DNA of 64,000 bases from Pedobacter frigoris (lineage in GTDB: Bacteria; Bacteroidota; Bacteroidia; Sphingobacteriales; Sphingobacteriaceae): the NCBI RefSeq assembly GCF_005116445.1, contig NZ_SWBQ01000002.1:372001-436000 (forward strand), written 5' to 3'. The notes under the pieces were generated by a model. That model had not been told where the DNA came from and did not search any database. It saw nothing but the letters and a program-made list of their open reading frames with translations. How positions within the stretch are numbered: position 1 is the stretch's first letter; each line of letters begins with the position of its first letter. The position numbers and the translations under genes are program-made. Below, one piece after another: positions 1-64,000 of this stretch.

Positions 1-2587
1 CTTTATAATTTAATTTTCCTACGCTGTTATTCCAACTAAGGTTAAACTCATATCCTTCTTTACGATTCGCACCCTCAGCAAAATTTATAGGAGGCAATCC
101 GATACCTAGAGTTTGCGAGAACTTTGGATCGCCTACCACAAATCCCGTAGTACGCGTGTAATAATACTCAGCACTACCATTTAAATGATTATCTAGGGAA
201 GCAAAGTCGAATCCGAAATTTCGTGATTTGATAGTCTGCCAGGAATAATTCACACTAGGTAATGAACCCGGTTCTGATGTACCCTGTACAGCTTTACCAT
301 CGATAACCCAACCAACAGAAGAAATACCATATCCGGGTATATATAAAAATCGTCCAACTCCATCTGAATTTCCGGTAACCCCATAAGAACCCCGAAACTT
401 AAGGTAATCAAAGATGTGTTTGTCTTTAAGCCCTTTCATGAAATTTTCTTCGGAGATAGAATAACCTGCTGAAACAGCATAGAATGTACCCCACTGTTTT
501 CCAGGCACAAACAAATCACTTCCATCTCTGCGTACAGACAATTCAGCTGAATATTTTGACTTATAAGTATAGTTTAACCTTCCGAGATAGGCAGATCTTG
601 CACTTTCGCCTTCGCTGCCACCAACACTTTGGTTTAAAGTCGGTCCTGCTAGCAATTGGTCAAACAGTATTTGGTAAGCAGTACGCTGTCCGCTCAGACT
701 TGAAGAATAAAATTGCTGCTGTTCATACACACCCAAAAAATCAACAGAATGATCACCAAAAGTCTTGTTATAGGTCACATATCCCTGCAACGTAATGCTC
801 TTACCTTCGCCTGAAGAACTGGTTAAGCTCGGTGGATTTGCATAAATGGGTGTGGTACTACCATTAGCATAACTAGGAGCCAGGGCATTCCAGCTTTTCC
901 CTATGCTGTTATACATATTGTAAACGCCATTGAACTTGAATTTCAAACCTTCGAGGAAATGGGCAGCATATTCTACACCAAGATTACCATTAAAAACCCG
1001 GCTTAGATTACGGATGTATCCAGATTGTGGATGCAACTCAACAGCAGGATTATCCACTGTATTATTTGAAGGCAGGCCAAACTCATTATAGGCTTGCTGT
1101 CTAGGTTGCTTATTTTGAATGTGACTGTATAGATTACCATAACTAACTCCCGGCTGAGAATTGTTTTCAACAAAACCATCCAGATTGGTCGTCACAGTTA
1201 AGTTTAGATTATCGAAGTTACTCGTTGTATTTAACCGGTAAGTCGTTCTGCGATTAAAATTCTTATCAGTTCTTAATATTGTACCCTGATCGTAATATGA
1301 AACAGAGGCATAGTATTTTGTGACCTTACCACCAGAACTAAGTGATAGGTCGTGTCGCATTTCTGGTGCAAAATCCTTCATGCCCACTTTACGCCAGTCC
1401 GTATTTGGATACTTAATCAGATCTGTGCCTAAACGAAACCCTTCAAGATCCTCAGGTTTAGTTGGCGGCTGAATTCCTTCAGCGACGTATACGTCATTGA
1501 TGGCTTTCAATTGCTCATATGAACTAACTTTTGTAGGGAATAATGTCGGCTGAGAAAATATCTGGTTGTATGAGTAATTGATATTGGTACTTCCTTCGGT
1601 ACCTTTTTTTGTAGTCACCACAATTACTCCATTTGCTGCTGCAACACCATATAATGCAGTTGCCGCTGCATCCTTCAATACTGAATAGTCTTGTATATCG
1701 TTAGGGTTCAAGTTAGAAAAATCATTGGAGGAACGAATGATATTGTCAATCACAAATAAGGGAGTGCCTCCACCACGAATAGAAATAACACTTTTAGTAC
1801 CTGGAGCTCCACTCGTAGTAGTTACAATTATACCTGCCAATCGGCCCGCTACAGCATCATTAATAGACTGAACTGGCAATGGCGCAACGTTTTTCATATC
1901 TAAAGTAGATATTGCACTAGTTGTTTTTCTTTTAGTTGTAGTACCATAAGCCTGCACTACGATTTCATCAAGGTTATTGTTTGATTCCTTAAGTTGAATA
2001 CGCATTGTGCTTCCAGCAACTGCGGCAACTTCTTGGGTTTCGTAACTCACAAACGAGAATACGAGAATAGCATTATCCGGAACCTTCAGACTGAATTTCC
2101 CGGTTCCATCGGTCATTGCGCCAAGGCCTTTTACGCCTTTCACGCTAACACTTACCCCCGGCAATGGCAATCCTGCAGCATCTGTTACAATACCAGTTAC
2201 AGTAATATCTTTTAATAATTTTCCTTTCGAGGAAATGGTAACCAGGTTATCCCCTTCAATGGCATAAACCAATGAAGTGCCTTCTAAAAGCTGGTCAAGA
2301 ATATCAGTTATGGGTGCTTTATTTACTTTTACGCTTATCTGTTTATTAAAAGGTCCTTCAGTTGGGCTGTAAACAAAGCGAAATGAGCTTTGTTTTTCTA
2401 TCAATTTAAGGGCCCTGCTCAGCTCCATGTTCTTCATATCAAAAGACAGCTTCTCTTGCGAAAAAACCTTTGCAGACACATTTAAGCAGGCGATCATCAC
2501 CATTAAAAATGTTAGTTTCATTGTTAAAATGAGTTTGGAGCGCACTCGATTCCAGGATGGCTCTTTGGTGAAGTAATAATTTATCAT
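1..2587 (-). CDS. SusC/RagA-family TonB-dependent outer-membrane receptor (3' part outside window)
   Basis: Outer-membrane importer of the SusC type, which takes up glycans or peptides with a SusD lipoprotein and TonB energy. About 862 residues are visible and the C-terminal barrel runs off the window. In order: a long Bacteroidota-type leader (MINYYFTKEPSWNRVRSKL, then a hydrophobic stretch ending VSAKVFSQ), an STN domain (about 45-105), a carboxypeptidase-regulatory-like beta domain with the GLPLPGVSVSVKG signature (about 120-205), and a plug with AVAGRLAGI and ISIRGGGTPLFVID followed by barrel strands. The start at 2587 is preferred over the in-frame ATG at 2521 because this 22-residue extension is typical of the family. 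The STN domain and the upstream fecR and sigma genes indicate trans-envelope signalling. A susD would be expected just beyond base 1. The substrate cannot be told. Confidence 0.95.
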   Translation of the reverse strand, partial: MINYYFTKEPSWNRVRSKLILTMKLTFLMVMIACLNVSAKVFSQEKLSFDMKNMELSRALKLIEKQSSFRFVYSPTEGPFNKQISVKVNKAPITDILDQLLEGTSLVYAIEGDNLVTISSKGKLLKDITVTGIVTDAAGLPLPGVSVSVKGVKGLGAMTDGTGKFSLKVPDNAILVFSFVSYETQEVAAVAGSTMRIQLKESNNNLDEIVVQAYGTTTKRKTTSAISTLDMKNVAPLPVQSINDAVAGRLAGIIVTTTSGAPGTKSVISIRGGGTPLFVIDNIIRSSNDFSNLNPNDIQDYSVLKDAAATALYGVAAANGVIVVTTKKGTEGSTNINYSYNQIFSQPTLFPTKVSSYEQLKAINDVYVAEGIQPPTKPEDLEGFRLGTDLIKYPNTDWRKVGMKDFAPEMRHDLSLSSGGKVTKYYASVSYYDQGTILRTDKNFNRRTTYRLNTTSNFDNLNLTVTTNLDGFVENNSQPGVSYGNLYSHIQNKQPRQQAYNEFGLPSNNTVDNPAVELHPQSGYIRNLSRVFNGNLGVEYAAHFLEGLKFKFNGVYNMYNSIGKSWNALAPSYANGSTTPIYANPPSLTSSSGEGKSITLQGYVTYNKTFGDHSVDFLGVYEQQQFYSSSLSGQRTAYQILFDQLLAGPTLNQSVGGSEGESARSAYLGRLNYTYKSKYSAELSVRRDGSDLFVPGKQWGTFYAVSAGYSISEENFMKGLKDKHIFDYLKFRGSYGVTGNSDGVGRFLYIPGYGISSVGWVIDGKAVQGTSEPGSLPSVNYSWQTIKSRNFGFDFASLDNHLNGSAEYYYTRTTGFVVGDPKFSQTLGIGLPPINFAEGANRKEGYEFNLSWNNSVGKLNYK

Positions 2588-2672
2588 ACTTTTGTTTTTT
2601 TGGTTAGCTTGATTGTGGTATTTACTGTTTGCTACGTGACATACCCGATCACATAAAGAATCAAAAAATCCC

Positions 2673-2696
2673 GGGGCGGTGTTCCAGCATCGCCCC
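2673..2696 (-). terminator. Hairpin between fecR and susC, likely terminator or attenuator
   Basis: Nine-base-pair stem (2673-2681 with 2688-2696, one G-T pair) and a six-base loop. On the minus strand it is followed by G-rich bases and then six T; on the plus strand it also has a T-rich tail. It lies 35 bases after the fecR stop and before the susC start, so it can separate the regulatory genes from the receptor transcript. Confidence 0.6.
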
Positions 2697-2731
2697 TTTT
2701 TATTTTTTAATCTTTCTATTTGGCTTGGTAG

Positions 2732-3775
2732 TTATTTAGTAATAATGATTTGTCCTCCTTTCATTTTATATTTAAATGATTTTACTTCCTGAAGGCGTTT
2801 AAGAACCTCAAAAATATTTTCTTTGCTGAAAGTGGCCGTATATTGGTAACCGGCAACAGTTTCATCTCCCAATTCTATATCAATACCGTACCACCGCTCA
2901 ATTATTGGTTGCATTTCCTTCCAGGTGAGTGCATCAAAAACAAGGTTATTTGTTACCCATGCAGTTTCCACGATGTTGGTATCAAGTTTCGTGAGGCGCC
3001 CCAACTCTATTTTCGGAAGTTGAGGTGATGCTTTTACACCAGCTATTGATTTTTTCTCATTCTGATAAAACTTCATTTTCTGTCCTGGCCTTAAAGTCAG
3101 CGTGTTTTCCTGATCTCCATCAGTACTCTCCACTTTGATTGATCCTTTAACCAGAGAGGCTTCAGAGAATCCTTCCTTTGGATAAGCCTTTAAATTGAAT
3201 ATAGTCCCCAAAACAGTGACTTTAAAATTGTCCGTCAATACCTTGAATGGTTTTTCCTTGTTGTGTGCTACATCAAAATATGCTTCTCCGATTAATTTTA
3301 CCGATCTGGTTTCTTCATTGAAACCTTCTTCCATTTTGATTTCGCTATCCGAATTAAGATAAACAATCGTTCCATCTGGAAGAACGATTTTCTTTTTACT
3401 TCCTAAACCCGTTTCGAATGATTTAGAATAAAGGACAGGCTTTTCGGGCTTATTTACATAATAAAAGAGTCCGGCCATTAGCACTATAAAAAAACAGGCA
3501 GCAGCTGCCGCATACCATAAAATATAACGCTTCCGCAATTCTTTCTGAGGCTGCAGCGCTTCATTGATTTTATTAACCTGAACATTCATTGGCGTTATGT
3601 TCGCACTCAGAATCTGGTACATGTACCGTGCCTTCTCCACCAGATGAGATTTCGAAGGATTATCAATAACCCATTTTTCCCAAAACTGGATACACCTCTC
3701 GTCACTGCCTTCGCAGTATTTCTTGAAGGTGTCATCCATTAAAAAATCCTCTGGTTGTAAATAATCGTTAATCAT
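2732..3775 (-). CDS. FecR-family anti-sigma factor
   Basis: Inner-membrane anti-sigma factor that senses the loaded SusC receptor through its periplasmic part and controls the ECF sigma factor encoded upstream. Of 347 residues, the first 80 or so are the cytoplasmic anti-sigma region, a single membrane segment follows (about 84-106, YILWYAAAAACFFIVLMAG), then the FecR domain (about 120-215, with GSKKKIVLPDGTIVYLNSDS and GEAYFDVAHN), and a C-terminal DUF4974-like region (about 270-347, VFDALTWKEMQPIIERWYGI). Length and order match Bacteroidota FecR proteins. It is 82 bases downstream of the sigma factor and upstream of the STN-containing receptor, the classical trio. The start ATG at 3775 has no good competitor. 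Confidence 0.95.
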   Translation of the reverse strand: MINDYLQPEDFLMDDTFKKYCEGSDERCIQFWEKWVIDNPSKSHLVEKARYMYQILSANITPMNVQVNKINEALQPQKELRKRYILWYAAAAACFFIVLMAGLFYYVNKPEKPVLYSKSFETGLGSKKKIVLPDGTIVYLNSDSEIKMEEGFNEETRSVKLIGEAYFDVAHNKEKPFKVLTDNFKVTVLGTIFNLKAYPKEGFSEASLVKGSIKVESTDGDQENTLTLRPGQKMKFYQNEKKSIAGVKASPQLPKIELGRLTKLDTNIVETAWVTNNLVFDALTWKEMQPIIERWYGIDIELGDETVAGYQYTATFSKENIFEVLKRLQEVKSFKYKMKGGQIIITK

Positions 3776-3857
3776 TCGGCTGCCTTTTATATATCAGTGT
3801 CCGAATTGTTTGACTTTTACCGGTGCTTTTTAAAAAAACATTATAAATCGCTAATAA

Positions 3858-4436
3858 TTAGTGAATTAAATATTTTCTAAGCACCTTCAACGCCTCATAA
3901 ATGGTGTTGTAAGCAGTACGAACGGTCATCTGGCTCAGTCTGGCGACCTCTTCATAGCTCAGTCCTTCAAAAAACCGTAACTGAATAAGTTTCCGCTGCT
4001 GAAGACTAAGTTTTTCCAATGCCTGGCTTAATCGTCTCTTCACCAAGTCATCCGACTGGATTTTGACGATGAGCTCCTCATATGGCATTTCAATCAAGTC
4101 ACCATCTTTTGCAATTGCAGAAATAACCCTGTCTAATTTTTGCTGATGGCTGATCTGCTTTAGAATTTTTCTTTTAAGGATGGTTCTCAAATAAGATTCA
4201 ACCTGATCCACCCTGGGTAAGAATTCATGCTTTTCCCACAATTCCAGAAAAACCTGATTTAGGGTATCGCTCACAACATCTGGATCTGAACAAACCCTTA
4301 GACCAAACACAGAAAGACTTCGATAAAGGCCTTTGTATAGATCCAGAAAAGCTTTCCTATCGCCAGTACACATCGCTTCCCACCACAAGCTATGTATGGT
4401 GATGTCATCAACAATAGGAAGATCTTTTTTGTTCAT
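3858..4436 (-). CDS. ECF-type RNA polymerase sigma factor
   Basis: Extracytoplasmic-function sigma-70 factor of 192 residues, expected to drive the SusC locus downstream. Region 2 lies around 25-95 (FLDLYKGLYRSLSVFGLRVC then LNQVFLELWEKH and a YLRTILKR helix). Region 4 is around 135-188 (LEKLSLQQRKLIQLRFFEGL, SYEEVARLSQMTVRTAYN), the promoter -35 recognition helix-turn-helix. It is first in a minus-strand series with fecR and susC. The region 2 motif is less typical than in RpoE itself, which is common in Bacteroidota polysaccharide-locus sigma factors. No promoter was recognised upstream. Confidence 0.93.
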   Translation of the reverse strand: MNKKDLPIVDDITIHSLWWEAMCTGDRKAFLDLYKGLYRSLSVFGLRVCSDPDVVSDTLNQVFLELWEKHEFLPRVDQVESYLRTILKRKILKQISHQQKLDRVISAIAKDGDLIEMPYEELIVKIQSDDLVKRRLSQALEKLSLQQRKLIQLRFFEGLSYEEVARLSQMTVRTAYNTIYEALKVLRKYLIH

Positions 4437-4558
4437 TGGGTGGGCGTCCCGTAATTATTTGGTTACATTAGCAATTATATGAATTATCTGTCAATTAAAT
4501 ATTTATTAATTTAATGTTCTGATAACCTTCAATAAAATTACTGCCATCCTTTAATGCA

Positions 4559-6586
4559 TCATGTACTAAGTAAGGGAAGACTGAAAGTAAAAGTAGATCC
4601 AACTCCAAAATCGCTTATTGCAGATATTTCACCTTTGTGCCGCTCAATGATTTCTTTACAAAGGTAAAGGCCGATGCCAAAGCCCGAAATAGAAAACATC
4701 TGGCTTCCTTCAACACGGTAATAACGGTCAAAAATATTCGGAAGATCATCGGATTTTATACCCATGCCTCGGTCTTTCACGCTCACATTTACCATTCCTT
4801 TGTCTTTAAAGCACGATACCTCAATCGTACTTCCGGCTGTCGAGTATTTAAGGGCATTACTGATCAGGTTGTGGATCACCTGCCCGATCTTATCCCGGTC
4901 GGCATTGACCACCATGGGTTCAACAACCGGATTGAAGATCACAATATGGCTCGAAATCGTGGCATTTGTTTCCTCTTCAGCTTCTTCTATAAGCTCAGCA
5001 AGATCAAATTCCTGAATCTCCATGTAAATCTTCCCTGATTCAAGCCGGGATACATTTAAGAAGCTATTGATCATAGCCGTCATTTTCCCGACCTGGCTAT
5101 TTGCTTTTTCCAGCATATCAGTATTGAGATCATTATTTTGCCTGTTTACCTTTATCAGCATTTGTATATAGCCTTTCATCGAAGTCAGGGGCGTTTTTAG
5201 TTCGTGACTGGCCATTCCGATAAAGTCATTCTTTCGGATTTCATCGATTTTCTGCTCAGTGATATCCATCACTACGCCGGTAAATGCCGAGAACGCACCG
5301 GAGGGATCTGCTTTTAGGTTGCCGATGGCGCGAAGCCACCGCAGACGGTTATCATGCAGACCTATAACCGGATACGTCACATCATAATCGCCGTTGTTGT
5401 AAAGTGCATTTTCCAGTTTAGTGGATACAAAATCACGATATTCATCGGTGATCTGTGCAAGCGCCTGTTCTATGGAAAGCTCCTCTTCAGGATAGTATCC
5501 GAATAACTCTTTCAACCGGGCATCTGTAATAAATTCCCGCGTTACCGAATGAATGAACCAGGTACCGAAGTTGGCAGCATCAACGGCAAGGCGCAGTGCT
5601 ATCTCACGTTCTTCAATCTTGTGCCAGGCATCCCTCAGTTGCTGGTTTACGATAGCCAGCTCTTCATTAGTCGCAATAAGCTCTTCATTGGAAGCAGCCT
5701 GCTCTTCGTTTGCAGACAATAGCTCCTCATTAATGGCCTGCAATTCTTCACTACTCTGCGCCAGAGTCTGCTCCATTTCCTTGCGGTCAGTAACATCTCT
5801 TGTTGTCCCTGCCACCGCTTCCACTTCTCCTGCTTCATTGAATACCGGGATCAGGATATAGTCATAAATCCTATTGCCCAAAACGGCATGAGGAAAGGCG
5901 ACTTCACCGCGAACAGATTCCTTTGTTGCTACAACATGATCAATTTCGCGTTCGTGCATTGCCGCGTGCCATTCTTCGTAACCATTTTCCCGTAAGCCCT
6001 TCCCGATAGCGGTATCCCAGGTCTTACCCCACATGTTCAGCAAGGCACTGTTGGCATAGATAAAGCGATACTGAAGATCCCATACATACATTAGGTCTGG
6101 TGTTCCTGAGGCAATTGCTTCATAGACTCTTCGCTGCTGGTCTGCATGTCTCCTGACTTCGCGGAGTTCCTCCTGTATCCGCATCATAGCCTCCTTTTTT
6201 CGCTCGGTAACCTGTCTGGTATTTTCCAGCACCCACACAGCAACTTTTTTTACTTTACCTTCCTTATTCTTTACCGGGGCATATACAAAAGTGACAAAGA
6301 TCATTTCCGGTTTTCCATAACGAATCAGCATGAGCTCTACTTCGTCCGCATAATAGGTCTCACCCGTTGCCACAACTGTAGCCAGGGCCGCCTCGTCATT
6401 AGACCGGACTTCTGCAAAAGCGTCCCAGTAGTACTGCCCATAGATGGCGTTGTAAGGTTTGCCGGCAACCTCAAGAAACTTATCATTAACAATTTCTGCT
6501 ACAAGCGTATCTGCATTTAATATGCAAATACCGATCGGTGCATTAAGTATCGTATAGTTAAAATCTTCTGCATCTGTAAATAGCAT
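4559..6586 (-). CDS. Multi-PAS histidine kinase without a neighbouring response regulator
   Basis: Probably soluble sensor kinase of 675 residues; no membrane segment is seen. PAS domains lie at about 8-130, 155-270 and 335-450, with a coiled linker rich in NEELLSANEEQAASNEEL at about 280-330. HisKA follows with the phosphoacceptor His near 460 (GMASHELKTPLTSMKGY), then a HATPase domain with the N box (HNLISNALKYS), G1 (VKDRGMGIK), F box (FDRYYRV) and G2 (GFGIGLYLCKEI). The longer frame begins with TTG at 6592; the ATG two codons later (6586) is taken. No receiver gene is adjacent, so its partner is unknown. PAS domains suggest redox, light or small-ligand sensing, but no cofactor-binding residue is obvious. 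The neighbours look unrelated. Confidence 0.92.
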   Translation of the reverse strand: MLFTDAEDFNYTILNAPIGICILNADTLVAEIVNDKFLEVAGKPYNAIYGQYYWDAFAEVRSNDEAALATVVATGETYYADEVELMLIRYGKPEMIFVTFVYAPVKNKEGKVKKVAVWVLENTRQVTERKKEAMMRIQEELREVRRHADQQRRVYEAIASGTPDLMYVWDLQYRFIYANSALLNMWGKTWDTAIGKGLRENGYEEWHAAMHEREIDHVVATKESVRGEVAFPHAVLGNRIYDYILIPVFNEAGEVEAVAGTTRDVTDRKEMEQTLAQSSEELQAINEELLSANEEQAASNEELIATNEELAIVNQQLRDAWHKIEEREIALRLAVDAANFGTWFIHSVTREFITDARLKELFGYYPEEELSIEQALAQITDEYRDFVSTKLENALYNNGDYDVTYPVIGLHDNRLRWLRAIGNLKADPSGAFSAFTGVVMDITEQKIDEIRKNDFIGMASHELKTPLTSMKGYIQMLIKVNRQNNDLNTDMLEKANSQVGKMTAMINSFLNVSRLESGKIYMEIQEFDLAELIEEAEEETNATISSHIVIFNPVVEPMVVNADRDKIGQVIHNLISNALKYSTAGSTIEVSCFKDKGMVNVSVKDRGMGIKSDDLPNIFDRYYRVEGSQMFSISGFGIGLYLCKEIIERHKGEISAISDFGVGSTFTFSLPLLST

Positions 6587-6746
6587 AGGCAAACTGATTG
6601 ATTTACAGAATAACGAATATCTATGGTTTTTGTTTAACAGATAGATATAATATCTCCAAAAGCGTTAAAAATACGCAGGGTATATACCTTACATTTATTC
6701 GGAGGCTCAGCAAGCGCCATGCAGGAACCTTCCATGCCCTAAAAAA

Positions 6747-8543
6747 TCACCTTGGACATGAATTATCCTCCCTGCCCCCTATTTTCACCCCCGAAGAATT
6801 GAATTGCAGGTCATATAACTTCTTGTAATACCCGTCCAGTTTCAGCAACTGCTGATGGGTACCCATTTCCTTAATCTCGCCTTTATCCAGCACCAATATT
6901 TTATCGGCTTTCTGAATGGTCGACAAACGGTGGGCAATGACGATGGAAGTACGTCCTTCCATCAGGTTTTCAATAGCGCGCTGGATCAGCATTTCTGTTT
7001 CCGTATCTACAGAGGATGTTGCTTCATCCAGTACCAGAATAGAGGGATTGTAAACCAACGCCCTGATAAAAGAAATGAGTTGCGCTTGTCCGGCAGATAA
7101 CGTAGCGCCCCTCTCCATTACATTGTACTGATAACCTCCCGGCAATCTTTCAATAAACTCATGAGCTCCAACTTTCTTAGCGGCATCAACCACTTCGTCC
7201 ATAGTAATCTCAGGATTATTCAATGTAATGTTATTGAATATCGTATCGGAAAAGAGAAATACATCCTGCAAAACTGTTGCGATATTACTCCTCAGGTAAT
7301 TCAGTTCATAATCCTGTATTTTTATGCCATCCACTTTAATCTCGCCCTTCTGAATCTCATAAAAACGGTTCAGGATATTGATCGTCGATGATTTCCCTGC
7401 GCCGGTTGCGCCAACCAATGCAATGGTTTTTCCAGCCTCTACCTCGAAAGAGATGTCCTTCAAAACATAGTTTTCGTCATTATAGGCAAACCATACCTGC
7501 TGGAAAGAGATTTGACCTTCCATTTTTACCGGGGTCAGCACACCTTTATTTTCAGTAACCTCATCTGTATCCAGCACTTTAAATACCCTTTCTGCTCCTA
7601 CCATTCCCATTTGCAGCGTATTGAATTTATCTGCAAGCTCCCTGATCGGCCTGAACAGCATACTGATGAACATAATAAATTCTGTAATGATACCAGGTTG
7701 AACAGTTGAATCTTTCAGAATGGTTTTAGCGCCATACCAGATCAGCAAGCCAAGTGACATGGCCGAAATGATCTCAACAACAGGAAAAAATATAGAATAA
7801 TACCAATTTGAACGGATATTAGCATCACGGTAGCGAGCATTGATATTTACAAACTTTTTATACTCCTGTTTTTCCCTCGCAAAATATTGGATGATAGAAA
7901 TTCCGGTAATGTGTTCCTGCAAATAGGTATTCAGATTTGAGACTTCGGTACGGATTTCCTGAAAGGCCGACTTAATTGCCTTTTGAAAAACTGAGGTAGC
8001 CATGATCAGCAATGGCATGGGGAGCAACACAACGATAGTGAGCGTCCAGTCTCTGTAAATCATGACCCCAATAATTACGATGACCATCAGGATATCACCA
8101 ATAATCACAATAAGCCCTTCAGAGAAAATCTCAGCAATTGTCTCCAGATCGGATACTGTACGGGTAATCAGCTGGCCAATAGGTGTATTATCGAAGTATT
8201 TAAGCCTTAATTTTGTAATGTGATTGAATACGTTGATTCTCAGATCACGGATCGCTGACTGCCCAAGGGTATTGGTGAGCAAGGTATGACTATACTGAAA
8301 AACCGTTTGGAGAATCAACAAGACAAACATGAGCACTGTCATATTCAGCAAGCCCTGATAATCTCCTTTAAGAATGTGGTGATCGAGTGTGTATCCAATC
8401 AGAATAGGCCGTAGCGGAGCTATTGCTGCCAATAGTATCGTCAATATCACTGACCATATAAAAATGCCCTGATAGGGTTTCACATATTGAAAAACCCGTT
8501 TCAATAACCCTACATTAAAAGCATCTCCTGTTATCTTAGACAT
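6747..8543 (-). CDS. ABC exporter, fused permease and ATPase (MsbA/MdlB-like)
   Basis: A 598-residue half-transporter working as a homodimer or heterodimer in the inner membrane. The N-terminal half has six membrane segments (from about 20 to 310). The ATPase follows with Walker A (GATGAGKSS), Q loop (VLQDVFLF), signature LSAGQ (in place of the usual LSGGQ, a tolerated variant), Walker B with D loop (ILVLDEATSSVD) and the H loop (IVIAHRLST). It begins three bases after the truA stop codon, so both are likely cotranscribed. The family includes lipid A flippases and multidrug exporters; the sequence does not decide between them. The C-terminal tail (VKIGGREDNSCPR) is unremarkable. Confidence 0.93.
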   Translation of the reverse strand: MSKITGDAFNVGLLKRVFQYVKPYQGIFIWSVILTILLAAIAPLRPILIGYTLDHHILKGDYQGLLNMTVLMFVLLILQTVFQYSHTLLTNTLGQSAIRDLRINVFNHITKLRLKYFDNTPIGQLITRTVSDLETIAEIFSEGLIVIIGDILMVIVIIGVMIYRDWTLTIVVLLPMPLLIMATSVFQKAIKSAFQEIRTEVSNLNTYLQEHITGISIIQYFAREKQEYKKFVNINARYRDANIRSNWYYSIFFPVVEIISAMSLGLLIWYGAKTILKDSTVQPGIITEFIMFISMLFRPIRELADKFNTLQMGMVGAERVFKVLDTDEVTENKGVLTPVKMEGQISFQQVWFAYNDENYVLKDISFEVEAGKTIALVGATGAGKSSTINILNRFYEIQKGEIKVDGIKIQDYELNYLRSNIATVLQDVFLFSDTIFNNITLNNPEITMDEVVDAAKKVGAHEFIERLPGGYQYNVMERGATLSAGQAQLISFIRALVYNPSILVLDEATSSVDTETEMLIQRAIENLMEGRTSIVIAHRLSTIQKADKILVLDKGEIKEMGTHQQLLKLDGYYKKLYDLQFNSSGVKIGGREDNSCPR

Positions 8544-8546
8544 ATT

Positions 8547-9314
8547 TTATTTTACATATGGATAAACCACATTGACCAGGTATAAACCACAAGCAGGTAC
8601 CGACTGACCTGCATTGCTACGGTTCTTACTCGCTATGATTTCTTTGAACTGCGCCAGATCTATTTCATTTTTGCCAACCCTTACCAATGTACCCACAATC
8701 GCACGCACCATATTTCTTAAAAAACGATCGGCCCTGATGGTAAACAACAGATCTTCTTCTTTAAACTGAAAATGAGCTTCCATTATTTTACAGTTGTTTG
8801 TAAAGGTCTGGGTATTTGATTTACTAAAGCAGGAAAAGTCAGTATGATCCAGTAAAACTGTCGCTGCCTCATTCATTGCTTCTATATTTAATTCCCCTTT
8901 GAATAACCAGGAGCGCTCAAGCTTAAAAGGATCCTTATGAAAATGGATGTGATAATGATAAGCCCTTTCAGTTGCATCAAACCGGGCATGGGCATCGTTA
9001 TGTACTTCGAAGACCCGTTTAATGGCGATTTGATATGGCAATAAGGAATTGATACCAGTGATAAACCGTGAGGGATCCGAAGGCCTCAAAGCATTTGGGG
9101 TATCAAATTTCAGGTCAAAATGTGCGTAAAACTGAGTAGCATGCACACCGCTGTCTGTACGTCCGCAGCCTAAAGTAGCCAAAGTTTGCCTGAAATAAAC
9201 AGACAACGCCTTGTCTAGGCATTCCTGTACAGTAATGGCATTGGGCTGTATTTGCCAGCCATGATATGCGGTGCCATTGTATGACAGTTCGATAAAGTAA
9301 CGTTGTGTATTCAA
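8547..9314 (-). CDS. truA: tRNA pseudouridine(38-40) synthase TruA, TTG start
   Basis: Converts U38, U39 and U40 of the tRNA anticodon arm to pseudouridine. The 255 residues are the normal length, with the catalytic motif CGRTDSGVHATQ holding the nucleophilic Asp, the N-terminal RYFIELSYNGTAYHGWQ and the C-terminal FLRNMVRAIVGTLVRVG. No ATG is available: an in-frame stop lies a few codons upstream, so the start is TTG at 9314-9312, four residues before the conserved RYF. A Bacteroidota -7 element (TAAATTTG on the minus strand, 9327-9320) lies so close that the transcript may be leaderless or nearly so. The ABC exporter follows three bases after the stop. Confidence 0.95.
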   Translation of the reverse strand: MNTQRYFIELSYNGTAYHGWQIQPNAITVQECLDKALSVYFRQTLATLGCGRTDSGVHATQFYAHFDLKFDTPNALRPSDPSRFITGINSLLPYQIAIKRVFEVHNDAHARFDATERAYHYHIHFHKDPFKLERSWLFKGELNIEAMNEAATVLLDHTDFSCFSKSNTQTFTNNCKIMEAHFQFKEEDLLFTIRADRFLRNMVRAIVGTLVRVGKNEIDLAQFKEIIASKNRSNAGQSVPACGLYLVNVVYPYVK

Positions 9315-9349
9315 TACTGCAAATTTATCTTTTTATATCGTATATCAGA

Positions 9350-9379
9350 TTGCTTAGTTTAGGCCTTTTAATATCTTTG
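9350..9379 (+). promoter_or_regulatory. Housekeeping promoter of the DUF4293 gene
   Basis: TTG at 9350-9352, a 19-base spacer, and TATCTTTG at 9372-9379, matching the known Bacteroidota -33/-7 consensus (TTTG, TAnnTTTG). The start codon is 20 bases further on. Confidence 0.75.
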
Positions 9380-9398
9380 TTAAAATTATTGAATTGAT

Positions 9399-9863
9399 AT
9401 GATACAAAGAATACAATCTATATGGCTTCTTCTAGCAGCATTAACCCTGATTTGCCTGTTTTTTACTCCCATAATGAGCAAGAATGTTGACACTACAGAA
9501 TACAGGCTTTATATAGATGGATACCATCAATCAACCAAGATCGTCGACGGCACGCAGCTTAACGGCACCCAGATAGGAGCTATGACTGTGAACGGTATCG
9601 CCATATTGGTTTGTTTGATCAGTATTTTTCAATTCAAAAACCGTCCAATGCAAAAACGTCTCATCATGATCAATATGATCCTGATCATCGTTGCGGCGGC
9701 TTTATCGGCTTTAAATGCCTCTTTGCTGCCGGGCGGGATGAATGGGGCTTCTGTTCACATTGGGTCATCTTTATTTGTGCTGGCACTTATATTTTGTATG
9801 CTCTCGATCCGGGGAATTAGAAAAGATGAGCAATTATTGAGATCGGCCGACAGGCTCAGATAA
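9399..9863 (+). CDS. DUF4293 four-helix membrane protein
   Basis: Integral inner-membrane protein of 154 residues with four hydrophobic segments (about 5-25, 58-75, 85-105, 118-138) and a basic cytoplasmic C-terminus ending RSADRLR, which I recall as characteristic of the Bacteroidota DUF4293 family. Function unknown. The N-terminal MIQRIQSIWLLLAA is also family-typical. It has its own promoter and is divergent from truA. No partner gene is evident; the helicase downstream has a separate promoter. Confidence 0.85.
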   Translation: MIQRIQSIWLLLAALTLICLFFTPIMSKNVDTTEYRLYIDGYHQSTKIVDGTQLNGTQIGAMTVNGIAILVCLISIFQFKNRPMQKRLIMINMILIIVAAALSALNASLLPGGMNGASVHIGSSLFVLALIFCMLSIRGIRKDEQLLRSADRLR

Positions 9864-9918
9864 TTAATTGTCTGATTTTTATTTAGTTACACATCTGTAA
9901 AATACCAAATATTAACTG

Positions 9919-9926
9919 TACCTTTG
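9919..9926 (+). promoter_or_regulatory. -7 promoter element of the DEAD-box helicase gene
   Basis: TACCTTTG at 9919-9926 fits the Bacteroidota TAnnTTTG element and lies 21 bases before the ATG at 9948. A clear -33 TTG is not seen. A TTG at 9924 in the same frame lies inside this element and so cannot be the translation start. Confidence 0.6.
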
Positions 9927-9947
9927 CGGCTTAATAAATTATTATAC

Positions 9948-11834
9948 ATGATAAACCCATTTAGTAAATTGGGGATAAGTGATGACGTTGTTAATGCCGT
10001 AAAGGATTTAGGTTTCGAAAATCCAACACCTATTCAGGAACAAAGTATTCCTGTGCTGTTAGAGGGCAATAACGATTTTGTTGGTTTGGCCCAAACAGGA
10101 ACAGGAAAGACAGCCGCATTCGGTTTACCTCTGTTAGAATTGATCGACTTTAAAAGCAACAAGCCTCAGGCATTAATTTTATGCCCTACAAGAGAGCTTT
10201 GCTTACAGATTACAAGCGACATCAAAAATTTCTCAAAAAACATCTCTGGTGCTAATGTCGTTGCCGTTTACGGTGGCGCAAACATTATGCAGCAGCTGCG
10301 TGAAATTAGAAACGGTGTACAAATAGTAGTGGCTACACCGGGCCGCATGTTGGACATTATTGGCCGTAAGGCTATAGATTTCACTAACGTGAAGTATGTA
10401 GTTTTAGATGAAGCTGACGAAATGCTGAACATGGGCTTCCAGGAAGACATCAACGACATTTTGTCGACGACTCCTGATGACAAAAAAACATGGTTATTCT
10501 CCGCTACTATGCCTCCTGAGGTTAGAAGAATAGCTAAAAATTACATGGACTCTCCAGTGGAGCTGACCATGGGAACAAAAAACACTGGTAACGTAAATAT
10601 TGAGCACGAGTACTACATTGTACGCGCAAGAGATAAATACGCTGCCTTAAAACGCATCGTAGATTTTAACCCTGAAATCTTTGCCGTAGTATTCTGCAAA
10701 ACCAAACTGGATACGCAGGATGTTGCTGAGCATCTGATTAAAGATGGTTACAATGCTGATGCTTTACACGGAGATCTTTCTCAACAACAACGTGATAAAG
10801 TAATGCAACGTTTCCGCGATCGTAACATGCAGTTGTTAATTGCTACTGATGTTGCTGCACGTGGTATCGACGTAAACAACGTTACTCACGTAATCAACTA
10901 CTCTTTACCAGACGAAATTGAAAGTTATACCCACCGTAGTGGTCGTACCGGCCGTGCTGGTAAAACGGGTATTTCTATCTGTATCGTAAACTCTAAAGAG
11001 ATTGGCAAAATCCGTCAGATTGAGAGAATCATTGGCAAGCAGTTTACTAAAGCTGATTTGCCTACTGGCTTCGATGTTTGTGAGAAACAATTATTTGCCC
11101 TTGTACACAAAGTGCATAATGTAGAGGTTAACGAAGCTCAGATTGAGCAGTATATCCCTCGTATTATGGATGAGTTTGCTGAATTGAGCAAAGAAGAAGT
11201 AATCAAACGCTTCTCTTCATTAGAGTTTAACCGCTTCCTGGAGTATTACAAAAATGCTCCTGATCTTAATTCTTCTGCTGATGACAGAGGTGATCGCGGT
11301 GAACGTGGCGAAAGAGGAAGAAGCAGTGAAGGTTATACCCGCTTATTCATCAACTTAGGTTCAGTGGATGACTTTACAAGAGGTGACTTGTTATCTTTTG
11401 TTTGCAACAACGGTAAAATCAGCGGAAAAAGCATTGGTAAAATTGACTTAAAAGGTGTGTATTCATTCTTTGAAGTTGAAAACGCAAATGTTGATTCTTT
11501 GTTCAACAACTTTAAAGGTGTTGAGTTCAACAACCGCGGTGTAAGGATTGAAAAAACTGCAGATGGTGATGGTGGAGGAGAACGTAGAGGTGGCGGCGGT
11601 GGTCGTGGCTTTGGCGGTGGCGAAAGAAGAAGCGGTGGCGGAGGCTATGGCAGCGGAAGACGTGAAGGCGGAAGCGGTGATAGAAGAAGCAGCGGTGGAA
11701 GCGGCAGACGTGAAGGCGGAAGCGGTGGAAACAGCGGCGGCGGATTCAAAGATTTCTCTGGAAGAAGCCGTGAAGATAGAGGCGGAAGCGGCAGACGTGA
11801 AGGCGGAAGCAGTGACAGAAAACGCAGATCTTAA
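9948..11834 (+). CDS. DEAD-box RNA helicase (CsdA/DeaD-like) with Gly/Arg-rich tail
   Basis: ATP-dependent RNA helicase of 628 residues, probably for ribosome assembly, RNA decay or cold adaptation. Motifs: Q motif (NPTPIQEQSIP), I (AQTGTGKT), Ia (PTRELC), Ib (TPGRMLD), II (VLDEADEMLNMGF), III (SATMPP), V (TDVAARGID), VI (HRSGRTGRAG). A DbpA/CsdA-type RNA-binding domain is at about 460-535 (TRLFINLGSVDDFTRGDL, IDLKGVYSFFEVE). The last 95 residues are low-complexity Gly, Arg and Ser with three copies of SGRREGGS, resembling RGG boxes that bind RNA and promote condensates. ATG 9948 is chosen because the longer frame starts inside the promoter. Confidence 0.95.
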   Translation: MINPFSKLGISDDVVNAVKDLGFENPTPIQEQSIPVLLEGNNDFVGLAQTGTGKTAAFGLPLLELIDFKSNKPQALILCPTRELCLQITSDIKNFSKNISGANVVAVYGGANIMQQLREIRNGVQIVVATPGRMLDIIGRKAIDFTNVKYVVLDEADEMLNMGFQEDINDILSTTPDDKKTWLFSATMPPEVRRIAKNYMDSPVELTMGTKNTGNVNIEHEYYIVRARDKYAALKRIVDFNPEIFAVVFCKTKLDTQDVAEHLIKDGYNADALHGDLSQQQRDKVMQRFRDRNMQLLIATDVAARGIDVNNVTHVINYSLPDEIESYTHRSGRTGRAGKTGISICIVNSKEIGKIRQIERIIGKQFTKADLPTGFDVCEKQLFALVHKVHNVEVNEAQIEQYIPRIMDEFAELSKEEVIKRFSSLEFNRFLEYYKNAPDLNSSADDRGDRGERGERGRSSEGYTRLFINLGSVDDFTRGDLLSFVCNNGKISGKSIGKIDLKGVYSFFEVENANVDSLFNNFKGVEFNNRGVRIEKTADGDGGGERRGGGGGRGFGGGERRSGGGGYGSGRREGGSGDRRSSGGSGRREGGSGGNSGGGFKDFSGRSREDRGGSGRREGGSSDRKRRS

Positions 11835-11850
11835 CATTCAACCATAAAAA

Positions 11851-11876
11851 AGCCTCCTGATATATATCGGGAGGCT
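11851..11876. terminator. Bidirectional terminator between helicase gene and small exported protein gene
   Basis: Arms AGCCTCCTGAT and ATCGGGAGGCT with a short loop, A-rich before and T-rich after, sitting between two convergent genes. It can stop transcripts from both sides. Confidence 0.85.
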
Positions 11877-11894
11877 TTTATTTTGCTTTTTAAT

Positions 11895-12242
11895 TTATTG
11901 TTTTGGCTTATCTTTTATTTGCGAAGCTTTAAGATAAACCTTTGCTCCTTTTTTATTGATGTAATATTTCCGGTTCTTCCCGTCGATATACACATTTGAA
12001 CCATCTGGTGCTACCTTACCTTTAAAAGTCTGGTCTACAACTTTCGCTCCCCCCTTCACGGCAACTTCAGCTGTTTTATTACCTACTTTCGTCGCTGTTT
12101 TACCGATTGCCTTACCTGTTTTATCGAGAGACTCTCCTACCGTTTCTTTCTTCTTTTCCTGAGCTCCTGAGATTGACACCACACCCACGTTCAAAGCGAG
12201 TGCAAGCATACCAATCAAATATTTTGTTTTCATAGCTTTCAT
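11895..12242 (-). CDS. Small exported protein of unknown function
   Basis: I do not recognise a family. The 115 residues start with a signal peptide (MKAMKTKYLIGMLALALNV, cleavage probably near SISGAQ), then a Lys- and Thr-rich segment with alternating small residues (GKAIGKTATKVGNKTAEVAVKGG), possibly an amphipathic helix, and a C-terminal part DGSNVYIDGKNRKYYINKKG that looks like a small beta hairpin. Probably periplasmic; the high Lys content suggests binding of an acidic partner. A start three codons later (12233) is equally possible. It is monocistronic and convergent with the helicase gene. Confidence 0.7.
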   Translation of the reverse strand: MKAMKTKYLIGMLALALNVGVVSISGAQEKKKETVGESLDKTGKAIGKTATKVGNKTAEVAVKGGAKVVDQTFKGKVAPDGSNVYIDGKNRKYYINKKGAKVYLKASQIKDKPKQ

Positions 12243-12283
12243 GTTTACACAAAAAACAAATATGAAAGGCTTTTGTTTGGCTT

Positions 12284-13282
12284 TTAGTTCAGCTGCTCTG
12301 TCAGCAACCGCATTTCTATCTGCGGAGAATGCTTTTCATAGAGAATAGCATAAACCGCCCTGCTAATAGGCATATCTACTTTATATTTTTTATTGATGTG
12401 GTGCATACAATTTACCGCATAGTACCCCTCAGCAATCATGTTCATTTCAAGCTGGGCAGATTTCACGGTATAACCTTTTCCGATCATGTTTCCAAAAGTA
12501 CGGTTACGGCTGAACTGAGAATAGGCAGTCACCAATAGGTCTCCAAGGTAAGCTGATTCTTTGATGTCCCTCGAAATAGGATGGACAGCCTCAACAAACC
12601 TGTTAATCTCCCTGATTGCGTTTGAAATTAAAACCGCCTGGAAATTATCACCATAGCCTACACCGTGACAGATGCCGCTGGCTACTGCATAAATATTTTT
12701 TAAAACCGCAGCATATTCAGTACCGAATATATCATCAGAAATATTGGTTTTAATGTAACGTGTATTCAGCAAGCCGGCAAACCGCTCCGCCAATTTAAGG
12801 TCTACGCTTGCTATCGTCAGATAAGACAGTTTCTCTAATGCTACCTCTTCTGCATGACAAGGACCGCTGATGACTACAATATCCTCAAACGGTATATGAT
12901 ACTTCTGGTTCAGGAATTCTCCAATGATCAGGTTCTCATCAGGCACTATTCCTTTGATCGCAGATATGATCTTTTTACCACTCAATTGTTCAGGAGTTAC
13001 AGAGGCCAGTGTATCTTTTAGAAAAGCGGCAGGAACATTTAAAATGACGTAATCCGCCGCAGCTATAATTGACTCAATGTCATTAGAAATATTCTTTTCA
13101 GGAACTCTGATTTCCACAGAACTCAGGTAGCTCGGGTTGTGCTTATACTGTTGCACATGCGCAATTGCTTCAGCACTCCTCATCCACCAAAAAATCTCTT
13201 TCTCTGTAAAATTATCTGAAAGCATTTTTATGATCGCAGTAGCCCAACTACCGCCACCAATCATCGCAACTTTAGGTGTCAT
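12284..13282 (-). CDS. gpsA: NAD(P)H-dependent glycerol-3-phosphate dehydrogenase
   Basis: Reduces dihydroxyacetone phosphate to sn-glycerol 3-phosphate for phospholipid synthesis. At 332 residues it has normal length. The Rossmann motif is GGGSWATAI at the N-terminus; ISGPCHAEEVA and the active-site region AAVLKNIYAVASGICHGVGYGDN with the catalytic Lys follow; the C-terminal domain is helical. The frame is open further upstream, but that extension would pass through the terminator hairpin at 13299-13324. ATG 13282, directly before MTPKVAMIGGG, is therefore taken. It is a single-gene unit behind the efflux operon terminator. Confidence 0.95.
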   Translation of the reverse strand: MTPKVAMIGGGSWATAIIKMLSDNFTEKEIFWWMRSAEAIAHVQQYKHNPSYLSSVEIRVPEKNISNDIESIIAAADYVILNVPAAFLKDTLASVTPEQLSGKKIISAIKGIVPDENLIIGEFLNQKYHIPFEDIVVISGPCHAEEVALEKLSYLTIASVDLKLAERFAGLLNTRYIKTNISDDIFGTEYAAVLKNIYAVASGICHGVGYGDNFQAVLISNAIREINRFVEAVHPISRDIKESAYLGDLLVTAYSQFSRNRTFGNMIGKGYTVKSAQLEMNMIAEGYYAVNCMHHINKKYKVDMPISRAVYAILYEKHSPQIEMRLLTEQLN

Positions 13283-13292
13283 AGTATCTAAA

Positions 13293-13324
13293 TAAAAACC
13301 CAGGTTTAATGTTTTAAACCTGGG
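13293..13324 (-). terminator. Terminator of the TolC/adaptor operon
   Basis: Arms CCCAGGTTTA and TAAACCTGGG at 13299-13308 and 13315-13324, perfect, with a short loop. On the minus strand a TTTTTATTT tract follows. It ends the operon 39 bases after the adaptor stop codon and shows that no pump gene follows. Confidence 0.85.
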
Positions 13325-13362
13325 CAATTTACTTATTTAAAATGACTGATATCCTTTACTTT

Positions 13363-14703
13363 TTACTTGGGGGCAGCAAAGAGCTGATCCTTAGTGGTTT
13401 TTTCTACCTTCATACCATCTTTCAACCTGTTTTGAATTGCAGAATAAGGACCTGTAACGACTTCCTGTCCGGCCTTTAAGCCAGTCTTGATGATGATGTA
13501 CTGATCATTCTGAATTCCTGTTGTAACTTCAACCCGTTTGACTGTGCCGTTGTTAAACAGGTAGACATATTGTTTCACAGTTTTATCTGTCAGCTTAGAC
13601 TTTTGTTTATCTGTATTGTCATCCGCATTTTCAGTACCGGGTTTTGCCTTGGATTTATCTTCTGTAAAAACAGACTGGATAGGTATCGCCATACCTTTCA
13701 ACGATTCGCTTTCAATGTCCACCGTTGCAGACATCCCTGGCCTGAAGGGAGAAGGCAGATCTTTTGCACCGCCTTTAACATTACTGTAAGACTCTGCAAG
13801 GATACGCACCTTCACAATAAAATTAGTCACCTGGTCAACACTGGTAGTAGTACCCACATCTTTGGATGAACTTGCAATTTCAGTTACAATTCCTTTAAAC
13901 TTTTTATCAGCAAAGGCATCGACCTCGATTGTCGCATTATCGCCAACATTTACGCGATTGATATCATTTTCATTCACATCAACATTTACTTCCATTGATG
14001 ACAGGTTAGATATGCGCATAATCTCTGTACCGGCCATCTGGGCTGTCCCTAAAATACGATCTCCCAATTCTACTGATAATTTAGAGATCACTCCGTCTAC
14101 AGGCGCAAATATCGTTGCTTTTGCAAGGTTAGCACTTGCTTCCTGCACATTTGCTCCGGTCTGCTCCAACTGAAACTTAGCTGCTATCACATCTTCTTTG
14201 GCCCTTGCCAGATTCGTTTTAGCAGTCAGATAAGCCGCCTTGGCAGCATCAAACTCAGACGCTGAGATCACCTTTTTACCAAAAAGCTCTACATTACGTT
14301 TATATGTAGCTTCTGCATTGACAAAATTGCCTTCGTTTTGCTTCAGCATTTGTTGTGAAGCAGATACACCGGCTTTTTGAGAACTAAACGATGCTACCGC
14401 ACGGTCATAGCCTGACTTCAAAACATCTGGTCTCACTTTGATCAGCAATTGCCCTTTCTTTACCACATCACCTTCCTTAACCAAAAGCTCTGTAACCTCT
14501 CCTGACACTTCTGAACTTAATTTTACTTCTGTTTCCGGTTGAATTTTGCCACTCGCCGTAACCGTTTCAATTACCTCCTTTTCGCCGGCTTTCTCAATTG
14601 TGACCTTCTCTGTCTTTTCGCCTCCAATTAAGCCGGTGAGTTTTGCGACTACCAGGAGCGCAATCAGCACACCTACAATTATCAATATGGTCTTTAATTT
14701 CAT
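13363..14703 (-). CDS. Periplasmic adaptor (membrane fusion protein) of a tripartite efflux system
   Basis: HlyD/MacA/AcrA-type adaptor of 446 residues linking an inner-membrane pump to a TolC channel. An N-terminal membrane anchor (ILIIVGVLIALLVVAKL) is followed by a first lipoyl half (ASGKIQPETEVKLSSEVSGE, KGQLLIKVRPD), a long alpha hairpin (about 95-195, coiled coil), the second lipoyl half (ATIFAPVDGVISKLSVE), a beta barrel and a membrane-proximal domain with an inserted Lys/Asp-rich loop (about 350-375, KSKAKPGTENADDNTDKQKS). It starts ten bases after the TolC-family stop codon. The pump (ABC or RND) is not encoded here, so the transported substrate is unknown. Confidence 0.92.
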   Translation of the reverse strand: MKLKTILIIVGVLIALLVVAKLTGLIGGEKTEKVTIEKAGEKEVIETVTASGKIQPETEVKLSSEVSGEVTELLVKEGDVVKKGQLLIKVRPDVLKSGYDRAVASFSSQKAGVSASQQMLKQNEGNFVNAEATYKRNVELFGKKVISASEFDAAKAAYLTAKTNLARAKEDVIAAKFQLEQTGANVQEASANLAKATIFAPVDGVISKLSVELGDRILGTAQMAGTEIMRISNLSSMEVNVDVNENDINRVNVGDNATIEVDAFADKKFKGIVTEIASSSKDVGTTTSVDQVTNFIVKVRILAESYSNVKGGAKDLPSPFRPGMSATVDIESESLKGMAIPIQSVFTEDKSKAKPGTENADDNTDKQKSKLTDKTVKQYVYLFNNGTVKRVEVTTGIQNDQYIIIKTGLKAGQEVVTGPYSAIQNRLKDGMKVEKTTKDQLFAAPK

Positions 14704-14713
14704 CTGTTGTTGT

Positions 14714-16162
14714 TTAAAAAATTATCTGTTTCCCTAAATAGTAGTCAATCACCTTTGCCTTAAACAGCAAATCGTACTTAGCACGTATCATGTCTATCTC
14801 TGCCTTGTTCTTATTGGTTAGCGATGTGCTGTAATCCAGCGAATTAACCAATCCAACATTATATCGCTGCTCAATTACTGAGAACGCTTCCTTTCTCGCG
14901 TTAAATGTTTTCGTAGCGGATTCAAATGTGCTTTGAGCAGCTCTAAAGTCAGCCACAGCTTGGTAAATTACCTTATTCAGGTTATTTTTAGCAAGTTGTT
15001 CTTCATTTTGATTCTGCATCAGCGTAATTTTAGATCTTCTCACCGTCGTTCTGGTTCTGAAACCATTGAAAATTGGGATTTGCAAACTCACACCTACATA
15101 CTGGCCAAAATTATCCCGTAGCTGATCATTAAACCGATAAGTTTCTGACAATTCTCTAAACATTGCAGTTAAGACCTTTTCCCCGCTGGCTGTATACCCA
15201 ATCTCTCTCTCTCCGTCCTGCACTACATCTAATACTGTTTTTCTGCCACTTGAGTAATTCGTATTTAAACCAGCCCCCAAGGAAATACTCGGATAGTACG
15301 CTCCTTTTGCTATATCTATTGCTTTTTTAGCGGCTTCAGTGCGGATAGCTGCAAGCTTGATATCTGGAAAAAGCGACAGGGCCTGCTCGTATACTTCTTC
15401 AGGATTATATACAGCAGCGGTTCCTGTGAGGCTTGACACATCTGGTGGTTTTACGTCATATTTAGTTGCTGAAGGTATATCCATTAATTGTGCCAATGTG
15501 ATGTAAGAGATAGTCAATGCATTCAATGCTGTGGTTACATCAAGTTCGGCAGTAGCTACCAATGATTTCGATTCGGCAATGTCAGCTAATGTCTTATTCC
15601 CTACATCGAGTAATTCCTGCTGCTGTTTCATTTGTTGCTGAGCTACGGCTAACTGCTGTTTTGCTGCTACGAGAAAATCTTTATTATACAAAATCTGCAT
15701 ATAAGATGTTATCACCTGCAGCACAAGGTCATTTTTCACCTTTTCAGTATAAGTCTTATCAGCATCTAACAGGAGCTTATTTTGCTTAATTTGGTTTAGC
15801 TTTTGAAAGCCCTGAAATAAATCTATACTGGTAGATACACCTCCATTAAATGAAGAAAATTGCTGACTGCTAAAGGACTGTGTAGAAGGATCCAGACTGC
15901 GTCCGAAGTTTACGTTGTAACTTCCATTTCCATTAAGCGTAGGAAACAAGGATGCTTTAGACTGCTTTAAGCTCTCATCAGTCAGGCTTTCACTCAAACG
16001 TGCTTGTTTAATCTGCAGGTTATTATTTAATGTTTCTTCAATCGCCTGTTGTATGGTGATTACCTCCTGAGCGCTGGCCTGTTGTACAAAACCAGTTACG
16101 AAAACAAGAGAAAAAATCAAGGTAAGCCTGGATAATGTACTACTAGGGATAGTTCTTTTCAT
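14714..16162 (-). CDS. TolC-family outer-membrane efflux channel
   Basis: Trimeric outer-membrane exit duct of 482 residues. A signal peptide ends near VQQASAQ. Two repeats of the outer-membrane efflux protein family follow, each with long helices (for example IQQAIEETLNNNLQIKQARL and the late VIEQRYNVGLVNSLDYSTSL) and short beta strands with asymmetric Gly/Ser-rich loops (GSYNVNFGRSLDPSTQSFSS). First gene of an operon with the adaptor. The internal repeat and length are normal for the family. The substrate follows from the missing pump and cannot be told. Confidence 0.93.
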   Translation of the reverse strand: MKRTIPSSTLSRLTLIFSLVFVTGFVQQASAQEVITIQQAIEETLNNNLQIKQARLSESLTDESLKQSKASLFPTLNGNGSYNVNFGRSLDPSTQSFSSQQFSSFNGGVSTSIDLFQGFQKLNQIKQNKLLLDADKTYTEKVKNDLVLQVITSYMQILYNKDFLVAAKQQLAVAQQQMKQQQELLDVGNKTLADIAESKSLVATAELDVTTALNALTISYITLAQLMDIPSATKYDVKPPDVSSLTGTAAVYNPEEVYEQALSLFPDIKLAAIRTEAAKKAIDIAKGAYYPSISLGAGLNTNYSSGRKTVLDVVQDGEREIGYTASGEKVLTAMFRELSETYRFNDQLRDNFGQYVGVSLQIPIFNGFRTRTTVRRSKITLMQNQNEEQLAKNNLNKVIYQAVADFRAAQSTFESATKTFNARKEAFSVIEQRYNVGLVNSLDYSTSLTNKNKAEIDMIRAKYDLLFKAKVIDYYLGKQIIF

Positions 16163-16253
16163 AAATTTAATTTCACAATATTAATATAAACAACTTAATC
16201 ATTTTTGTAAATTTTAAGGTACAACAAACCTGATTTTTTATCTAAGTTTGAAA

Positions 16254-16871
16254 ATGTACCTTACAAAATCTCCAATTTTATTAAAATGGTATTATCCATC
16301 GCTTACCTGGAATAAACCAAGAGACCGTAAAGTTATTTATTTAACCTTTGACGATGGACCTATACCTGATGTTACAGACTTTGCATTAAAAACTTTAAAA
16401 AGCTTCAATGCCAAAGCTACCTTTTTTTGCATCGGGGACAACATCCGTAAGCATCCCGATGTTTTTAATCAAATCAAGAACGATGGGCATAGCGTCGGAA
16501 ATCATACGTTCAACCATTTGAAAGGCTGGAAAACTCCAGACAAAATATACTTAAAAAACTTTCAAATGTGTCAGGAACAAACCGCTACAAACCTCTTTCG
16601 CCCGCCCTATGGCCGCATCAAAAAATCCCAGATCAGGTCAATCAGAGCCATATATCCTGATCTGCAAATCATCATGTGGGATGTACTAAGCGGCGACTTC
16701 GATATTAACCTCAGTCCGGAAAAATGCTGCAAAAATGTGCTGCAAAATACCAGGAATGGATCGATCATCGTTTTTCACGACAGCCTCAAAGCATTTGACA
16801 GGATGCGTTATGCCTTACCCAAAGTCCTGGCACATTTCAGCAATGCAGGTTATAAATTCGAAAAGCTTTAG
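16254..16871 (+). CDS. NodB-type polysaccharide deacetylase
   Basis: Carbohydrate esterase family 4 enzyme of 205 residues, removing acetyl groups from GlcNAc polymers such as peptidoglycan or an exopolysaccharide. Motif 1 is TFDDGP (catalytic base and metal Asp), motif 2 GHSVGNHTFNH (metal His pair), motif 3 RPPYGRIK, motif 4 MWDVLSGDFD and motif 5 IIVFHDS. No signal peptide or membrane segment is clear, so the protein could be cytoplasmic or exported by another route. The frame also allows TTG at 16248; ATG 16254 is chosen. It is divergent from the TolC operon. Confidence 0.88.
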   Translation: MYLTKSPILLKWYYPSLTWNKPRDRKVIYLTFDDGPIPDVTDFALKTLKSFNAKATFFCIGDNIRKHPDVFNQIKNDGHSVGNHTFNHLKGWKTPDKIYLKNFQMCQEQTATNLFRPPYGRIKKSQIRSIRAIYPDLQIIMWDVLSGDFDINLSPEKCCKNVLQNTRNGSIIVFHDSLKAFDRMRYALPKVLAHFSNAGYKFEKL

Positions 16872-17187
16872 GCACACCATACACTTCCTATCATCCTCAA
16901 CTTAACTATGGCATGGCGAACTTTGAGCCAAACAAATGAACAAACATAATTAAATGATTTTCAATAATTTACGATTAACACATAATTACCCCCTGTTCAA
17001 AAATGAACAATAGTGGTCATAATCGGCCAGTCGCCAGCCCCGACAATACCCTCTACAACCCGCACTCTACATTATTTAGAATATGTATAAATAATATAAT
17101 GATCTGACAATGATCCCCTACCCCTGTTTTTTTTTGTAAATTCGCTAAAAATAATAAGAATACTTACCCTTTTAACACATATTATCA
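16872..17187. other. Intergenic region upstream of aconitase with one inverted repeat
   Basis: No gene is supported in these 316 bases. It holds the inverted repeat TGTTCA-AAAA-TGAACA at 16994-17009, a possible operator about 180 bases before the aconitase start, and a T tract at about 17127-17136. No terminator was found for the deacetylase gene and no convincing -7 element for aconitase. Confidence 0.5.
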
Positions 17188-19467
17188 ATGGCTTTTGATA
17201 TAGAAATGATCAAAAAGGTGTATGCAAACTTTGGCCCTCGCATAGAGGCAGCCCGTAAATTAGTAGGCAGACCTTTAACACTTTCAGAAAAAATACTTTA
17301 CACCCACCTTTGGGATGGAAATGCAAGTACAGCTTATTCAAGAGGTACTGATTATGTAGATTTTGCTCCTGACCGTGTGGCCATGCAAGATGCTACTGCA
17401 CAAATGGCATTATTGCAGTTTATGCAGGCAGGCAGACCAAAGGTTGCAGTTCCTTCATCGGTTCACTGCGATCACCTGATCACAGCAAAAAATGGAGCAG
17501 AGATAGATTTACCTGCAGCAAATACAGAAAGTAAAGAAGTTTTCGACTTTCTTGCCTCAGTTTCCGACAAATATGGCATAGGCTTCTGGAAGCCAGGCGC
17601 AGGTATCATTCACCAGGTAGTTCTTGAAAATTATGCATTCCCTGGCGGAATGATGATCGGAACCGACTCTCACACGGTTAATGCAGGTGGTTTAGGTATG
17701 GTTGCCATTGGTGTTGGTGGTGCTGATGCTTGTGATGTAATGGCCGGATTGCCTTGGGAGCTTAAATTTCCTAAACTGATCGGCATTAAATTAACAGGAA
17801 AATTAAATGGCTGGACCTCTCCAAAAGATGTGATCCTTAAAGTAGCAGGTATCCTTACAGTAAAAGGCGGCACGGGTGCTATCGTTGAGTACTTTGGTGA
17901 CGGTGCTACCGGCATGAGCTGTACAGGTAAAGGTACGATCTGTAACATGGGTGCAGAAATAGGCGCTACTACTTCTACATTTGGTTACGACGAAAGCATG
18001 GAACGTTATCTCCGTGCTACAAACAGAGCTGATATAGCTGATGCTGCCAACGAAATTAAAGCACACTTAACTGGTGATGCTGAAGTTTATGCAGAACCTG
18101 AAAAATACTTTGATCAATTGATCGAAATCAACTTATCAGAACTTGAACCTTATATAAATGGTCCATTCACTCCGGATCTGGCCACCCCTATTTCTAAAAT
18201 GAAAGAAGTGGCTGCAGCGAATGGATGGCCTTCAAAAGTAGAATGGGGCCTGATCGGTTCTTGCACCAACTCCTCATACGAAGATTTATCAAGAGCTGCC
18301 TCTATTGCTCAGCAAGCAATCGACAAAGACTTAACAATAAAAGCAGAATTCGGCATCAACCCCGGATCTGAACAGGTACGTTATACTGCACATCGTGATG
18401 GCTTATTGGGTACTTTTGAAGACCTGAATGCAACAATCTTTACCAACGCTTGCGGTCCGTGTATCGGAATGTGGGACAGGGTTGGTGCTGAAAAACAGGA
18501 GAGAAATACAATAGTACACTCATTCAACAGGAACTTTGCTAAACGCGCCGACGGAAATCCAAATACATTTGCATTCGTAACTTCTCCGGAAGTAGTAGCA
18601 GCAATTGCTATTGCAGGTGATTTAGGCTTTAACCCGCTTACGGATACCTTGACAAATAACAAAGGCGAGCAGGTAAAATTAGATCCGCCAAAAGGGGATG
18701 AACTTCCGGTAAATGGATATGCTGTAGAAGATTCAGGCTATCAGGCACCTGCCGCAGACGGCTCGGGTGTTCAGGTATTGGTTTCGCCTACTTCAAGCAG
18801 ATTACAGCTACTTGATCCATTTGCAGCGTGGGAAGGCACAGATCTTATGGGTCTAAAATTGCTGATCAAAGCAAAAGGAAAATGCACTACTGATCATATT
18901 TCTATGGCCGGTCCATGGTTAAAATTCCGTGGTCACTTAGACAACATTTCCAACAACATGCTGATCGGAGCAGTAAACTTTTACAATGAGAAAACTGACT
19001 TCATAAAGAACGCTCTAACGGGCGAATATGGGCCGGTTCCAGCTACTCAACGTGCTTACAAGGCAGCTGGATTAGGTTCTATTGTCATAGGCGATGAAAA
19101 CTACGGAGAAGGATCAAGCCGCGAGCATGCTGCGATGGAGCCGCGTCATTTAGGCGTACGTGCTGTTCTGGTAAAATCTTTTGCACGTATCCACGAGACC
19201 AACCTTAAAAAACAAGGTATGCTTGGATTAACTTTCGTAAATAAAGATGACTACGATAGAATTCTTGAAGACGATGTAATCGACATCATTGGTCTGACTA
19301 CATTTACACCTAATGTTCCATTAACATTGGTATTACACCATGCAGATGGCACAAAAGAAGAAATCACTGTAAACCATAGCTATAATGACCAGCAGATTGA
19401 ATGGTTCAGGGCAGGTGGTGCGTTAAACATCATCCGCAGAGAAGCTGCTGCTAAAGCTGCATTATAA
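17188..19467 (+). CDS. Aconitate hydratase (mitochondrial ACO2-like type)
   Basis: TCA-cycle enzyme interconverting citrate and isocitrate with a [4Fe-4S] cluster. The 759 residues match the compact mitochondrial-like aconitases usual in Bacteroidota rather than the longer AcnA. Cluster ligands are Cys359 (GSCTNSS) and Cys422/Cys425 (NACGPCIG). Active-site blocks include [21 protein letters not shown] and the C-terminal swivel domain with [13 protein letters not shown] and [17 protein letters not shown]. The start ATG 17188 gives the usual N-terminus [12 protein letters not shown]. It is transcribed alone and ends in a strong terminator. Confidence 0.97.
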
Positions 19468-19492
19468 ATGTGATCATAAAAAAGCAAAGCAT

Positions 19493-19525
19493 AAAAAACT
19501 CCCGCCTTAACAGCGGGAGTTTTTT
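19493..19525. terminator. Bidirectional terminator after aconitase
   Basis: Stem of AAAAAACTCCCGC with GCGGGAGTTTTTT and a seven-base loop, between the convergent aconitase and DUF2007 genes. A before and T after allow termination on both strands. Confidence 0.9.
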
Positions 19526-19546
19526 ATGCCCTATTTACCATTTCTT

Positions 19547-19984
19547 TTAAAATTCGTATTCGCAATTGAAGCAATGATGTGTTTTTTTTGCGCTAAATGG
19601 ATATACCATGAGTAACAGAGAAATGATCATGGTAAATATACCAAAGCGCTTCTTTGTAGCCTGAACATAGCCTACATGGGCTGATCCACAATTGGGACAA
19701 ATTTCAGTCGACTGAACATCAACAGGAGCTTCCTCTTCCGCATCCGTAACTTCTTTCAGATGAATCTGCACATCTTCATCCTGAAGGATACTCTTCGCTG
19801 CTTCTACATCGCGCTCGAATAAATGCAGTTTTACCCCACCCAAGGCCTGATTGTATAAAGGATTAATAGTAATTGTATTTTCATCAGAAAGGAAGCATTG
19901 TATTCCGCTATCGATCAGTCTTTCCTTCACTATACTGGCCTCAATTGGGTTATAGTAAGTTTCAAATATTACAATTTTATCCAT
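19547..19984 (-). CDS. DUF2007-domain protein with zinc ribbon and membrane segment
   Basis: The 145 residues begin with a DUF2007 fold (about 1-75: IVIFETYYNPIEASIVKERL, SGIQCFLSDENT, GGVKLHLFERDVEAAKSIL), proposed in databases to be signal-transducing but without proven function. A zinc ribbon of four Cys is split around a hydrophobic segment: CPNCGSAHVGYV at about 96-107 and CFNCEYEF at the very end, with FGIFTMIISLLLMVYPF between. This suggests a tail-anchored protein whose zinc site is formed by both sides of a hairpin. It is 36 bases downstream of the glucosidase start and runs on the same strand after it, possibly in one transcript. Confidence 0.8.
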   Translation of the reverse strand: MDKIVIFETYYNPIEASIVKERLIDSGIQCFLSDENTITINPLYNQALGGVKLHLFERDVEAAKSILQDEDVQIHLKEVTDAEEEAPVDVQSTEICPNCGSAHVGYVQATKKRFGIFTMIISLLLMVYPFSAKKTHHCFNCEYEF

Positions 19985-20020
19985 GCGTTTTGTGTTTCAT
20001 CTCAATATACAAAAATTATG

Positions 20021-21358
20021 CTAACTGCTAAGAAAGTTCCTGAACCAATGACCTGAATCTTTAACTGTTCTTTTCTGAGTCTTAAAATCATTATGCACCA
20101 AGCCGAAACGTGCATTAAATCCTTCGGCCCATTCAAAATTATCCATTAATGTCCAGGCCATATAACCAGAAATATTCAGTCCCTCATTTTTAGCCCTCAG
20201 CAGTGCTGACAGATATAGTTCAAAATAAGCAATGCGATCAGCATCATGAATTCCGGTAGTAGCAATTTTATCATGATAGGCAGCTCCATTCTCTGTAATC
20301 ATCAATTTCTTAATGTTTGGATAGGCCGCAAACTGCTTGATGATGTTGTAAAAACTATCTGCATTTATCTCCCAGCCCATAGCCGTATGAGGCTTCTTCC
20401 GGTTTTTAGCTTTCACCTCCCAAGCCTGCACAACAGGAATGAATGCATTGTATTTAATGGTCAACGGAAAATAATTCTGCAGGCCGATGAAGTCAAAATC
20501 AAAAGTAAGTCGTTCCGTATGTCTCCAGGTTGAATGCTGGATTGAGAATTTTTCCATCACTTCCCAGTCGGCGCCTGGATATCCCATGCCTAATGCGGGT
20601 TCAATAAAGAGCCTGTTCATTAGACAATCTACCCGTTTGGCCGCAATTAGATCTGGTTCACTTTGCGTGTAGGGAATAATTTCAGAACAAGAAAAACTGG
20701 TGCCGATATTGGCCCCCGAAACCTCGGCACGAAGAATCCTGCCTCCGTCTGCCTGCGCTATGGCGGTATGGTGTACGGCAGAAAAAAAGTTGGTCAGACC
20801 TGTCTTACCCGGCGCATGAACACCCAGCATATACCCAAGGGAGGTAAAACCAAACGGTTCATTAAGTACAATCCAGTTTTTTACTTTATCGCCGTATTCA
20901 CGGGCACACAAGCTGACAAATTCATTAAAAGCATGATTTACTGCATATGCTGTCCAGCCCCCCTCTACCTCCAGCGCTTCAGGCAAATCCCAGTGATAAA
21001 GAGTAACATAAGGAACAAGCCCATTTAGCAAACAGGCATCAATGACATCATGATAAAACCTGATACCATCCTGATTGATCTGCCCCTGCCCCAAAGGCAA
21101 AACGCGGGGCCAGGAAATGGAAAAGCGAAACACATCAAATCCCAGACTTTTAACCAGAGCGATATCCTCCTGATATCTGTGGTAAAAATCGCAGGTTACC
21201 TGCAGCAAATGCCCCTTTTTAATTTTACCGGATCTTTTAGAGAAGGTATCCCATATGGACGGGCCTTTGCCATATAGTTCCGCAGCACCTTCTATCTGTG
21301 CCGCAGCAACTGCAACACCCCATGAAAAATCATTGCCAAAATCAGATGCTTTTATCAT
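20021..21358 (-). CDS. Glycoside hydrolase family 1 beta-glucosidase
   Basis: Retaining beta-glycosidase (TIM barrel, 445 residues, typical length), cytoplasmic because no signal peptide is present. The acid/base Glu lies in WIVLNEPFGF and the nucleophile Glu in LMITENGAAY. The N-terminal signature FSWGVAVAAAQIEGA and the C-terminal WTLMDNFEWAEGFNARFGL are family hallmarks. It probably hydrolyses cellobiose or other beta-glucosides brought in by other systems. The MutS-like gene is upstream on the same strand with a 37-base gap, so the two may share a transcript without related roles. Confidence 0.95.
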   Translation of the reverse strand: MIKASDFGNDFSWGVAVAAAQIEGAAELYGKGPSIWDTFSKRSGKIKKGHLLQVTCDFYHRYQEDIALVKSLGFDVFRFSISWPRVLPLGQGQINQDGIRFYHDVIDACLLNGLVPYVTLYHWDLPEALEVEGGWTAYAVNHAFNEFVSLCAREYGDKVKNWIVLNEPFGFTSLGYMLGVHAPGKTGLTNFFSAVHHTAIAQADGGRILRAEVSGANIGTSFSCSEIIPYTQSEPDLIAAKRVDCLMNRLFIEPALGMGYPGADWEVMEKFSIQHSTWRHTERLTFDFDFIGLQNYFPLTIKYNAFIPVVQAWEVKAKNRKKPHTAMGWEINADSFYNIIKQFAAYPNIKKLMITENGAAYHDKIATTGIHDADRIAYFELYLSALLRAKNEGLNISGYMAWTLMDNFEWAEGFNARFGLVHNDFKTQKRTVKDSGHWFRNFLSS

Positions 21359-21395
21359 AGCTATTTATTACAAATGGCAATATGGCATAATCATA

Positions 21396-23213
21396 TTAAG
21401 TTAACGTTAAGCCGATCTCTTTCAACAATAAAGCCGCATTGAAAGTTTTGCATGGCCCATGTTTCAGCTTGTAATCGAATTTCATTTCACCTTCTGCTAT
21501 CTGTATGTCGAAATGATAATTTCTAACTTTAGCCTGATGATCTGCTTCCATTTCTGAAAGCTGTAAGTCATGTGTTGCAAATAAAGCCGGAGTACCCTGC
21601 TCTATCAACTTTTCAATAAATACCTTTGAGCCCAGGTACTTGTCGCGGCTATTTGTACCCCTCAACATCTCGTCTATCAGTACAAATGAATTTGGAATAG
21701 TTCCAATCGCATCAAGAATCATTTTCAATCTGTTCAGTTCAGCCTTAAATGTAGAAGTATGGTCATTTAGAGAATCTTTTATCCGCATATAAGAAAACAC
21801 CTTAAATATAGAAAGAGACATTTCTTTGGCACACACAGGCGCGCCGGCAAATGCAAGCACCATATTGATACCTACTGTACGCAGAAACGTGCTTTTACCT
21901 GCCATGTTAGAGCCCGTCACGATATCAACAGTAGTTTGTGCAGCAAGGTCAAAATCATTTACAATACGTTCCTGTTCGGCTATCAATGGGTGACCAATCT
22001 CAAGGGCACGGAATTGAAAGCCTTCGTCAATTTCAGGAAAATTCCAGTCAGGATGGTTATAGGTCAGGGTAGCCAACGAGATCAGTTCTTCAAACTGGCT
22101 GATCCTGTATAATCCCTGAATCAGGGAAACCGAAGATCGGTCGTGCCAGTCGGACAAATTAATAGAACATTTAAGATCCCACAAAAAAAACAGATTAAGC
22201 ACAGCACTAACCAGGATATTTAGCCTGGCATCAAAAGCCTGTATAATCGATGCCAGTTGTTTGATCTGCCTGCTTACCGGAATCCCCGAATTTTCCCCCG
22301 CATGAAATAAGCTTTTAATATAAGGGCTTTGCCATGCTACATCCTCAGTCCATTTGATTGTACCGGCAAAAGCATTTAACTGATTTGAACCTCCAGTAAA
22401 ACCATAATAAACCTTATTGATGTTCGCCAGTTTAAAGAAGGTGAGGGCACCATTAAATACCGCAGCTAACGCAAAGATTTTCCATGCAATGCCCCCGAGT
22501 ATAATTGCAAGAACCAATAATCCTATGGTGAGAAAAGGCACGACCTTTACATATCCTCTCAGCAATCTGTTTCTTGTAAAAGAAAGCTGGGCAGGCAACT
22601 GTTGCTCCAGCTTATGTTTAATTATTTGCAATTGATCCGGTTTATGGTCTTGCAATTCTGCCCTGAAATGAAAAGTGTCTTCTATATGTGCTACCAATTC
22701 AGTTATGGCTTGCTGGCGCGACGCAATCTTTAATTTGTCTGACGGCTCCAACAGGCTTGCAGCAAGTATATCCAATCCTGCTGCAGTATTGCAGCGGTTG
22801 ATATTTGCATACAAGGAGCGTGGCCCCATAATATCAAGATCTGAAGAATATGGATGCTGTTCATCGCCATAATGTACTCCATCGGCATAACCATTCTTTC
22901 CTGTCGTCAGCTGGTCAACTTCATTCTGATATACCCATAATAGCCTCAGTGCATAATCCAGCTCCTTCTGCACCTTGATTTGCTCTTTTACGAGTACCAT
23001 GAACATCAAAAGAGGAACTATTGCAAAGAGTCCTAAAAACCAGAAAAAGCCAATGCTAATGATCGACGCTACGATCAGGATCTCCATGATGAAAAGTCCA
23101 AGCCTGGAAAAAGAAATCTGATTTAGTTTTTTCTTAAGACCATCTACCAGCGCCTGCTGAGTATTTATGTGATTTTGATAGTCGGTTAAGATGCTATGTT
23201 TTGTTTTTACCAT
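21396..23213 (-). CDS. MutS-related ATPase with membrane segments
   Basis: Of 605 residues, only the C-terminal ATPase resembles mismatch-repair MutS: Walker A GSNMAGKSTFLRTVG (about 427-441), Walker B region NSFVLIDEMLRGTNSRDKYLG, and the conserved ATHDLQLSEM. There is no mismatch-recognition domain with the Phe-x-Glu motif. Two hydrophobic hairpins lie at about 38-78 (LFIMEILIVASIISIGFFWF and FAIVPLLMFMVLV) and 222-260, so the protein appears membrane-bound. Such short MutS-like proteins are frequent in Bacteroidota and are often named MutS, but mismatch repair is unlikely. True function unknown. Confidence 0.85.
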   Translation of the reverse strand: MVKTKHSILTDYQNHINTQQALVDGLKKKLNQISFSRLGLFIMEILIVASIISIGFFWFLGLFAIVPLLMFMVLVKEQIKVQKELDYALRLLWVYQNEVDQLTTGKNGYADGVHYGDEQHPYSSDLDIMGPRSLYANINRCNTAAGLDILAASLLEPSDKLKIASRQQAITELVAHIEDTFHFRAELQDHKPDQLQIIKHKLEQQLPAQLSFTRNRLLRGYVKVVPFLTIGLLVLAIILGGIAWKIFALAAVFNGALTFFKLANINKVYYGFTGGSNQLNAFAGTIKWTEDVAWQSPYIKSLFHAGENSGIPVSRQIKQLASIIQAFDARLNILVSAVLNLFFLWDLKCSINLSDWHDRSSVSLIQGLYRISQFEELISLATLTYNHPDWNFPEIDEGFQFRALEIGHPLIAEQERIVNDFDLAAQTTVDIVTGSNMAGKSTFLRTVGINMVLAFAGAPVCAKEMSLSIFKVFSYMRIKDSLNDHTSTFKAELNRLKMILDAIGTIPNSFVLIDEMLRGTNSRDKYLGSKVFIEKLIEQGTPALFATHDLQLSEMEADHQAKVRNYHFDIQIAEGEMKFDYKLKHGPCKTFNAALLLKEIGLTLT

Positions 23214-23308
23214 TATCTTTGAATTCCTGAATAATTGACGGATACTTAAACTTTGACCCTTATATGAATAAGATGTTACGGGTAGTTTAGTTGCTAAAGA
23301 TAAAATAA

Positions 23309-23782
23309 ATGAAGATCACTTTACTTGTAGTAGGTAAAACGGAAGACAAATACCTGATTGAGGGGATTGAGAAATATCTGAATCGTCTGAAGCATTATAT
23401 TGGCTTCACACTAACAGTGATACCAGACATCAAAAACACCAGGAACCTTACAGAGGCCCAACAAAAGAGTAAAGAAGCTGAATTGATATTGAAACAGGTC
23501 AGCAATTCAGATATGGTGATATTGATGGATGAAAAAGGAAAAAAATACAGTTCAGTTTCTTTTGCAAATTACCTGAACAAACAGATGATCGGAAGTGTTC
23601 AGCATATGGTGTTCATCATAGGCGGGCCTTACGGATTTGACGAAAGTGTTTACAACCGTTCAAACGGAAGCATATCCTTATCAGATATGACTTTTTCACA
23701 TCAGATGGTTCGTCTGTTTTTTGTAGAGCAGCTCTATAGAGCATTTAGTATTTTAAAAGGCGAGCCCTATCACCACGAATAA
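23309..23782 (+). CDS. rlmH: 23S rRNA (pseudouridine1915-N3)-methyltransferase
   Basis: SPOUT-family methyltransferase acting on pseudouridine 1915 in helix 69 of 23S rRNA. The 157 residues and the motifs LDEKGKKYSS-like (MDEKGKKYSSVSFA), IIGGPYGFDESV (SAM-binding knot) and the C-terminal LSDMTFSHQMVRLFFVEQLYRAF and YHHE are complete. The start ATG 23309 gives the normal N-terminus MKITLLVVGKTE. Divergent from the MutS-like gene. A small membrane protein gene follows 61 bases later. Confidence 0.96.
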   Translation: MKITLLVVGKTEDKYLIEGIEKYLNRLKHYIGFTLTVIPDIKNTRNLTEAQQKSKEAELILKQVSNSDMVILMDEKGKKYSSVSFANYLNKQMIGSVQHMVFIIGGPYGFDESVYNRSNGSISLSDMTFSHQMVRLFFVEQLYRAFSILKGEPYHHE

Positions 23783-23843
23783 TACATTTCATTTTATGGA
23801 AATTTTAAATCAACATCATCATTAGTTAAAAGGAGAATTTATT

Positions 23844-23972
23844 ATGCGTTTGCCATCAGATTATAAAAGAGACTATAAATTTAAAAGCGACCCTAAAAAG
23901 GATCGCTTAAGTTATACCATCGCAATTGTGATATCGATTATCGTGTTTGCAATCCTATGGTACTTTTTTTAG
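23844..23972 (+). CDS. Small single-pass membrane protein (42 residues)
   Basis: Short reading frame starting MRLPSDYKRDYKFKSDPKKD, highly charged, followed by one hydrophobic segment (SYTIAIVISIIVFAILWYFF) up to the stop. A strong Shine-Dalgarno sequence (AAAGGAGAA, seven bases before the ATG), rare in this phylum, supports translation. It follows rlmH on the same strand. Predicted topology is N-terminus in the cytoplasm; the function is unknown. Confidence 0.7.
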   Translation: MRLPSDYKRDYKFKSDPKKDRLSYTIAIVISIIVFAILWYFF

Positions 23973-23986
23973 AAAGTTTGCCATGT

Positions 23987-24442
23987 TTATCCTATGTCAG
24001 ACTTTACTTCTTCTACAATGACAAATGAACATAAATTGGCAATACCGGCGATTGTTCCTAAGCAATTATTATAGAAAAGATTGTACTCTGTGGAATTCTT
24101 TACCCGCACTTTGAGTATAAAATCATACTTTCCATTTACAACATAACAACTGACTATTTCACTGAATTCACGTATTTCTTCTTTAAACTTAGCCACATGG
24201 GCGCTTGTATTACTCACCAGTCTCACGCAAACATTACTTGTAAATCCAAGTCCCAGTAACTCATTGTTTAATATCGCGGCATAATGTTTAATCACATTCA
24301 ATTCTTCCAGCCGGCTTATTCGCTTGGATACTGCGCTTATTGATAAATGAACTTTTTTTGACAGGTCTTTCATTTTGATTTTGGCATCTGCTTGCATATG
24401 CGTCAAAATATTCAGATCTATTTCATCAATTTCTTTAATCAT
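23987..24442 (-). CDS. Lrp/AsnC-family transcriptional regulator
   Basis: DNA-binding amino acid-responsive regulator of 151 residues: helix-turn-helix at about 5-60 (DLNILTHMQADAKIKMKDLS, HLSISAVSKRISRLEEL) and an effector-binding RAM domain (about 70-145, EIVSCYVVNGKYDFILKVRV). The ligand residues are not diagnostic. It is convergent with the small membrane protein and 64 bases downstream of the Crp-like gene on the same strand. Its targets are unknown. Confidence 0.92.
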   Translation of the reverse strand: MIKEIDEIDLNILTHMQADAKIKMKDLSKKVHLSISAVSKRISRLEELNVIKHYAAILNNELLGLGFTSNVCVRLVSNTSAHVAKFKEEIREFSEIVSCYVVNGKYDFILKVRVKNSTEYNLFYNNCLGTIAGIANLCSFVIVEEVKSDIG

Positions 24443-24506
24443 AAGTTGTGGTGGTTTAGTTCAATCAAAACTATGTTGTTTCCGGGCTACGAAAAAGTGA
24501 CCATAA

Positions 24507-25157
24507 TTACCTTTTTGACTGATCTCGTCTTTTAATTCTGGCCCTTATTTTACTCAGAGTTTGCGGAACTATTAATAAGAAACTGGCCATGTCCTTTACT
24601 TTGCAATACCGGGTGCTTTCCTTCCCAAACACCTCAAGGAATTTTTCATATCGAGGTGTAGGTTTAAGGTTAAGTATTTCGTTCTTTTTGTTGCTCCCCG
24701 GATTTGAAAGTGAAAGCACTCTGTTGGCAAGCGCCTCTGCTTCTGAAGCAGTTAGTTTTAATGTGCTAAAGTTATCAGCAGTAAAAGCTATGACTACAGC
24801 ATTTTTCGTAAAATCAGCATAATAATCACAAGGCTTGCCGTTAAAAAAACACTCCGGAATTACCATAATACTACCCGGCATAAAAAATTTAAACGTGACC
24901 TCAGTCCTTACACCATCCTTATACACAACTCTGTAAAACCTGCCATAGCCAGAATCTATCCAATAAGCTGTTTTACAGATATCACCTTCGCTGGTAACCT
25001 TTACCACTTTGCGTGAAGACTGATGTTTCAACATCGGCAGAATGTTGGAATAAAATTCATCAGTAAGATTCATAAGTTCTCCCAAACTTTCCAGCAGGTT
25101 TCCCTCCGGAGTACCCGTCAAATTATTAGCAACAAAAAACTTTTCTTTATATGACAT
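24507..25157 (-). CDS. Crp/Fnr-like regulator
   Basis: The 216 residues carry a cyclic-nucleotide-binding-like beta roll (about 45-135, KVTSEGDICKTAYWIDSGYG, FFMPGSIMVIPECFFNGKP) and a C-terminal region (about 165-212, PTPRYEKFLEVFGKESTRYC then KDMASFLLIVPQTLSKIRAR) that aligns with the helix-turn-helix of Bacteroidota Crp/Fnr proteins (compare LKDIASYLGITPETLSRIR in relatives). The canonical cAMP phosphate-binding motif is absent, so cAMP is probably not the ligand. No Fe-S cysteines are arranged as in Fnr. Sequence upstream (25158-25500) lacks a recognisable gene. Confidence 0.75.
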   Translation of the reverse strand: MSYKEKFFVANNLTGTPEGNLLESLGELMNLTDEFYSNILPMLKHQSSRKVVKVTSEGDICKTAYWIDSGYGRFYRVVYKDGVRTEVTFKFFMPGSIMVIPECFFNGKPCDYYADFTKNAVVIAFTADNFSTLKLTASEAEALANRVLSLSNPGSNKKNEILNLKPTPRYEKFLEVFGKESTRYCKVKDMASFLLIVPQTLSKIRARIKRRDQSKR

Positions 25158-25500
25158 AATTTAATTTTTCGACTAATATATATAAGAACAATGCTGAGAA
25201 ACCACCTTTTGTAAAGGAATTTTTACCTAAATCTATTTAGCTGGGCCTACTGCATATAAAAATCTTTTGATTTATTTTCGTCCTGCATTCGATATCTCTT
25301 TGCATTTACAAAAGTCTTCCTTAAGCCTTTCTTAAGGGTCTCTCAAGGGTTGCTAGGGCCACAGCCTCTCCAATACTTTCGCAACACCTGTATTCCCCCT
25401 ACGTTTCGATTTTATTTACACAAACGCAGATCGAAAAGACAAAGAACGCAATACAAATCTCTGTAGCCAGAACCATCCCTTTGATTTTTTTTGCAAAAAA
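25158..25500. other. Gene-free stretch
   Basis: No reading frame with coding character, no RNA gene and no repeat was recognised. It should hold the promoter of the Crp-like gene on its left side; the right end is the T tract of the DUF5606 terminator on the minus strand. Confidence 0.5.
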
Positions 25501-25526
25501 AAAGCTCCCGGTTTGCCGGGAGCTTT
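25493..25526 (-). terminator. Terminator of the cyclophilin/DUF5606 operon
   Basis: Perfect 11-bp stem, AAAGCTCCCGG with CCGGGAGCTTT, and a four-base loop at 25501-25526. On the minus strand an uninterrupted T tract follows. It sits 21 bases after the DUF5606 stop codon. Confidence 0.92.
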
Positions 25527-25546
25527 ATAATATTTCGTTTCTAACT

Positions 25547-26077
25547 TTAAACGCCTTTTTTACTTGTCATGCTTGCTTTCTTAGCAGGCGCTTTGCTCGT
25601 CGCTTTAACGTTTGCAGGCTTAGGTGTAGCCTTTGGTTTCTTTTCTGCTTTTTCCTCAACTTTAACTCCGTCTTGATCAATAGCTTCAGGAGCAGCCTCA
25701 GTAAATAAAGGAAGTTCTTTCAAAATATGAAACCAGCTTACGATCTTCTTCATATCAGAAGCATAAACTTTTTCCTGATCGTGTGCAGGAGCAACTTCAA
25801 GGAAAAATTTCTTTAGTGTTGGCCCGTCAGCTTTGGCATCAGGAACAGCTCCTTTAGCAGCTGTGATATTAGCCAAAACATCTACAAGTTTCAGATCTTC
25901 ATCTTCACCATAAATAGTGATATCTTCCAGAGAAGCCAGTTTAGTTGTAGTGATATTAGCTACAATTTTTACCTTCTGGGCATCAAGGCTTTCCAAAACA
26001 TATCCGCCTTTATTTTGTCCTACCAATTTGAATAGGCCCGGTCTTCCGGATACAGCAACGATTCCTCTTAAGTTCAT
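25547..26077 (-). CDS. DUF5606 protein with Lys/Ala-rich tail
   Basis: Bacteroidota-specific protein of 176 residues. The N-terminal 55 residues (MNLRGIVAVSGRPGLFKLVG, YVLESLDAQKVKIVAN) form the DUF5606 beta domain, followed by a helical part (VDVLANITAAKG, MKKIVSWFHILKELPLF). The last 40 residues are a Lys/Ala/Pro-rich tail (KPKATPKPANVKATSKAPAK) reminiscent of histone-like disordered tails and probably binding nucleic acid. It starts two bases after the cyclophilin stop codon, so both are cotranscribed. Function unknown. Confidence 0.85.
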   Translation of the reverse strand: MNLRGIVAVSGRPGLFKLVGQNKGGYVLESLDAQKVKIVANITTTKLASLEDITIYGEDEDLKLVDVLANITAAKGAVPDAKADGPTLKKFFLEVAPAHDQEKVYASDMKKIVSWFHILKELPLFTEAAPEAIDQDGVKVEEKAEKKPKATPKPANVKATSKAPAKKASMTSKKGV

Positions 26078-26079
26078 AA

Positions 26080-26517
26080 TTAATCTTCTATTACTTCTAT
26101 TCCTAAAATCTTGTCCCCTTGTTTAATGCTGTCAACAACATCGACATTTTCAATTACTTTACCGAAACAAGTATGGTTTCTATCTAAATGCGCAGTATTA
26201 TCTCTGCTATGGCAAATGAAAAACTGTGATCCACCTGTATTTCTTCCGGCATGTGCCATTGATAATACGCCACGATCATGGTATTGGTTCTCTCCTGTTA
26301 ACTCACAATCAATTTTATAGCCCGGGCCACCAGCACCAGTACCCGTGGGATCACCTCCCTGAACAACAAAGTTAGGGATCACCCTGTGAAATGTAACACC
26401 ATTATAATATCCTTCGTTGGCTAATTTTTTAAAGTTAGCAACTGTATTTGGGGCATCCTGATCGTAAAACTGAACGGTCATATCGCCTTTATCTGTTTTA
26501 ATTATTGCTTTGCTCAT
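26080..26517 (-). CDS. Cyclophilin-type peptidyl-prolyl cis-trans isomerase
   Basis: Catalyses proline isomerisation in protein folding. At 145 residues with no signal peptide it is cytoplasmic. Active-site blocks: TFHRVIPNFVVQGGDPTGTG (catalytic Arg), SMAHAGRNTGGSQFFI (Gln, Phe) and LDRNHTCFGKVIE (Trp position replaced by a non-Trp residue, usual for bacterial PpiB). ATG 26517 is selected since the longer frame at 26538 begins inside the -7 promoter element. First gene of an operon with the DUF5606 gene. Confidence 0.95.
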   Translation of the reverse strand: MSKAIIKTDKGDMTVQFYDQDAPNTVANFKKLANEGYYNGVTFHRVIPNFVVQGGDPTGTGAGGPGYKIDCELTGENQYHDRGVLSMAHAGRNTGGSQFFICHSRDNTAHLDRNHTCFGKVIENVDVVDSIKQGDKILGIEVIED

Positions 26518-26535
26518 GTGATATTTTGTAAATGC

Positions 26536-26566
26536 CAAACTTAGCTAAATTTGTAATGATATGCAA
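26536..26566 (-). promoter_or_regulatory. Housekeeping promoter of the cyclophilin operon
   Basis: On the minus strand: TTG (26566-26564), a 20-base spacer and TAAGTTTG (26543-26536), matching the Bacteroidota consensus; the ATG follows at 26517. Confidence 0.75.
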
Positions 26567-26611
26567 TATGCGGCCTTTTTCTTACATTCGTATTTACCGA
26601 TTTCACTATTT

Positions 26612-27874
26612 ATGATGTTCAAAAGATCCCTTATCCTATTTTTTTTGTTGACCGTTAGCATCATTGCCAGGGCCTCTTCAATTCTTATTTACATGGATGA
26701 AGATCAAAAAAATCATTTGAAAGCATACGGTATTGCTTACTGGAGCATTAAACAAAATGCCGACGTCAGCTGGCTGCTGAATTACCGTGGCGGTAGTTTT
26801 TTAATTGGTTATAACAAGACCATAGAAGATGAATGCAAAACCAGAGGTGTCTCCTACCAGGTTCTCGCCGACGGCAAGGTAACCGCCATCTTAAACGAGA
26901 TTAGTGATCCGCAGGTGAATATGGAAATGGTGAAGTTAGAGAAAGCCCCAAAAATTGCCGTGTATTCGCCGAAAAGCAAACTGCCATGGGATGATGCGGT
27001 AACTATGGTACTTACTTATGCAGAGATTCCTTACGAAGTAGTCTATGATGATGATGTATTGAGAGACAAGTTATCCGGATACGACTGGCTACACCTGCAC
27101 CACGAAGATTTTACCGGTCAATACGGACGTTTCTGGAGTGCATATCGAAACCAGACCTGGTACCGTGAGGATGTAAAAAACCAGGAGGCCACGGCAAAAA
27201 GAAACGGGTTTAATAAAGTATCTCAAATGAAGCTGGAGGTAGCCAAACGAATACGGGATTTTTGCGCCGGCGGCGGATTTTTATTTGCCATGTGCTCCGG
27301 TACAGATAGTTTTGACATCGCATTGAGTGCAGAAGGTGTAGACATCTGCGAAAGCATGTTTGATGGCGACGGGGCCGATGCACAGGCACAGGCAAAGATC
27401 AATTTCAACAAAACTTATGCCTTCAAGGACTTCAGGCTCAATGTAAATCCTAATGAATATGAGTTTTCAGACATTGATGTGACCCTAACCCGAAAATTGG
27501 AGCAATCAAACGATTACTTTACCTTATTTGATTTTTCCGCTAAATGGGATTTGGTACCAACAATGCTTACACAAAATCATGATAAGGTGATCAAAGGTTT
27601 CATGGGCCAAACTACCGCTTTCAGAAAGCGGCTGGTAAAGCCTAGCGTTACCGTACTTGGTGAAAATAAAGGAGCTGAAGAAGTACGCTACTTAAACGGA
27701 GTGATCGGCAAAGGCCAGTTTACTTTTTATGGAGGTCATGATCCTGAAGACTATCAGCATCAGGTGGGTGATCCGCCAACAGACCTGAACCTGCACCCAA
27801 ACTCGCCGGGTTACCGTTTGATTCTAAACAACGTACTATTCCCCGCCGCTAAAAAGAAACCGCAAAAGACTTAA
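26612..27874 (+). CDS. Exported conserved protein of unknown function, GATase1-like core
   Basis: Not confidently recognised; I recall similar Bacteroidota proteins carrying doubtful asparagine-synthetase names. The protein has 420 residues from ATG 26612 (26615 is also possible), beginning with a signal peptide (MMFKRSLILFFLLTVSIIARA). The core has alternating strands and helices (IAVYSPKSKLPWDDAVTMVL, PYEVVYDDDVLRDKLSGYDW) and a Cys in GGGFLFAMCSGTDSFDIAL that resembles the nucleophile elbow of class I glutamine amidotransferase-like folds. A later block (KGQFTFYGGHDPEDYQHQVG) recalls the His near such active sites. The 5' end extended upstream would overlap the divergent cyclophilin promoter. 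No adjacent partner gene; likely periplasmic. Confidence 0.65.
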   Translation: MMFKRSLILFFLLTVSIIARASSILIYMDEDQKNHLKAYGIAYWSIKQNADVSWLLNYRGGSFLIGYNKTIEDECKTRGVSYQVLADGKVTAILNEISDPQVNMEMVKLEKAPKIAVYSPKSKLPWDDAVTMVLTYAEIPYEVVYDDDVLRDKLSGYDWLHLHHEDFTGQYGRFWSAYRNQTWYREDVKNQEATAKRNGFNKVSQMKLEVAKRIRDFCAGGGFLFAMCSGTDSFDIALSAEGVDICESMFDGDGADAQAQAKINFNKTYAFKDFRLNVNPNEYEFSDIDVTLTRKLEQSNDYFTLFDFSAKWDLVPTMLTQNHDKVIKGFMGQTTAFRKRLVKPSVTVLGENKGAEEVRYLNGVIGKGQFTFYGGHDPEDYQHQVGDPPTDLNLHPNSPGYRLILNNVLFPAAKKKPQKT

Positions 27875-27952
27875 ACGCCGTGCTATAATATACTCGTCAT
27901 CCTTTTGAGATCATTCTCGTGCGACTATTCTAGTGCGATTCTGGTGCGATCT

Positions 27953-28033
27953 TCATCTCGAACGAGGCACGAGGAGAGATCTCTTGAACTATACCGGTCT
28001 AACCAAGAGATTTCTCACGATGTTCGAGATGAC
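27953..28033. repeat. Palindromic dispersed repeat, copy A
   Basis: Outer arms TCATCTCGAAC and GTTCGAGATGA are exact complements; inner arms GAGATCTCTTGAACT and AACCAAGAGATTTCTC nearly pair with each other. The same outer and inner blocks recur at 39853-39957, so this is a mobile or amplified palindromic element in a gene-free gap between convergent genes. Adjacent sequence 27895-27952 and 28034-28070 contains further loose repeats of GTGCGA and GAGATGACGG. Confidence 0.8.
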
Positions 28034-28100
28034 GGCAAAGGTGATAAAAATGAAGGAATGAGATGACGGAAGGTTAAAAAATAACCAATTAACGGCAGCA

Positions 28101-30125
28101 CTAATCGTAAAAATTCCAGCTCACACCAAACTTAAACAATAGCCTGTCGGGCATTGGATAATTTTTGACAGTATAATACCCTTTGGAAAGCAATCCCTGA
28201 TTGACATAATCACATTTTACAAAAAGATTTGCCCTGCGCAAACTGGCCTTTACCCAAACATCAAGAACCGGTTCCGATTTATACTTGATCTTATCGCCGA
28301 TATAAAACTGTCCGGCAGGTACAGAATAAGAATAAGCATAATACGGCGTATTGTACCTAATGTCAAAACCTACATTGGTTTTTAAAACTTTGAAAAAGGT
28401 TTGATCAATATAGAAACTATTGAAAGTATACACTTCAGGTGTCCGCAGGATATTGCTATTGTCGGTCTTCTGATATACGATGTAACTGTCCAGGTTAAAC
28501 TTGCCAAAAGTTATTTTCTTGCCCAGGGTTATTTTCAGCAAATTGATGGTGGATCCAGCCTGCGCCGGACGGATACTTACCGTATCCGGACCTGTAGTAC
28601 CAACCTGCTCAAAATACAGGTATTTGTCTATTAAAAAGTATTGAGCCCCTGCATCCAGGTTTAACTTGTCTATAATGTAGTTGAAAGACATATTGATGGT
28701 CTTCGTACGATCAAAGCTAAAACCTTTGGCATCTCCGGACCAGCTGTAATGATTACCAACATAATTATTGTAAATCTCTTCGGGCGACTTATTCTGGAAA
28801 TATGCCCCTAGTACAATGCGACCTATTGATTTACTCAACAGGACATTACTTTTTGCTTCGTAAAGAAAATCACCCGTATTTCTTCCCTGAAAGATTTGCT
28901 GTAAATCAACATTCAGGTCTATCCTGTTACTGAACCTGTATCCGGCAGTCCCCAATAAAGTTACGTTCTGAAAGCTTGAAGAATAATCATAAGACCGCAT
29001 GTTATTCTTATACAACGACATTTGGTTATATTTATAAAAGTCGTGCCTGATCCCGGCATCTAACTTCAGCTCATTTTTAATAAGGGAACTTGATTTAGCC
29101 CTGAGAAAAAAGCTATAGATGAACTCATTCTGAACCTGTGTATACCTCGTGCTGTCATTTGTAAACACAGAGTCGATCATACCTTTAGGAAAAATGCTAT
29201 GGTCATCTGCCTGGTCCTTTCTAAATCCATAGGAATTGGCATTGTACTTAAAGGTATAGCTGATCCTGTTGGTCGGCAATATTTTTTTGGTGATCTCCTG
29301 GGCAAGACTGTCTATACGCCCTACGAAATACGTCTGTTTTAACATGAAAGAACTCTGACGATAAATTCTTCTTGAATTTGAAAGTCTTACAGGCTCAGAC
29401 AAGTGGTCTATTTTTACTCCCGTACCTGTAAAGAGGGTATCATTAGTTGCTGCTCCATTTTCATTAGCCTTTAGGGTATTGAATACCGCGCTGGTCCATA
29501 AGTTATAACGCTTGTTGGGCGACTGGTACCAGGAAAATAAAGATCCGTTCAGGTCATCACCACGTTGTCTGTTATAATATCCATTCGCTCCGATACGGTT
29601 AAAATTGGCTCCTATATTAAAATTAGGCTTGATATTCTGAGAATGAATTATCCGAAACACCTGCTCTGCTTCACCTGCACTAACATAGTATAAACTGGTA
29701 AATGGAGTTCTGGCCTGATAATATTTAATATCGTCGTGGGTAAGCACGTAATAATCCAGTGTATGAAAACCCGCATCAAAGCCTATGGTTTTAACAGGCT
29801 CAAACAAAAGTGGCATAGCTGATAATCCAAGGTTTCCTATGCCAACTGTCGGGCGTTTTGGTTGTATCAGTATATTGAAATTATGAAACCCCTGCAATGT
29901 GGTATCTAAAGCGAGCGTCTGTATGCTGTCTTTAGTAAGCCGAAGCGTCGTATACCTGATGAACCGGGAAGTGAAAATAATGGAATCTTTAGCGTTTTCT
30001 TCCTTTTTCCTCAGGGAGTCCAGTTCCTTATTGTCATTGACGGATGTTTTTAAATCCTGAGCAAATGATTGCCCGCCACCCAGAATGACTAAGCAAAAAA
30101 CAATGAAAGCAATGTTTTTATACAT
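28101..30125 (-). CDS. Porin_10-family putative outer-membrane porin
   Basis: Outer-membrane beta-barrel protein of 674 residues characteristic of Bacteroidota. A signal peptide (MYKNIAFIVFCLVILGGGQS) is followed by a short periplasmic part and about 20 amphipathic strands rich in Tyr, Phe and Asn, ending LLFKFGVSWNFYD; the terminal aromatic motif agrees with barrel assembly. Substrate unknown. Its ATG overlaps the stop codon of the purine nucleoside phosphorylase gene by one base (TAATG), so the two are translationally coupled and belong with lpxK to one transcript. Confidence 0.85.
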   Translation of the reverse strand: MYKNIAFIVFCLVILGGGQSFAQDLKTSVNDNKELDSLRKKEENAKDSIIFTSRFIRYTTLRLTKDSIQTLALDTTLQGFHNFNILIQPKRPTVGIGNLGLSAMPLLFEPVKTIGFDAGFHTLDYYVLTHDDIKYYQARTPFTSLYYVSAGEAEQVFRIIHSQNIKPNFNIGANFNRIGANGYYNRQRGDDLNGSLFSWYQSPNKRYNLWTSAVFNTLKANENGAATNDTLFTGTGVKIDHLSEPVRLSNSRRIYRQSSFMLKQTYFVGRIDSLAQEITKKILPTNRISYTFKYNANSYGFRKDQADDHSIFPKGMIDSVFTNDSTRYTQVQNEFIYSFFLRAKSSSLIKNELKLDAGIRHDFYKYNQMSLYKNNMRSYDYSSSFQNVTLLGTAGYRFSNRIDLNVDLQQIFQGRNTGDFLYEAKSNVLLSKSIGRIVLGAYFQNKSPEEIYNNYVGNHYSWSGDAKGFSFDRTKTINMSFNYIIDKLNLDAGAQYFLIDKYLYFEQVGTTGPDTVSIRPAQAGSTINLLKITLGKKITFGKFNLDSYIVYQKTDNSNILRTPEVYTFNSFYIDQTFFKVLKTNVGFDIRYNTPYYAYSYSVPAGQFYIGDKIKYKSEPVLDVWVKASLRRANLFVKCDYVNQGLLSKGYYTVKNYPMPDRLLFKFGVSWNFYD

Positions 30126-30940
30126 TATAAAGTTGATATTAACTGGCTCAATATTTTAGTCATCTTTGGTTCCGCCGCTTTAGCTGTCTCCAGTATTTCC
30201 TCTAAACTTACTGGCTCCAGAACTTCCGGAAATCCTTCATCCGTGAGTACAGAAATCGCAAATACAGGTATATTCATATGCTTGGCAACTATTACTTCAG
30301 GCACAGTACTCATTCCCACTGCATCACCACCTATAATACGAAGGTAGTTGTATTCTGCTTTGGTTTCAAGATTAGGCCCTGTTACGGCTATGTAAACGCC
30401 CTGATGACAAGTTATGTTGTCTTCCTTAGCTATGTTTAATGCTTTTTCTACAAGCTTTCTATCATAAGGCTGACTCATATCAGGAAACCGTGGTCCCATA
30501 TCTGCATCATTATTTCCTCTCAAAGGACTTTCTGGCTGCAAATTGATATGGTCATTGATCACCATCAGATCCCCTTTCTTAAATTCAGGATTTAAAGAGC
30601 CCGCAGCGTTCGATACAAACAAATGAGCGATGCCTAATGCTTTCATCACCCTGATCGGAAAGGTAATTTGCTGCATACTATATCCCTCATAATAATGGAG
30701 CCTGCCTTGCATTGCGATTACTTTTTTCCCATTTAGCTTTCCAAAGATCAATTTGCCTGAATGAAACTCCAGCGTAGAAATGGGGAAATTAGGGATATTT
30801 GAGTACATCAACTGGTACTCTACTTCGATATCTTTTACGAGACCGCCCAAACCTGTTCCCAGAACTATTCCAATTTCAGGTTGAAAATTATCTGTTTTAC
30901 GCTTTATATATTCAACGGTTTCGTGTAGTGCTTGAAACAT
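30125..30940 (-). CDS. Purine-nucleoside phosphorylase (trimeric PNP type)
   Basis: Phosphorolysis of inosine and guanosine for purine salvage. The 271 residues have typical blocks: VLGTGLGGLVKDIEVEY, MQGRLHYYEGYSMQQITFP (phosphate-binding His), SNAAGSLNPEFKKGDLMVI, GPNLETKAEYNYLRIIGGDA (purine-binding Glu) and GMSTVPEVIVAKHMNIP. It overlaps the 3' end of lpxK by 29 bases and the porin start by one base. This tight packing is translational coupling rather than shared function. Confidence 0.95.
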   Translation of the reverse strand: MFQALHETVEYIKRKTDNFQPEIGIVLGTGLGGLVKDIEVEYQLMYSNIPNFPISTLEFHSGKLIFGKLNGKKVIAMQGRLHYYEGYSMQQITFPIRVMKALGIAHLFVSNAAGSLNPEFKKGDLMVINDHINLQPESPLRGNNDADMGPRFPDMSQPYDRKLVEKALNIAKEDNITCHQGVYIAVTGPNLETKAEYNYLRIIGGDAVGMSTVPEVIVAKHMNIPVFAISVLTDEGFPEVLEPVSLEEILETAKAAEPKMTKILSQLISTL

Positions 30941-31967
30941 AGTCTAAAATCTTTTGATCAAATGTAGCTTTATCTTCTGCTTGTATCTCAACCCTGATTG
31001 GTAAATAATACACCGGCAAATTTAAAAGTAATTCTTTTAATGCATCATCTAATAAACGTTGTGCATCTTTTTCTGTTGTGAGGATGATTTTTTTTAATGA
31101 AGGGTCTTCCTGATAATCCTTTACCAGCTTTCTGATATTTTGGAGACTAAACTGGTAGTGATCCGGATAGTCGTGATGATGTATAGATCTTGTAAATTCT
31201 CTTAGATATGAAAGCAATGGTTTTGGATCGGCTATACCTGTTAAGAGAAATACGGACATATCGGACGTAACCGTCATGGAATCCCTTTTAGTAAATAAAG
31301 GAATTAATTGCTGATAATTCAGGAAAGAAAATGAAAGCTTTTGTCTTTCATAATTTGCAAACTTTCTCTTACAGGCCAGTCGTTGCCCTGCGGAAATATC
31401 AGCAGGAGCTTTAGTTACAAGTAGTGCCTGCGCCCTTTTGCATCCACCAAAAGATTCTCTCAAATTGCCCGCAGGCAATAAAAACTGTGGACTTCGCAAT
31501 TTTTGATATTCGAAAAGAAGGATGTTGAACCCTGCATGAACTTTCCGGTGTTGAAAGGCATCATCTAAAATAATCAGGTCATGATGATCTTTTAACTGAT
31601 TGATCCCTGTCACCCTGTCTTCACATACTGCTACTGTCACTTTGGGAAATTTATTGTAAAACTGCAAAGGTTCATCGCCAATTGTACTGGCAGTTGATGA
31701 TGCGTCGGCAAGTATAAAGCCGTTTGTTTTTCTTCCGTAGCCACGACTGAGGATCGCGATGCGCTTATCTGGAAATAAATCGACCAGATATTCCGTCACA
31801 GGGCTCTTGCCCGAACCTCCTACCACCAGGTTTCCTACGCAAATTACAGGCAGCTCAAATCTTACAGATTTTAACACCCCTGCATCATATAGCTTATTCC
31901 TAACCAGAATAATAAGGCCATATAGTACAGAAAACGGAAGTAGGAGTAATCGCAAATATTTTATCAT
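30912..31967 (-). CDS. lpxK: Tetraacyldisaccharide 4'-kinase
   Basis: Phosphorylates the lipid A precursor at the 4' position, at the inner membrane. The 351 residues start with a membrane-associated helix (MIKYLRLLLLPFSVLYGLI), then the P-loop CVGNLVVGGSGKSPVTEYL, the catalytic-site block ILDDAFQHRKV and LLPAGNLRESFGGCKRA. The frame could begin four codons earlier with TTG (31979); ATG 31967 is the natural start. Presence of lpxK confirms a Gram-negative cell with lipid A. First gene of the lpxK/PNP/Porin_10 unit. Confidence 0.95.
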   Translation of the reverse strand: MIKYLRLLLLPFSVLYGLIILVRNKLYDAGVLKSVRFELPVICVGNLVVGGSGKSPVTEYLVDLFPDKRIAILSRGYGRKTNGFILADASSTASTIGDEPLQFYNKFPKVTVAVCEDRVTGINQLKDHHDLIILDDAFQHRKVHAGFNILLFEYQKLRSPQFLLPAGNLRESFGGCKRAQALLVTKAPADISAGQRLACKRKFANYERQKLSFSFLNYQQLIPLFTKRDSMTVTSDMSVFLLTGIADPKPLLSYLREFTRSIHHHDYPDHYQFSLQNIRKLVKDYQEDPSLKKIILTTEKDAQRLLDDALKELLLNLPVYYLPIRVEIQAEDKATFDQKILDYVSSTTRNR

Positions 31968-32009
31968 GGATCGGATCAAAAATAAGAATTATTACAGCTC
32001 AAAAACTGT

Positions 32010-32017
32010 TATCTTTG
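32010..32017 (+). promoter_or_regulatory. -7 promoter element of pruA
   Basis: TATCTTTG, 21 bases before the pruA start codon at 32038. No clear -33 TTG is present at the usual distance. Confidence 0.55.
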
Positions 32018-32037
32018 CGGAAATAATATTTTATATC

Positions 32038-33672
32038 ATGCTTAAAGGATTTTTTAACGTACCAGCTCCTGTGAATGAGCCCATTTTGGGTTACGCGCCA
32101 GGAAGTAAAGAACGTGAACTTTTGAAGGCTGCTTTAGCCGATGCCCGTTCCAAACAAATTGAAATGCCCATGTATATAGGCGGTAAGGAAGTACATACCG
32201 ATAACAAAGGAATTACTACTCCTCCGCATGACCATAAACATGTTTTAGGTCAGTACAGCAAGGGTGACAAAACCCATGTACAACAAGCTATTGATGCTGC
32301 ATTGGCAGCTAAAGCTGATTGGGAAAATTTAGCATGGGAGCATCGTGCTGCTATATTCTTAAAAGCTGCAGACTTAATTGCAGGTCCTTATCGTTACAAA
32401 TTAAATGCGGCTACAATGCTTGGCCAGTCAAAAAATGCTTACCAGGCTGAGATTGATGCTGCATGTGAGCTGATCGACTTTCTTCGTTTCAATGTAAGCT
32501 ACATGAGCGAAATATATAAGCAACAACCCCCTGTTTCTCCTAAAGGGTCGTGGAACAGGGTAGAGCAACGTCCGCTTGAGGGTTTTGTGTTTGCTTTAAC
32601 TCCGTTTAACTTTACTGCTATTGCTGGTAACTTACCCACATCTGCCGCCATGATGGGCAATGTTGTAGTATGGAAACCCGCAAATACACAAATATTTGCT
32701 GCAAACGTATTGATGCAGATCTTCAGAGAAGCTGGCCTTCCTGACGGTGTAATTAACCTGGTTTATGTTTCTGGTCCTGATGCAGGTGACGTGATTTTCA
32801 GTCACCCTGATTTTGCAGGTATCCACTTTACAGGTTCTACTGGTGTTTTCCAAAATATTTGGAAAACGATTGGTAATAATATCCATAAATTCAAAACTTA
32901 TCCTCGTATTGTTGGTGAAACCGGTGGTAAGGATTTTATCCTTATACACGGTTCTGCAGAAGCTGAGTCTTCAAGCACAGCTATTATTCGTGGTGCTTTT
33001 GAATACCAGGGACAAAAATGTTCTGCTGCGTCACGTGTATATATTGCAAAGAGCGTGTGGCCTAAGGTTAAAGAATATATGCTGCGCGATCTTGCCACCT
33101 TTAAAATGGGTGGAACTGAAGACTTCAGCAATTTCATCAATGCGGTGATCGACGAAAACTCTTTTGATAAATTAGCTAAATATATTGATGAAGCTAAAAA
33201 AGACAGTTCAGTTGAGGTAATTGCCGGTGGAAATTATGATAAATCTAAAGGATACTTTATCGAACCAACAGTATTGGTAGTTCAGGATCCAATGTACACG
33301 ACCATGTGCGAAGAGTTATTTGGCCCTGTACTGACCATCTATGTATATGATGATGCAGACTTCGATAAGGTTTTAGACATTGTTGATTCTACTTCAATCT
33401 ATGCTTTAACGGGCGCAGTTATTGCTCAGGACCGTTATGCAATCGAAAAAGCGACTCAACGTTTGAGAAATGCAGCAGGCAACTTCTACATCAATGATAA
33501 ATGTACTGGTGCAGTAGTTGGTCAGCAGCCATTTGGCGGCGCCAGAGGTTCCGGTACTAACGACAAAGCAGGTTCAATGATCAATTTATTGCGTTGGGTT
33601 TCTCCACGTACGATCAAAGAAACATTTGATCCACCTAAAGATTACCGTTATCCATTTTTAGCAAATGATTAA
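32038..33672 (+). CDS. pruA: L-glutamate gamma-semialdehyde (1-pyrroline-5-carboxylate) dehydrogenase
   Basis: Oxidises glutamate semialdehyde to glutamate with NAD, the second step of proline catabolism. The 544 residues resemble the monofunctional ALDH4 type (MLKGFFNVPAPVNEPILGYA at the N-terminus, as in mitochondrial enzymes). Catalytic Glu in VGETGGKDFILIHG, catalytic Cys in EYQGQKCSAASRVYI, NAD-binding FTGSTGVF, and the C-terminal QQPFGGARGSGTNDKAG. The frame is open upstream to 31759, but only ATG 32038 lies after the promoter element at 32010-32017. No proline dehydrogenase gene is nearby. Confidence 0.96.
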   Translation: MLKGFFNVPAPVNEPILGYAPGSKERELLKAALADARSKQIEMPMYIGGKEVHTDNKGITTPPHDHKHVLGQYSKGDKTHVQQAIDAALAAKADWENLAWEHRAAIFLKAADLIAGPYRYKLNAATMLGQSKNAYQAEIDAACELIDFLRFNVSYMSEIYKQQPPVSPKGSWNRVEQRPLEGFVFALTPFNFTAIAGNLPTSAAMMGNVVVWKPANTQIFAANVLMQIFREAGLPDGVINLVYVSGPDAGDVIFSHPDFAGIHFTGSTGVFQNIWKTIGNNIHKFKTYPRIVGETGGKDFILIHGSAEAESSSTAIIRGAFEYQGQKCSAASRVYIAKSVWPKVKEYMLRDLATFKMGGTEDFSNFINAVIDENSFDKLAKYIDEAKKDSSVEVIAGGNYDKSKGYFIEPTVLVVQDPMYTTMCEELFGPVLTIYVYDDADFDKVLDIVDSTSIYALTGAVIAQDRYAIEKATQRLRNAAGNFYINDKCTGAVVGQQPFGGARGSGTNDKAGSMINLLRWVSPRTIKETFDPPKDYRYPFLAND

Positions 33673-33738
33673 ATAAAACAGGATAAATAATAAACGGTCG
33701 CCATACCGGACTTGATCCAACATGCCGCATCCACACAA

Positions 33739-33765
33739 AAAGAGCCTGATGATCAGGCTCTTTTT
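33739..33765 (+). terminator. Terminator of pruA
   Basis: AGAGCCTG and CAGGCTCT arms around a short loop (33741-33761) between A and T tracts, 68 bases after the pruA stop codon. Confidence 0.9.
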
Positions 33766-33959
33766 ACTTTAAAACAGTTATTCTCCTCAACTGCCCTACC
33801 CACCTTACCTATTAGGTATCCGAATATTCCCACTCCAATAATCCCTATAATTGCTCACGTATGCAGGCGCTTAAAAGCTTGTTGGCGGTTGATTTGTCAA
33901 AGGTTACAGTGATCTAAAAAGAAAATACACTCGTAAATGGTTGATCAAAATGAAAAACA

Positions 33960-33978
33960 CCCTTCCATTTTGAAAGAC
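33960..33978 (+). promoter_or_regulatory. Putative NtrC-type enhancer site 1 (upstream of the prohibitin-like gene)
   Basis: CCCTTCCATTTTGAAAGAC, imperfect inverted repeat, the weakest right arm of the four sites in this window. Centre 33969, 95 bases before the -24 GG at 34064. It lies far from any gene end, so it is not a terminator; this argues that the family of sites is regulatory. Confidence 0.7.
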
Positions 33979-34062
33979 TTACCTCAGCAAGCCTTTTTGC
34001 CTAAAAAATAAAAAAAGTCATTTGTGTTACTCCGACAGTCTTTTATCAGTTTAGCGAACATC

Positions 34063-34077
34063 AGGCACCTGCTTTGC
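34063..34077 (+). promoter_or_regulatory. Sigma-54-like promoter of the prohibitin-like gene
   Basis: AGGCAC-CTGCT-TTGC: GG and GC dinucleotides separated by exactly ten bases, as in sigma-54 -24/-12 promoters (consensus TGGCAC-N5-TTGC). Start expected near 34088; ATG at 34109. Confidence 0.72.
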
Positions 34078-34108
34078 CGCCTTGTTTGTCTAACTAAAAA
34101 AGGAAAGT

Positions 34109-35011
34109 ATGTTTCTCATTATCTTAGGCCCGCTTATTGCCATAATAAGCTTTTTTATTGCAAGGGGCGACAGTCCTTTAACCAGGTACAGTGGCATGAT
34201 CCGTGTAGCTGGTATTGTTGTGGCCCTCCTGGGTGCCGCGCTCTCCATGTTTAAAGTCATTGACGCCAGTCAGGTCGGCGTGAAGACACTTTATGGTAAA
34301 GTAGATGACGATGTCTTGTACAGCGGACTGAATGTGGTGAACCCACTGGTAGAAGTTACTACATTTGATGTTAAGACCCAGAACTACACCATGTCGGCGG
34401 TGCACGACGAAGGCAATAAGTCGGGTGATGACGCGATCCGGATCCTTACTTCTGACGGACTGGAAGTAACGATTGATCTTTCGGTCTTGTTCAGTGTCAC
34501 GCCCAAAGATGCACCCAGGATCTTAAAAGAAATTGGTGACGACTACCTGGACAAGATTGTCCGGCCCATTGCGCGCACAGCAATCCGTGACAATGCCGTT
34601 TCTTATGAAGCTGTTGCGTTGTATTCCATAAAAAGGCAGGAATTTCAAAACAAAATATTCGCTGCCATCGACCAGAGTTTCGCTAAAAGGGGGCTAAAAC
34701 TCGAGCAGCTGCTGGTTAGAAATGTCACGCTTCCCGAATCCGTCCGCAAGGCCATCGAATCCAAGATCAATGCGGAACAAGACGCACAGAAAATGCAGTT
34801 TGTCCTGCAAAAAGAAAAGCAGTTGGCCGAACGTAAGCGGATAGAAGCCCAGGGTATAGCCGATTATCAGCGCATCCTTTCGACAGGGCTCACTGATAAG
34901 CAATTGCAATATGAGTCAATACTTGCTCAAAAAGACATTGCGCTATCTCCAAATACCAAGATCATCTTAATGGGGAATGGAAAAAATCCTATAATTCTAG
35001 GCGGAAACTGA
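34109..35011 (+). CDS. Prohibitin-like SPFH/band 7 membrane protein
   Basis: Inner-membrane scaffold of 300 residues. Two hydrophobic N-terminal segments (about 1-18 and 30-50, FLIILGPLIAIISFFIA and MIRVAGIVVALLGAALSMF) precede the SPFH domain (about 52-215, DASQVGVKTLYGKVDDDVLYSG, PTARTAIRD-like block RPIARTAIRDNAVSYEA). A coiled helix follows (about 222-262, SKINAEQDAQKMQFVLQKEK). Prohibitin homologues form ring-like microdomains that regulate membrane proteases or bilayer order. The gene stands alone, and its promoter region carries a sigma-54-like element and an upstream inverted repeat shared with the kdp cluster, so it probably belongs to the same stress regulon. Confidence 0.9.
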   Translation: MFLIILGPLIAIISFFIARGDSPLTRYSGMIRVAGIVVALLGAALSMFKVIDASQVGVKTLYGKVDDDVLYSGLNVVNPLVEVTTFDVKTQNYTMSAVHDEGNKSGDDAIRILTSDGLEVTIDLSVLFSVTPKDAPRILKEIGDDYLDKIVRPIARTAIRDNAVSYEAVALYSIKRQEFQNKIFAAIDQSFAKRGLKLEQLLVRNVTLPESVRKAIESKINAEQDAQKMQFVLQKEKQLAERKRIEAQGIADYQRILSTGLTDKQLQYESILAQKDIALSPNTKIILMGNGKNPIILGGN

Positions 35012-35046
35012 AAGTAATCATCATACATGTTAACGGCAAAAAAATA

Positions 35047-35070
35047 AGGGGCACTTCTTTGAGTGCCCTT
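35047..35070. terminator. Terminator at the end of the kdp operon, shared with the prohibitin-like gene
   Basis: Stem GGGCACT with AGTGCCC (35049-35055 and 35062-35068) extended by weaker pairs. On the minus strand it is followed by TTATTTTTTT, a good terminator for the lrp end of the kdp operon 68 bases upstream; on the plus strand the T run is poor. Confidence 0.8.
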
Positions 35071-35137
35071 GTTAATGTCGCTCAGCTCCCGGCAGCACTT
35101 AATTGATGTTTATCCTAGATAATTAATCACTGCAATA

Positions 35138-35590
35138 CTAACCGATAATATTCCGTTTGAATGCACACCCAAGTTCAATAATGGAATCTGTTTTAGCAAT
35201 CCCGGGAATGTTGTCTATTTTTTCAGACAGCAGTTGTCTCATGTGTTCATGATTTTTGGCAACAATTTTTATATATAAGGTATAAACGCCAGTAATATAA
35301 TAACACTCTGTTACTTCCGGAATGTTCTTTAAAGTTTCAATGATCTGACTTGAATCATGATCCTTTTCAAGTGCTATGCCAGTAAAAGCTCCCCAATCAT
35401 AGCCTATTTTTTTTTCATTTATAGCGGGTTTAATTCCTGTTAATATACCATTCTCCATCAATCTTGAAATCCGTTGATGTACCATGGTGTTAGATACGCC
35501 TAAAGTCAGGGCAATAGCTGAATACGCCATACGTCCGTCTTTTTCCAGTTGCTTTAAAATCTGTAAATCAAACTCATCTATAGGGTTCAT
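35138..35590 (-). CDS. Lrp/AsnC-family regulator, last gene of the kdp operon
   Basis: Amino acid-responsive regulator of 150 residues, helix-turn-helix at about 5-55 (DEFDLQILKQLEKDGRMAYS, LGVSNTMVHQRISRLMENGI) and RAM domain at 65-140 (IPEVTECYYITGVYTLYIKI). The frame extends to 35623, but ATG 35590 begins the family-typical MNPIDEFDLQIL and follows the kinase stop by five bases, so it is cotranscribed with the kinase. An Lrp protein in a Kdp operon is unusual and fits a link to amino acid metabolism. Not related closely to the Lrp protein at 23987. Confidence 0.92.
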   Translation of the reverse strand: MNPIDEFDLQILKQLEKDGRMAYSAIALTLGVSNTMVHQRISRLMENGILTGIKPAINEKKIGYDWGAFTGIALEKDHDSSQIIETLKNIPEVTECYYITGVYTLYIKIVAKNHEHMRQLLSEKIDNIPGIAKTDSIIELGCAFKRNIIG

Positions 35591-35595
35591 TTTTT

Positions 35596-37350
35596 CTATT
35601 CTGCTATTGGTAATAAAAAGCAAAACCTGCTTCCTTCACCAATTTCGCTCTCTACCCAGATCTTCCCGCCCTCTGCTTCAATAAAATCTTTTGAAATCGC
35701 CAGTCCCAGCCCCGATCCGGACTTATTATTGCCATCAGTTGGCACCTGGAAATAGCGGTCGAACAACCGCTTCTGGTATTGTTCATCAATCCCTTTGCCA
35801 AAATCCCTGACAGAAAATTCTATATTTCCTCCCTTTTGTATGATCTGGATAACTACTTTGGATTTCTGGGAACTGTACCGCATGGCATTGGACAGGAAAT
35901 TGACCAGTACCCAGGCCGTTTTCTCGGTATCTACATTTACCTTTGGCAGGTCATTTCTTGAAATCAGCTCCAGTTCTATAGTTTTCTGTTCTGCCTGGAA
36001 CCTGACCGCGTCCATCGCATAAATGGCAATCTTACGCGGATCGGACTTCACGAAATTCAGTTGCAGGTTGCCGGTTTCTACCTGTGACAGATCCAGCAGC
36101 TCACTTGTAATCTTCAGCAAACGGCCGCAATCCTCCTTGATGTGCTGGATCAGTTCTTTCTGTTCTTTATTCATACCGCCTACACGCTCATCATCCAGTA
36201 GCTTTAGACTCATTTTTATAGAGGAGATCGGGGTTTTGAGTTCATGTGATACGGTAGCTATAAAATTGGTTTTGGCCTCATCCAGTTCTTTATATTCGGT
36301 TACGTTTTTAAGAATGTAGACTTCACCTGCTGTTCTTCTCGACTCTTTGATCACATTGTCATGCTGGTCCTCAAAAACAGGTACCAGGATCTCCCGTCGC
36401 TCCAGCTTAAAGTAAGATTCCTTACCATCTGCATAGATCTTCATCGGTTTGGTATTACCTCCTGACTGCATCAGGGTATTGAGCAGGTCATTTTTTTTCA
36501 TGAGTTCCAGCGCATCTGACCCAATTACCTCTTTCTCGTTCAGATTCAGAAGCTGCCCGGCTACCTGATTCAAAAACAGCACCTCATTTTTCTCGTTCAG
36601 ACCAATGATCGCATCCTGCATCTGTCCGATAATGGCCTCTATCCTCATCTTTTCAGACTGCAATTTGGCCAGGTTACTGTTCTCCCATTTATTGAGCTGG
36701 GCGGTCATGGCATTGAATTCTTCTGCCAGTTCAGAGAACTCGTCATTGCCCTTAAATTCCAGGCGCTGTTTGTAGTTTTTCCTGCTGATGGCTTTGATGG
36801 CTTCAGAGAACTCTCTCAAGGGATTGGCTACAAAACCCGGGAAGTTCACACTAAAAGAGAACAGGACGATGAAGCACAGCGACGCGGCAAACATCAGGTA
36901 AGTAGCTGCTTTCTCTACGCTTGCCTGGGCAGCATCATTTTTCCTCACTATAGCCTGCATGTTGACTTCATCAATGACCCGGAGCTGCAGGTGCATTTTA
37001 CGGACTGCCGCCCGCTGGGCTTCCTGGCCTACGCCCGGCAGTGTCAATTCTCCAAAGGCTTTGGCAAATGCAGCAACAGCCTTGGCTTCCCCCTTCTCCG
37101 TGATGTTTTTTTGTTCGAGCTGCAGCTGGGCGGCTAATTTATCTTTAACAATCGGGACAAGCGGCAGTTCATTGTCATCCAGTATCGTCCGCATTTCCCG
37201 GGCATATTTCAGACTTTCATAGTTGTCCTTCAGAATAACCTTAGAGCTGATGGAGATCTTATTCATGTAATACAGGGATATGCCCCCGAAGAAGATGACT
37301 ACCACGAATAAGAATCCGAATCCGAGGCGAAGTTTTGTTTTTATCTTCAT
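35596..37350 (-). CDS. Membrane HAMP-PAS histidine kinase of the kdp cluster
   Basis: Sensor kinase of 584 residues: membrane segment 1 (about 8-28, [20 protein letters not shown]), a short helical periplasmic domain, segment 2 (about 148-168, [20 protein letters not shown]), HAMP (about 170-225), PAS (about 240-345, [20 protein letters not shown]), HisKA with His369 ([16 protein letters not shown]), HATPase with [27 protein letters not shown] and [12 protein letters not shown]. It replaces the kinase half missing from the neighbouring KdpD, with a 20-base gap. The partner is probably the NtrC-type regulator at 45207-46550, as no KdpE is present. Confidence 0.9.
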
Positions 37351-37370
37351 GATTTTATAAAATTAATTTT

Positions 37371-38501
37371 TCAGGAAAGAATCACAAGGTCGGTTTCCGT
37401 TTCAGCTATGTTTTTTAAAAGTTTGTTAAAGATAGCGGTTCGCATGATCACCTGGAACAGATTCAAATGTGGCTTACCGATACAAATCGTCGTAATTTCT
37501 TTTTCAGCCGCAATCCTGGTTATCGTCTCTGTCACATCTTCACTTTTTACTTTAAGTACTTCCGCACCAAGTTCGGTTGCAAGTTTAAAGTTATTGATCA
37601 GGTGCCGCTGCAGATCCAGCTTGATCCGGTCTCCTCCCTCATGGCTGCGCTGCACATACAGCACGATCCAGGGGGACCGATAATAAGAGGCCAGTCTTGC
37701 TGTTTTACGAATGATGATCTTTGCTGTTTCATGATTGGTGGAAATGCAGGCCAGGAATTTTTCAGGACGAAGCTTGATCTGTTTGGGGACTTCCACATTG
37801 ATCTTTCTTTCCAGGTGATGCGCCACTTCCTTCAATGCCAATTCCCTCAATTGCAATATCCTTTCCGGCTGGAAAAAATTATCCAGTGCACGCTTGATCT
37901 TGGTCTGGTCATAAATCTTTCCCGCCCTCAACCTGTCGATCAGCTCATCGGCAGTTAAATCGATATTGACAATCTCGTCGGCTGTTTCCAGAATCTTGTC
38001 TGGTATCCTTTCAGTAATCGGAATACCGGTAATGGTCTCGATCTCCTGATTCATGCTTTCCAGGTGCTGGATATTCACAGCCGAGATCACACTGATTCCA
38101 GCATCAAGAATATCTGCAACATCCTGCCATCGTTTTCCGTTTTTACTGCCTTCCACGTTGGTATGGGCCAGTTCATCAACAATCACCACCTCCGGGTGTT
38201 TATTGATGACCGCCTGAACATCCATTTCTTCCAGTTCTTTTCCTTTGTAAAACAGCTGCCGCCTGGGAATCAATGGAATACCGTCCAGAAGCGCATGTGT
38301 TTCTGCCCGGTTATGGGTTTCTATATAGCCGATCTGTATGTCGATGCCATTTTTCAAGAGTGCATGGGCTTCCTGCAGCATGCGGTAGGTCTTGCCTACA
38401 CCTGCGCTCATGCCGATATACACCTTAAATTTTCCACGTCTGGATTTTTTGACTAGGTCAAGAAATTTTCTTACAGATCCTGCTTTATCTTCTTCTTCCA
38501 T
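37371..38501 (-). CDS. kdpD: KdpD-like sensor without kinase half
   Basis: Only the N-terminal cytoplasmic part of KdpD is encoded: KdpD domain with Walker A (GMSAGVGKTYRMLQEA, about 29-45), the conserved VIVDELAHTNVEGSKNGKRW and DILDAGISVISAVNIQHLES, then a USP-like domain (about 248-375, FLACISTNHETAKIIIRKTA). The frame ends at 376 residues after VILS, exactly where E. coli KdpD continues into four membrane helices and the kinase. This could be a soluble module sensing K+ or ionic strength and acting on the separate kinase just downstream. This split form is recurrent in Bacteroidota, as far as I know. Confidence 0.9.
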   Translation of the reverse strand: MEEEDKAGSVRKFLDLVKKSRRGKFKVYIGMSAGVGKTYRMLQEAHALLKNGIDIQIGYIETHNRAETHALLDGIPLIPRRQLFYKGKELEEMDVQAVINKHPEVVIVDELAHTNVEGSKNGKRWQDVADILDAGISVISAVNIQHLESMNQEIETITGIPITERIPDKILETADEIVNIDLTADELIDRLRAGKIYDQTKIKRALDNFFQPERILQLRELALKEVAHHLERKINVEVPKQIKLRPEKFLACISTNHETAKIIIRKTARLASYYRSPWIVLYVQRSHEGGDRIKLDLQRHLINNFKLATELGAEVLKVKSEDVTETITRIAAEKEITTICIGKPHLNLFQVIMRTAIFNKLLKNIAETETDLVILS

Positions 38502-38509
38502 GTATTAAT

Positions 38510-38641
38510 TTACCATTTAATAATGATATAATGGTTACTCGTTAAATACCATAACGAACCGATAATCAAGCCGATACCAAAACAAAGTATCAGCTTGCCA
38601 AAAGGGTGATTAATAAAATCCCGGAATGTCCATTTTTTCAT
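38510..38641 (-). CDS. Small membrane protein within the kdp operon (43 residues)
   Basis: Reading frame MKKWTFRDFINHPFGKLILC, then a hydrophobic segment (FGIGLIIGSLWYLTSNHYII) ending IKW. Positive residues at the N-terminus suggest it stays inside. It ends eight bases before the kdpD-like start codon and follows the porin by an 82-base gap that carries a hairpin. Its place before the kdpD-like gene suggests a helper for membrane recruitment of that truncated sensor (inference). Confidence 0.7.
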   Translation of the reverse strand: MKKWTFRDFINHPFGKLILCFGIGLIIGSLWYLTSNHYIIIKW

Positions 38642-38664
38642 AGCATATATTTTATTTTTAACAA

Positions 38665-38700
38665 TTACGGAACTCGCCTGGTTTAAAAGGAGTTCCGTAA
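38665..38700 (-). repeat. Hairpin between the porin gene and the small gene in the kdp operon
   Basis: TTACGGAACTC and GAGTTCCGTAA at 38665-38675 and 38690-38700, perfect 11-bp arms with a 14-base loop and no T tract. Probably an mRNA processing or stability element rather than a terminator. Confidence 0.7.
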
Positions 38701-38723
38701 GTTTAAATCACAATGAGCTAAGC

Positions 38724-39797
38724 TTAAAACGAGACAGCAATGCTTGCGGTAATTGCTCCATTGTTGTCCACAGCGTTTAAGTTGCGTGTAAATATTTTGT
38801 CTTTACTGCTATACATTTTTCCCTCCAGTCTGATCACGGCATTACTAACCGGTGCATAATCCAGATTCAGTGAATAGCCCGTGGTTTTAAAGCCATTAGG
38901 TGTTCCGGTGGCGATAAAAACACCATTTTTATCCTGATAGTATTCTGCTCTTCCCGCAATTGCCCACTTACTGTTAATCTTATATTGGGCTATGGCTACA
39001 GGAGAAAGCACTTCATTTTTATCGCTGCTTCCTTTTGTTTTCTGCTGTGTTCCGTAATCAAAGCCAAGGGTTAATCCAAACTCATCGGTTACCTGAAATA
39101 CCCCATAAACATTATGATAGAACCGTGTTACCCGAATAGAGTCAGCACCTTCCGTTCCCAAGTAATTGCTATAGTTGACCGTAATTTTATCCGTTGGTTT
39201 CCATGTTAGTTGTACACCACCGGCAGGTTGACTGTTCCCATTCTGACGGGTAATTCTTTGCCAGCCGTTCAAATAAAAAGCTGTGGCAGTAAATCTTCCA
39301 TCTGCTGTACCGTAGGTGATTTTTGCACCCGATTCATAGTAGGGGGTATTCTCTGATGAGATGTTTCTGGTTAATACCCAGCAATCTTTGGAAATAGCGC
39401 TTTCAAAGCCGATATGTGAGGAGAATATCCCTGCATCCAACCACAAATTTGCCGTTTTGGAAAGTTTCACCCCGGCATTTGCTTCATAGATGTTCTTTAA
39501 TACCCCAGGTTCTGCTGCTAAATTTGCATTGGCATAACTTCCCGCCATTACCGCTACATTTGCCCTAATGGTTCCATTGTCGTAATTCCCCTTAATGAAA
39601 CCCAGGTTTAAATTTATTTCGTTATGGCGGTTGTGAGAATAGATAAATCCAGGTCTGTTGTTATCTGTTGGTTTATTCAAATCGTAACCGAAATAAGTTT
39701 CCAGGTATCCACTTACTTTGATCTTTTGCTGTTGTTCCTGTCCGTAGGCAATGGATCCTGTAGTTAATGCTGCAGCTAATACTAATAGTTTTTTCAT
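38724..39797 (-). CDS. BBP2-type outer-membrane porin in the kdp operon
   Basis: Beta-barrel outer-membrane protein of 357 residues with a signal peptide (MKKLLVLAAALTTGSIAYGQ) and the N-terminal block KIKVSGYLETYFGYDLNKPT seen in the putative beta-barrel porin 2 family; strands follow to the C-terminal VDNNGAITASIAVSF. It is encoded between kdpC and the kdpD-like gene, so it probably brings K+ or another ion through the outer membrane for KdpFABC. The gap to kdpC is occupied by a palindromic repeat. Confidence 0.87.
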   Translation of the reverse strand: MKKLLVLAAALTTGSIAYGQEQQQKIKVSGYLETYFGYDLNKPTDNNRPGFIYSHNRHNEINLNLGFIKGNYDNGTIRANVAVMAGSYANANLAAEPGVLKNIYEANAGVKLSKTANLWLDAGIFSSHIGFESAISKDCWVLTRNISSENTPYYESGAKITYGTADGRFTATAFYLNGWQRITRQNGNSQPAGGVQLTWKPTDKITVNYSNYLGTEGADSIRVTRFYHNVYGVFQVTDEFGLTLGFDYGTQQKTKGSSDKNEVLSPVAIAQYKINSKWAIAGRAEYYQDKNGVFIATGTPNGFKTTGYSLNLDYAPVSNAVIRLEGKMYSSKDKIFTRNLNAVDNNGAITASIAVSF

Positions 39798-39852
39798 TTA
39801 ATGATTTGTTGAGTGTTGTTTTGTTCTTGAGTGTTGTTTTTTAATATGCTCA

Positions 39853-39957
39853 CGTCATCTCGAGGGAAGCTAAGCGACGGGAGATCTCTTGAACTGTGCA
39901 TAACCAAGAGATTTCTCCTACAGCCTGTGCTGAACTTGTTTCAGTATCGAGATGACG
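39853..39957. repeat. Palindromic dispersed repeat, copy B, abutting the kdpC stop codon
   Basis: Outer arms CGTCATCTCGA and TCGAGATGACG at the two ends (39853-39863, 39947-39957) are exact complements; inner blocks GAGATCTCTTGAACT and AACCAAGAGATTTCTC match those of copy A at 27953-28033. The element ends one base before the kdpC stop triplet (39958-39960) and fills most of the kdpC-porin gap. Confidence 0.85.
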
Positions 39958-40524
39958 TCATTGCTTCAATGCGTCCAGTGCAAGGTTCAGCTTCAAGACG
40001 TTCACTGAGGTCGGGCCAAACATACCTAGCAAAGGTCCCTGTGTATTTTTAACCACCAGCTCTGCTACCGTTCTTTCATCTAACTGACGCACAGCTGCAA
40101 TTCTTTTAATCTGGATAATGGCACCTTGCTCAGAAATATTAGGATCTAACCCGCTACCTGAAGCAGTAACCATATCTGCCGGGATATCTGCTTTTTTAAT
40201 GGTCTGATTGTATTTTAGTAAGGTGTCGATCCTATCAGATACCTGTTGCAGGTAATCAGGATTAGACGGGCCTTTATTTGAACCCCCAGATCCTGCCGCA
40301 TTGTAACCTACAGCAGATGGCCTGCCCCAGAAATATTCCGGTTTGGTAAAGGACTGACCAAGCAGGGCATAACCCACTACTTTTCCGTTTTTGGTGAGCT
40401 TTTCACCACCACCCTTGCCTTTAGAAAACCCTCCGGCAAAAGCAACAACAAGCGGATAGACAACGCAGAGCAGTACCATTAAAACTGCAGTTAGGCGTAT
40501 AGATTGTAAGATGTACTTTTTCAT
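39958..40524 (-). CDS. kdpC: K+-transporting ATPase subunit C
   Basis: Single-pass subunit of the KdpFABC pump, thought to help high-affinity K+ binding. The 188 residues begin MKKYILQSIRLTAVLMVL with one membrane helix, then RPSAVGYNAAGSGGSNKGPS and DMVTASGSGLDPNISEQGAI, the conserved KdpC signature, ending FGPTSVNVLKLNLALDALKQ. A longer frame starts at 40554 but would overlap kdpB; ATG 40524 follows kdpB by 22 bases. Confidence 0.95.
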   Translation of the reverse strand: MKKYILQSIRLTAVLMVLLCVVYPLVVAFAGGFSKGKGGGEKLTKNGKVVGYALLGQSFTKPEYFWGRPSAVGYNAAGSGGSNKGPSNPDYLQQVSDRIDTLLKYNQTIKKADIPADMVTASGSGLDPNISEQGAIIQIKRIAAVRQLDERTVAELVVKNTQGPLLGMFGPTSVNVLKLNLALDALKQ

Positions 40525-40546
40525 AATTTCTATATTTTTAAATTGC

Positions 40547-42577
40547 TTATACAAATAAGCCTACCAGTAAATCGATGAGTTTGATCCCAATGAAAGGTGC
40601 AATTACACCGCCCACACCGTAGATTAAAAGATTCCTGCGGAGCAATGCGCTGGCACCGATTGGTTTGTATTCCACACCTTTTAAAGCCAGTGGGATCAGG
40701 ATCGGGATGATGATCGCATTGAAGATCACAGCCGAGAGAATGGCGCTTTCAGGGCTATGTAATCCCATGATGTTCAGGCTTTGTAATGCCGGAATCGATG
40801 CGATGAACAAAGCCGGCACGATAGCAAAATATTTAGCCACATCATTGGCAATCGAGAAGGTGGTCAGCGTACCCCTGGTGATCAAAAGCTGCTTACCGAT
40901 CTCAACAATCTCGATCAATTTGGTCGGATCGTTATCCAGATCCACCATATTTCCAGCTTCTTTGGCTGCCTGTGTACCGCTGTTCATGGCTACACCCACG
41001 TCTGCCTGGGCAAGAGCCGGAGCATCGTTGGTACCGTCACCCATCATGGCAACCAGTTTGCCCAATGCCTGTTCTTCTTTGATATAGTTCATTTTATCCT
41101 CTGGCTTGGCCTCGGCAATAAAATCATCAACACCAGCCTTTTCAGCAATGAATTTTGCAGTTAATGGGTTATCACCGGTTACCATCACGGTTTTCACACC
41201 CATTTTTCTAAGACGCTCAAAACGTTCGCTGATACCGGGTTTAATGATGTCCTGCAATTCAATCACACCCATTGTTTTTTCATTGACCGCAACCACAAGT
41301 GGTGTCCCTCCATTGCTGGAGATTTTCTTAACCTGATCTTCCGTCTCCACAGGAAATGGATTTCCAGCCATCAATACCATATTGCGGATCGAGTCAAATG
41401 CACCTTTACGGGTTCTTTTGCCATCTGCGGTATCCAGACCACTTGAACGTGTTTCTGCTGTAAATTTGATAAACGTAGATCCTGCCGGTGCTGAGGTAAC
41501 TTTAAAGTCCTGCGCGGTGGCCAGTTCGAGAATAGATTTTCCTTCCGGGGTTTCATCAGCAAGTGAGCTCATCACGCAGGCTTCGATAAAGGCTTTCATT
41601 TCAATTCCAGGGGCAGGATAGAAACTGGTAGCCTTACGGTTACCGATGGTGATCGTGCCCGTTTTATCCAAAAGCAGCACATCGATATCACCCGCTGTTT
41701 CAACCGCTTTACCCGATTTGGTAATGACATTAGCCCTTAACGCCCTGTCCATACCCGCGATACCGATCGCAGATAACAAGCCTCCTATAGTAGTTGGAAT
41801 CAAACATACAAACAGTGAAATCAGCGCAGCAATCGTGATTGGGGTATTTGCATAATCAGCAAATGGTTTTAATGTCACGCACACAATGATAAACACCAGC
41901 GTAAAACTGGCCAACAGGATCGTCAATGCAATCTCATTAGGTGTTTTCTGACGGGATGCCCCCTCAACTAAAGCAATCATTTTATCCAGGAAACTTTCAC
42001 CAGGCTGGGTGTTTACCTGCACTTTGATCTGATCTGAGAGCACTTTGGTGCCACCGGTCACAGATGATTTATCACCTCCTGACTCACGGATCACTGGAGC
42101 TGATTCGCCTGTGATGGCAGATTCATCAATGGTTGCGATGCCTTCAATGATCTCTCCGTCTGTTGGGATGGTATCACCGGCTTCGCAGATAAATACATCA
42201 CCTTTTTTAAGTAACGAAGAAGAACGGATTTCAGTTTTTCCATTAGCCAAAACTACCTTGGCCGGTGTTTCCTCTCTTGTTTTTCTTAAGGAATCCGCTT
42301 GTGCTTTCCCTCTTGCTTCGGCAATCGCCTCCGCGAAATTAGCAAACAATACAGTCAGCAAAAGGATGAGGAAAATAATAAAATTGTATGCAGGAGAGCC
42401 CTGTCCGGTATTACTCATAGAGTACACCGTTACATAAGCCATAATCAGGGTTCCGATCTCTACGGTAAACATGACCGGGTTTTTGATCATCACCCTTGGA
42501 TCAAGCTTGATGAAGGACTGTTTCAGTGCGGTTTGCACCAAAGCAGGTTCAAATAATTTATTTGATGAGGTTTTCAT
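40547..42577 (-). CDS. kdpB: K+-transporting P-type ATPase subunit B
   Basis: Catalytic P-type ATPase subunit of the high-affinity K+ pump, 676 residues. Phosphorylation motif [15 protein letters not shown] loop ([16 protein letters not shown]), ATP-binding KGAFDSI region, and hinge [20 protein letters not shown]. The membrane helices and the C-terminal pair of segments are complete. It is 11 bases after kdpA. Confidence 0.97.
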
Positions 42578-42588
42578 AATCTCGTAAT

Positions 42589-44307
42589 CTATTTAAGCAT
42601 GGTAAAGTATTCTGCCAGCGGACCCAAAGCCAGGGCAGGGAAATAAGAAAGTGCATTCAGTACGACGATCACTGCAAAGGTCATCAGTGCGAAAGTCATG
42701 GTATCTGTTTTGAGCGTTCCTGCAGATTCAGGAATGTATTTTTTAGATCCTAGCAAGCCTGCTATAGCAACAGGGCCGATAATCGGCAGGAAGCGCCCAA
42801 GTAGTAAAACAAAACCTGTAGCCACATTCCAGAATACGTTGTTGTCTCCCAGACCTTCAAAACCTGATCCATTGTTCGCATTGGATGAAGTCATCTCATA
42901 AAGCATCTCTGAAAAACCATGGAAGCCTGGGTTATTTAACCAATTCTTTGGCTGTACTGCCCATGCAGCCTCACCATGCGTAGTAAATACATAGCCCGCA
43001 ATAGCTGTTCCGGCTAAGATCAGGAATGGGCTTAAAAGCGTGATCAGGGCAGCGATCTTCACCTCACGTGCCTCAACTTTATGACCCAGAAACTCCGGCG
43101 TTCTTCCCACCATCAGTCCGGATATAAATACCGCTATGATCAGGTAAATGAAATAGTTCAGTACTCCGACACCACAACCTCCGTAAAACGAGTTGATCAT
43201 CATGCCCAGCAGCTGCCATAAGCCTGTGAGCGGCATGGTACTATCGTGCATACTGTTTACCGAACCTGTCGAAATGATAGTCGTAACTGTGCTCCAGTAA
43301 GCGGATATGGCAGGGCCAAAACGCACTTCCTTACCTTCCATAGCACCTGTAGTTTGTGAGACACCCATTTTTGCAATTGCGGGGTTTCCTCCAAGTTCGG
43401 AACTAACAGTCGGAATCAGCAGCAGCAGCATACCAATGGTCATGACACCAAAAATTACCCAGGCCAGTTTCCTGCGTCTGATGAAAATACCAAATGCAAT
43501 GACCATGGCAATAGGAATAATTACCTGCGCAACAAGCTCAATGGTATTGGTTAGGTAGTTCGGATTTTCCAGCGGGTGCGAAGAGTTCACTCCAAACCAG
43601 CCTCCGCCATTTGTACCTAAGTGTTTGATGGCAATAAAACCGGCTGCAGGACCTCTGGATACATTCACCGTATCGCCCTGAACAGATATAAATTGATCTT
43701 TACCTTCATAACTGCTCGGCGTACCATTAAAAGCAAGAATGATTGCCATAACCAATGATAAAGGAAGCAGCAGACGGGTGATAGATTTTACGAAAAATTC
43801 CCAGAAGTTGCCCAGTTTAACACTGGTCTTGTCCCGGAATGCTTTAAAGAAGACCACAGCAGCGGCAATTCCTGTAGCTGCACTTACAAATTGCAGGAAC
43901 ATCAACACAAAATGCTGCGTGAGATAAGTCACACCAGATTCTCCTGAGTAATGTTGCAGGTTGCAGTTCACTACGAAACTAATAATGGTGTTAAAGGAAA
44001 GATCTGGTGTCATGCCCGGGTTGCCGTCGGGATTTAGCGGCAATTTATCCTGGTACATCAGCACAAAAAAGCCATAAACTAACCAGACCAGATTGATGGT
44101 GAGCAGTGCTTTCAGGTGCTGCTTCCAGTTCATCTCTTCTTTAGAGTTAATGCCCGAGAGTTTGTAGATCCCGGATTCAATAGGTTTTAAAAAGTCTGTC
44201 CAGACTTTTTCTCCGGCAAATACCTTGGCCAGGTACTTGCCCAGGGGAATAGCGATCACCAGCGTGAGTCCGTAAGTGGCTATGATTCCAAGTAATTCAG
44301 TATTCAT
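42589..44307 (-). CDS. kdpA: K+-transporting ATPase subunit A
   Basis: Channel-like K+-selective subunit of KdpFABC, 572 residues and ten or more membrane segments, with selectivity-filter-like loops such as [30 protein letters not shown] and [14 protein letters not shown]-terminal [20 protein letters not shown] is family-typical. It begins ten bases after the kdpF-like gene. Confidence 0.97.
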
Positions 44308-44317
44308 GAGTGTTTAA

Positions 44318-44395
44318 TTAAAATTTTTCGGGTTTGATCAGCACGTAGATCATGTAAATGAAGACGGCGATGGCGATAACAAATAATGCAGTCAT
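44318..44395 (-). CDS. kdpF: KdpF-like small subunit (25 residues)
   Basis: MTALFVIAIAVFIYMIYVLI followed by KPEKF: one hydrophobic helix with the short basic C-terminal end typical of KdpF (in which a KPE-like motif is often seen). It lies ten bases before kdpA, and the position agrees with the kdpFABC order. KdpF stabilises the complex in other bacteria. Confidence 0.82.
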   Translation of the reverse strand: MTALFVIAIAVFIYMIYVLIKPEKF

Positions 44396-44400
44396 AATTT

Positions 44401-44484
44401 TTAGATTTTTTCGAACCAGTCAATGGATTTGTAACACACCCAGCTTAAGGTCAGCAGGGCCAGAAATAGTAGGATTGTTAACAT
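44401..44484 (-). CDS. Second very small membrane protein, first gene of the kdp operon (27 residues)
   Basis: MLTILLFLALLTLSWVCYKS followed by IDWFEKI. One hydrophobic helix plus a short charged tail, stop codon five bases before the kdpF-like ATG. It is the first reading frame after the sigma-54-like promoter. The packing and the membrane character argue for a real gene, but I cannot name it from memory; it may be a Kdp accessory peptide. Confidence 0.68.
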   Translation of the reverse strand: MLTILLFLALLTLSWVCYKSIDWFEKI

Positions 44485-44510
44485 GATATTTTTATTTTTG
44501 AATACCCTAT

Positions 44511-44526
44511 GCCAATCGGAATGCCA
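44511..44526 (-). promoter_or_regulatory. Sigma-54-like promoter of the kdp operon
   Basis: Minus strand TGGCAT-TCCGA-TTGGC: -24 GG, ten bases, then GG where GC is usual. The predicted start (about 44500) is 16 bases before the first ATG at 44484. Confidence 0.65.
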
Positions 44527-44604
44527 TTTATTTAGATGCCAACATAACTAATTGCAAATCAAATAATTGAATCGTTAAAAAATAAAAATAACCGATTTTA
44601 AACT

Positions 44605-44637
44605 ATAAATACCCTTCCATTTTGGAAGGGTATTTAT
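44605..44637 (-). promoter_or_regulatory. Putative NtrC-type enhancer site 2 (kdp operon), perfect palindrome
   Basis: CCCTTCCATTTTGGAAGGG (44612-44630), flanked by ATAAATA and TATTTAT, giving 15-bp arms around three bases. Centre 44621 is 96 bases upstream of the -24 GG at 44525. It is also 41 bases after the lone lid-domain gene, so it may act as a terminator too, but no T tract follows. Confidence 0.7.
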
Positions 44638-44670
44638 CATATCGGTGGTATTCAAAATAAAATCCAGTCG

Positions 44671-45036
44671 TTAGGCTGCATTTTCCACTTCCATCCGGTC
44701 TGCTCTGACCACAAACCTCGAAAATATCTGCTTTTTTATAGTTTTCAAGATCTCTTGCCGGCAATAGCCGTGGTATCTTACCTCGACACTGAACCTGCAA
44801 CACTCAGCGCAGCATTCCTGATCTAAATCCACACTGATGACGGTCATTTTTACCAGTTCATGCTGGTTGCCGGCAGCTGGAAATACAAAGTCAGAAAACC
44901 ATAAAATATCTTTTAAGGCCGTGCATATAGCCCTGGTGCCCTCGTCATTCTGGACAAGGCTATAACGGCGGTAAGCGGTGCAGTCCAGAGTCATCACTTG
45001 CTGCTGGTCTGCGGAGGGTATCATTTCATTATTCAT
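44671..45036 (-). CDS. Stand-alone M20 peptidase dimerisation (lid) domain protein
   Basis: A 121-residue protein which, read against the neighbouring M20 hydrolase, aligns only with its dimerisation domain: LWFSDFVFP versus HWFSSYAFP, VKMTV in both, FSVEVRY versus FTVDIRF, and EILKTIKKQIF versus DILNTIKNHTF. All catalytic and metal ligands are missing, as is the lid His of the hydrolase. It contains a CCAECC cluster. No signal peptide. Having its own sigma-54-like promoter and enhancer, it is a separate unit between the kdp operon and the hydrolase operon. I infer a partner or regulator of the M20 enzyme through heterodimers; an isolated domain relic is the alternative, but the promoter argues against decay. 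Confidence 0.75.
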   Translation of the reverse strand: MNNEMIPSADQQQVMTLDCTAYRRYSLVQNDEGTRAICTALKDILWFSDFVFPAAGNQHELVKMTVISVDLDQECCAECCRFSVEVRYHGYCRQEILKTIKKQIFSRFVVRADRMEVENAA

Positions 45037-45062
45037 TTAAATAAAAATTATATCAGGCGGGT

Positions 45063-45078
45063 TCCAAAGGGAATGCCA
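45063..45078 (-). promoter_or_regulatory. Sigma-54-like promoter of the lone lid-domain gene
   Basis: Minus strand TGGCAT-TCCCT-TTGGAA, -24 GG then ten bases then GG. Start expected near 45052, ATG at 45036. Confidence 0.62.
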
Positions 45079-45163
45079 TGAGCTACCGGCAAGGAGAAAA
45101 ATGGGGTCTATTGATCTAAGAAATAAAAAAAATATTTTTTCAGATTTTCAGGGAATAAAAAAA

Positions 45164-45182
45164 CCCTTCTCTTATGGAAGGG
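45164..45182 (-). promoter_or_regulatory. Putative NtrC-type enhancer site 3 and probable terminator of the activator operon
   Basis: CCCTTCTCTTATGGAAGGG on the plus strand; centre 45173 is 96 bases upstream of the -24 GG at 45077. It is also flanked by A6 and T6, so it can end the activator transcript, whose stop codon is at 45207. One sequence may do both. Confidence 0.68.
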
Positions 45183-45206
45183 TTTTTTCGGAATGAGTAA
45201 GCGTCA

Positions 45207-46550
45207 TCAGGTGTCAATTTTATATTCATCGATCTTACGATACAATGTAGTCAGTCCAATACCGAGCAGTCTTGAAGTTTCCGTTTTATTACCCCTCGTG
45301 TATTTCAGCACCTTAACGATATGCTGCTTTTCCATGTCCTGCATGTTCAGCGGATCAGTACCCCTGGTTTGGGTATGAAATTCAAATGGCAGCAAGTTTG
45401 GACCAATGACGTCGCCTTCAGCCAGGATCACAACCCGTTCCATCACGTTTTTGAGCTCACGGATATTTCCTTTCCAGCTATGACTGGTCAATAGTTTTGA
45501 AAACTCCTTATCTATGGTAAATTCCGGTCTGTTCACTTTAGCTGTAAATTCAGCCAGGTAATGCATAGCAATCGGCAGGATATCATCTTTGCGGTGAGAA
45601 AGCGGGGGCAGTTCAATAGAGAAAATAGAAAGCCGGTAAAAAAGATCCAGCCGAAAATTACCGGCTTCTGCTTCGGTCTTCAGGTCACGGTTAGTAGCGG
45701 CAATGATCCTTACATTGACCTGGCTGGTCTGGGTGTCTCCGACCTTGATATAAGTCTGGTTTTCCAACACTCGGAGGAGTTTGGCCTGCAGATCCAGATT
45801 CATTTCTCCGATCTCGTCCAGGAATATCGTCCCCTCATTGGCCTCTTCGAGCAGACCCTTTTTATCCTTTACTGCCCCCGTAAAAGCCCCTTCCTTATAT
45901 CCAAACAGCTCGCTTTCCAGTAGCGCAGGGTTAAAGCCACTGCAATTGACCGCTACAAAAGGCTTTAGCTTTCTCTGGCTTTCGTAGTGGATAGCCTGGG
46001 CGAATACCTCCTTACCTGTCCCTGTTTCCCCAAGTAGCAAAACGGTCGTTGTTGTTCCGGCAACCTTCTGGGCTAGAGCTACTGCTTCTTTGATGGCTTT
46101 GGACTTACCTAAAATAGAATCAAAATTGTATTTCCTGGTGATCTTATTTTCCAATTCGTAAATACGTGCATTCAGTTTGGCTTTATTCATAGCCTTATAA
46201 ACCAGCGGGATAATCTTGTCGTTGTCATCTCCCTTGGTAATATAATCAAAGGCCCCATTGCGCATGGCCATTACCCCATCGGATATGGTTCCAAAAGCGG
46301 TCAGGTTGATCACTTCAGCACCGGGCCTGATCTTTTTAATTTCTTTGACCAGCTCAACCCCGTTATAATCCGGTAGTTTCACATCACTGATCACTACCAG
46401 GATATCTTCAGCCTTTAAGATCTTAATGCCTTCCTTACCTGTATAAGCCTGAAAAACCTTAAAACCCTCCAGCTCGATGATCCGGGCGAGCAGGCTGCAT
46501 ATTTTCTTTTCATCATCAATGATCAGAACAGTGTCTTGCATAACGGGCAT
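45207..46550 (-). CDS. NtrC-family sigma-54-dependent response regulator
   Basis: Activator of RNA polymerase with sigma-54. The 447 residues comprise a receiver (about 5-118, phosphoacceptor Asp56 in [10 protein letters not shown], acidic pair IDDE), an AAA+ domain with Walker [11 protein letters not shown], the sigma-54-contacting loop GAFTGA ([15 protein letters not shown]), Walker [10 protein letters not shown], and a C-terminal Fis-type helix-turn-helix ([20 protein letters not shown]). The frame runs upstream to 46604, inside the M20 gene, but ATG 46550 follows the M20 stop by one base. No other such regulator is in the window, and four putative target sites surround it. It ends an operon with the GNAT and M20 genes, so it would control its own expression. 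Confidence 0.95.
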
Positions 46551-46551
46551 T

Positions 46552-47664
46552 TTATTGGTATTGTGATTCATAAATTTGCAGGTCCAGTGTAGGATTGTTT
46601 GCAAGATACGGAAATATAGAATTCAGCAGATCGATATAAATGGTAATGCCGTCACTGATCTCGGTCAGGTGAATGTATTCATCAGCAGTATGGGAGCGCA
46701 CTGAATCACCCGGGCCCATTTTTACCGAAGGTATATCTAACCAACCCTGGTCTGAACTGGTAGGCGACATGTAAGTCTTTCTGCCAATGGCCAAACCGGC
46801 CTTTACAATAGGGTGCATAATGTCAATTGAAGAAGGAGTCAATACATTCGGACGCAAAGTGGTATCGCAGAAAGTATGGTTTTTAATGGTATTGAGGATA
46901 TCTTTCGAGGTATAGCTGTGATCAAACCTGATGTCAACGGTAAAGCTGCATTCCCCGGGTATAATGTTGTGCTGTAACCCCGCATTGATCTGGGTAACGG
47001 TCATTTTCACCGGATCAGGAAGATCGGCCTCTATCGGGAAAGCATAACTTGAAAACCAATGGATATCCCTGATTGCTTTATAGATCGCGTTATCCCCTTC
47101 TTCTCTTGCCGCATGACCGGATCGGCCGGTCGATACACAATCCAGAACCATAGATCCTTTTTCTGCTATCGCCATCTGCATACCTGTAGGTTCCCCAACT
47201 ATTGCAAAAGTGAGTGGCATCAGATCATCTAAAATGCATTTGATGCCTTTCTGTCCGGAGTTCTCTTCTTCGGCTGTCGCAGCAAGGCAAAGGTTAAAAG
47301 GAAGGTCAGCTCTTTCATAAAAATAGAGGAAGGCAGAAATGAGTGAGACTAGCGGGCCTCCGGCATCATTGCTGCCCAGACCATAAAGCTTACCGTCTCT
47401 GATGACCGGTGTAAAGGGATCGTTCGTATATTGAGAATTTGGTTTTACTGTATCCAGATGTGAATTGAGCAGGATAACGGGTTTCGATAGATCGAAATAT
47501 TTATTATAGCACCATAAGTTGTTGAATTTGCGTATAGTAGTTACACCGCGTTCATTTAAAAAGGTTTCGACATGATCAGCAGCGAAGCTTTCTTCTCTGC
47601 TAAAAGATGGGGTTTTGATTAACTTTTCAAGCAGGGCTACAGCCTGTTCATATAATTTTTTCAT
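46552..47664 (-). CDS. M20-family metallohydrolase (ArgE/DapE-like deacylase)
   Basis: Zinc hydrolase of 370 residues that probably removes an acyl group from an N-acylated amino acid or polyamine. Metal-site blocks: ILLNSHLDTVKPN (His, Asp), YGLGSNDAGGPLVS (bridging Asp), ATAEEENSGQKG (catalytic Glu) and VGEPTGMQMAIAEKGS (Glu), with the late His in VKMGPGDSVRSHTADEYI. The dimerisation domain (about 172-275) is closely similar to the free-standing protein at 44671. The frame begins at 47670 with TTG, but ATG 47664 is better. The ArgA-like gene lies 17 bases upstream and the NtrC-type activator one base downstream. Substrate could be N-acetylornithine, N-succinylornithine or another N-acyl compound. 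Confidence 0.88.
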   Translation of the reverse strand: MKKLYEQAVALLEKLIKTPSFSREESFAADHVETFLNERGVTTIRKFNNLWCYNKYFDLSKPVILLNSHLDTVKPNSQYTNDPFTPVIRDGKLYGLGSNDAGGPLVSLISAFLYFYERADLPFNLCLAATAEEENSGQKGIKCILDDLMPLTFAIVGEPTGMQMAIAEKGSMVLDCVSTGRSGHAAREEGDNAIYKAIRDIHWFSSYAFPIEADLPDPVKMTVTQINAGLQHNIIPGECSFTVDIRFDHSYTSKDILNTIKNHTFCDTTLRPNVLTPSSIDIMHPIVKAGLAIGRKTYMSPTSSDQGWLDIPSVKMGPGDSVRSHTADEYIHLTEISDGITIYIDLLNSIFPYLANNPTLDLQIYESQYQ

Positions 47665-47681
47665 ATACAAAATGTTTAGGA

Positions 47682-48296
47682 TTAATGATTGATAACGGCA
47701 TCATGCACATATCTTTGAGACAGGTTCTGTCCGGGCAAGATACTGTGGGTTGCTGAGACCAACGGATCAAAAAGCATGGCGGTACACAGACAGTTGCATT
47801 TATTTTTGCGTTCCAGAATGTCATAGTTGGGGCAGCTTTTACAGCCCTCCCAAAACTGTTCGTCGTGGGTAATCTCGGAAAAGGCAACCGGCTGAAAGCC
47901 CAGTTGGGAATTCATTTTCATAACTGCTGTTCCTGATGTAATGCTGAAGACCTTGGCCGAAGGGTACATCCTGCGGGAAATTTTGAAGATTCTATCCTTG
48001 ATAGATTTGGCCACACCGGAATGCCTGTATTCAGGGGCAACAATCAGGCCTGAATTGGAAACGAATTTTCCTTGCTCCCAGGCTTCAAAGTAAGAAAAAC
48101 CCACCCATTTCCCATTGCTGGTTAATGCAATGACGGCCTTTCCATCCCGCATTTTTTGAGCAACAGATTCAGGTGTCCGTTTGGCAATGCCAGTTCCTCT
48201 TGCAATGGCCGAGGCCTCTGTTTCCCTGATGATTTTACCAGCGTATCTGATATCATTTATGGTAGCAATACGCACAAATATCATTTGATTGTTCAT
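47682..48296 (-). CDS. GNAT N-acetyltransferase of the ArgA-like Bacteroidota type
   Basis: Acetyl- or succinyl-CoA-dependent N-acyltransferase of 204 residues. Motifs include EASAIARGTGIAKRTPESVA, GLIVAPEYRHSGVAKSIKDR (the R/Q-x-x-G-x-G/A CoA loop) and a Cys cluster near the C-terminus, GCKSCPNYDILERKNKCNCL ending TAMLFDP. I recall this pattern from GNAT proteins in Bacteroidota arginine operons that may make N-acetyl- or N-succinylglutamate. Here it is coupled with an M20 deacylase and an NtrC regulator rather than arginine genes, so it is a paralogue. The four or five Cys may bind a metal. It is first in its operon and preceded by a sigma-54-like promoter. Confidence 0.83.
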   Translation of the reverse strand: MNNQMIFVRIATINDIRYAGKIIRETEASAIARGTGIAKRTPESVAQKMRDGKAVIALTSNGKWVGFSYFEAWEQGKFVSNSGLIVAPEYRHSGVAKSIKDRIFKISRRMYPSAKVFSITSGTAVMKMNSQLGFQPVAFSEITHDEQFWEGCKSCPNYDILERKNKCNCLCTAMLFDPLVSATHSILPGQNLSQRYVHDAVINH

Positions 48297-48323
48297 TTTT
48301 GATTTCTTGATTGAAACGCGTGT

Positions 48324-48339
48324 TCCAAATGCAGTGCCT
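48324..48339 (-). promoter_or_regulatory. Sigma-54-like promoter of the GNAT/M20/activator operon
   Basis: Minus strand AGGCAC-TGCAT-TTGGAA, same spacing as the other sites. Predicted start about 48312, ATG 48296. Confidence 0.65.
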
Positions 48340-48423
48340 CTTTTATCCTAGGAATAAAAAACACGCTTCAATGCTCAAAAAACGCACAATAATTATTTAG
48401 AAGAGAAAAATGATAAAACAATG

Positions 48424-48442
48424 CCCTTTCAAAATGGCAGGG
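48424..48442 (-). promoter_or_regulatory. Putative NtrC-type enhancer site 4 (GNAT/M20/activator operon)
   Basis: Minus strand CCCTGCCATTTTGAAAGGG. Centre 48433 is 95 bases upstream of the -24 GG at 48338. It is not near any gene end. Confidence 0.7.
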
Positions 48443-49007
48443 TTATTTTCGTTTCGAGTGAATTCACCTAATGTTAACAAAGCCTATGAGCCTGGAACGA
48501 ATTGAATAAATCTTGCTTTAAAATGGCAACGACATATGAACCATTACACGGTTTCCTGCATAAGCCCTGCCTCCCTATTAATTATCTATTCGGGTATTGT
48601 AATCTCGCTAAGCAATTCTCTTTACCATGTCACCGATCACTTCAATCTACTTTTAAGTATATTTTTTCCTTCTGAATAAGTTCATGCTGCAACCGTTAGG
48701 TTTCATTTAGCTTCTCAACAAACGCCCGCAAAAAAGGCTAAGGAGATGAACAAAAGTGCATGTTTCTATATCTTTCATCCTGGAGAGGATAAATTCCAGC
48801 TACTCTTTAACCTCAAAGGCGCGGAAATTATGAGATATAACTGCACAAAAAAACTCCCGGTGAATGCCGGGAGTTTTTTTTATTGGTACCTGACAATTAA
48901 ATTCCTGCTTTCGGATTTTGAATACCGGAGAAAATTCACGGAACTCATAAGTCATTTAAATTGGTAAAATTTATTTAATGAACCTTTTTATTTTGAAAAA
49001 AGAAATA
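48443..49007. other. Gene-free stretch between the activator operon and carbonic anhydrase
   Basis: Nothing coding is supported. A weak reading frame from ATG 48746 with an AGGAG directly against it runs through the terminator at 48847-48880 and is not counted. The left end holds the enhancer and promoter listed above. Confidence 0.55.
48847..48880. terminator. Terminator of the SulP/carbonic anhydrase operon
   Basis: AAAACTCCCGG with CCGGGAGTTTT arms and a six-base loop between A and T tracts, active in both directions. On the minus strand it ends the carbonic anhydrase transcript, 128 bases after its stop codon. Confidence 0.85.
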
Positions 49008-49643
49008 CTATAGCCAGTTTACAATACCGGTTTCTACATTATAATTGGCTCCTACTATTTTTATCTTTCCATCTTTCTCCATTTGATTTAAAGTGGAGCT
49101 CTGATTGCGGATATCTGCTATGGTTTTTTTCACATTTTGTATGTTCAATCTTTCCAACAGATCATTATTTTTAGACGAACGTTCTTCTCCGTCGTTAATA
49201 ATTTCATCAATAATTGGGTTAAAATGATCTACTAAATGACTAAGATTTTCCATTCCTGTCTCGCGTATTGCAGCAGCATCTAATCCGCCTTTTAAAGCTC
49301 CGCATTTTGAGTGTCCTAAAACAACAATTAGCTTAGATCCTGCAACATTACAGCCAAATTCCATAGAACCCAAAATGTCTTGATTTACAAAGTTCCCCGC
49401 AATTCTCACACTAAAAATATCTCCTAGTCCTTGGTCAAAGATCAATTCTGCAGACGTACGACTATCTATGCAGCTCAATATTACGGCAAATGGCCATTGT
49501 CCTGCCCTGGTATCATTTACTTGTGCAAGCAGATCCCTATTGGCTTTTAAATTTTGTACAAATCTTTCATTACCCTCCCTGAGTATTTCAAATGCTCTTT
49601 CAGGGGTAATTGTTGCTTGTGTTTCTAAAGTATGTGCCTTCAT
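49008..49643 (-). CDS. Beta-class carbonic anhydrase
   Basis: Zinc enzyme hydrating CO2 to bicarbonate, 211 residues. Zinc ligands and the Asp/Arg dyad are in LSCIDSRTSAELIFDQG; the second pair is in VVLGHSKCGALKGG. No signal peptide, so cytoplasmic. It begins 11 bases after the SulP transporter stop codon, an arrangement found in several phyla, and the pair suggests bicarbonate uptake coupled with CO2 interconversion. Confidence 0.95.
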   Translation of the reverse strand: MKAHTLETQATITPERAFEILREGNERFVQNLKANRDLLAQVNDTRAGQWPFAVILSCIDSRTSAELIFDQGLGDIFSVRIAGNFVNQDILGSMEFGCNVAGSKLIVVLGHSKCGALKGGLDAAAIRETGMENLSHLVDHFNPIIDEIINDGEERSSKNNDLLERLNIQNVKKTIADIRNQSSTLNQMEKDGKIKIVGANYNVETGIVNWL

Positions 49644-49654
49644 TAGTCTTATTC

Positions 49655-51259
49655 TTAATTATTAATTTCTTCTATGACTTTATTATTTAATTTGGGAACC
49701 GTGTAATGTTTTTTGATGTTCTCTAAAGTAACGATAATCCCCTTGGTATAAGCGTTATGCTTATAATTAAAAATGGTTTCCAGTACATCTGGATCTATAT
49801 ACCGTGAATTGGTGCCATCTATAATGACATCGGTTTCTTTCGGGATCTTATTCAATACAACCTGTATGGCTGCCTTATTTAAGAAAGAAACTTCTTCGGC
49901 CAGGCGAATCCTCAGGTGTTTTTTATCTCCTTCTTCCTGTATCTTATAGAAATAAGGATTGCGCATATTCGTACGCAGTAAATAAAATACAGAGAGTAAC
50001 ATACCTATTGCCACTCCTTTTAACAGGTCGGTAAGCAATACGGCTACAATAGTCACCACGAAAGGGATAAATTGATCCCAGCCTTTATGAAACATATGTT
50101 TAAATAAGTCCACTCTTGCAAGTTTGTAACCTGTCACTAATAATATGGCAGCTAAACATGCCAAAGGTATCATATTTATGAGGCCTGGAATAAAAAGCAG
50201 AGATAAAAGTAACCAGGTACCATGAAAAATTGCCGACATCTTCGTTCTTCCTCCAGCATTTACATTGGCGGAGCTTCTTACGATAACCGAGGTCATCGGC
50301 AGCCCTCCTAATAAACCGCTAACGATATTTCCGGTACCTTGGGCCATTAGCTCTCTATTGGTAGGTGACACACGTTTAATTGGGTCTATCTTATCTATTG
50401 CTTCAATACTTAACAAGGTCTCCAAACTAGCCACAACAGCAATTGTAGCAGCGACTACCCATACTTTACTATTGGTGATCTGGGAAAAATCAGGTGTAAC
50501 AAACAATCCCGTAAATTCAGCCCAGCTGTTTACCATAGGGATAACCACCATTTGTTCAGGTCTAAGCCCACTACCGGCATTCTGGAATGCTATTGACAAT
50601 AGTACTCCAAGAACAACCACAATAAGCGGTGCAGGCACTACGGCCAATTTTTTGAACTTTGGCCAAAAAATCAATATCAAGATAGATAGTACACTGATCA
50701 CTACTGCGGCCAAACTGAAATGATTTAATGCAGAGGCTATTGCAGAGAATGTATTTTCATTATCGCTCTGAAAAAAGCTTTCGTCTCCGAAAAAATCAGA
50801 GTCGACCCCTAAAGCATGAGGCAACTGCTTCAGAATAAGTGTTAATCCGATAGCGGCCAACATGCCCTCTATAACACTTGAGGGAAAATAATTTCCTATG
50901 GTACCTCCTTTTAATAAACCGAGGATCAATTGCATTACACCTGCCAGTATCACTGCCAGTACAAATACCTGGTAGCCACCCAGCTGGGCGATTGCCCCAA
51001 TCACAATAGCTGTAAGGCCTGCCGCAGGTCCACTAACGCTCAGTTGTGATCCGCTTAAACTGGCCACAACTATCCCCCCTACAATTCCGGTAACAAGACC
51101 CGCGAATAAGGGTGCTCCGGATGCCAATGCGATACCAAGACAAAGTGGTAATGCTACGAGGAACACCACAATGCTTGCCGGTAAATCACGCTTTAAATTC
51201 TTTTTTAATATATATTTCTTCACTTCCAATCTTGAAAAGATTGAGTTTCCACTTTGCAT
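49655..51259 (-). CDS. SulP-family anion transporter (bicarbonate-type)
   Basis: Inner-membrane SLC26-like transporter of 534 residues with about 10-14 membrane segments (for example PASIVVFLVALPLCLGIALA and LLGGLPMTSVIVRSSANVNA, the latter a SulP hallmark) and a C-terminal STAS domain (about 430-530, FLNKAAIQVVLNKIPKETDV). Probably brings in bicarbonate in view of the adjacent carbonic anhydrase, although sulfate or other anions remain possible. Both genes are on one transcript. Confidence 0.92.
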   Translation of the reverse strand: MQSGNSIFSRLEVKKYILKKNLKRDLPASIVVFLVALPLCLGIALASGAPLFAGLVTGIVGGIVVASLSGSQLSVSGPAAGLTAIVIGAIAQLGGYQVFVLAVILAGVMQLILGLLKGGTIGNYFPSSVIEGMLAAIGLTLILKQLPHALGVDSDFFGDESFFQSDNENTFSAIASALNHFSLAAVVISVLSILILIFWPKFKKLAVVPAPLIVVVLGVLLSIAFQNAGSGLRPEQMVVIPMVNSWAEFTGLFVTPDFSQITNSKVWVVAATIAVVASLETLLSIEAIDKIDPIKRVSPTNRELMAQGTGNIVSGLLGGLPMTSVIVRSSANVNAGGRTKMSAIFHGTWLLLSLLFIPGLINMIPLACLAAILLVTGYKLARVDLFKHMFHKGWDQFIPFVVTIVAVLLTDLLKGVAIGMLLSVFYLLRTNMRNPYFYKIQEEGDKKHLRIRLAEEVSFLNKAAIQVVLNKIPKETDVIIDGTNSRYIDPDVLETIFNYKHNAYTKGIIVTLENIKKHYTVPKLNNKVIEEINN

Positions 51260-51340
51260 AAAACGATGTTTTAATGTTTAACTAATTATAATATTACCCG
51301 GCATAGCTTGCGTAAACAAGGGAGCAGGGCCTATGTTAAA

Positions 51341-51679
51341 TTAGCACCGGTTAGGTGGCGGAGTTGGAACGGAAGGGTGAAATGGATCAACATACCGTTT
51401 AAAGTGTTCTATGAAGCTGTTTTTTATACCGGATTGATTAAGTACAAACGAAAGATTGTAATCATGATGAAAATCCACTTTATAATCACAAAGTTTTACC
51501 TTGGCTTTACCGCCATCTCCATCCGCACTGTGTTCTGCTTCAATCTGCATGATCACAGAATTCATAATTTCCTTATCAATATGACTAAAAAATACCGGCG
51601 CACCTGAAATCACCATCTTCGCAGAAAAGATGCCAAGAAAGGCGATGACTAATAATACACGATATTTCCTAAGGAACAT
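51341..51679 (-). CDS. Small exported or membrane-anchored protein of unknown function
   Basis: 112 residues from ATG 51679 (the longer frame at 51718 starts in a T-rich stretch). N-terminal hydrophobic segment (YRVLLVIAFLGIFSAKMVIS), acidic centre (AEHSADGDGGKAKVKLCDYK), then FHHDYNLSFVLNQSGIKNSF and a Pro-rich end PSVPTPPPNRC. I do not recognise a family. It precedes the SulP gene on the same strand, but 81 bases and a possible promoter lie between them. Likely periplasmic. Confidence 0.6.
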   Translation of the reverse strand: MFLRKYRVLLVIAFLGIFSAKMVISGAPVFFSHIDKEIMNSVIMQIEAEHSADGDGGKAKVKLCDYKVDFHHDYNLSFVLNQSGIKNSFIEHFKRYVDPFHPSVPTPPPNRC

Positions 51680-51874
51680 TTTTATTTTTTTTTCTTTACC
51701 TGTCAAAAATAACTCCAAAGATTCCTTACTAACAAATTAACTTGTAAAAAAAATGTAATTTAGTTGTTGCCGATTCAAATTGAACGGGGATGCCTCGAAA
51801 AAAGATAGTGTTTTATAGATAAATGCAGCTTTTACTGTAATTTAGCCAAATCGACTACAACGTTATAATTTTTC

Positions 51875-53110
51875 ATGAAAAAACTATTATTCAGTTTAGC
51901 CTTATTATGCCCTATTTTAGCATATTCGCAAAGCAATAACGCCCCTTCGTCTTATGATCTGCATGACATCACAATAACGGGATACCTGCAAACACAATAT
52001 CAAAAAGCTCAATTATCAGGAATCTATTCTTTCTCAGGAGGTGATTTTGGAAAAAACTCCAGTGAACGATTCATGATCCGAAGGGGAAGATTAAAAATTG
52101 ACAGGGTGGATAAATACTCCAGTGTTGTATTTCAGATAGATGCTACACAAAATGGAGTTCAGCTCATGGATGCATTTATACAATTCCATAAACCCGGTTC
52201 AAAAACATTCCTGTTTACTGCTGGTTTATTCAACCGCCCTTTTGGTTACTCTATAGTATATTCATCCGGCTACAGGGATTTTCCTGAACGGGCAAGGGTT
52301 TTTCAAACGTTAATGCCGAGAGAGCGTGATTTGGGTGCAATGATCTCCTTCCGCCCGAAAAAAGATTTTAAGTTCATCACTGCTGAAGTTGCCGTAATAA
52401 ATGGCAGTGGACACAGTGCAAGGGATTACGATTCTAAAAAGGATATCGTGGGAAACCTGGGCTTTAAATTTGATAGTCTGGCCAATAAAAAATTACATAT
52501 CGGATTCGGGGGCTCTGTTTATAAGGGATTTGTACGCAGTGACACCGAAACCTATCTCAGCCTTCAAGACAATGCTTATGTAAAAAACACCAGTGCAGGT
52601 AATGTAGATTGGTATACAAAACGTGATTATTATGGCGCCAATCTTCAGCTCCAGTACGACAATACTTTTGGGTCTTCTTCTTTAAAAGCAGAATATATAA
52701 GCGGGTCACAACCAGGTGTGGGAACATCCTCATCTATTAGTGGCCCCGTGGCCAGTACAAGTTTTTCTGCTCAGCCTGCGACAGACCTATACCTGCGCTC
52801 ATTTTCGGGATATTATATTTGGTTTACGCAGCAGATTGCAAAGACAAATTTAACTGCTCTGGTTGGTTATGATGTTTACGACCCAAACAAACATATCAAT
52901 GAAAAAGAAATTGGAGCCGCCAATAGCTTTACTACCGCCGGAGATGTCAAATTTAGTACTTTGGGGTATGGATTAACTTACCTGATAAATCCGCGTTTAA
53001 AACTTACTGTATACAATGAACACGTAGTAAATGAACCTACTCAATTGCCACAGTATATTGATGATTTAAAAGATGATGTATTCACTACCAGATTGCAATA
53101 TCGCTGGTAA
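51875..53110 (+). CDS. Phosphate-selective porin O/P-like outer-membrane protein
   Basis: Beta-barrel porin of 411 residues with a signal peptide (MKKLLFSLALLCPILAYSQ), an N-terminal strand DITITGYLQTQYQ and the conserved MIRRGRLKIDRVDKYSSVVF and GLFNRPFGYSIVYSSGYRDF blocks typical of OprP/OprO-like porins. The final strand ends TTRLQYRW, an aromatic end fitting barrel assembly. Selectivity for phosphate is the family name only; no proof here. Divergent from the SulP operon. Confidence 0.85.
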   Translation: MKKLLFSLALLCPILAYSQSNNAPSSYDLHDITITGYLQTQYQKAQLSGIYSFSGGDFGKNSSERFMIRRGRLKIDRVDKYSSVVFQIDATQNGVQLMDAFIQFHKPGSKTFLFTAGLFNRPFGYSIVYSSGYRDFPERARVFQTLMPRERDLGAMISFRPKKDFKFITAEVAVINGSGHSARDYDSKKDIVGNLGFKFDSLANKKLHIGFGGSVYKGFVRSDTETYLSLQDNAYVKNTSAGNVDWYTKRDYYGANLQLQYDNTFGSSSLKAEYISGSQPGVGTSSSISGPVASTSFSAQPATDLYLRSFSGYYIWFTQQIAKTNLTALVGYDVYDPNKHINEKEIGAANSFTTAGDVKFSTLGYGLTYLINPRLKLTVYNEHVVNEPTQLPQYIDDLKDDVFTTRLQYRW

Positions 53111-53135
53111 TAGTTAAGTTTTTAATAGCACGTAG

Positions 53136-54677
53136 ATGAAGAATAAAATAGAAATACTTCAGGATAAAATTAAAAAAGCTCATGCCGGTGGTGGCGAAGC
53201 CAGAATTGAAAGTCAGCATAAGAAAGGAAAGTTAACGGCTCGTGAACGCATTCACTTTTTAATGGACGAAAATTCATTCGAAGAAATTGGCATGCTTGTA
53301 ACACATCGCAGTACGGATTTTGGTATGGAACGTGAGAAATACCTGGGCGATGGGGTGGTAACAGGATACGGAAATGTAAATGGCAGACTGGTGTATGTGT
53401 TCTCCCAGGATTTCACGGTTTTTGGTGGCTCACTATCGGAAACTCATGCTGAGAAAATATGTAAGATCATGGAAATGGCCATGAAAAATGGCGCTCCAGT
53501 GATCGGATTAAATGATAGTGGAGGTGCCAGAATTCAGGAAGGCGTAGTTTCACTTGGCGGTTATGCAGATATTTTTTACCGAAATGTACAGGCTTCAGGC
53601 GTGATTCCTCAGCTCTCTGCAATCATGGGCCCTTGTGCAGGCGGTGCCGTTTATTCTCCCGCCATCACCGACTTTATATTAATGGTGGAAAATACTTCTT
53701 ATATGTTCGTAACAGGACCAAATGTAGTGAAAACAGTTACTCATGAAGAGGTTACCTCTGAAGAACTTGGAGGCGCAACTACACATGCTACAAAATCGGG
53801 TGTGACACATTTTGCCTGCGCAAATGAAATTGATGCCATAAACCATGTAAAAAAGCTTTTGAGCTACATGCCTCAAAATTGTGAGGAAATACCAGCCAAC
53901 CTGCCTTATACCGTTACGGATGAGACCAGAAATTCATTGGATGTGATCATGCCTGAAAATTCTAATCAGCCTTATGATGTAAGAACCGTCATTAATGAGA
54001 TTGCTGATGAGGAAAGTTTTCTGGAAGTACATGCAGCTTATGCAGAAAACATTGTAGTTGGTTTTGCCAGACTCGCTGGCAGAAGTATTGGCATCGTAGC
54101 CAACCAGCCTGCGTATCTTGCTGGTGTACTTGACAACCATGCTTCTACAAAAGCTGCAAGATTTGTGCGTTTCTGCGATTGTTTTAATATCCCACTGCTT
54201 GTTTTTGAAGATGTCCCTGGATTTTTACCCGGAACGGACCAGGAATGGAATGGCATTATAACCAATGGCGCCAAGCTTTTATATGCTTTTAGTGAGGCGA
54301 CCGTCCCGAGAATTACCGTGATCACCAGGAAAGCTTATGGCGGGGCTTATGACGTAATGAATTCCAAGCATATTGGTGCCGACCTGAATTATGCCTGGCC
54401 AACTGCTGAAATTGCAGTAATGGGAGCCAAAGGTGCCGCTGAAATTATATTTAAAAAAGAGATTTCAACCGCTGAAAACCCTGGAGAGAAATGGCTGGAA
54501 AAGGAAAAGCTTTATTCGGATATCTTTGCGAACCCTTACAGGGCAGCAGAGAGAGGCTTTGTCGATGAGGTTATAGAACCAGCACAGACGCGGACGAAAC
54601 TCATCAAAGCATTTAAAATGCTGGAAAATAAAGTAGTAAACCTGCCGCGCAAAAAACACGGAAATATCCCACTATAA
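53136..54677 (+). CDS. Acyl-CoA carboxylase carboxyltransferase (beta) subunit
   Basis: Biotin-dependent carboxyltransferase of 513 residues, likely propionyl-CoA or methylmalonyl-CoA specific. Crotonase-like halves with [57 protein letters not shown] (acyl-CoA site) and [39 protein letters not shown] (biotin side). The alpha subunit with the biotin carrier is absent here. Its stop codon overlaps the MFS gene start by one base. Confidence 0.94.
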
Positions 54678-55840
54678 TGAAATTGAGCCGTACGGACATA
54701 TTATTGATGGCATTTTGTACCGGCCTGATAGTAGCCAACATCTATTATTGCCAACCTTTGGTAATTCTGGTCGCAAAAGAATTTGGACTGACCGAAAGCA
54801 CTGCCGGAAAAATAAGTTACCTCACACAAGCAGGGTATGCCTTAGGTTTATTCTTAATCGTCCCTCTGGGGGATATGTTTGAGCGCAAAAAGCAAATCTT
54901 ATTGATTACAGGCCTGGCAATTGCTGCTTTGCTTCTTGCCGCTTTTTCACACTCCTTTTTTCTTTTAGAGGTAGCCTGTGTCCTCATCGGGGCCAGCTCT
55001 ATCGTTCCTCAATTAATTTTGCCGATGGCTGCGAATCTGAGTTCTGATGAAGAACGTGGTCAGACTATAGGGATTATTATGAGTGGACTACTGATTGGAA
55101 TTCTTGCATCCAGAGCAGTAAGCGGCAGTATCGGTTTCATCTGGGGATGGCGCTCGGTATATTTTATGGCAGCTGGAATATGCACACTATTACTGGGCCT
55201 GATGGCACGGAGATTCCCCGTAAGCAGACCATCTTTTCAGGGAACATATACCGAACTAATGTGGTCCATGTGGCACTACATTAAAACTCAACCCGTCCTA
55301 AGAGAGGCTTCTCTGATCAACTTTCTGGCATTTGCCATCCTAAGTGCATTCTGGACTACTATGGTTTTATTCCTGGCCAACCCGCCTTTCAGTTTTCAGA
55401 CACTGCAGATCGGACTATTCGGAATAGCTGGTGCTGCAGGTGCACTGGCGGCTCCTTTGGTTGGAAAACTTAGTGGAGGCAAAAATCCGCGTAATAATGT
55501 AATTGTAGGATTAAGCCTGCAATTAATCAGCATACTTACATTCTATTTTACCGGCAATCATTTGTATTTGTTTGTAATCGGAATTATATTAATTGATATT
55601 GGACAACAGGCCATCCACGTTACCAATCAGACAAGGATATATGCTATCTTACCCGAAGCCCGTAACCGACTGAATACCGTTTTTATGTCTATCAGTTTTG
55701 TCGGAGCATCCGTCGGCTCTGCACTCGGTCTCTGGCTTTGGGACAAAGGGCAATGGCCTTTATTCTGCCTCGGAAGTGCAATAGTCATCACCCTGAATAT
55801 CATTATTTACTATGTTTACAATCATAAACTTCAAAAGTAA
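54677..55840 (+). CDS. Major facilitator superfamily transporter
   Basis: Inner-membrane carrier of 387 residues with 12 predicted membrane segments, motif A GDMFERKKQILLI between segments 2 and 3, N-terminal GLIVANIYYCQPLVILVAKE. It resembles drug or metabolite exporters. Start TAATG with the carboxylase gene suggests translational coupling; the functional link is unclear. Confidence 0.88.
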   Translation: MKLSRTDILLMAFCTGLIVANIYYCQPLVILVAKEFGLTESTAGKISYLTQAGYALGLFLIVPLGDMFERKKQILLITGLAIAALLLAAFSHSFFLLEVACVLIGASSIVPQLILPMAANLSSDEERGQTIGIIMSGLLIGILASRAVSGSIGFIWGWRSVYFMAAGICTLLLGLMARRFPVSRPSFQGTYTELMWSMWHYIKTQPVLREASLINFLAFAILSAFWTTMVLFLANPPFSFQTLQIGLFGIAGAAGALAAPLVGKLSGGKNPRNNVIVGLSLQLISILTFYFTGNHLYLFVIGIILIDIGQQAIHVTNQTRIYAILPEARNRLNTVFMSISFVGASVGSALGLWLWDKGQWPLFCLGSAIVITLNIIIYYVYNHKLQK

Positions 55841-55843
55841 ATT

Positions 55844-56263
55844 ATGTCGGAGATTCAAATTGAACAAATAAGGGATGACCTGACCTGGCGAATCAGGCAT
55901 GAGGCGATGTATCCTGATTTACCATTAGAAGCCGTTAAGCTGGAAGATGACAGTGAAGGGACGCACTTTGGGCTATATGCGGGCGACCAGCTTAGTACTG
56001 TAGTTTCTATATTCAGTGAAGGGACCACATATCGGTTCAGGAAATTTGCCACTGCAGTTGATGCTCAGGGTAAAGGTTATGGCACTGCGCTATTGAAACA
56101 CATCATTGAATATGTAACCTTTATGGGAGCCAAAATGCTCTGGTGTAACGCCCGTGTGTCAGCGGCAGGATTTTATGAAAGATTCGGTTTTGTTAAAACC
56201 AATAAAATATCCAGAAACTACAATATAGATTTTGTCATTATGGAGTTACAACTTGACAATTAA
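55844..56263 (+). CDS. GNAT-family acetyltransferase
   Basis: 139 residues with the acetyl-CoA-binding loop VDAQGKGYGTALLKHIIEY and a late AAGFYERFGFVKTN, the typical GNAT core. Substrate unknown. It begins three bases after the MFS stop codon and completes the carboxylase/MFS/GNAT operon. Confidence 0.88.
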   Translation: MSEIQIEQIRDDLTWRIRHEAMYPDLPLEAVKLEDDSEGTHFGLYAGDQLSTVVSIFSEGTTYRFRKFATAVDAQGKGYGTALLKHIIEYVTFMGAKMLWCNARVSAAGFYERFGFVKTNKISRNYNIDFVIMELQLDN

Positions 56264-56264
56264 C

Positions 56265-56294
56265 TTGGCGCTTTTGCCTTAGTTTCTATATTTG
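56265..56294 (+). promoter_or_regulatory. Housekeeping promoter of the M42 peptidase gene
   Basis: TTG at 56265-56267, 19 bases, TATATTTG at 56287-56294. ATG at 56316 follows. A TTG at 56292 in the same frame lies inside the -7 element. Confidence 0.75.
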
Positions 56295-56315
56295 TTTAGA
56301 ATTACAACATTAAAC

Positions 56316-57431
56316 ATGACAAAGAAAAAAGATGATAAACAGAAACATGTTTCTGTAGTTAATAAGAAATCGCTTCAGTTTTTTGAAAAATACATCAATA
56401 ATCCTTCGCCTACAGGATTCGAATATCCTGGTCAGAAACTATGGCTTGATTATTTGAAACCTTATATAGATGAAAGCTTTATAGATAATTATGGCACCGC
56501 AGTTGGCGTGATCAACCCAAAAGCAGATTTCAAAGTAGTAATTGAAGCCCATGCTGATGAAATCTCATGGTTTGTAAATTATATTACTGCCGACGGCCTG
56601 ATCTATGTGATCAGAAACGGTGGATCTGACCACCAGATTGCCCCTTCAAAAAGAGTAAACATACATACTGATAAAGGTATGGTTAAAGCCGTATTTGGAT
56701 GGCCCGCAATACATACCAGAAGTGGCGGCGAAAAAGAAGAAGCTCCTGCACTTAAGAACATATTCCTCGACTGCGGTTGTACTTCTAAGGAGGAAGTGGA
56801 AAAACTCGGCGTACATGTTGGTTGTGTCATCACCTATGAAGATGAATTCATGGTACTCAATGACCGTTACTATGTAGGCCGGGCATTAGACAATAGAGCG
56901 GGAGGTTTTATGATAGCTGAAGTTGCCCGCTTATTGCAGGAAAATAAAAAGAAATTGCCTTTTGGTTTGTATATCGTAAATTCCGTACAAGAGGAAATTG
57001 GATTGAGAGGTGCAGAAATGATTGCCCACAGAATTAAGCCCAATGTAGCAATTGTTACAGATGTAACGCATGATACTTCTACTCCTATGATCAATAAGAT
57101 TACACAAGGCGACTTATCATGTGGTAAAGGTCCCGTTGTTTCTTATGCTCCGGCAGTACAAACTAATTTAAATAAACTCCTGATAGAAACTGCTGAAAAG
57201 AATGATATCCCTTTTCAACGTCAGGCATCATCGCGCTCAACAGGCACTGATACTGATGCTTTTGCTTACTCTAATGGCGGTGTACCTTCAGCGCTAATTT
57301 CTTTGCCATTGCGCTATATGCACACTACAGTAGAAATGATTCATAAAGAAGATGTTGACAATGTGATCAGCCTGATCTATCATTCACTGCTGAATATCAA
57401 AAAAGACCACGACTTTAAATATTCAAAATAA
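56316..57431 (+). CDS. M42-family metallopeptidase (glutamyl aminopeptidase/endoglucanase M type)
   Basis: Cocatalytic dinuclear-metal aminopeptidase of 371 residues. Ligands: HADEISWFVNYI (His), RALDNRAGGFMIAEV (bridging Asp), SVQEEIGLRGAEM (catalytic Glu, metal Glu), VTDVTHDTSTP (Asp) and the late RYMHTTVEMIHKEDV (His). Probably an octadecameric cytoplasmic peptide trimmer. Its own promoter precedes it; it is not a continuation of the carboxylase operon. Confidence 0.93.
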   Translation: MTKKKDDKQKHVSVVNKKSLQFFEKYINNPSPTGFEYPGQKLWLDYLKPYIDESFIDNYGTAVGVINPKADFKVVIEAHADEISWFVNYITADGLIYVIRNGGSDHQIAPSKRVNIHTDKGMVKAVFGWPAIHTRSGGEKEEAPALKNIFLDCGCTSKEEVEKLGVHVGCVITYEDEFMVLNDRYYVGRALDNRAGGFMIAEVARLLQENKKKLPFGLYIVNSVQEEIGLRGAEMIAHRIKPNVAIVTDVTHDTSTPMINKITQGDLSCGKGPVVSYAPAVQTNLNKLLIETAEKNDIPFQRQASSRSTGTDTDAFAYSNGGVPSALISLPLRYMHTTVEMIHKEDVDNVISLIYHSLLNIKKDHDFKYSK

Positions 57432-57448
57432 AAACCACGTTGATAATC

Positions 57449-57484
57449 AAGCGTGTTTGGATCTGTTCCAGACACGCTTTTTAT
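57449..57484 (+). terminator. Terminator of the M42 peptidase gene
   Basis: AAGCGTG with CACGCTT outer arms and TGGA with TCCA inner arms, two mismatches between, T-rich tail. 18 bases after the stop codon. Confidence 0.82.
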
Positions 57485-57563
57485 TTATATCATCTCTATT
57501 TATTACTTTTATAAATCATCTATTTATAAAAACATCTTATTAACAGTAAAACTACCCTTCATT

Positions 57564-59114
57564 ATGAGCGATCAATCAGCGAAATTTATAGAGAAAATTC
57601 AGGTATCATATAAACCAACTGGCCCCTGTATTTATTTAGGAGCCGGTATGTTAGACGGCCAGGTATTGGCTGATGCTGAGGTAAATCTTTCCCTCAAAAT
57701 GATGAACCGCCATGGTTTGATTGCAGGCGCAACAGGCACAGGGAAAACAAGGACTTTACAGCTTCTTGCTGAACAGTTATCTGATGCGGGTGTGCCTGTA
57801 TTCATGTTGGATGTGAAAGGCGACCTGTCGGGGTTAAATAAACCTGGATCAATCAACCCAAAAATAGAAGAAAGAGCCGCTCAATTAAATAAGCCATTTA
57901 GTCCATCAGGTTTTCCTGTAGAGATTTACTCACTTTCAGGTAAACTGGGGGCGCAGATGAGGGCTACGATATTGGAATTCGGGCCAACCCTATTGGCAAA
58001 GATCCTCGATCTCAATGATACGCAGACGGGGGTGCTCGCTGTGATCTTCAAATACGCAGATGATAACAAACTACCTGTTATAAACCTTAATGACCTTAAG
58101 AAATTGGTATCTTATTTAGCCGATGGCATGGGCGCAGACGAAATTAAGGAGTCTTATGGCAAAATATCGGCGGCTACATCGGGAACAATCCTAAGAAAAA
58201 TAGTTACTATCGAACAGCAGGGATTAGGCGCCATGTTTGGAGAAACATCATTTGATATTGAGGATCTATTCGGTAAAACTGATGGTAAGGGGGTAATTAG
58301 TTTGTTAAACATTTCTGATGTGCAAAATCAGCCTGTGCTTTATTCGACCTACCTCCTGAGTTTACTGGCCGAGATATTTTATAGTATGCCTGAAGTCGGT
58401 GACCTGGACAAACCTAAGCTGGTATTTTTCTTTGACGAAGCACATCTACTTTTTAAAAATTCTTCCAAAACATTCCTTGAACAGATTGAAACAATTATAA
58501 GACTGATCAGGTCGAAAGGAATAGGTGTTTTTTTCTGTACTCAGGCTCCTACTGATGTGCCGGAAAGCGTACTGTCCCAACTTGGGAACAGGGTACAACA
58601 TGCATTAAGGGCTTTTACACCCAATGATGTTGATGCACTTAGAAAAACCGTTAATACTTATCCAAAATCAGAATTCTATGAAATTGATAAAATCCTGACC
58701 TCATTAGGAACCGGACAGGCATTAATAACGGTGCTAAATGAAAAGGGAATCCCAACGGAGGTATCTGCAACAATGCTGACTCCGCCAAGAGCTATAATGG
58801 GACCATTGAGTATCGCTGATTACAACAGTCTGATCCAGGCAAGTTCATTAACTGAAAAATACGAAAAATCTATAGATCCTGAAAGCGCCTACGAAATACT
58901 CACCAAAAGAGTAAATGATAAACTTGCTGAAGAACAGGATGAAGCCGTGCAGGAAGAAGTTTCATCTAAAAAAGCGGAAAAAAGCATAGTGGAGCAAGTA
59001 ATGGGGGCAACCATAACCAGACAGATAGGCAAAGAAATTGTCAGGGGAATCTTCGGAATGTTAACAGGAAAAAAGCCTCGCAGCACGGGAGGAAAAGGTT
59101 TTTTCGGATTTTAA
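57564..59114 (+). CDS. HerA-like DUF853 ATPase/helicase
   Basis: 516-residue hexameric P-loop ATPase of the HerA/FtsK group. Walker A GLIAGATGTGKTRTLQLLAE, Walker B KLVFFFDEAHLLFKN, an arginine-finger region GNRVQHALRAFTPND and a C-terminal basic stretch (MLTGKKPRSTGGKGFFGF). Function in Bacteroidota is not established; some relatives act in DNA processing. The longer frame starts at 57453 inside the terminator of the preceding gene, so ATG 57564 (MSDQSAKFIEK) is taken. No nuclease neighbour (such as NurA) is seen. Confidence 0.9.
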   Translation: MSDQSAKFIEKIQVSYKPTGPCIYLGAGMLDGQVLADAEVNLSLKMMNRHGLIAGATGTGKTRTLQLLAEQLSDAGVPVFMLDVKGDLSGLNKPGSINPKIEERAAQLNKPFSPSGFPVEIYSLSGKLGAQMRATILEFGPTLLAKILDLNDTQTGVLAVIFKYADDNKLPVINLNDLKKLVSYLADGMGADEIKESYGKISAATSGTILRKIVTIEQQGLGAMFGETSFDIEDLFGKTDGKGVISLLNISDVQNQPVLYSTYLLSLLAEIFYSMPEVGDLDKPKLVFFFDEAHLLFKNSSKTFLEQIETIIRLIRSKGIGVFFCTQAPTDVPESVLSQLGNRVQHALRAFTPNDVDALRKTVNTYPKSEFYEIDKILTSLGTGQALITVLNEKGIPTEVSATMLTPPRAIMGPLSIADYNSLIQASSLTEKYEKSIDPESAYEILTKRVNDKLAEEQDEAVQEEVSSKKAEKSIVEQVMGATITRQIGKEIVRGIFGMLTGKKPRSTGGKGFFGF

Positions 59115-59216
59115 CTTCCTCAATATCCATATCATACAAAAAAGGATAAATTAAATTTTTCAAAAAACAAAAGCGTTTTTTACCATGAATATAAACCTAA
59201 TGATTATTTTCGCTGA

Positions 59217-60116
59217 ATGAAACCAACCTTATTAATACTAGCTGCTGGTATGGCAAGTCGCTATGGCAGTATGAAACAAATTGACGGGTTCGGCCCGAAT
59301 GGAGAAACAATTATTGACTATTCTATATACGATGCGATTAAAGCGGGTTTTGGTAAAGTAGTATTTATTATCAAAGAAGAGTTCTTAGAAGATTTTAAAG
59401 CTATTTTTGAAGCCAAACTTAACGGCAAGATTGAAACAGATTACGTATTTCAAAACTTCGACTTAAAGCAATTTGGCATTCAGGAAGAAATCTACCGTGA
59501 AAAACCATGGGGAACTGCACATGCTATACTGTCGGGAAGAAATGCAATTAAAGAGCCCTTCTGTGTAATCAATGCTGATGATTATTATGGACTTGACTCA
59601 TTTCAGAAAATGGTTAAATTCCTGACAACAGAAGCTTCCGATAGTAATTACTCAATTGTTGGATACAAAATGGGTAAAACTTTGTCGGATTTCGGTTCTG
59701 TTTCACGTGGCGTTTGCAAAACAAACGACGCTGGTTATCTTGAAGAGATCACAGAAAGAACACAGGTTTATAAAAAAGGAGATGCCATTGTTTATGAAGA
59801 AAATGGAGTTGAATACCCCTTGGAATTTGACACCCCTGTTTCTATGAATTTCTGGGGATTCACACCTGCCGTTTTTAAACTTACAGAAGAATTGTTCAGA
59901 ACTTTTGCAATTGAAAATAAAGATAAACCAAAGGCTGAATTCTTCATTCCGTTGATTGGAGAGAACCTGGTTAAAACCAATACTGCTTCATTTAAAGTTA
60001 TACCAACAGACAGTCAATGGTTTGGTGTTACTTATAAGGAAGATAAACCTATTGTACAGGAAAGCATCGATAAATTAATTAAAGAAGGCGCTTATCCTGA
60101 GAATCTTTGGAATTAA
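59217..60116 (+). CDS. Sugar-phosphate nucleotidyltransferase
   Basis: NTP-transferase of 299 residues with ILAAGMASRYGSMKQIDGFG (nucleotide-binding loop), NADDYYGLDSF (metal-binding Asp) and a C-terminal part NFWGFTPAVFKLTEELFRTF. It resembles UTP-glucose-1-phosphate uridylyltransferase-like enzymes, though the sugar cannot be told. It is convergent with dnaK, with a bidirectional terminator between. Confidence 0.87.
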   Translation: MKPTLLILAAGMASRYGSMKQIDGFGPNGETIIDYSIYDAIKAGFGKVVFIIKEEFLEDFKAIFEAKLNGKIETDYVFQNFDLKQFGIQEEIYREKPWGTAHAILSGRNAIKEPFCVINADDYYGLDSFQKMVKFLTTEASDSNYSIVGYKMGKTLSDFGSVSRGVCKTNDAGYLEEITERTQVYKKGDAIVYEENGVEYPLEFDTPVSMNFWGFTPAVFKLTEELFRTFAIENKDKPKAEFFIPLIGENLVKTNTASFKVIPTDSQWFGVTYKEDKPIVQESIDKLIKEGAYPENLWN

Positions 60117-60127
60117 ATAGTTCTAAT

Positions 60128-60169
60128 AAAAGAAAAGCCCCTCATCATATGACAAGGGGCTTTTCTTTT
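60128..60169. terminator. Bidirectional terminator between the nucleotidyltransferase gene and dnaK
   Basis: Arms AAAAGAAAAGCCCCT and AGGGGCTTTTCTTTT, long and perfect, with a 12-base loop. Confidence 0.92.
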
Positions 60170-60183
60170 ATTAAGACGGATAA

Positions 60184-62100
60184 TTATTTTTTATCGTCTT
60201 TTACTTCTTCGAAGTCAACGTCAGTAACATTATCTGCGCTGTCAGAAGTTTGCGCACCATCATTTGCATTAGTTCCTTCTGGTTGTGCAGCACCATCCTG
60301 ACCTGCTTTATACATTTCCTCAGAAGCTGCATTCCATGCATTTTGAAGTTCTTCCTGAGCCGCATCGATATCAGCAAAGTTTCTTGCTGCATGAGCATCT
60401 TTCAATTTCTTCAAACCTGCTTCAATAGGAGCCTTTTTATCTTCAGAAATTTTCTCACCAAACTCCTTCAATTGTTTCTCAGTGGAGAAGATCAAAGCGT
60501 CTGCACCATTGATTTTTTCTGCTTCTTCTTTTGCAGCTTTATCTGATTCAGCATTTTTTTCTGCTTCTTCTTTCATTCTTTTGATCTCTTCATCAGTTAA
60601 ACCAGATGAAGCCTCAATACGAATCTTTTGCTCTTTACCAGTCGCTTTATCTTTAGCACTTACATGTAATATACCGTTAGCATCAATATCAAAAGCAACT
60701 TCAACTTGAGGAACTCCCCGTGGTGCTGGTGGAATACCATCCAAAATGAAACGACCAATTGTACGGTTTTGAGCAGCCATTGGACGCTCACCTTGCAAAA
60801 TATGGATTTCTACTGAAGGCTGATTATCAGCTGCTGTTGAGAAAGTCTCTGCTTTTTTAGATGGAATAGTTGTATTGGCTTCAATAAGCTTAGTCATTAC
60901 ACCACCCATAGTTTCAATACCTAAAGAAAGTGGAGTAACGTCCAATAATAATACATCTTTAACTTCTCCTGTTAATACACCACCTTGAATTGCAGCACCG
61001 ATAGCTACTACCTCATCTGGATTCACACCTTTTGAAGGCTCTTTACCAAAGAAAGCTTTAACTGCATCCTGGATAGCAGGGATACGTGTAGATCCACCAA
61101 CAAGAATGATCTCATCAATGTCACTTGTTTTTAAACCGGCGTTTTTCAAAGCTGATTTACAAGGGTCAATTGTACGTTTAATTAAGTCACTTGCCAGTTG
61201 CTCAAATTTAGCACGGCTTAATGTTCTAACTAAGTGTTTTGGACCTGTTGCATCAGCCGTAATGTACGGAAGATTGATTTCAGTAGAAGTTGTGCTAGAA
61301 AGCTCAATTTTTGCCTTCTCAGCAGCTTCTTTTAAACGCTGTAATGCCATAGGATCCTGGTGTAGATCCATGCCATTCTCGATCTTAAATTCAGCCGCTA
61401 GCCATTCTATGATAATATGATCAAAATCATCACCACCTAAGTGAGTATCACCATCAGTTGATTTTACCTCAAACACACCATCACCCAATTCTAATACAGA
61501 AACATCGTGAGTACCACCACCACAGTCAAACACAACAATTTTCATGTCTTTATGTGCCTTATCCAGACCATAAGCCAAAGCTGCTGCAGTTGGTTCGTTA
61601 ATGATACGTTTAACTGTTAAACCAGCAATTTCTCCGGCTTCTTTAGTAGCCTGACGTTGTGCATCATTAAAATAAGCAGGCACAGTAATAACTGCTTCTG
61701 TTACTTCATGACCCAAAAAGTCTTCTGCAGTTTTTTTCATCTTCTGCAAAATCATTGCTGAAATCTCCTGAGGAGTATATTTACGGTCGTCAATTTCAAC
61801 ACGTGGTGTATTATTGTCGCCCTTAACTACTTTATAAGGTACTCTACCAGCTTCTTTTGAAACCTCAGCAAAGCTGCTTCCCATAAAGCGCTTAATTGAA
61901 GAAATTGTTTTCGTTGGGTTAGTAATCGCCTGACGTTTCGCCGGCTCTCCTACTTTACGCTCACCATTCTCTGCAAAAGCAACAATGGATGGCGTAGTAC
62001 GTTTACCCTCACTGTTGGCTATAACTACAGGTTCGTTACCTTCCATTACGGCTACGCAAGAGTTTGTTGTTCCTAAGTCTATACCAATAATTTTTGACAT
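60184..62100 (-). CDS. dnaK: Chaperone DnaK (Hsp70)
   Basis: 638 residues: actin-like ATPase (about 1-385, [39 protein letters not shown]), substrate-binding domain (390-505) and a helical lid with a Gln/Asn-rich, acidic tail (about 600-638, [17 protein letters not shown]) ending [11 protein letters not shown]. Grp-E and DnaJ genes are not adjacent. No CIRCE operator is visible, and the promoter region instead carries a sigma-54-like element. Confidence 0.98.
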
Positions 62101-62150
62101 GCTATTTATCTCTGTTTATGTTATGAAATCTTATTATTTTACAACTGTTT

Positions 62151-62167
62151 AACAAGCAATGTGCCAA
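62151..62167 (-). promoter_or_regulatory. Sigma-54-like element upstream of dnaK
   Basis: Minus strand TTGGCAC-ATTGC-TTGTT: -24 GG, ten bases, GT. 51 bases before the dnaK ATG. No copy of the CCCTTCC inverted repeat was seen at 95 bases upstream, so any regulator would be different. Confidence 0.5.
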
Positions 62168-62266
62168 TTGGTTTTTGGCAGATAATCCTTCTGATATAGA
62201 ATAATTAAAGAATTTTATGTCCGAAAGCTGTTACAAAAATGTGACAGTATGACAGAAGCGATGTTT

Positions 62267-63478
62267 TTAAACGAGCTGATCTAGTCCAAGAAGCCTTTCC
62301 AAATGATGATAGCTAATTCCAAAATAAGCCTTTGTTTCTGAAATTTTCTGTAGTATTTCTAACTTCTTGGTTTCTATATTGTAAGATTCCGATTTGGCCG
62401 ATTTCACACCAACAACCAATACATTCTTTGGAGTATGCGCATCAGAAATGAATTCAAAAACCTTGGTTTTATAACCAAAATATTCTAAGATTAGTGCTCT
62501 GATCGCATCTGTGACCATCTCAGCTTGTCTTTCCAAAAATATTCCATACTTCGTCAATACAGAAATTTCATTCTTCACCTTACTCTTTTCCATTTCCCTT
62601 CTTATTTGTTTATGGCAGCAGGGGGCAACTACAATAAGTTTGGCATTTGCCTTAATCCCTTTGAATATAGCGTCGTCTGTCGCAGTATCACAAGCGTGCA
62701 AGGCAATCAATAAGTCAATACCTGCCACATCATAGTCTTCAATAGTTCCCTGAACAAAGTCCAGCTGTTCAAATCCGGACTGTTTAGCAATCGTATTACA
62801 CAACTGAACCATATCTTCACGATATTCAACTCCAGTAACTTTAACCTTTTCATTCAATACCTGCTGGAAATAATCATAAAGCAAAAAAGTAAGATAGCCT
62901 TTGCCAGACCCCATATCTACTACCTGTTTAACGGAACCTGCAGGTAATTCTTTGACCAGGCTATTTAAAATTTCAATGTATTGATTGATCTGTTTGTATT
63001 TGTCCTGAGCATTTTTAAAAACGTTCCCTTCACTATCTGTTAGTTTCAGCTGAACTAGGTAAGGCTTGCCAATCGGCTGAATCAATCTTTTCTTCTCCTT
63101 ATTATGAGTTAAATCTGGCTTTACAGCTTTGCCAGACGTTTGTTCTCTAATAGAAATCTGCTGCTTATTTCCATGCTCCAGAATAACCTCTTTTTCTGCA
63201 GTAAACAGCGTGGCTATTTTAAAATCATTACTGATAAAATGGCTAATTAAAGTAATCCCTTCTGATACCGGAAAGTTCTTTATAATATCCCGCGTCTTAT
63301 AACGGTAAGTAAACGACAGCATGTCCGTCCTTTTTATCTTTACTCTTCTGATATGAATTTGCTTTAATTCCTTTTCATTTCCCTGGTAATTACCCAATGA
63401 AATTTTAACAAAAACATTAGACGAGATACTAGCTGTCAGCTGATCTTTAAATTGTTGTAAATGGTGTTGATTAGACAT
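62267..63478 (-). CDS. SAM-dependent methyltransferase
   Basis: 403-residue protein with a C-terminal Rossmann fold: motif I VVDMGSGKGYLTFLLYDYF, then VTGVEYREDMVQLCN (acidic ribose-binding residue) and LLIALHACDTATDDAIFKG, APCCHKQIRREME. This resembles the METTL25/Methyltransf_32-like group. The first 140 residues are Bacteroidota-specific. The substrate (possibly RNA) is unknown. It is 166 bases upstream of dnaK on the same strand with an own promoter. Confidence 0.87.
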   Translation of the reverse strand: MSNQHHLQQFKDQLTASISSNVFVKISLGNYQGNEKELKQIHIRRVKIKRTDMLSFTYRYKTRDIIKNFPVSEGITLISHFISNDFKIATLFTAEKEVILEHGNKQQISIREQTSGKAVKPDLTHNKEKKRLIQPIGKPYLVQLKLTDSEGNVFKNAQDKYKQINQYIEILNSLVKELPAGSVKQVVDMGSGKGYLTFLLYDYFQQVLNEKVKVTGVEYREDMVQLCNTIAKQSGFEQLDFVQGTIEDYDVAGIDLLIALHACDTATDDAIFKGIKANAKLIVVAPCCHKQIRREMEKSKVKNEISVLTKYGIFLERQAEMVTDAIRALILEYFGYKTKVFEFISDAHTPKNVLVVGVKSAKSESYNIETKKLEILQKISETKAYFGISYHHLERLLGLDQLV

Positions 63479-63496
63479 GAAATTTGATTACAAAAC

Positions 63497-63504
63497 AAAG
63501 ATAC
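63497..63504 (-). promoter_or_regulatory. -7 promoter element of the methyltransferase gene
   Basis: Minus strand TATCTTTG at 63504-63497, 19 bases before the ATG. The -33 TTG is not clear. Confidence 0.55.
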
Positions 63505-63536
63505 CCATTTAGAAAAGGAATAGTAAATTAGGTTTA

Positions 63537-64000
63537 TGGAATCACTATTTTTTGTCGCTATACTGCCGCCAGTAGCGCTAAGCTCAGAAATCGATGAAAT
63601 AAGAAAACAATGCTCAATCGAATATCAGGTATACAGCGCGCTTAAACCTCCGGTTCACATTACACTTATCCCACCGTTCAAACTAGATTCAGTATTTGAA
63701 GCTAGATTAATCACAGATCTTGAACATTGTAGAAATTTTCAATCATTTGAACAGGAACTTAATGATTTTGATGGCTTTCCTCCAGGAGTAGTATTTATTG
63801 TTGCAGATAAGAATCCAGGAATTACGTATCTACATAAAATACTTAGAGTAAAACTGAAAAAATACCTAAAAACAAGCTCAGGATCAATCACCCCGCACAT
63901 CACGATTGCTTATAGAGATGTCCTGCAGGATGTATATGAAAGAATTATAGAAGTTTATAGTAGAAGATCTTTCCGGGCAAGCTTTAATGTCGATAAATTC
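63537..64000 (+). CDS. 2H phosphoesterase/2'-5' RNA ligase-like protein (3' end outside window)
   Basis: About 154 residues are visible and no stop is reached. Two HxT motifs, PPVHITLIPPF and TPHITIAYRDV, about 80 residues apart, are the active-site pairs of the LigT/2H phosphoesterase fold. Start MESLFFVAILPPVALSSEID is typical. It is divergent from the methyltransferase gene. Role in RNA or nucleotide metabolism is presumed. Confidence 0.85.

Follow-up and report, generated by a model that had tools for sequence, protein, structure and literature searches.

The stretch of DNA analysed here, 64,000 nucleotides from the soil bacterium Pedobacter frigoris (referred to below as the window), contains a gene for an M20 hydrolase and, close to it, a short open reading frame (ORF), whose product was taken in an earlier note for a free-standing dimerisation (lid) domain of this enzyme family. 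This arrangement raises the question of whether such a solitary lid is the product of a real gene, from what it arose, and with which protein it may pair.

The lid gene and its neighbourhood

The ORF (45036-44671, minus strand) is a real gene, which encodes, from an ATG start, a 121-aa homologue of the M20 lid, as confirmed by homology, predicted fold and coding score. In agreement with the earlier note, the protein aligns (BLASTP) with the lid of the neighbouring M20 hydrolase (37 of 102 positions identical, 36%, over residues 172-273 of the latter; E 3e-19), and it consists of the lid region only, the M20 catalytic domain with its metal ligands being absent. Used as query against its own genome, the lid sequence returned, besides itself, two M20 proteins, namely this neighbour (E 9.8e-15) and an ArgE-like one (E 2.9e-11). 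Sequence homology to the M20 dimerisation domain (PF07687) is thus evident, but the Pfam profile itself misses the window lid, which matched no Pfam family up to E 10 and had no match in NCBIfam; a profile of the lid family found the M20 enzyme 3CT9 with an E-value of 3e-21. The coding score of the gene (0.078) is lower than that of any of the 15 whole genes nearby with which it was compared (0.118-0.278). It is within the range of 43 right-frame chunks of 121 codons taken from these neighbours (minimum 0.051) and exceeds the scores of the 86 wrong-frame chunks, the highest of which is -0.144.

The structural model of the lid (pLDDT 76.7) has the predicted beta-alpha-beta-beta-alpha-beta fold of M20 lids, which is what the earlier note had anticipated. 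With this model, the only one used in the PDB structure search, the best Foldseek match was 3CT9 of Bacteroides thetaiotaomicron (E 1.6e-7), and all four matches at E <= 0.001 were M20-type enzymes. In the VIA comparison 3CT9 (Z 11.3, rmsd 4.7, 117 residues aligned) was tied with 2rb7 (Z 11.5). The lid has clear homology, a conserved first helix and, according to the model, the fold in common with the dimerisation domain of ArgE/DapE and 3CT9, from which it differs in not being inserted in a catalytic domain.

Read along the minus strand, the genes are arranged in the order GNAT, M20, NtrC-type response regulator (RR), lid, kdp genes, porin, KdpD-like non-kinase sensor and histidine kinase. 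The GNAT acetyltransferase (47682-48296), whose orthologue is fused to a lid in ten relatives, is followed by a kdp-linked, ArgE-like M20 deacetylase (46552-47664), in which the metal-site residues are conserved and the lid residues H184, R187 and N233 are present, and by the sigma54 RR (45207-46544). On the other side of the lid gene, a 27-aa hydrophobic ORF MLTILLFLALLTLSWVCYKSIDWFEKI (44401-44484, minus strand), the first after the kdp sigma54-like box, precedes a KdpF-like ORF (44318-44395, recognised by inspection) and the genes for KdpA (42589-44307), KdpB (40547-42577) and KdpC (39958-40524). Of KdpABC only KdpA was searched against Pfam, which supports its assignment; KdpB and KdpC, as well as the porin and the histidine kinase, were assigned by inspection. 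The sensor (37371-38501) matches the NCBIfam model KdpD_non_kinase with 341.9 bits, below the cut-off of 550, and the histidine kinase is encoded separately (35596-37350). The regulator linked to kdp is a sigma54 activator and not of the KdpE type, and the KdpD-like sensor is not the kinase. Two other genomes with a free lid, G090 (locus L067) and G018 (L069), carry a second RR copy elsewhere, about 75% identical to the RR of the window.

Distribution, constraint and altered residues of the lid family

When a profile built from eight lids was used to search 145 Pedobacter genomes, 13 lid proteins were found, in 13 of the genomes, with E-values of 9.6e-48 or better for the lids and 2.7e-40 or weaker for full M20s. 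Ten of these lids extend a GNAT acetyltransferase at its C-terminus, the fusion gene being the one immediately before that of the RR, and the other three (those of the window, G018 and G090) are free and encoded immediately after the RR. The earlier note had suggested looking for the lone lid beside M20 genes in other Bacteroidota. The lid proved to be kept within Pedobacter, but no match was found outside this genus, either in 399 genomes of the family, representing 25 genera (E <= 1e-30), or in 300 genomes of the order, representing 17 genera (E <= 1e-40); these thresholds are strict, so that weaker lids in other genera would be missed. The distribution within Pedobacter is patchy: G035, G070 and G085, three genomes in which the GNAT or the RR ranks among those closest to its window counterpart, are devoid of a lid. 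A search of named genomes yielded 14 loci, at least nine of them with lids (seven fused, two free); one of these nine, L128 of P. panaciterrae O48, comes in addition to the 13 lids above.

The lid family is under purifying selection, with an overall dN/dS of 0.06-0.29 (Nei-Gojobori), which, together with its presence in 13 genomes, removes the doubt about conservation raised in the earlier note. By the same method, nine pairs of fused lids gave ratios of 0.06-0.16 (e.g. dN 0.052 and dS 0.847 for G002/G116; 0.253 and 1.931 for G079/G112), and the free pair G018/G090 gave 0.29 (0.347/1.198). In eight fused pairs a ratio was obtained for the GNAT half as well as for the lid, and in these pairs constraint is stronger on the GNAT half. 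For the window lid dS is saturated in pairwise comparison. This lid has the longest branch among the 13, it keeps 17 of the 22 positions invariant in the other 12 lids (p 0.0017) and loses five, and when neutral substitution was simulated to its divergence, 6.6% of the sequences were without a stop. For these reasons, purifying selection on the window copy itself is supported to a moderate degree. The view that this is a working gene thus holds as regards its open, coding-like frame and the constraint on its family, and in part as regards the constraint on the copy itself.

The residues of the 13 lids were compared with those of 40 M20s from the fetched loci, a set which includes one fragment of the frameshifted M20 of G100 and excludes ArgE (a separate set of 40 full-length M20s, used in the table of control regions and residues, is without the G100 fragment and with ArgE). 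The position of His184 of the window M20 is occupied by His in all 40 M20s and by Leu in all 13 lids, and Arg187, likewise invariant in the M20s, is present in none of the lids. Moreover, the Tyr of the first helix of the M20s is replaced by Cys in 13/13 lids, an Asp found in 37 of the 40 M20s is replaced by Thr in 13/13, and the Pro of the HNIIP loop (40/40 M20s) is lost from every lid. At the position of Asn233 (40/40 M20s), an aligned Asn is found in 7 of the 13 lids. The core of the lid and its first helix (D-I-x-W-F, F-P) are retained in 12 or 13 of the 13.

His184 of the window M20 aligns with His194 of DapE of H. influenzae, which is described as being contributed to the active site by the opposite chain (PMC10815964). 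It has also been reported that replacement of the equivalent His in Acy1 (His206Ala) leaves the enzyme nearly inactive, and that DapE without its dimerisation (lid) domain is inactive, which indicates that the lid is needed for activity (PMC4012986). With Leu in place of the donated His, the detached lid keeps its scaffold but would be unable to supply the catalytic contact; the protein is therefore best explained, as far as its residues indicate, as a detached, catalytically dead M20 lid. The truncated DapE described in the latter source separates the same two domains as are separated here; however, it was engineered and represents the catalytic domain alone, whereas in Pedobacter it is the lid alone which has been kept.

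Lid-only ORFs were also found between GNAT and RR in G014 (L041, 7420-7881) and G029 (L043, 7405-7902). They were excluded from both the 13 lids and the 40 M20s, and they form long branches outside the 13-lid group; the ORF of G014 retains the His. They may represent separate reductions of an M20 to its lid.

Control regions and origin of the free lid

The earlier note had credited the gene with its own promoter and enhancer, and candidates for both are indeed recognisable. A sigma54-like box, TGGCATTCCCTTTGG (45063-45078, minus strand), has its -24 element at -42, and a palindrome which is a candidate enhancer (45163-45183, three mismatches to the pattern) lies at -146 from the lid start; the palindrome is followed by a T run on the minus strand and may therefore also end the RR transcript. 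The GNAT-M20-RR cluster is preceded by a similar box (48324-48339, minus strand, one mismatch, -24 element at -43) and an enhancer-like palindrome (48423-48443, minus strand), and the same is true of the kdp operon (box at 44511-44526, minus strand, with the -24 element at -42 by coordinates; palindrome at 44611-44631). The kdp upstream region has another TGGCAT, at -57, which was the one picked by the automatic scan. All three palindromes begin 146 bases before the first ATG of the lid gene, the GNAT gene and the first kdp ORF, respectively, the lid copy being the weaker one. A search of the complete genome (4.69 Mb) for the palindrome CCCTNCCATTTTGNNAGGG gave only two sites with at most one mismatch, one upstream of kdp and one upstream of GNAT. 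In the relatives, a palindrome is found at -145 to -148 in all ten fusion genes (one to four mismatches) and at -147 from the G090 lid; the exception is the G018 lid, with a palindrome at -249 (four mismatches) and none at -146.

Taken by itself, the sigma54-like pattern is no commoner in the window than chance would give (35 matches versus 43 expected), so that the case rests on the fixed position and the enhancer-like palindrome. Since a palindrome and a sigma54-like box at fixed spacing are common to the lid, GNAT and kdp, we read the lid gene, the GNAT-M20-RR cluster and kdp as one putative regulon of the adjacent sigma54 RR. From the linkage to kdp, we infer that the lid would be under potassium control.

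Elsewhere in the window (33959-34111), a palindrome with two mismatches and a GGCAC-N5-TTGC-like box are located about 149 and 46 bases, respectively, before an ORF at 34109 (SPFH/band-7-like by inspection), which is a possible fourth member of the putative regulon.

In the phylogenetic tree the 13 lids are joined by a branch with support 92/84. Inside this group the tree leaves the relations between the window lid, the pair of G018 and G090 and the two groups of fused lids unresolved, and it is therefore silent on whether the free lids arose from the fused ones. More informative are the first six codons of the window lid (MNNEMI; 45019-45036, minus strand), an apparent vestige of the GNAT start (MNNQMI): these 18 nucleotides are identical to those of GNAT at 16 positions and to those of the kdp leader ORF at 7. 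Over -60 to +18 the lid/GNAT alignment was better than all 1000 shuffles, whereas that of lid/kdp was not (84/1000). For the region upstream of the ATG the corresponding shuffle values were 15/1000 (lid/GNAT), 3/1000 (GNAT/kdp) and 183/1000 (lid/kdp). The upstream likeness of lid and GNAT is weak, and kdp too has its palindrome at -146, so that it is mainly the first codons which speak for descent from GNAT. The 5' end of the G090 lid resembles both the window GNAT and the fusion gene of G081 (0/1000 shuffles each), and that of the G018 lid gives a mixed picture (2/1000 versus the G081 fusion gene, 683/1000 versus the window GNAT).

Because the window lid begins with the first codons of GNAT, its probable ancestor is a GNAT-lid gene from which the GNAT part was lost, and the simplest history would lead from GNAT and M20 to GNAT-lid and then to the free lid. 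Comparative anatomy suggests that an ancestral Pedobacter GNAT gene and the M20 gene following it would have given rise to the GNAT-lid fusion, with loss of the M20 catalytic segments. A few lineages, including that of the window, would subsequently have lost the GNAT part, leaving the lid behind the GNAT start codon and control region; the first codons, and not the tree, support this step. The RR, M20 and lid genes swap places among species, the order being GNAT-lid, RR, M20, kdp in G002 and GNAT, M20, RR, lid, kdp in the window.

A simple tandem copy of the lid of the neighbouring M20 was also considered and is not favoured. The residues found only in lids (Leu for His, Thr for Asp, Cys for Tyr) are common to the GNAT-fused lids, with which the window lid also groups (92/84), and its first codons are GNAT-like. 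The lid is thus real, and its origin is more unusual, and its partner less certain, than the earlier note proposed. Neither the replacement of the donated His nor the connection with GNAT nor the putative common regulon figured in that note.

Partners and possible function

The gene most constantly associated with the lid is that of the RR, which in every one of the 13 lid genomes lies next to the gene for the lid or for GNAT-lid. A kdp-type GNAT is present in 12 of them (it is missing in G018); in ten it is the fusion protein itself, and a separate kdp-type GNAT occurs in two of the three free-lid genomes. A hand count among the matches listed gave a kdp-type M20 in 7 of the 13 lid genomes versus 58 of the 132 other Pedobacter genomes. 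Among these matches it is missing in G079, G087, G012, G110, G121 and G112, each of which has two matches at E <= 1e-15, namely the lid and one other. The second match is an ArgE-range M20 in G079, G087 and G012; in G110, G121 and G112 it is weaker than about 1.6e-24 and below the matches listed, in which the kdp-type M20s are at 5.6e-28 or better, except for the broken copy of G100. Pairing with the adjacent hydrolase is therefore neither obligatory for the lid nor the conserved theme of its family. The proposal of the earlier note that this hydrolase is the natural partner is weakened by its absence from six genomes, by the fusion of the lid to GNAT in ten and by the GNAT-like first codons. 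A heterodimer of the lid with M20 or with ArgE is nevertheless possible.

The explanation to which we incline, with less than even confidence, is that the dead lid pairs with an M20-type deacetylase (M20 or ArgE) and damps deacetylation when the kdp regulon fires. The shared sites suggest that the adjacent sigma54 RR would switch on the lid together with kdpFABC, which encodes the emergency potassium pump of the cell, and with GNAT-M20-RR. The lid would then pair, lid to lid, with the neighbouring M20 or, where this is missing, with ArgE; with Leu in place of the donated His, the active site of the partner would not be completed, and deacetylation would be damped while GNAT acetylates. In the fusion species, the lid would tether GNAT to the deacetylase. 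Our best guess can be put as pairing of the lid with a deacetylase (or with GNAT), so that acetylation wins. Against this explanation stands the lack of a lid in G035, G070 and G085, despite their most similar GNAT or RR. Furthermore, ArgE must be invoked for the six genomes without a kdp-type M20, which in lid genomes is hardly commoner than in the rest of the genus.

Alternatively, the lid might be a regulatory or oligomerisation domain of GNAT, acting in cis in the fusions and in trans in the window, the M20 now being irrelevant. The fusion of 10 of the 13 lids to GNAT, the higher number of lid genomes with a kdp-type GNAT (12, versus seven with M20), the GNAT-like first codons of the free lid of the window and the stronger constraint on the GNAT halves in eight pairs are consistent with such a role. 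However, G018 has a lid and no kdp-type GNAT, and in one locus set we counted 24 loci with an unfused GNAT versus five with a fused one, which indicates that the kdp-type GNAT mostly manages without a fused lid. The AlphaFold model of GNAT-lid (pLDDT 54.9, pTM 0.48) is of too poor quality to show an interface. We regard this explanation as possible, and hold it slightly more tentatively than damping of a deacetylase.

It is unlikely that the window lid is left over from a former GNAT-lid gene and has no present function. Its branch, the longest of the 13, the loss of 5 of 22 otherwise invariant positions, a coding score below those of all 15 neighbouring genes, the lack of a lid in several of the closest relatives and the broken GNAT and M20 of G100 (L142) would all fit decay; on the other hand, the frame is open and coding-like in composition, 17 of the 22 positions are kept (p 0.0017), the control region is recognisable and the lids of the relatives are under purifying selection. 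Still less probable, in our opinion, is that the lid is a sensor of a small molecule or protein, which feeds the sigma54 RR and the kinase beside it. The RR adjoins the lid even where GNAT or M20 is missing, and the lid carries the regulon's own type of control region, as such a sensor might, but GNAT and RR can also adjoin without a lid (e.g. in L054), and the lid may therefore merely have inherited its place.

If the preferred explanation, damping of an M20-type deacetylase, is extended to a class of dead-lid regulators, in which a dimerisation domain was captured by the opposing enzyme, freed and stripped of its His, and poisons or retunes deacetylase dimers under potassium starvation, the proposal becomes somewhat less probable. 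Should it be true, such a regulator would stop an acetylation/deacetylation pair from cycling futilely. Dominant-negative dimer partners such as Id proteins take up a dimer interface and do not provide the residue needed for function; the likeness of the lid's proposed action to theirs is an analogy of mechanism only and implies no relation.

No description of a free-standing M20 lid was found in the open-licence PMC literature searched. The Pedobacter lids appear to be a natural case of a dimerisation domain which leaves its enzyme, rides on the opposing enzyme and also stands alone; in all the detached forms the catalytic residue that acts in trans has been replaced. Poisoning of M20 dimers by the lid, if it occurs, would mean that the enzyme family to which the antibiotic target DapE belongs has a natural inhibitor that is itself a protein, and would link the acetylation of amino acids with potassium starvation in Bacteroidota.

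Two minor observations concern the GNAT and M20 genes themselves. In G100 (L142, 5310-6985) both are broken into several frames, as a result of either decay or an assembly error. In the P. frigoris genome, the GNAT and M20 of the window have paralogues on contig C15, about 7 kb apart, the GNAT being 55% identical and the M20 ArgE-like, which we take to be an arginine pair.
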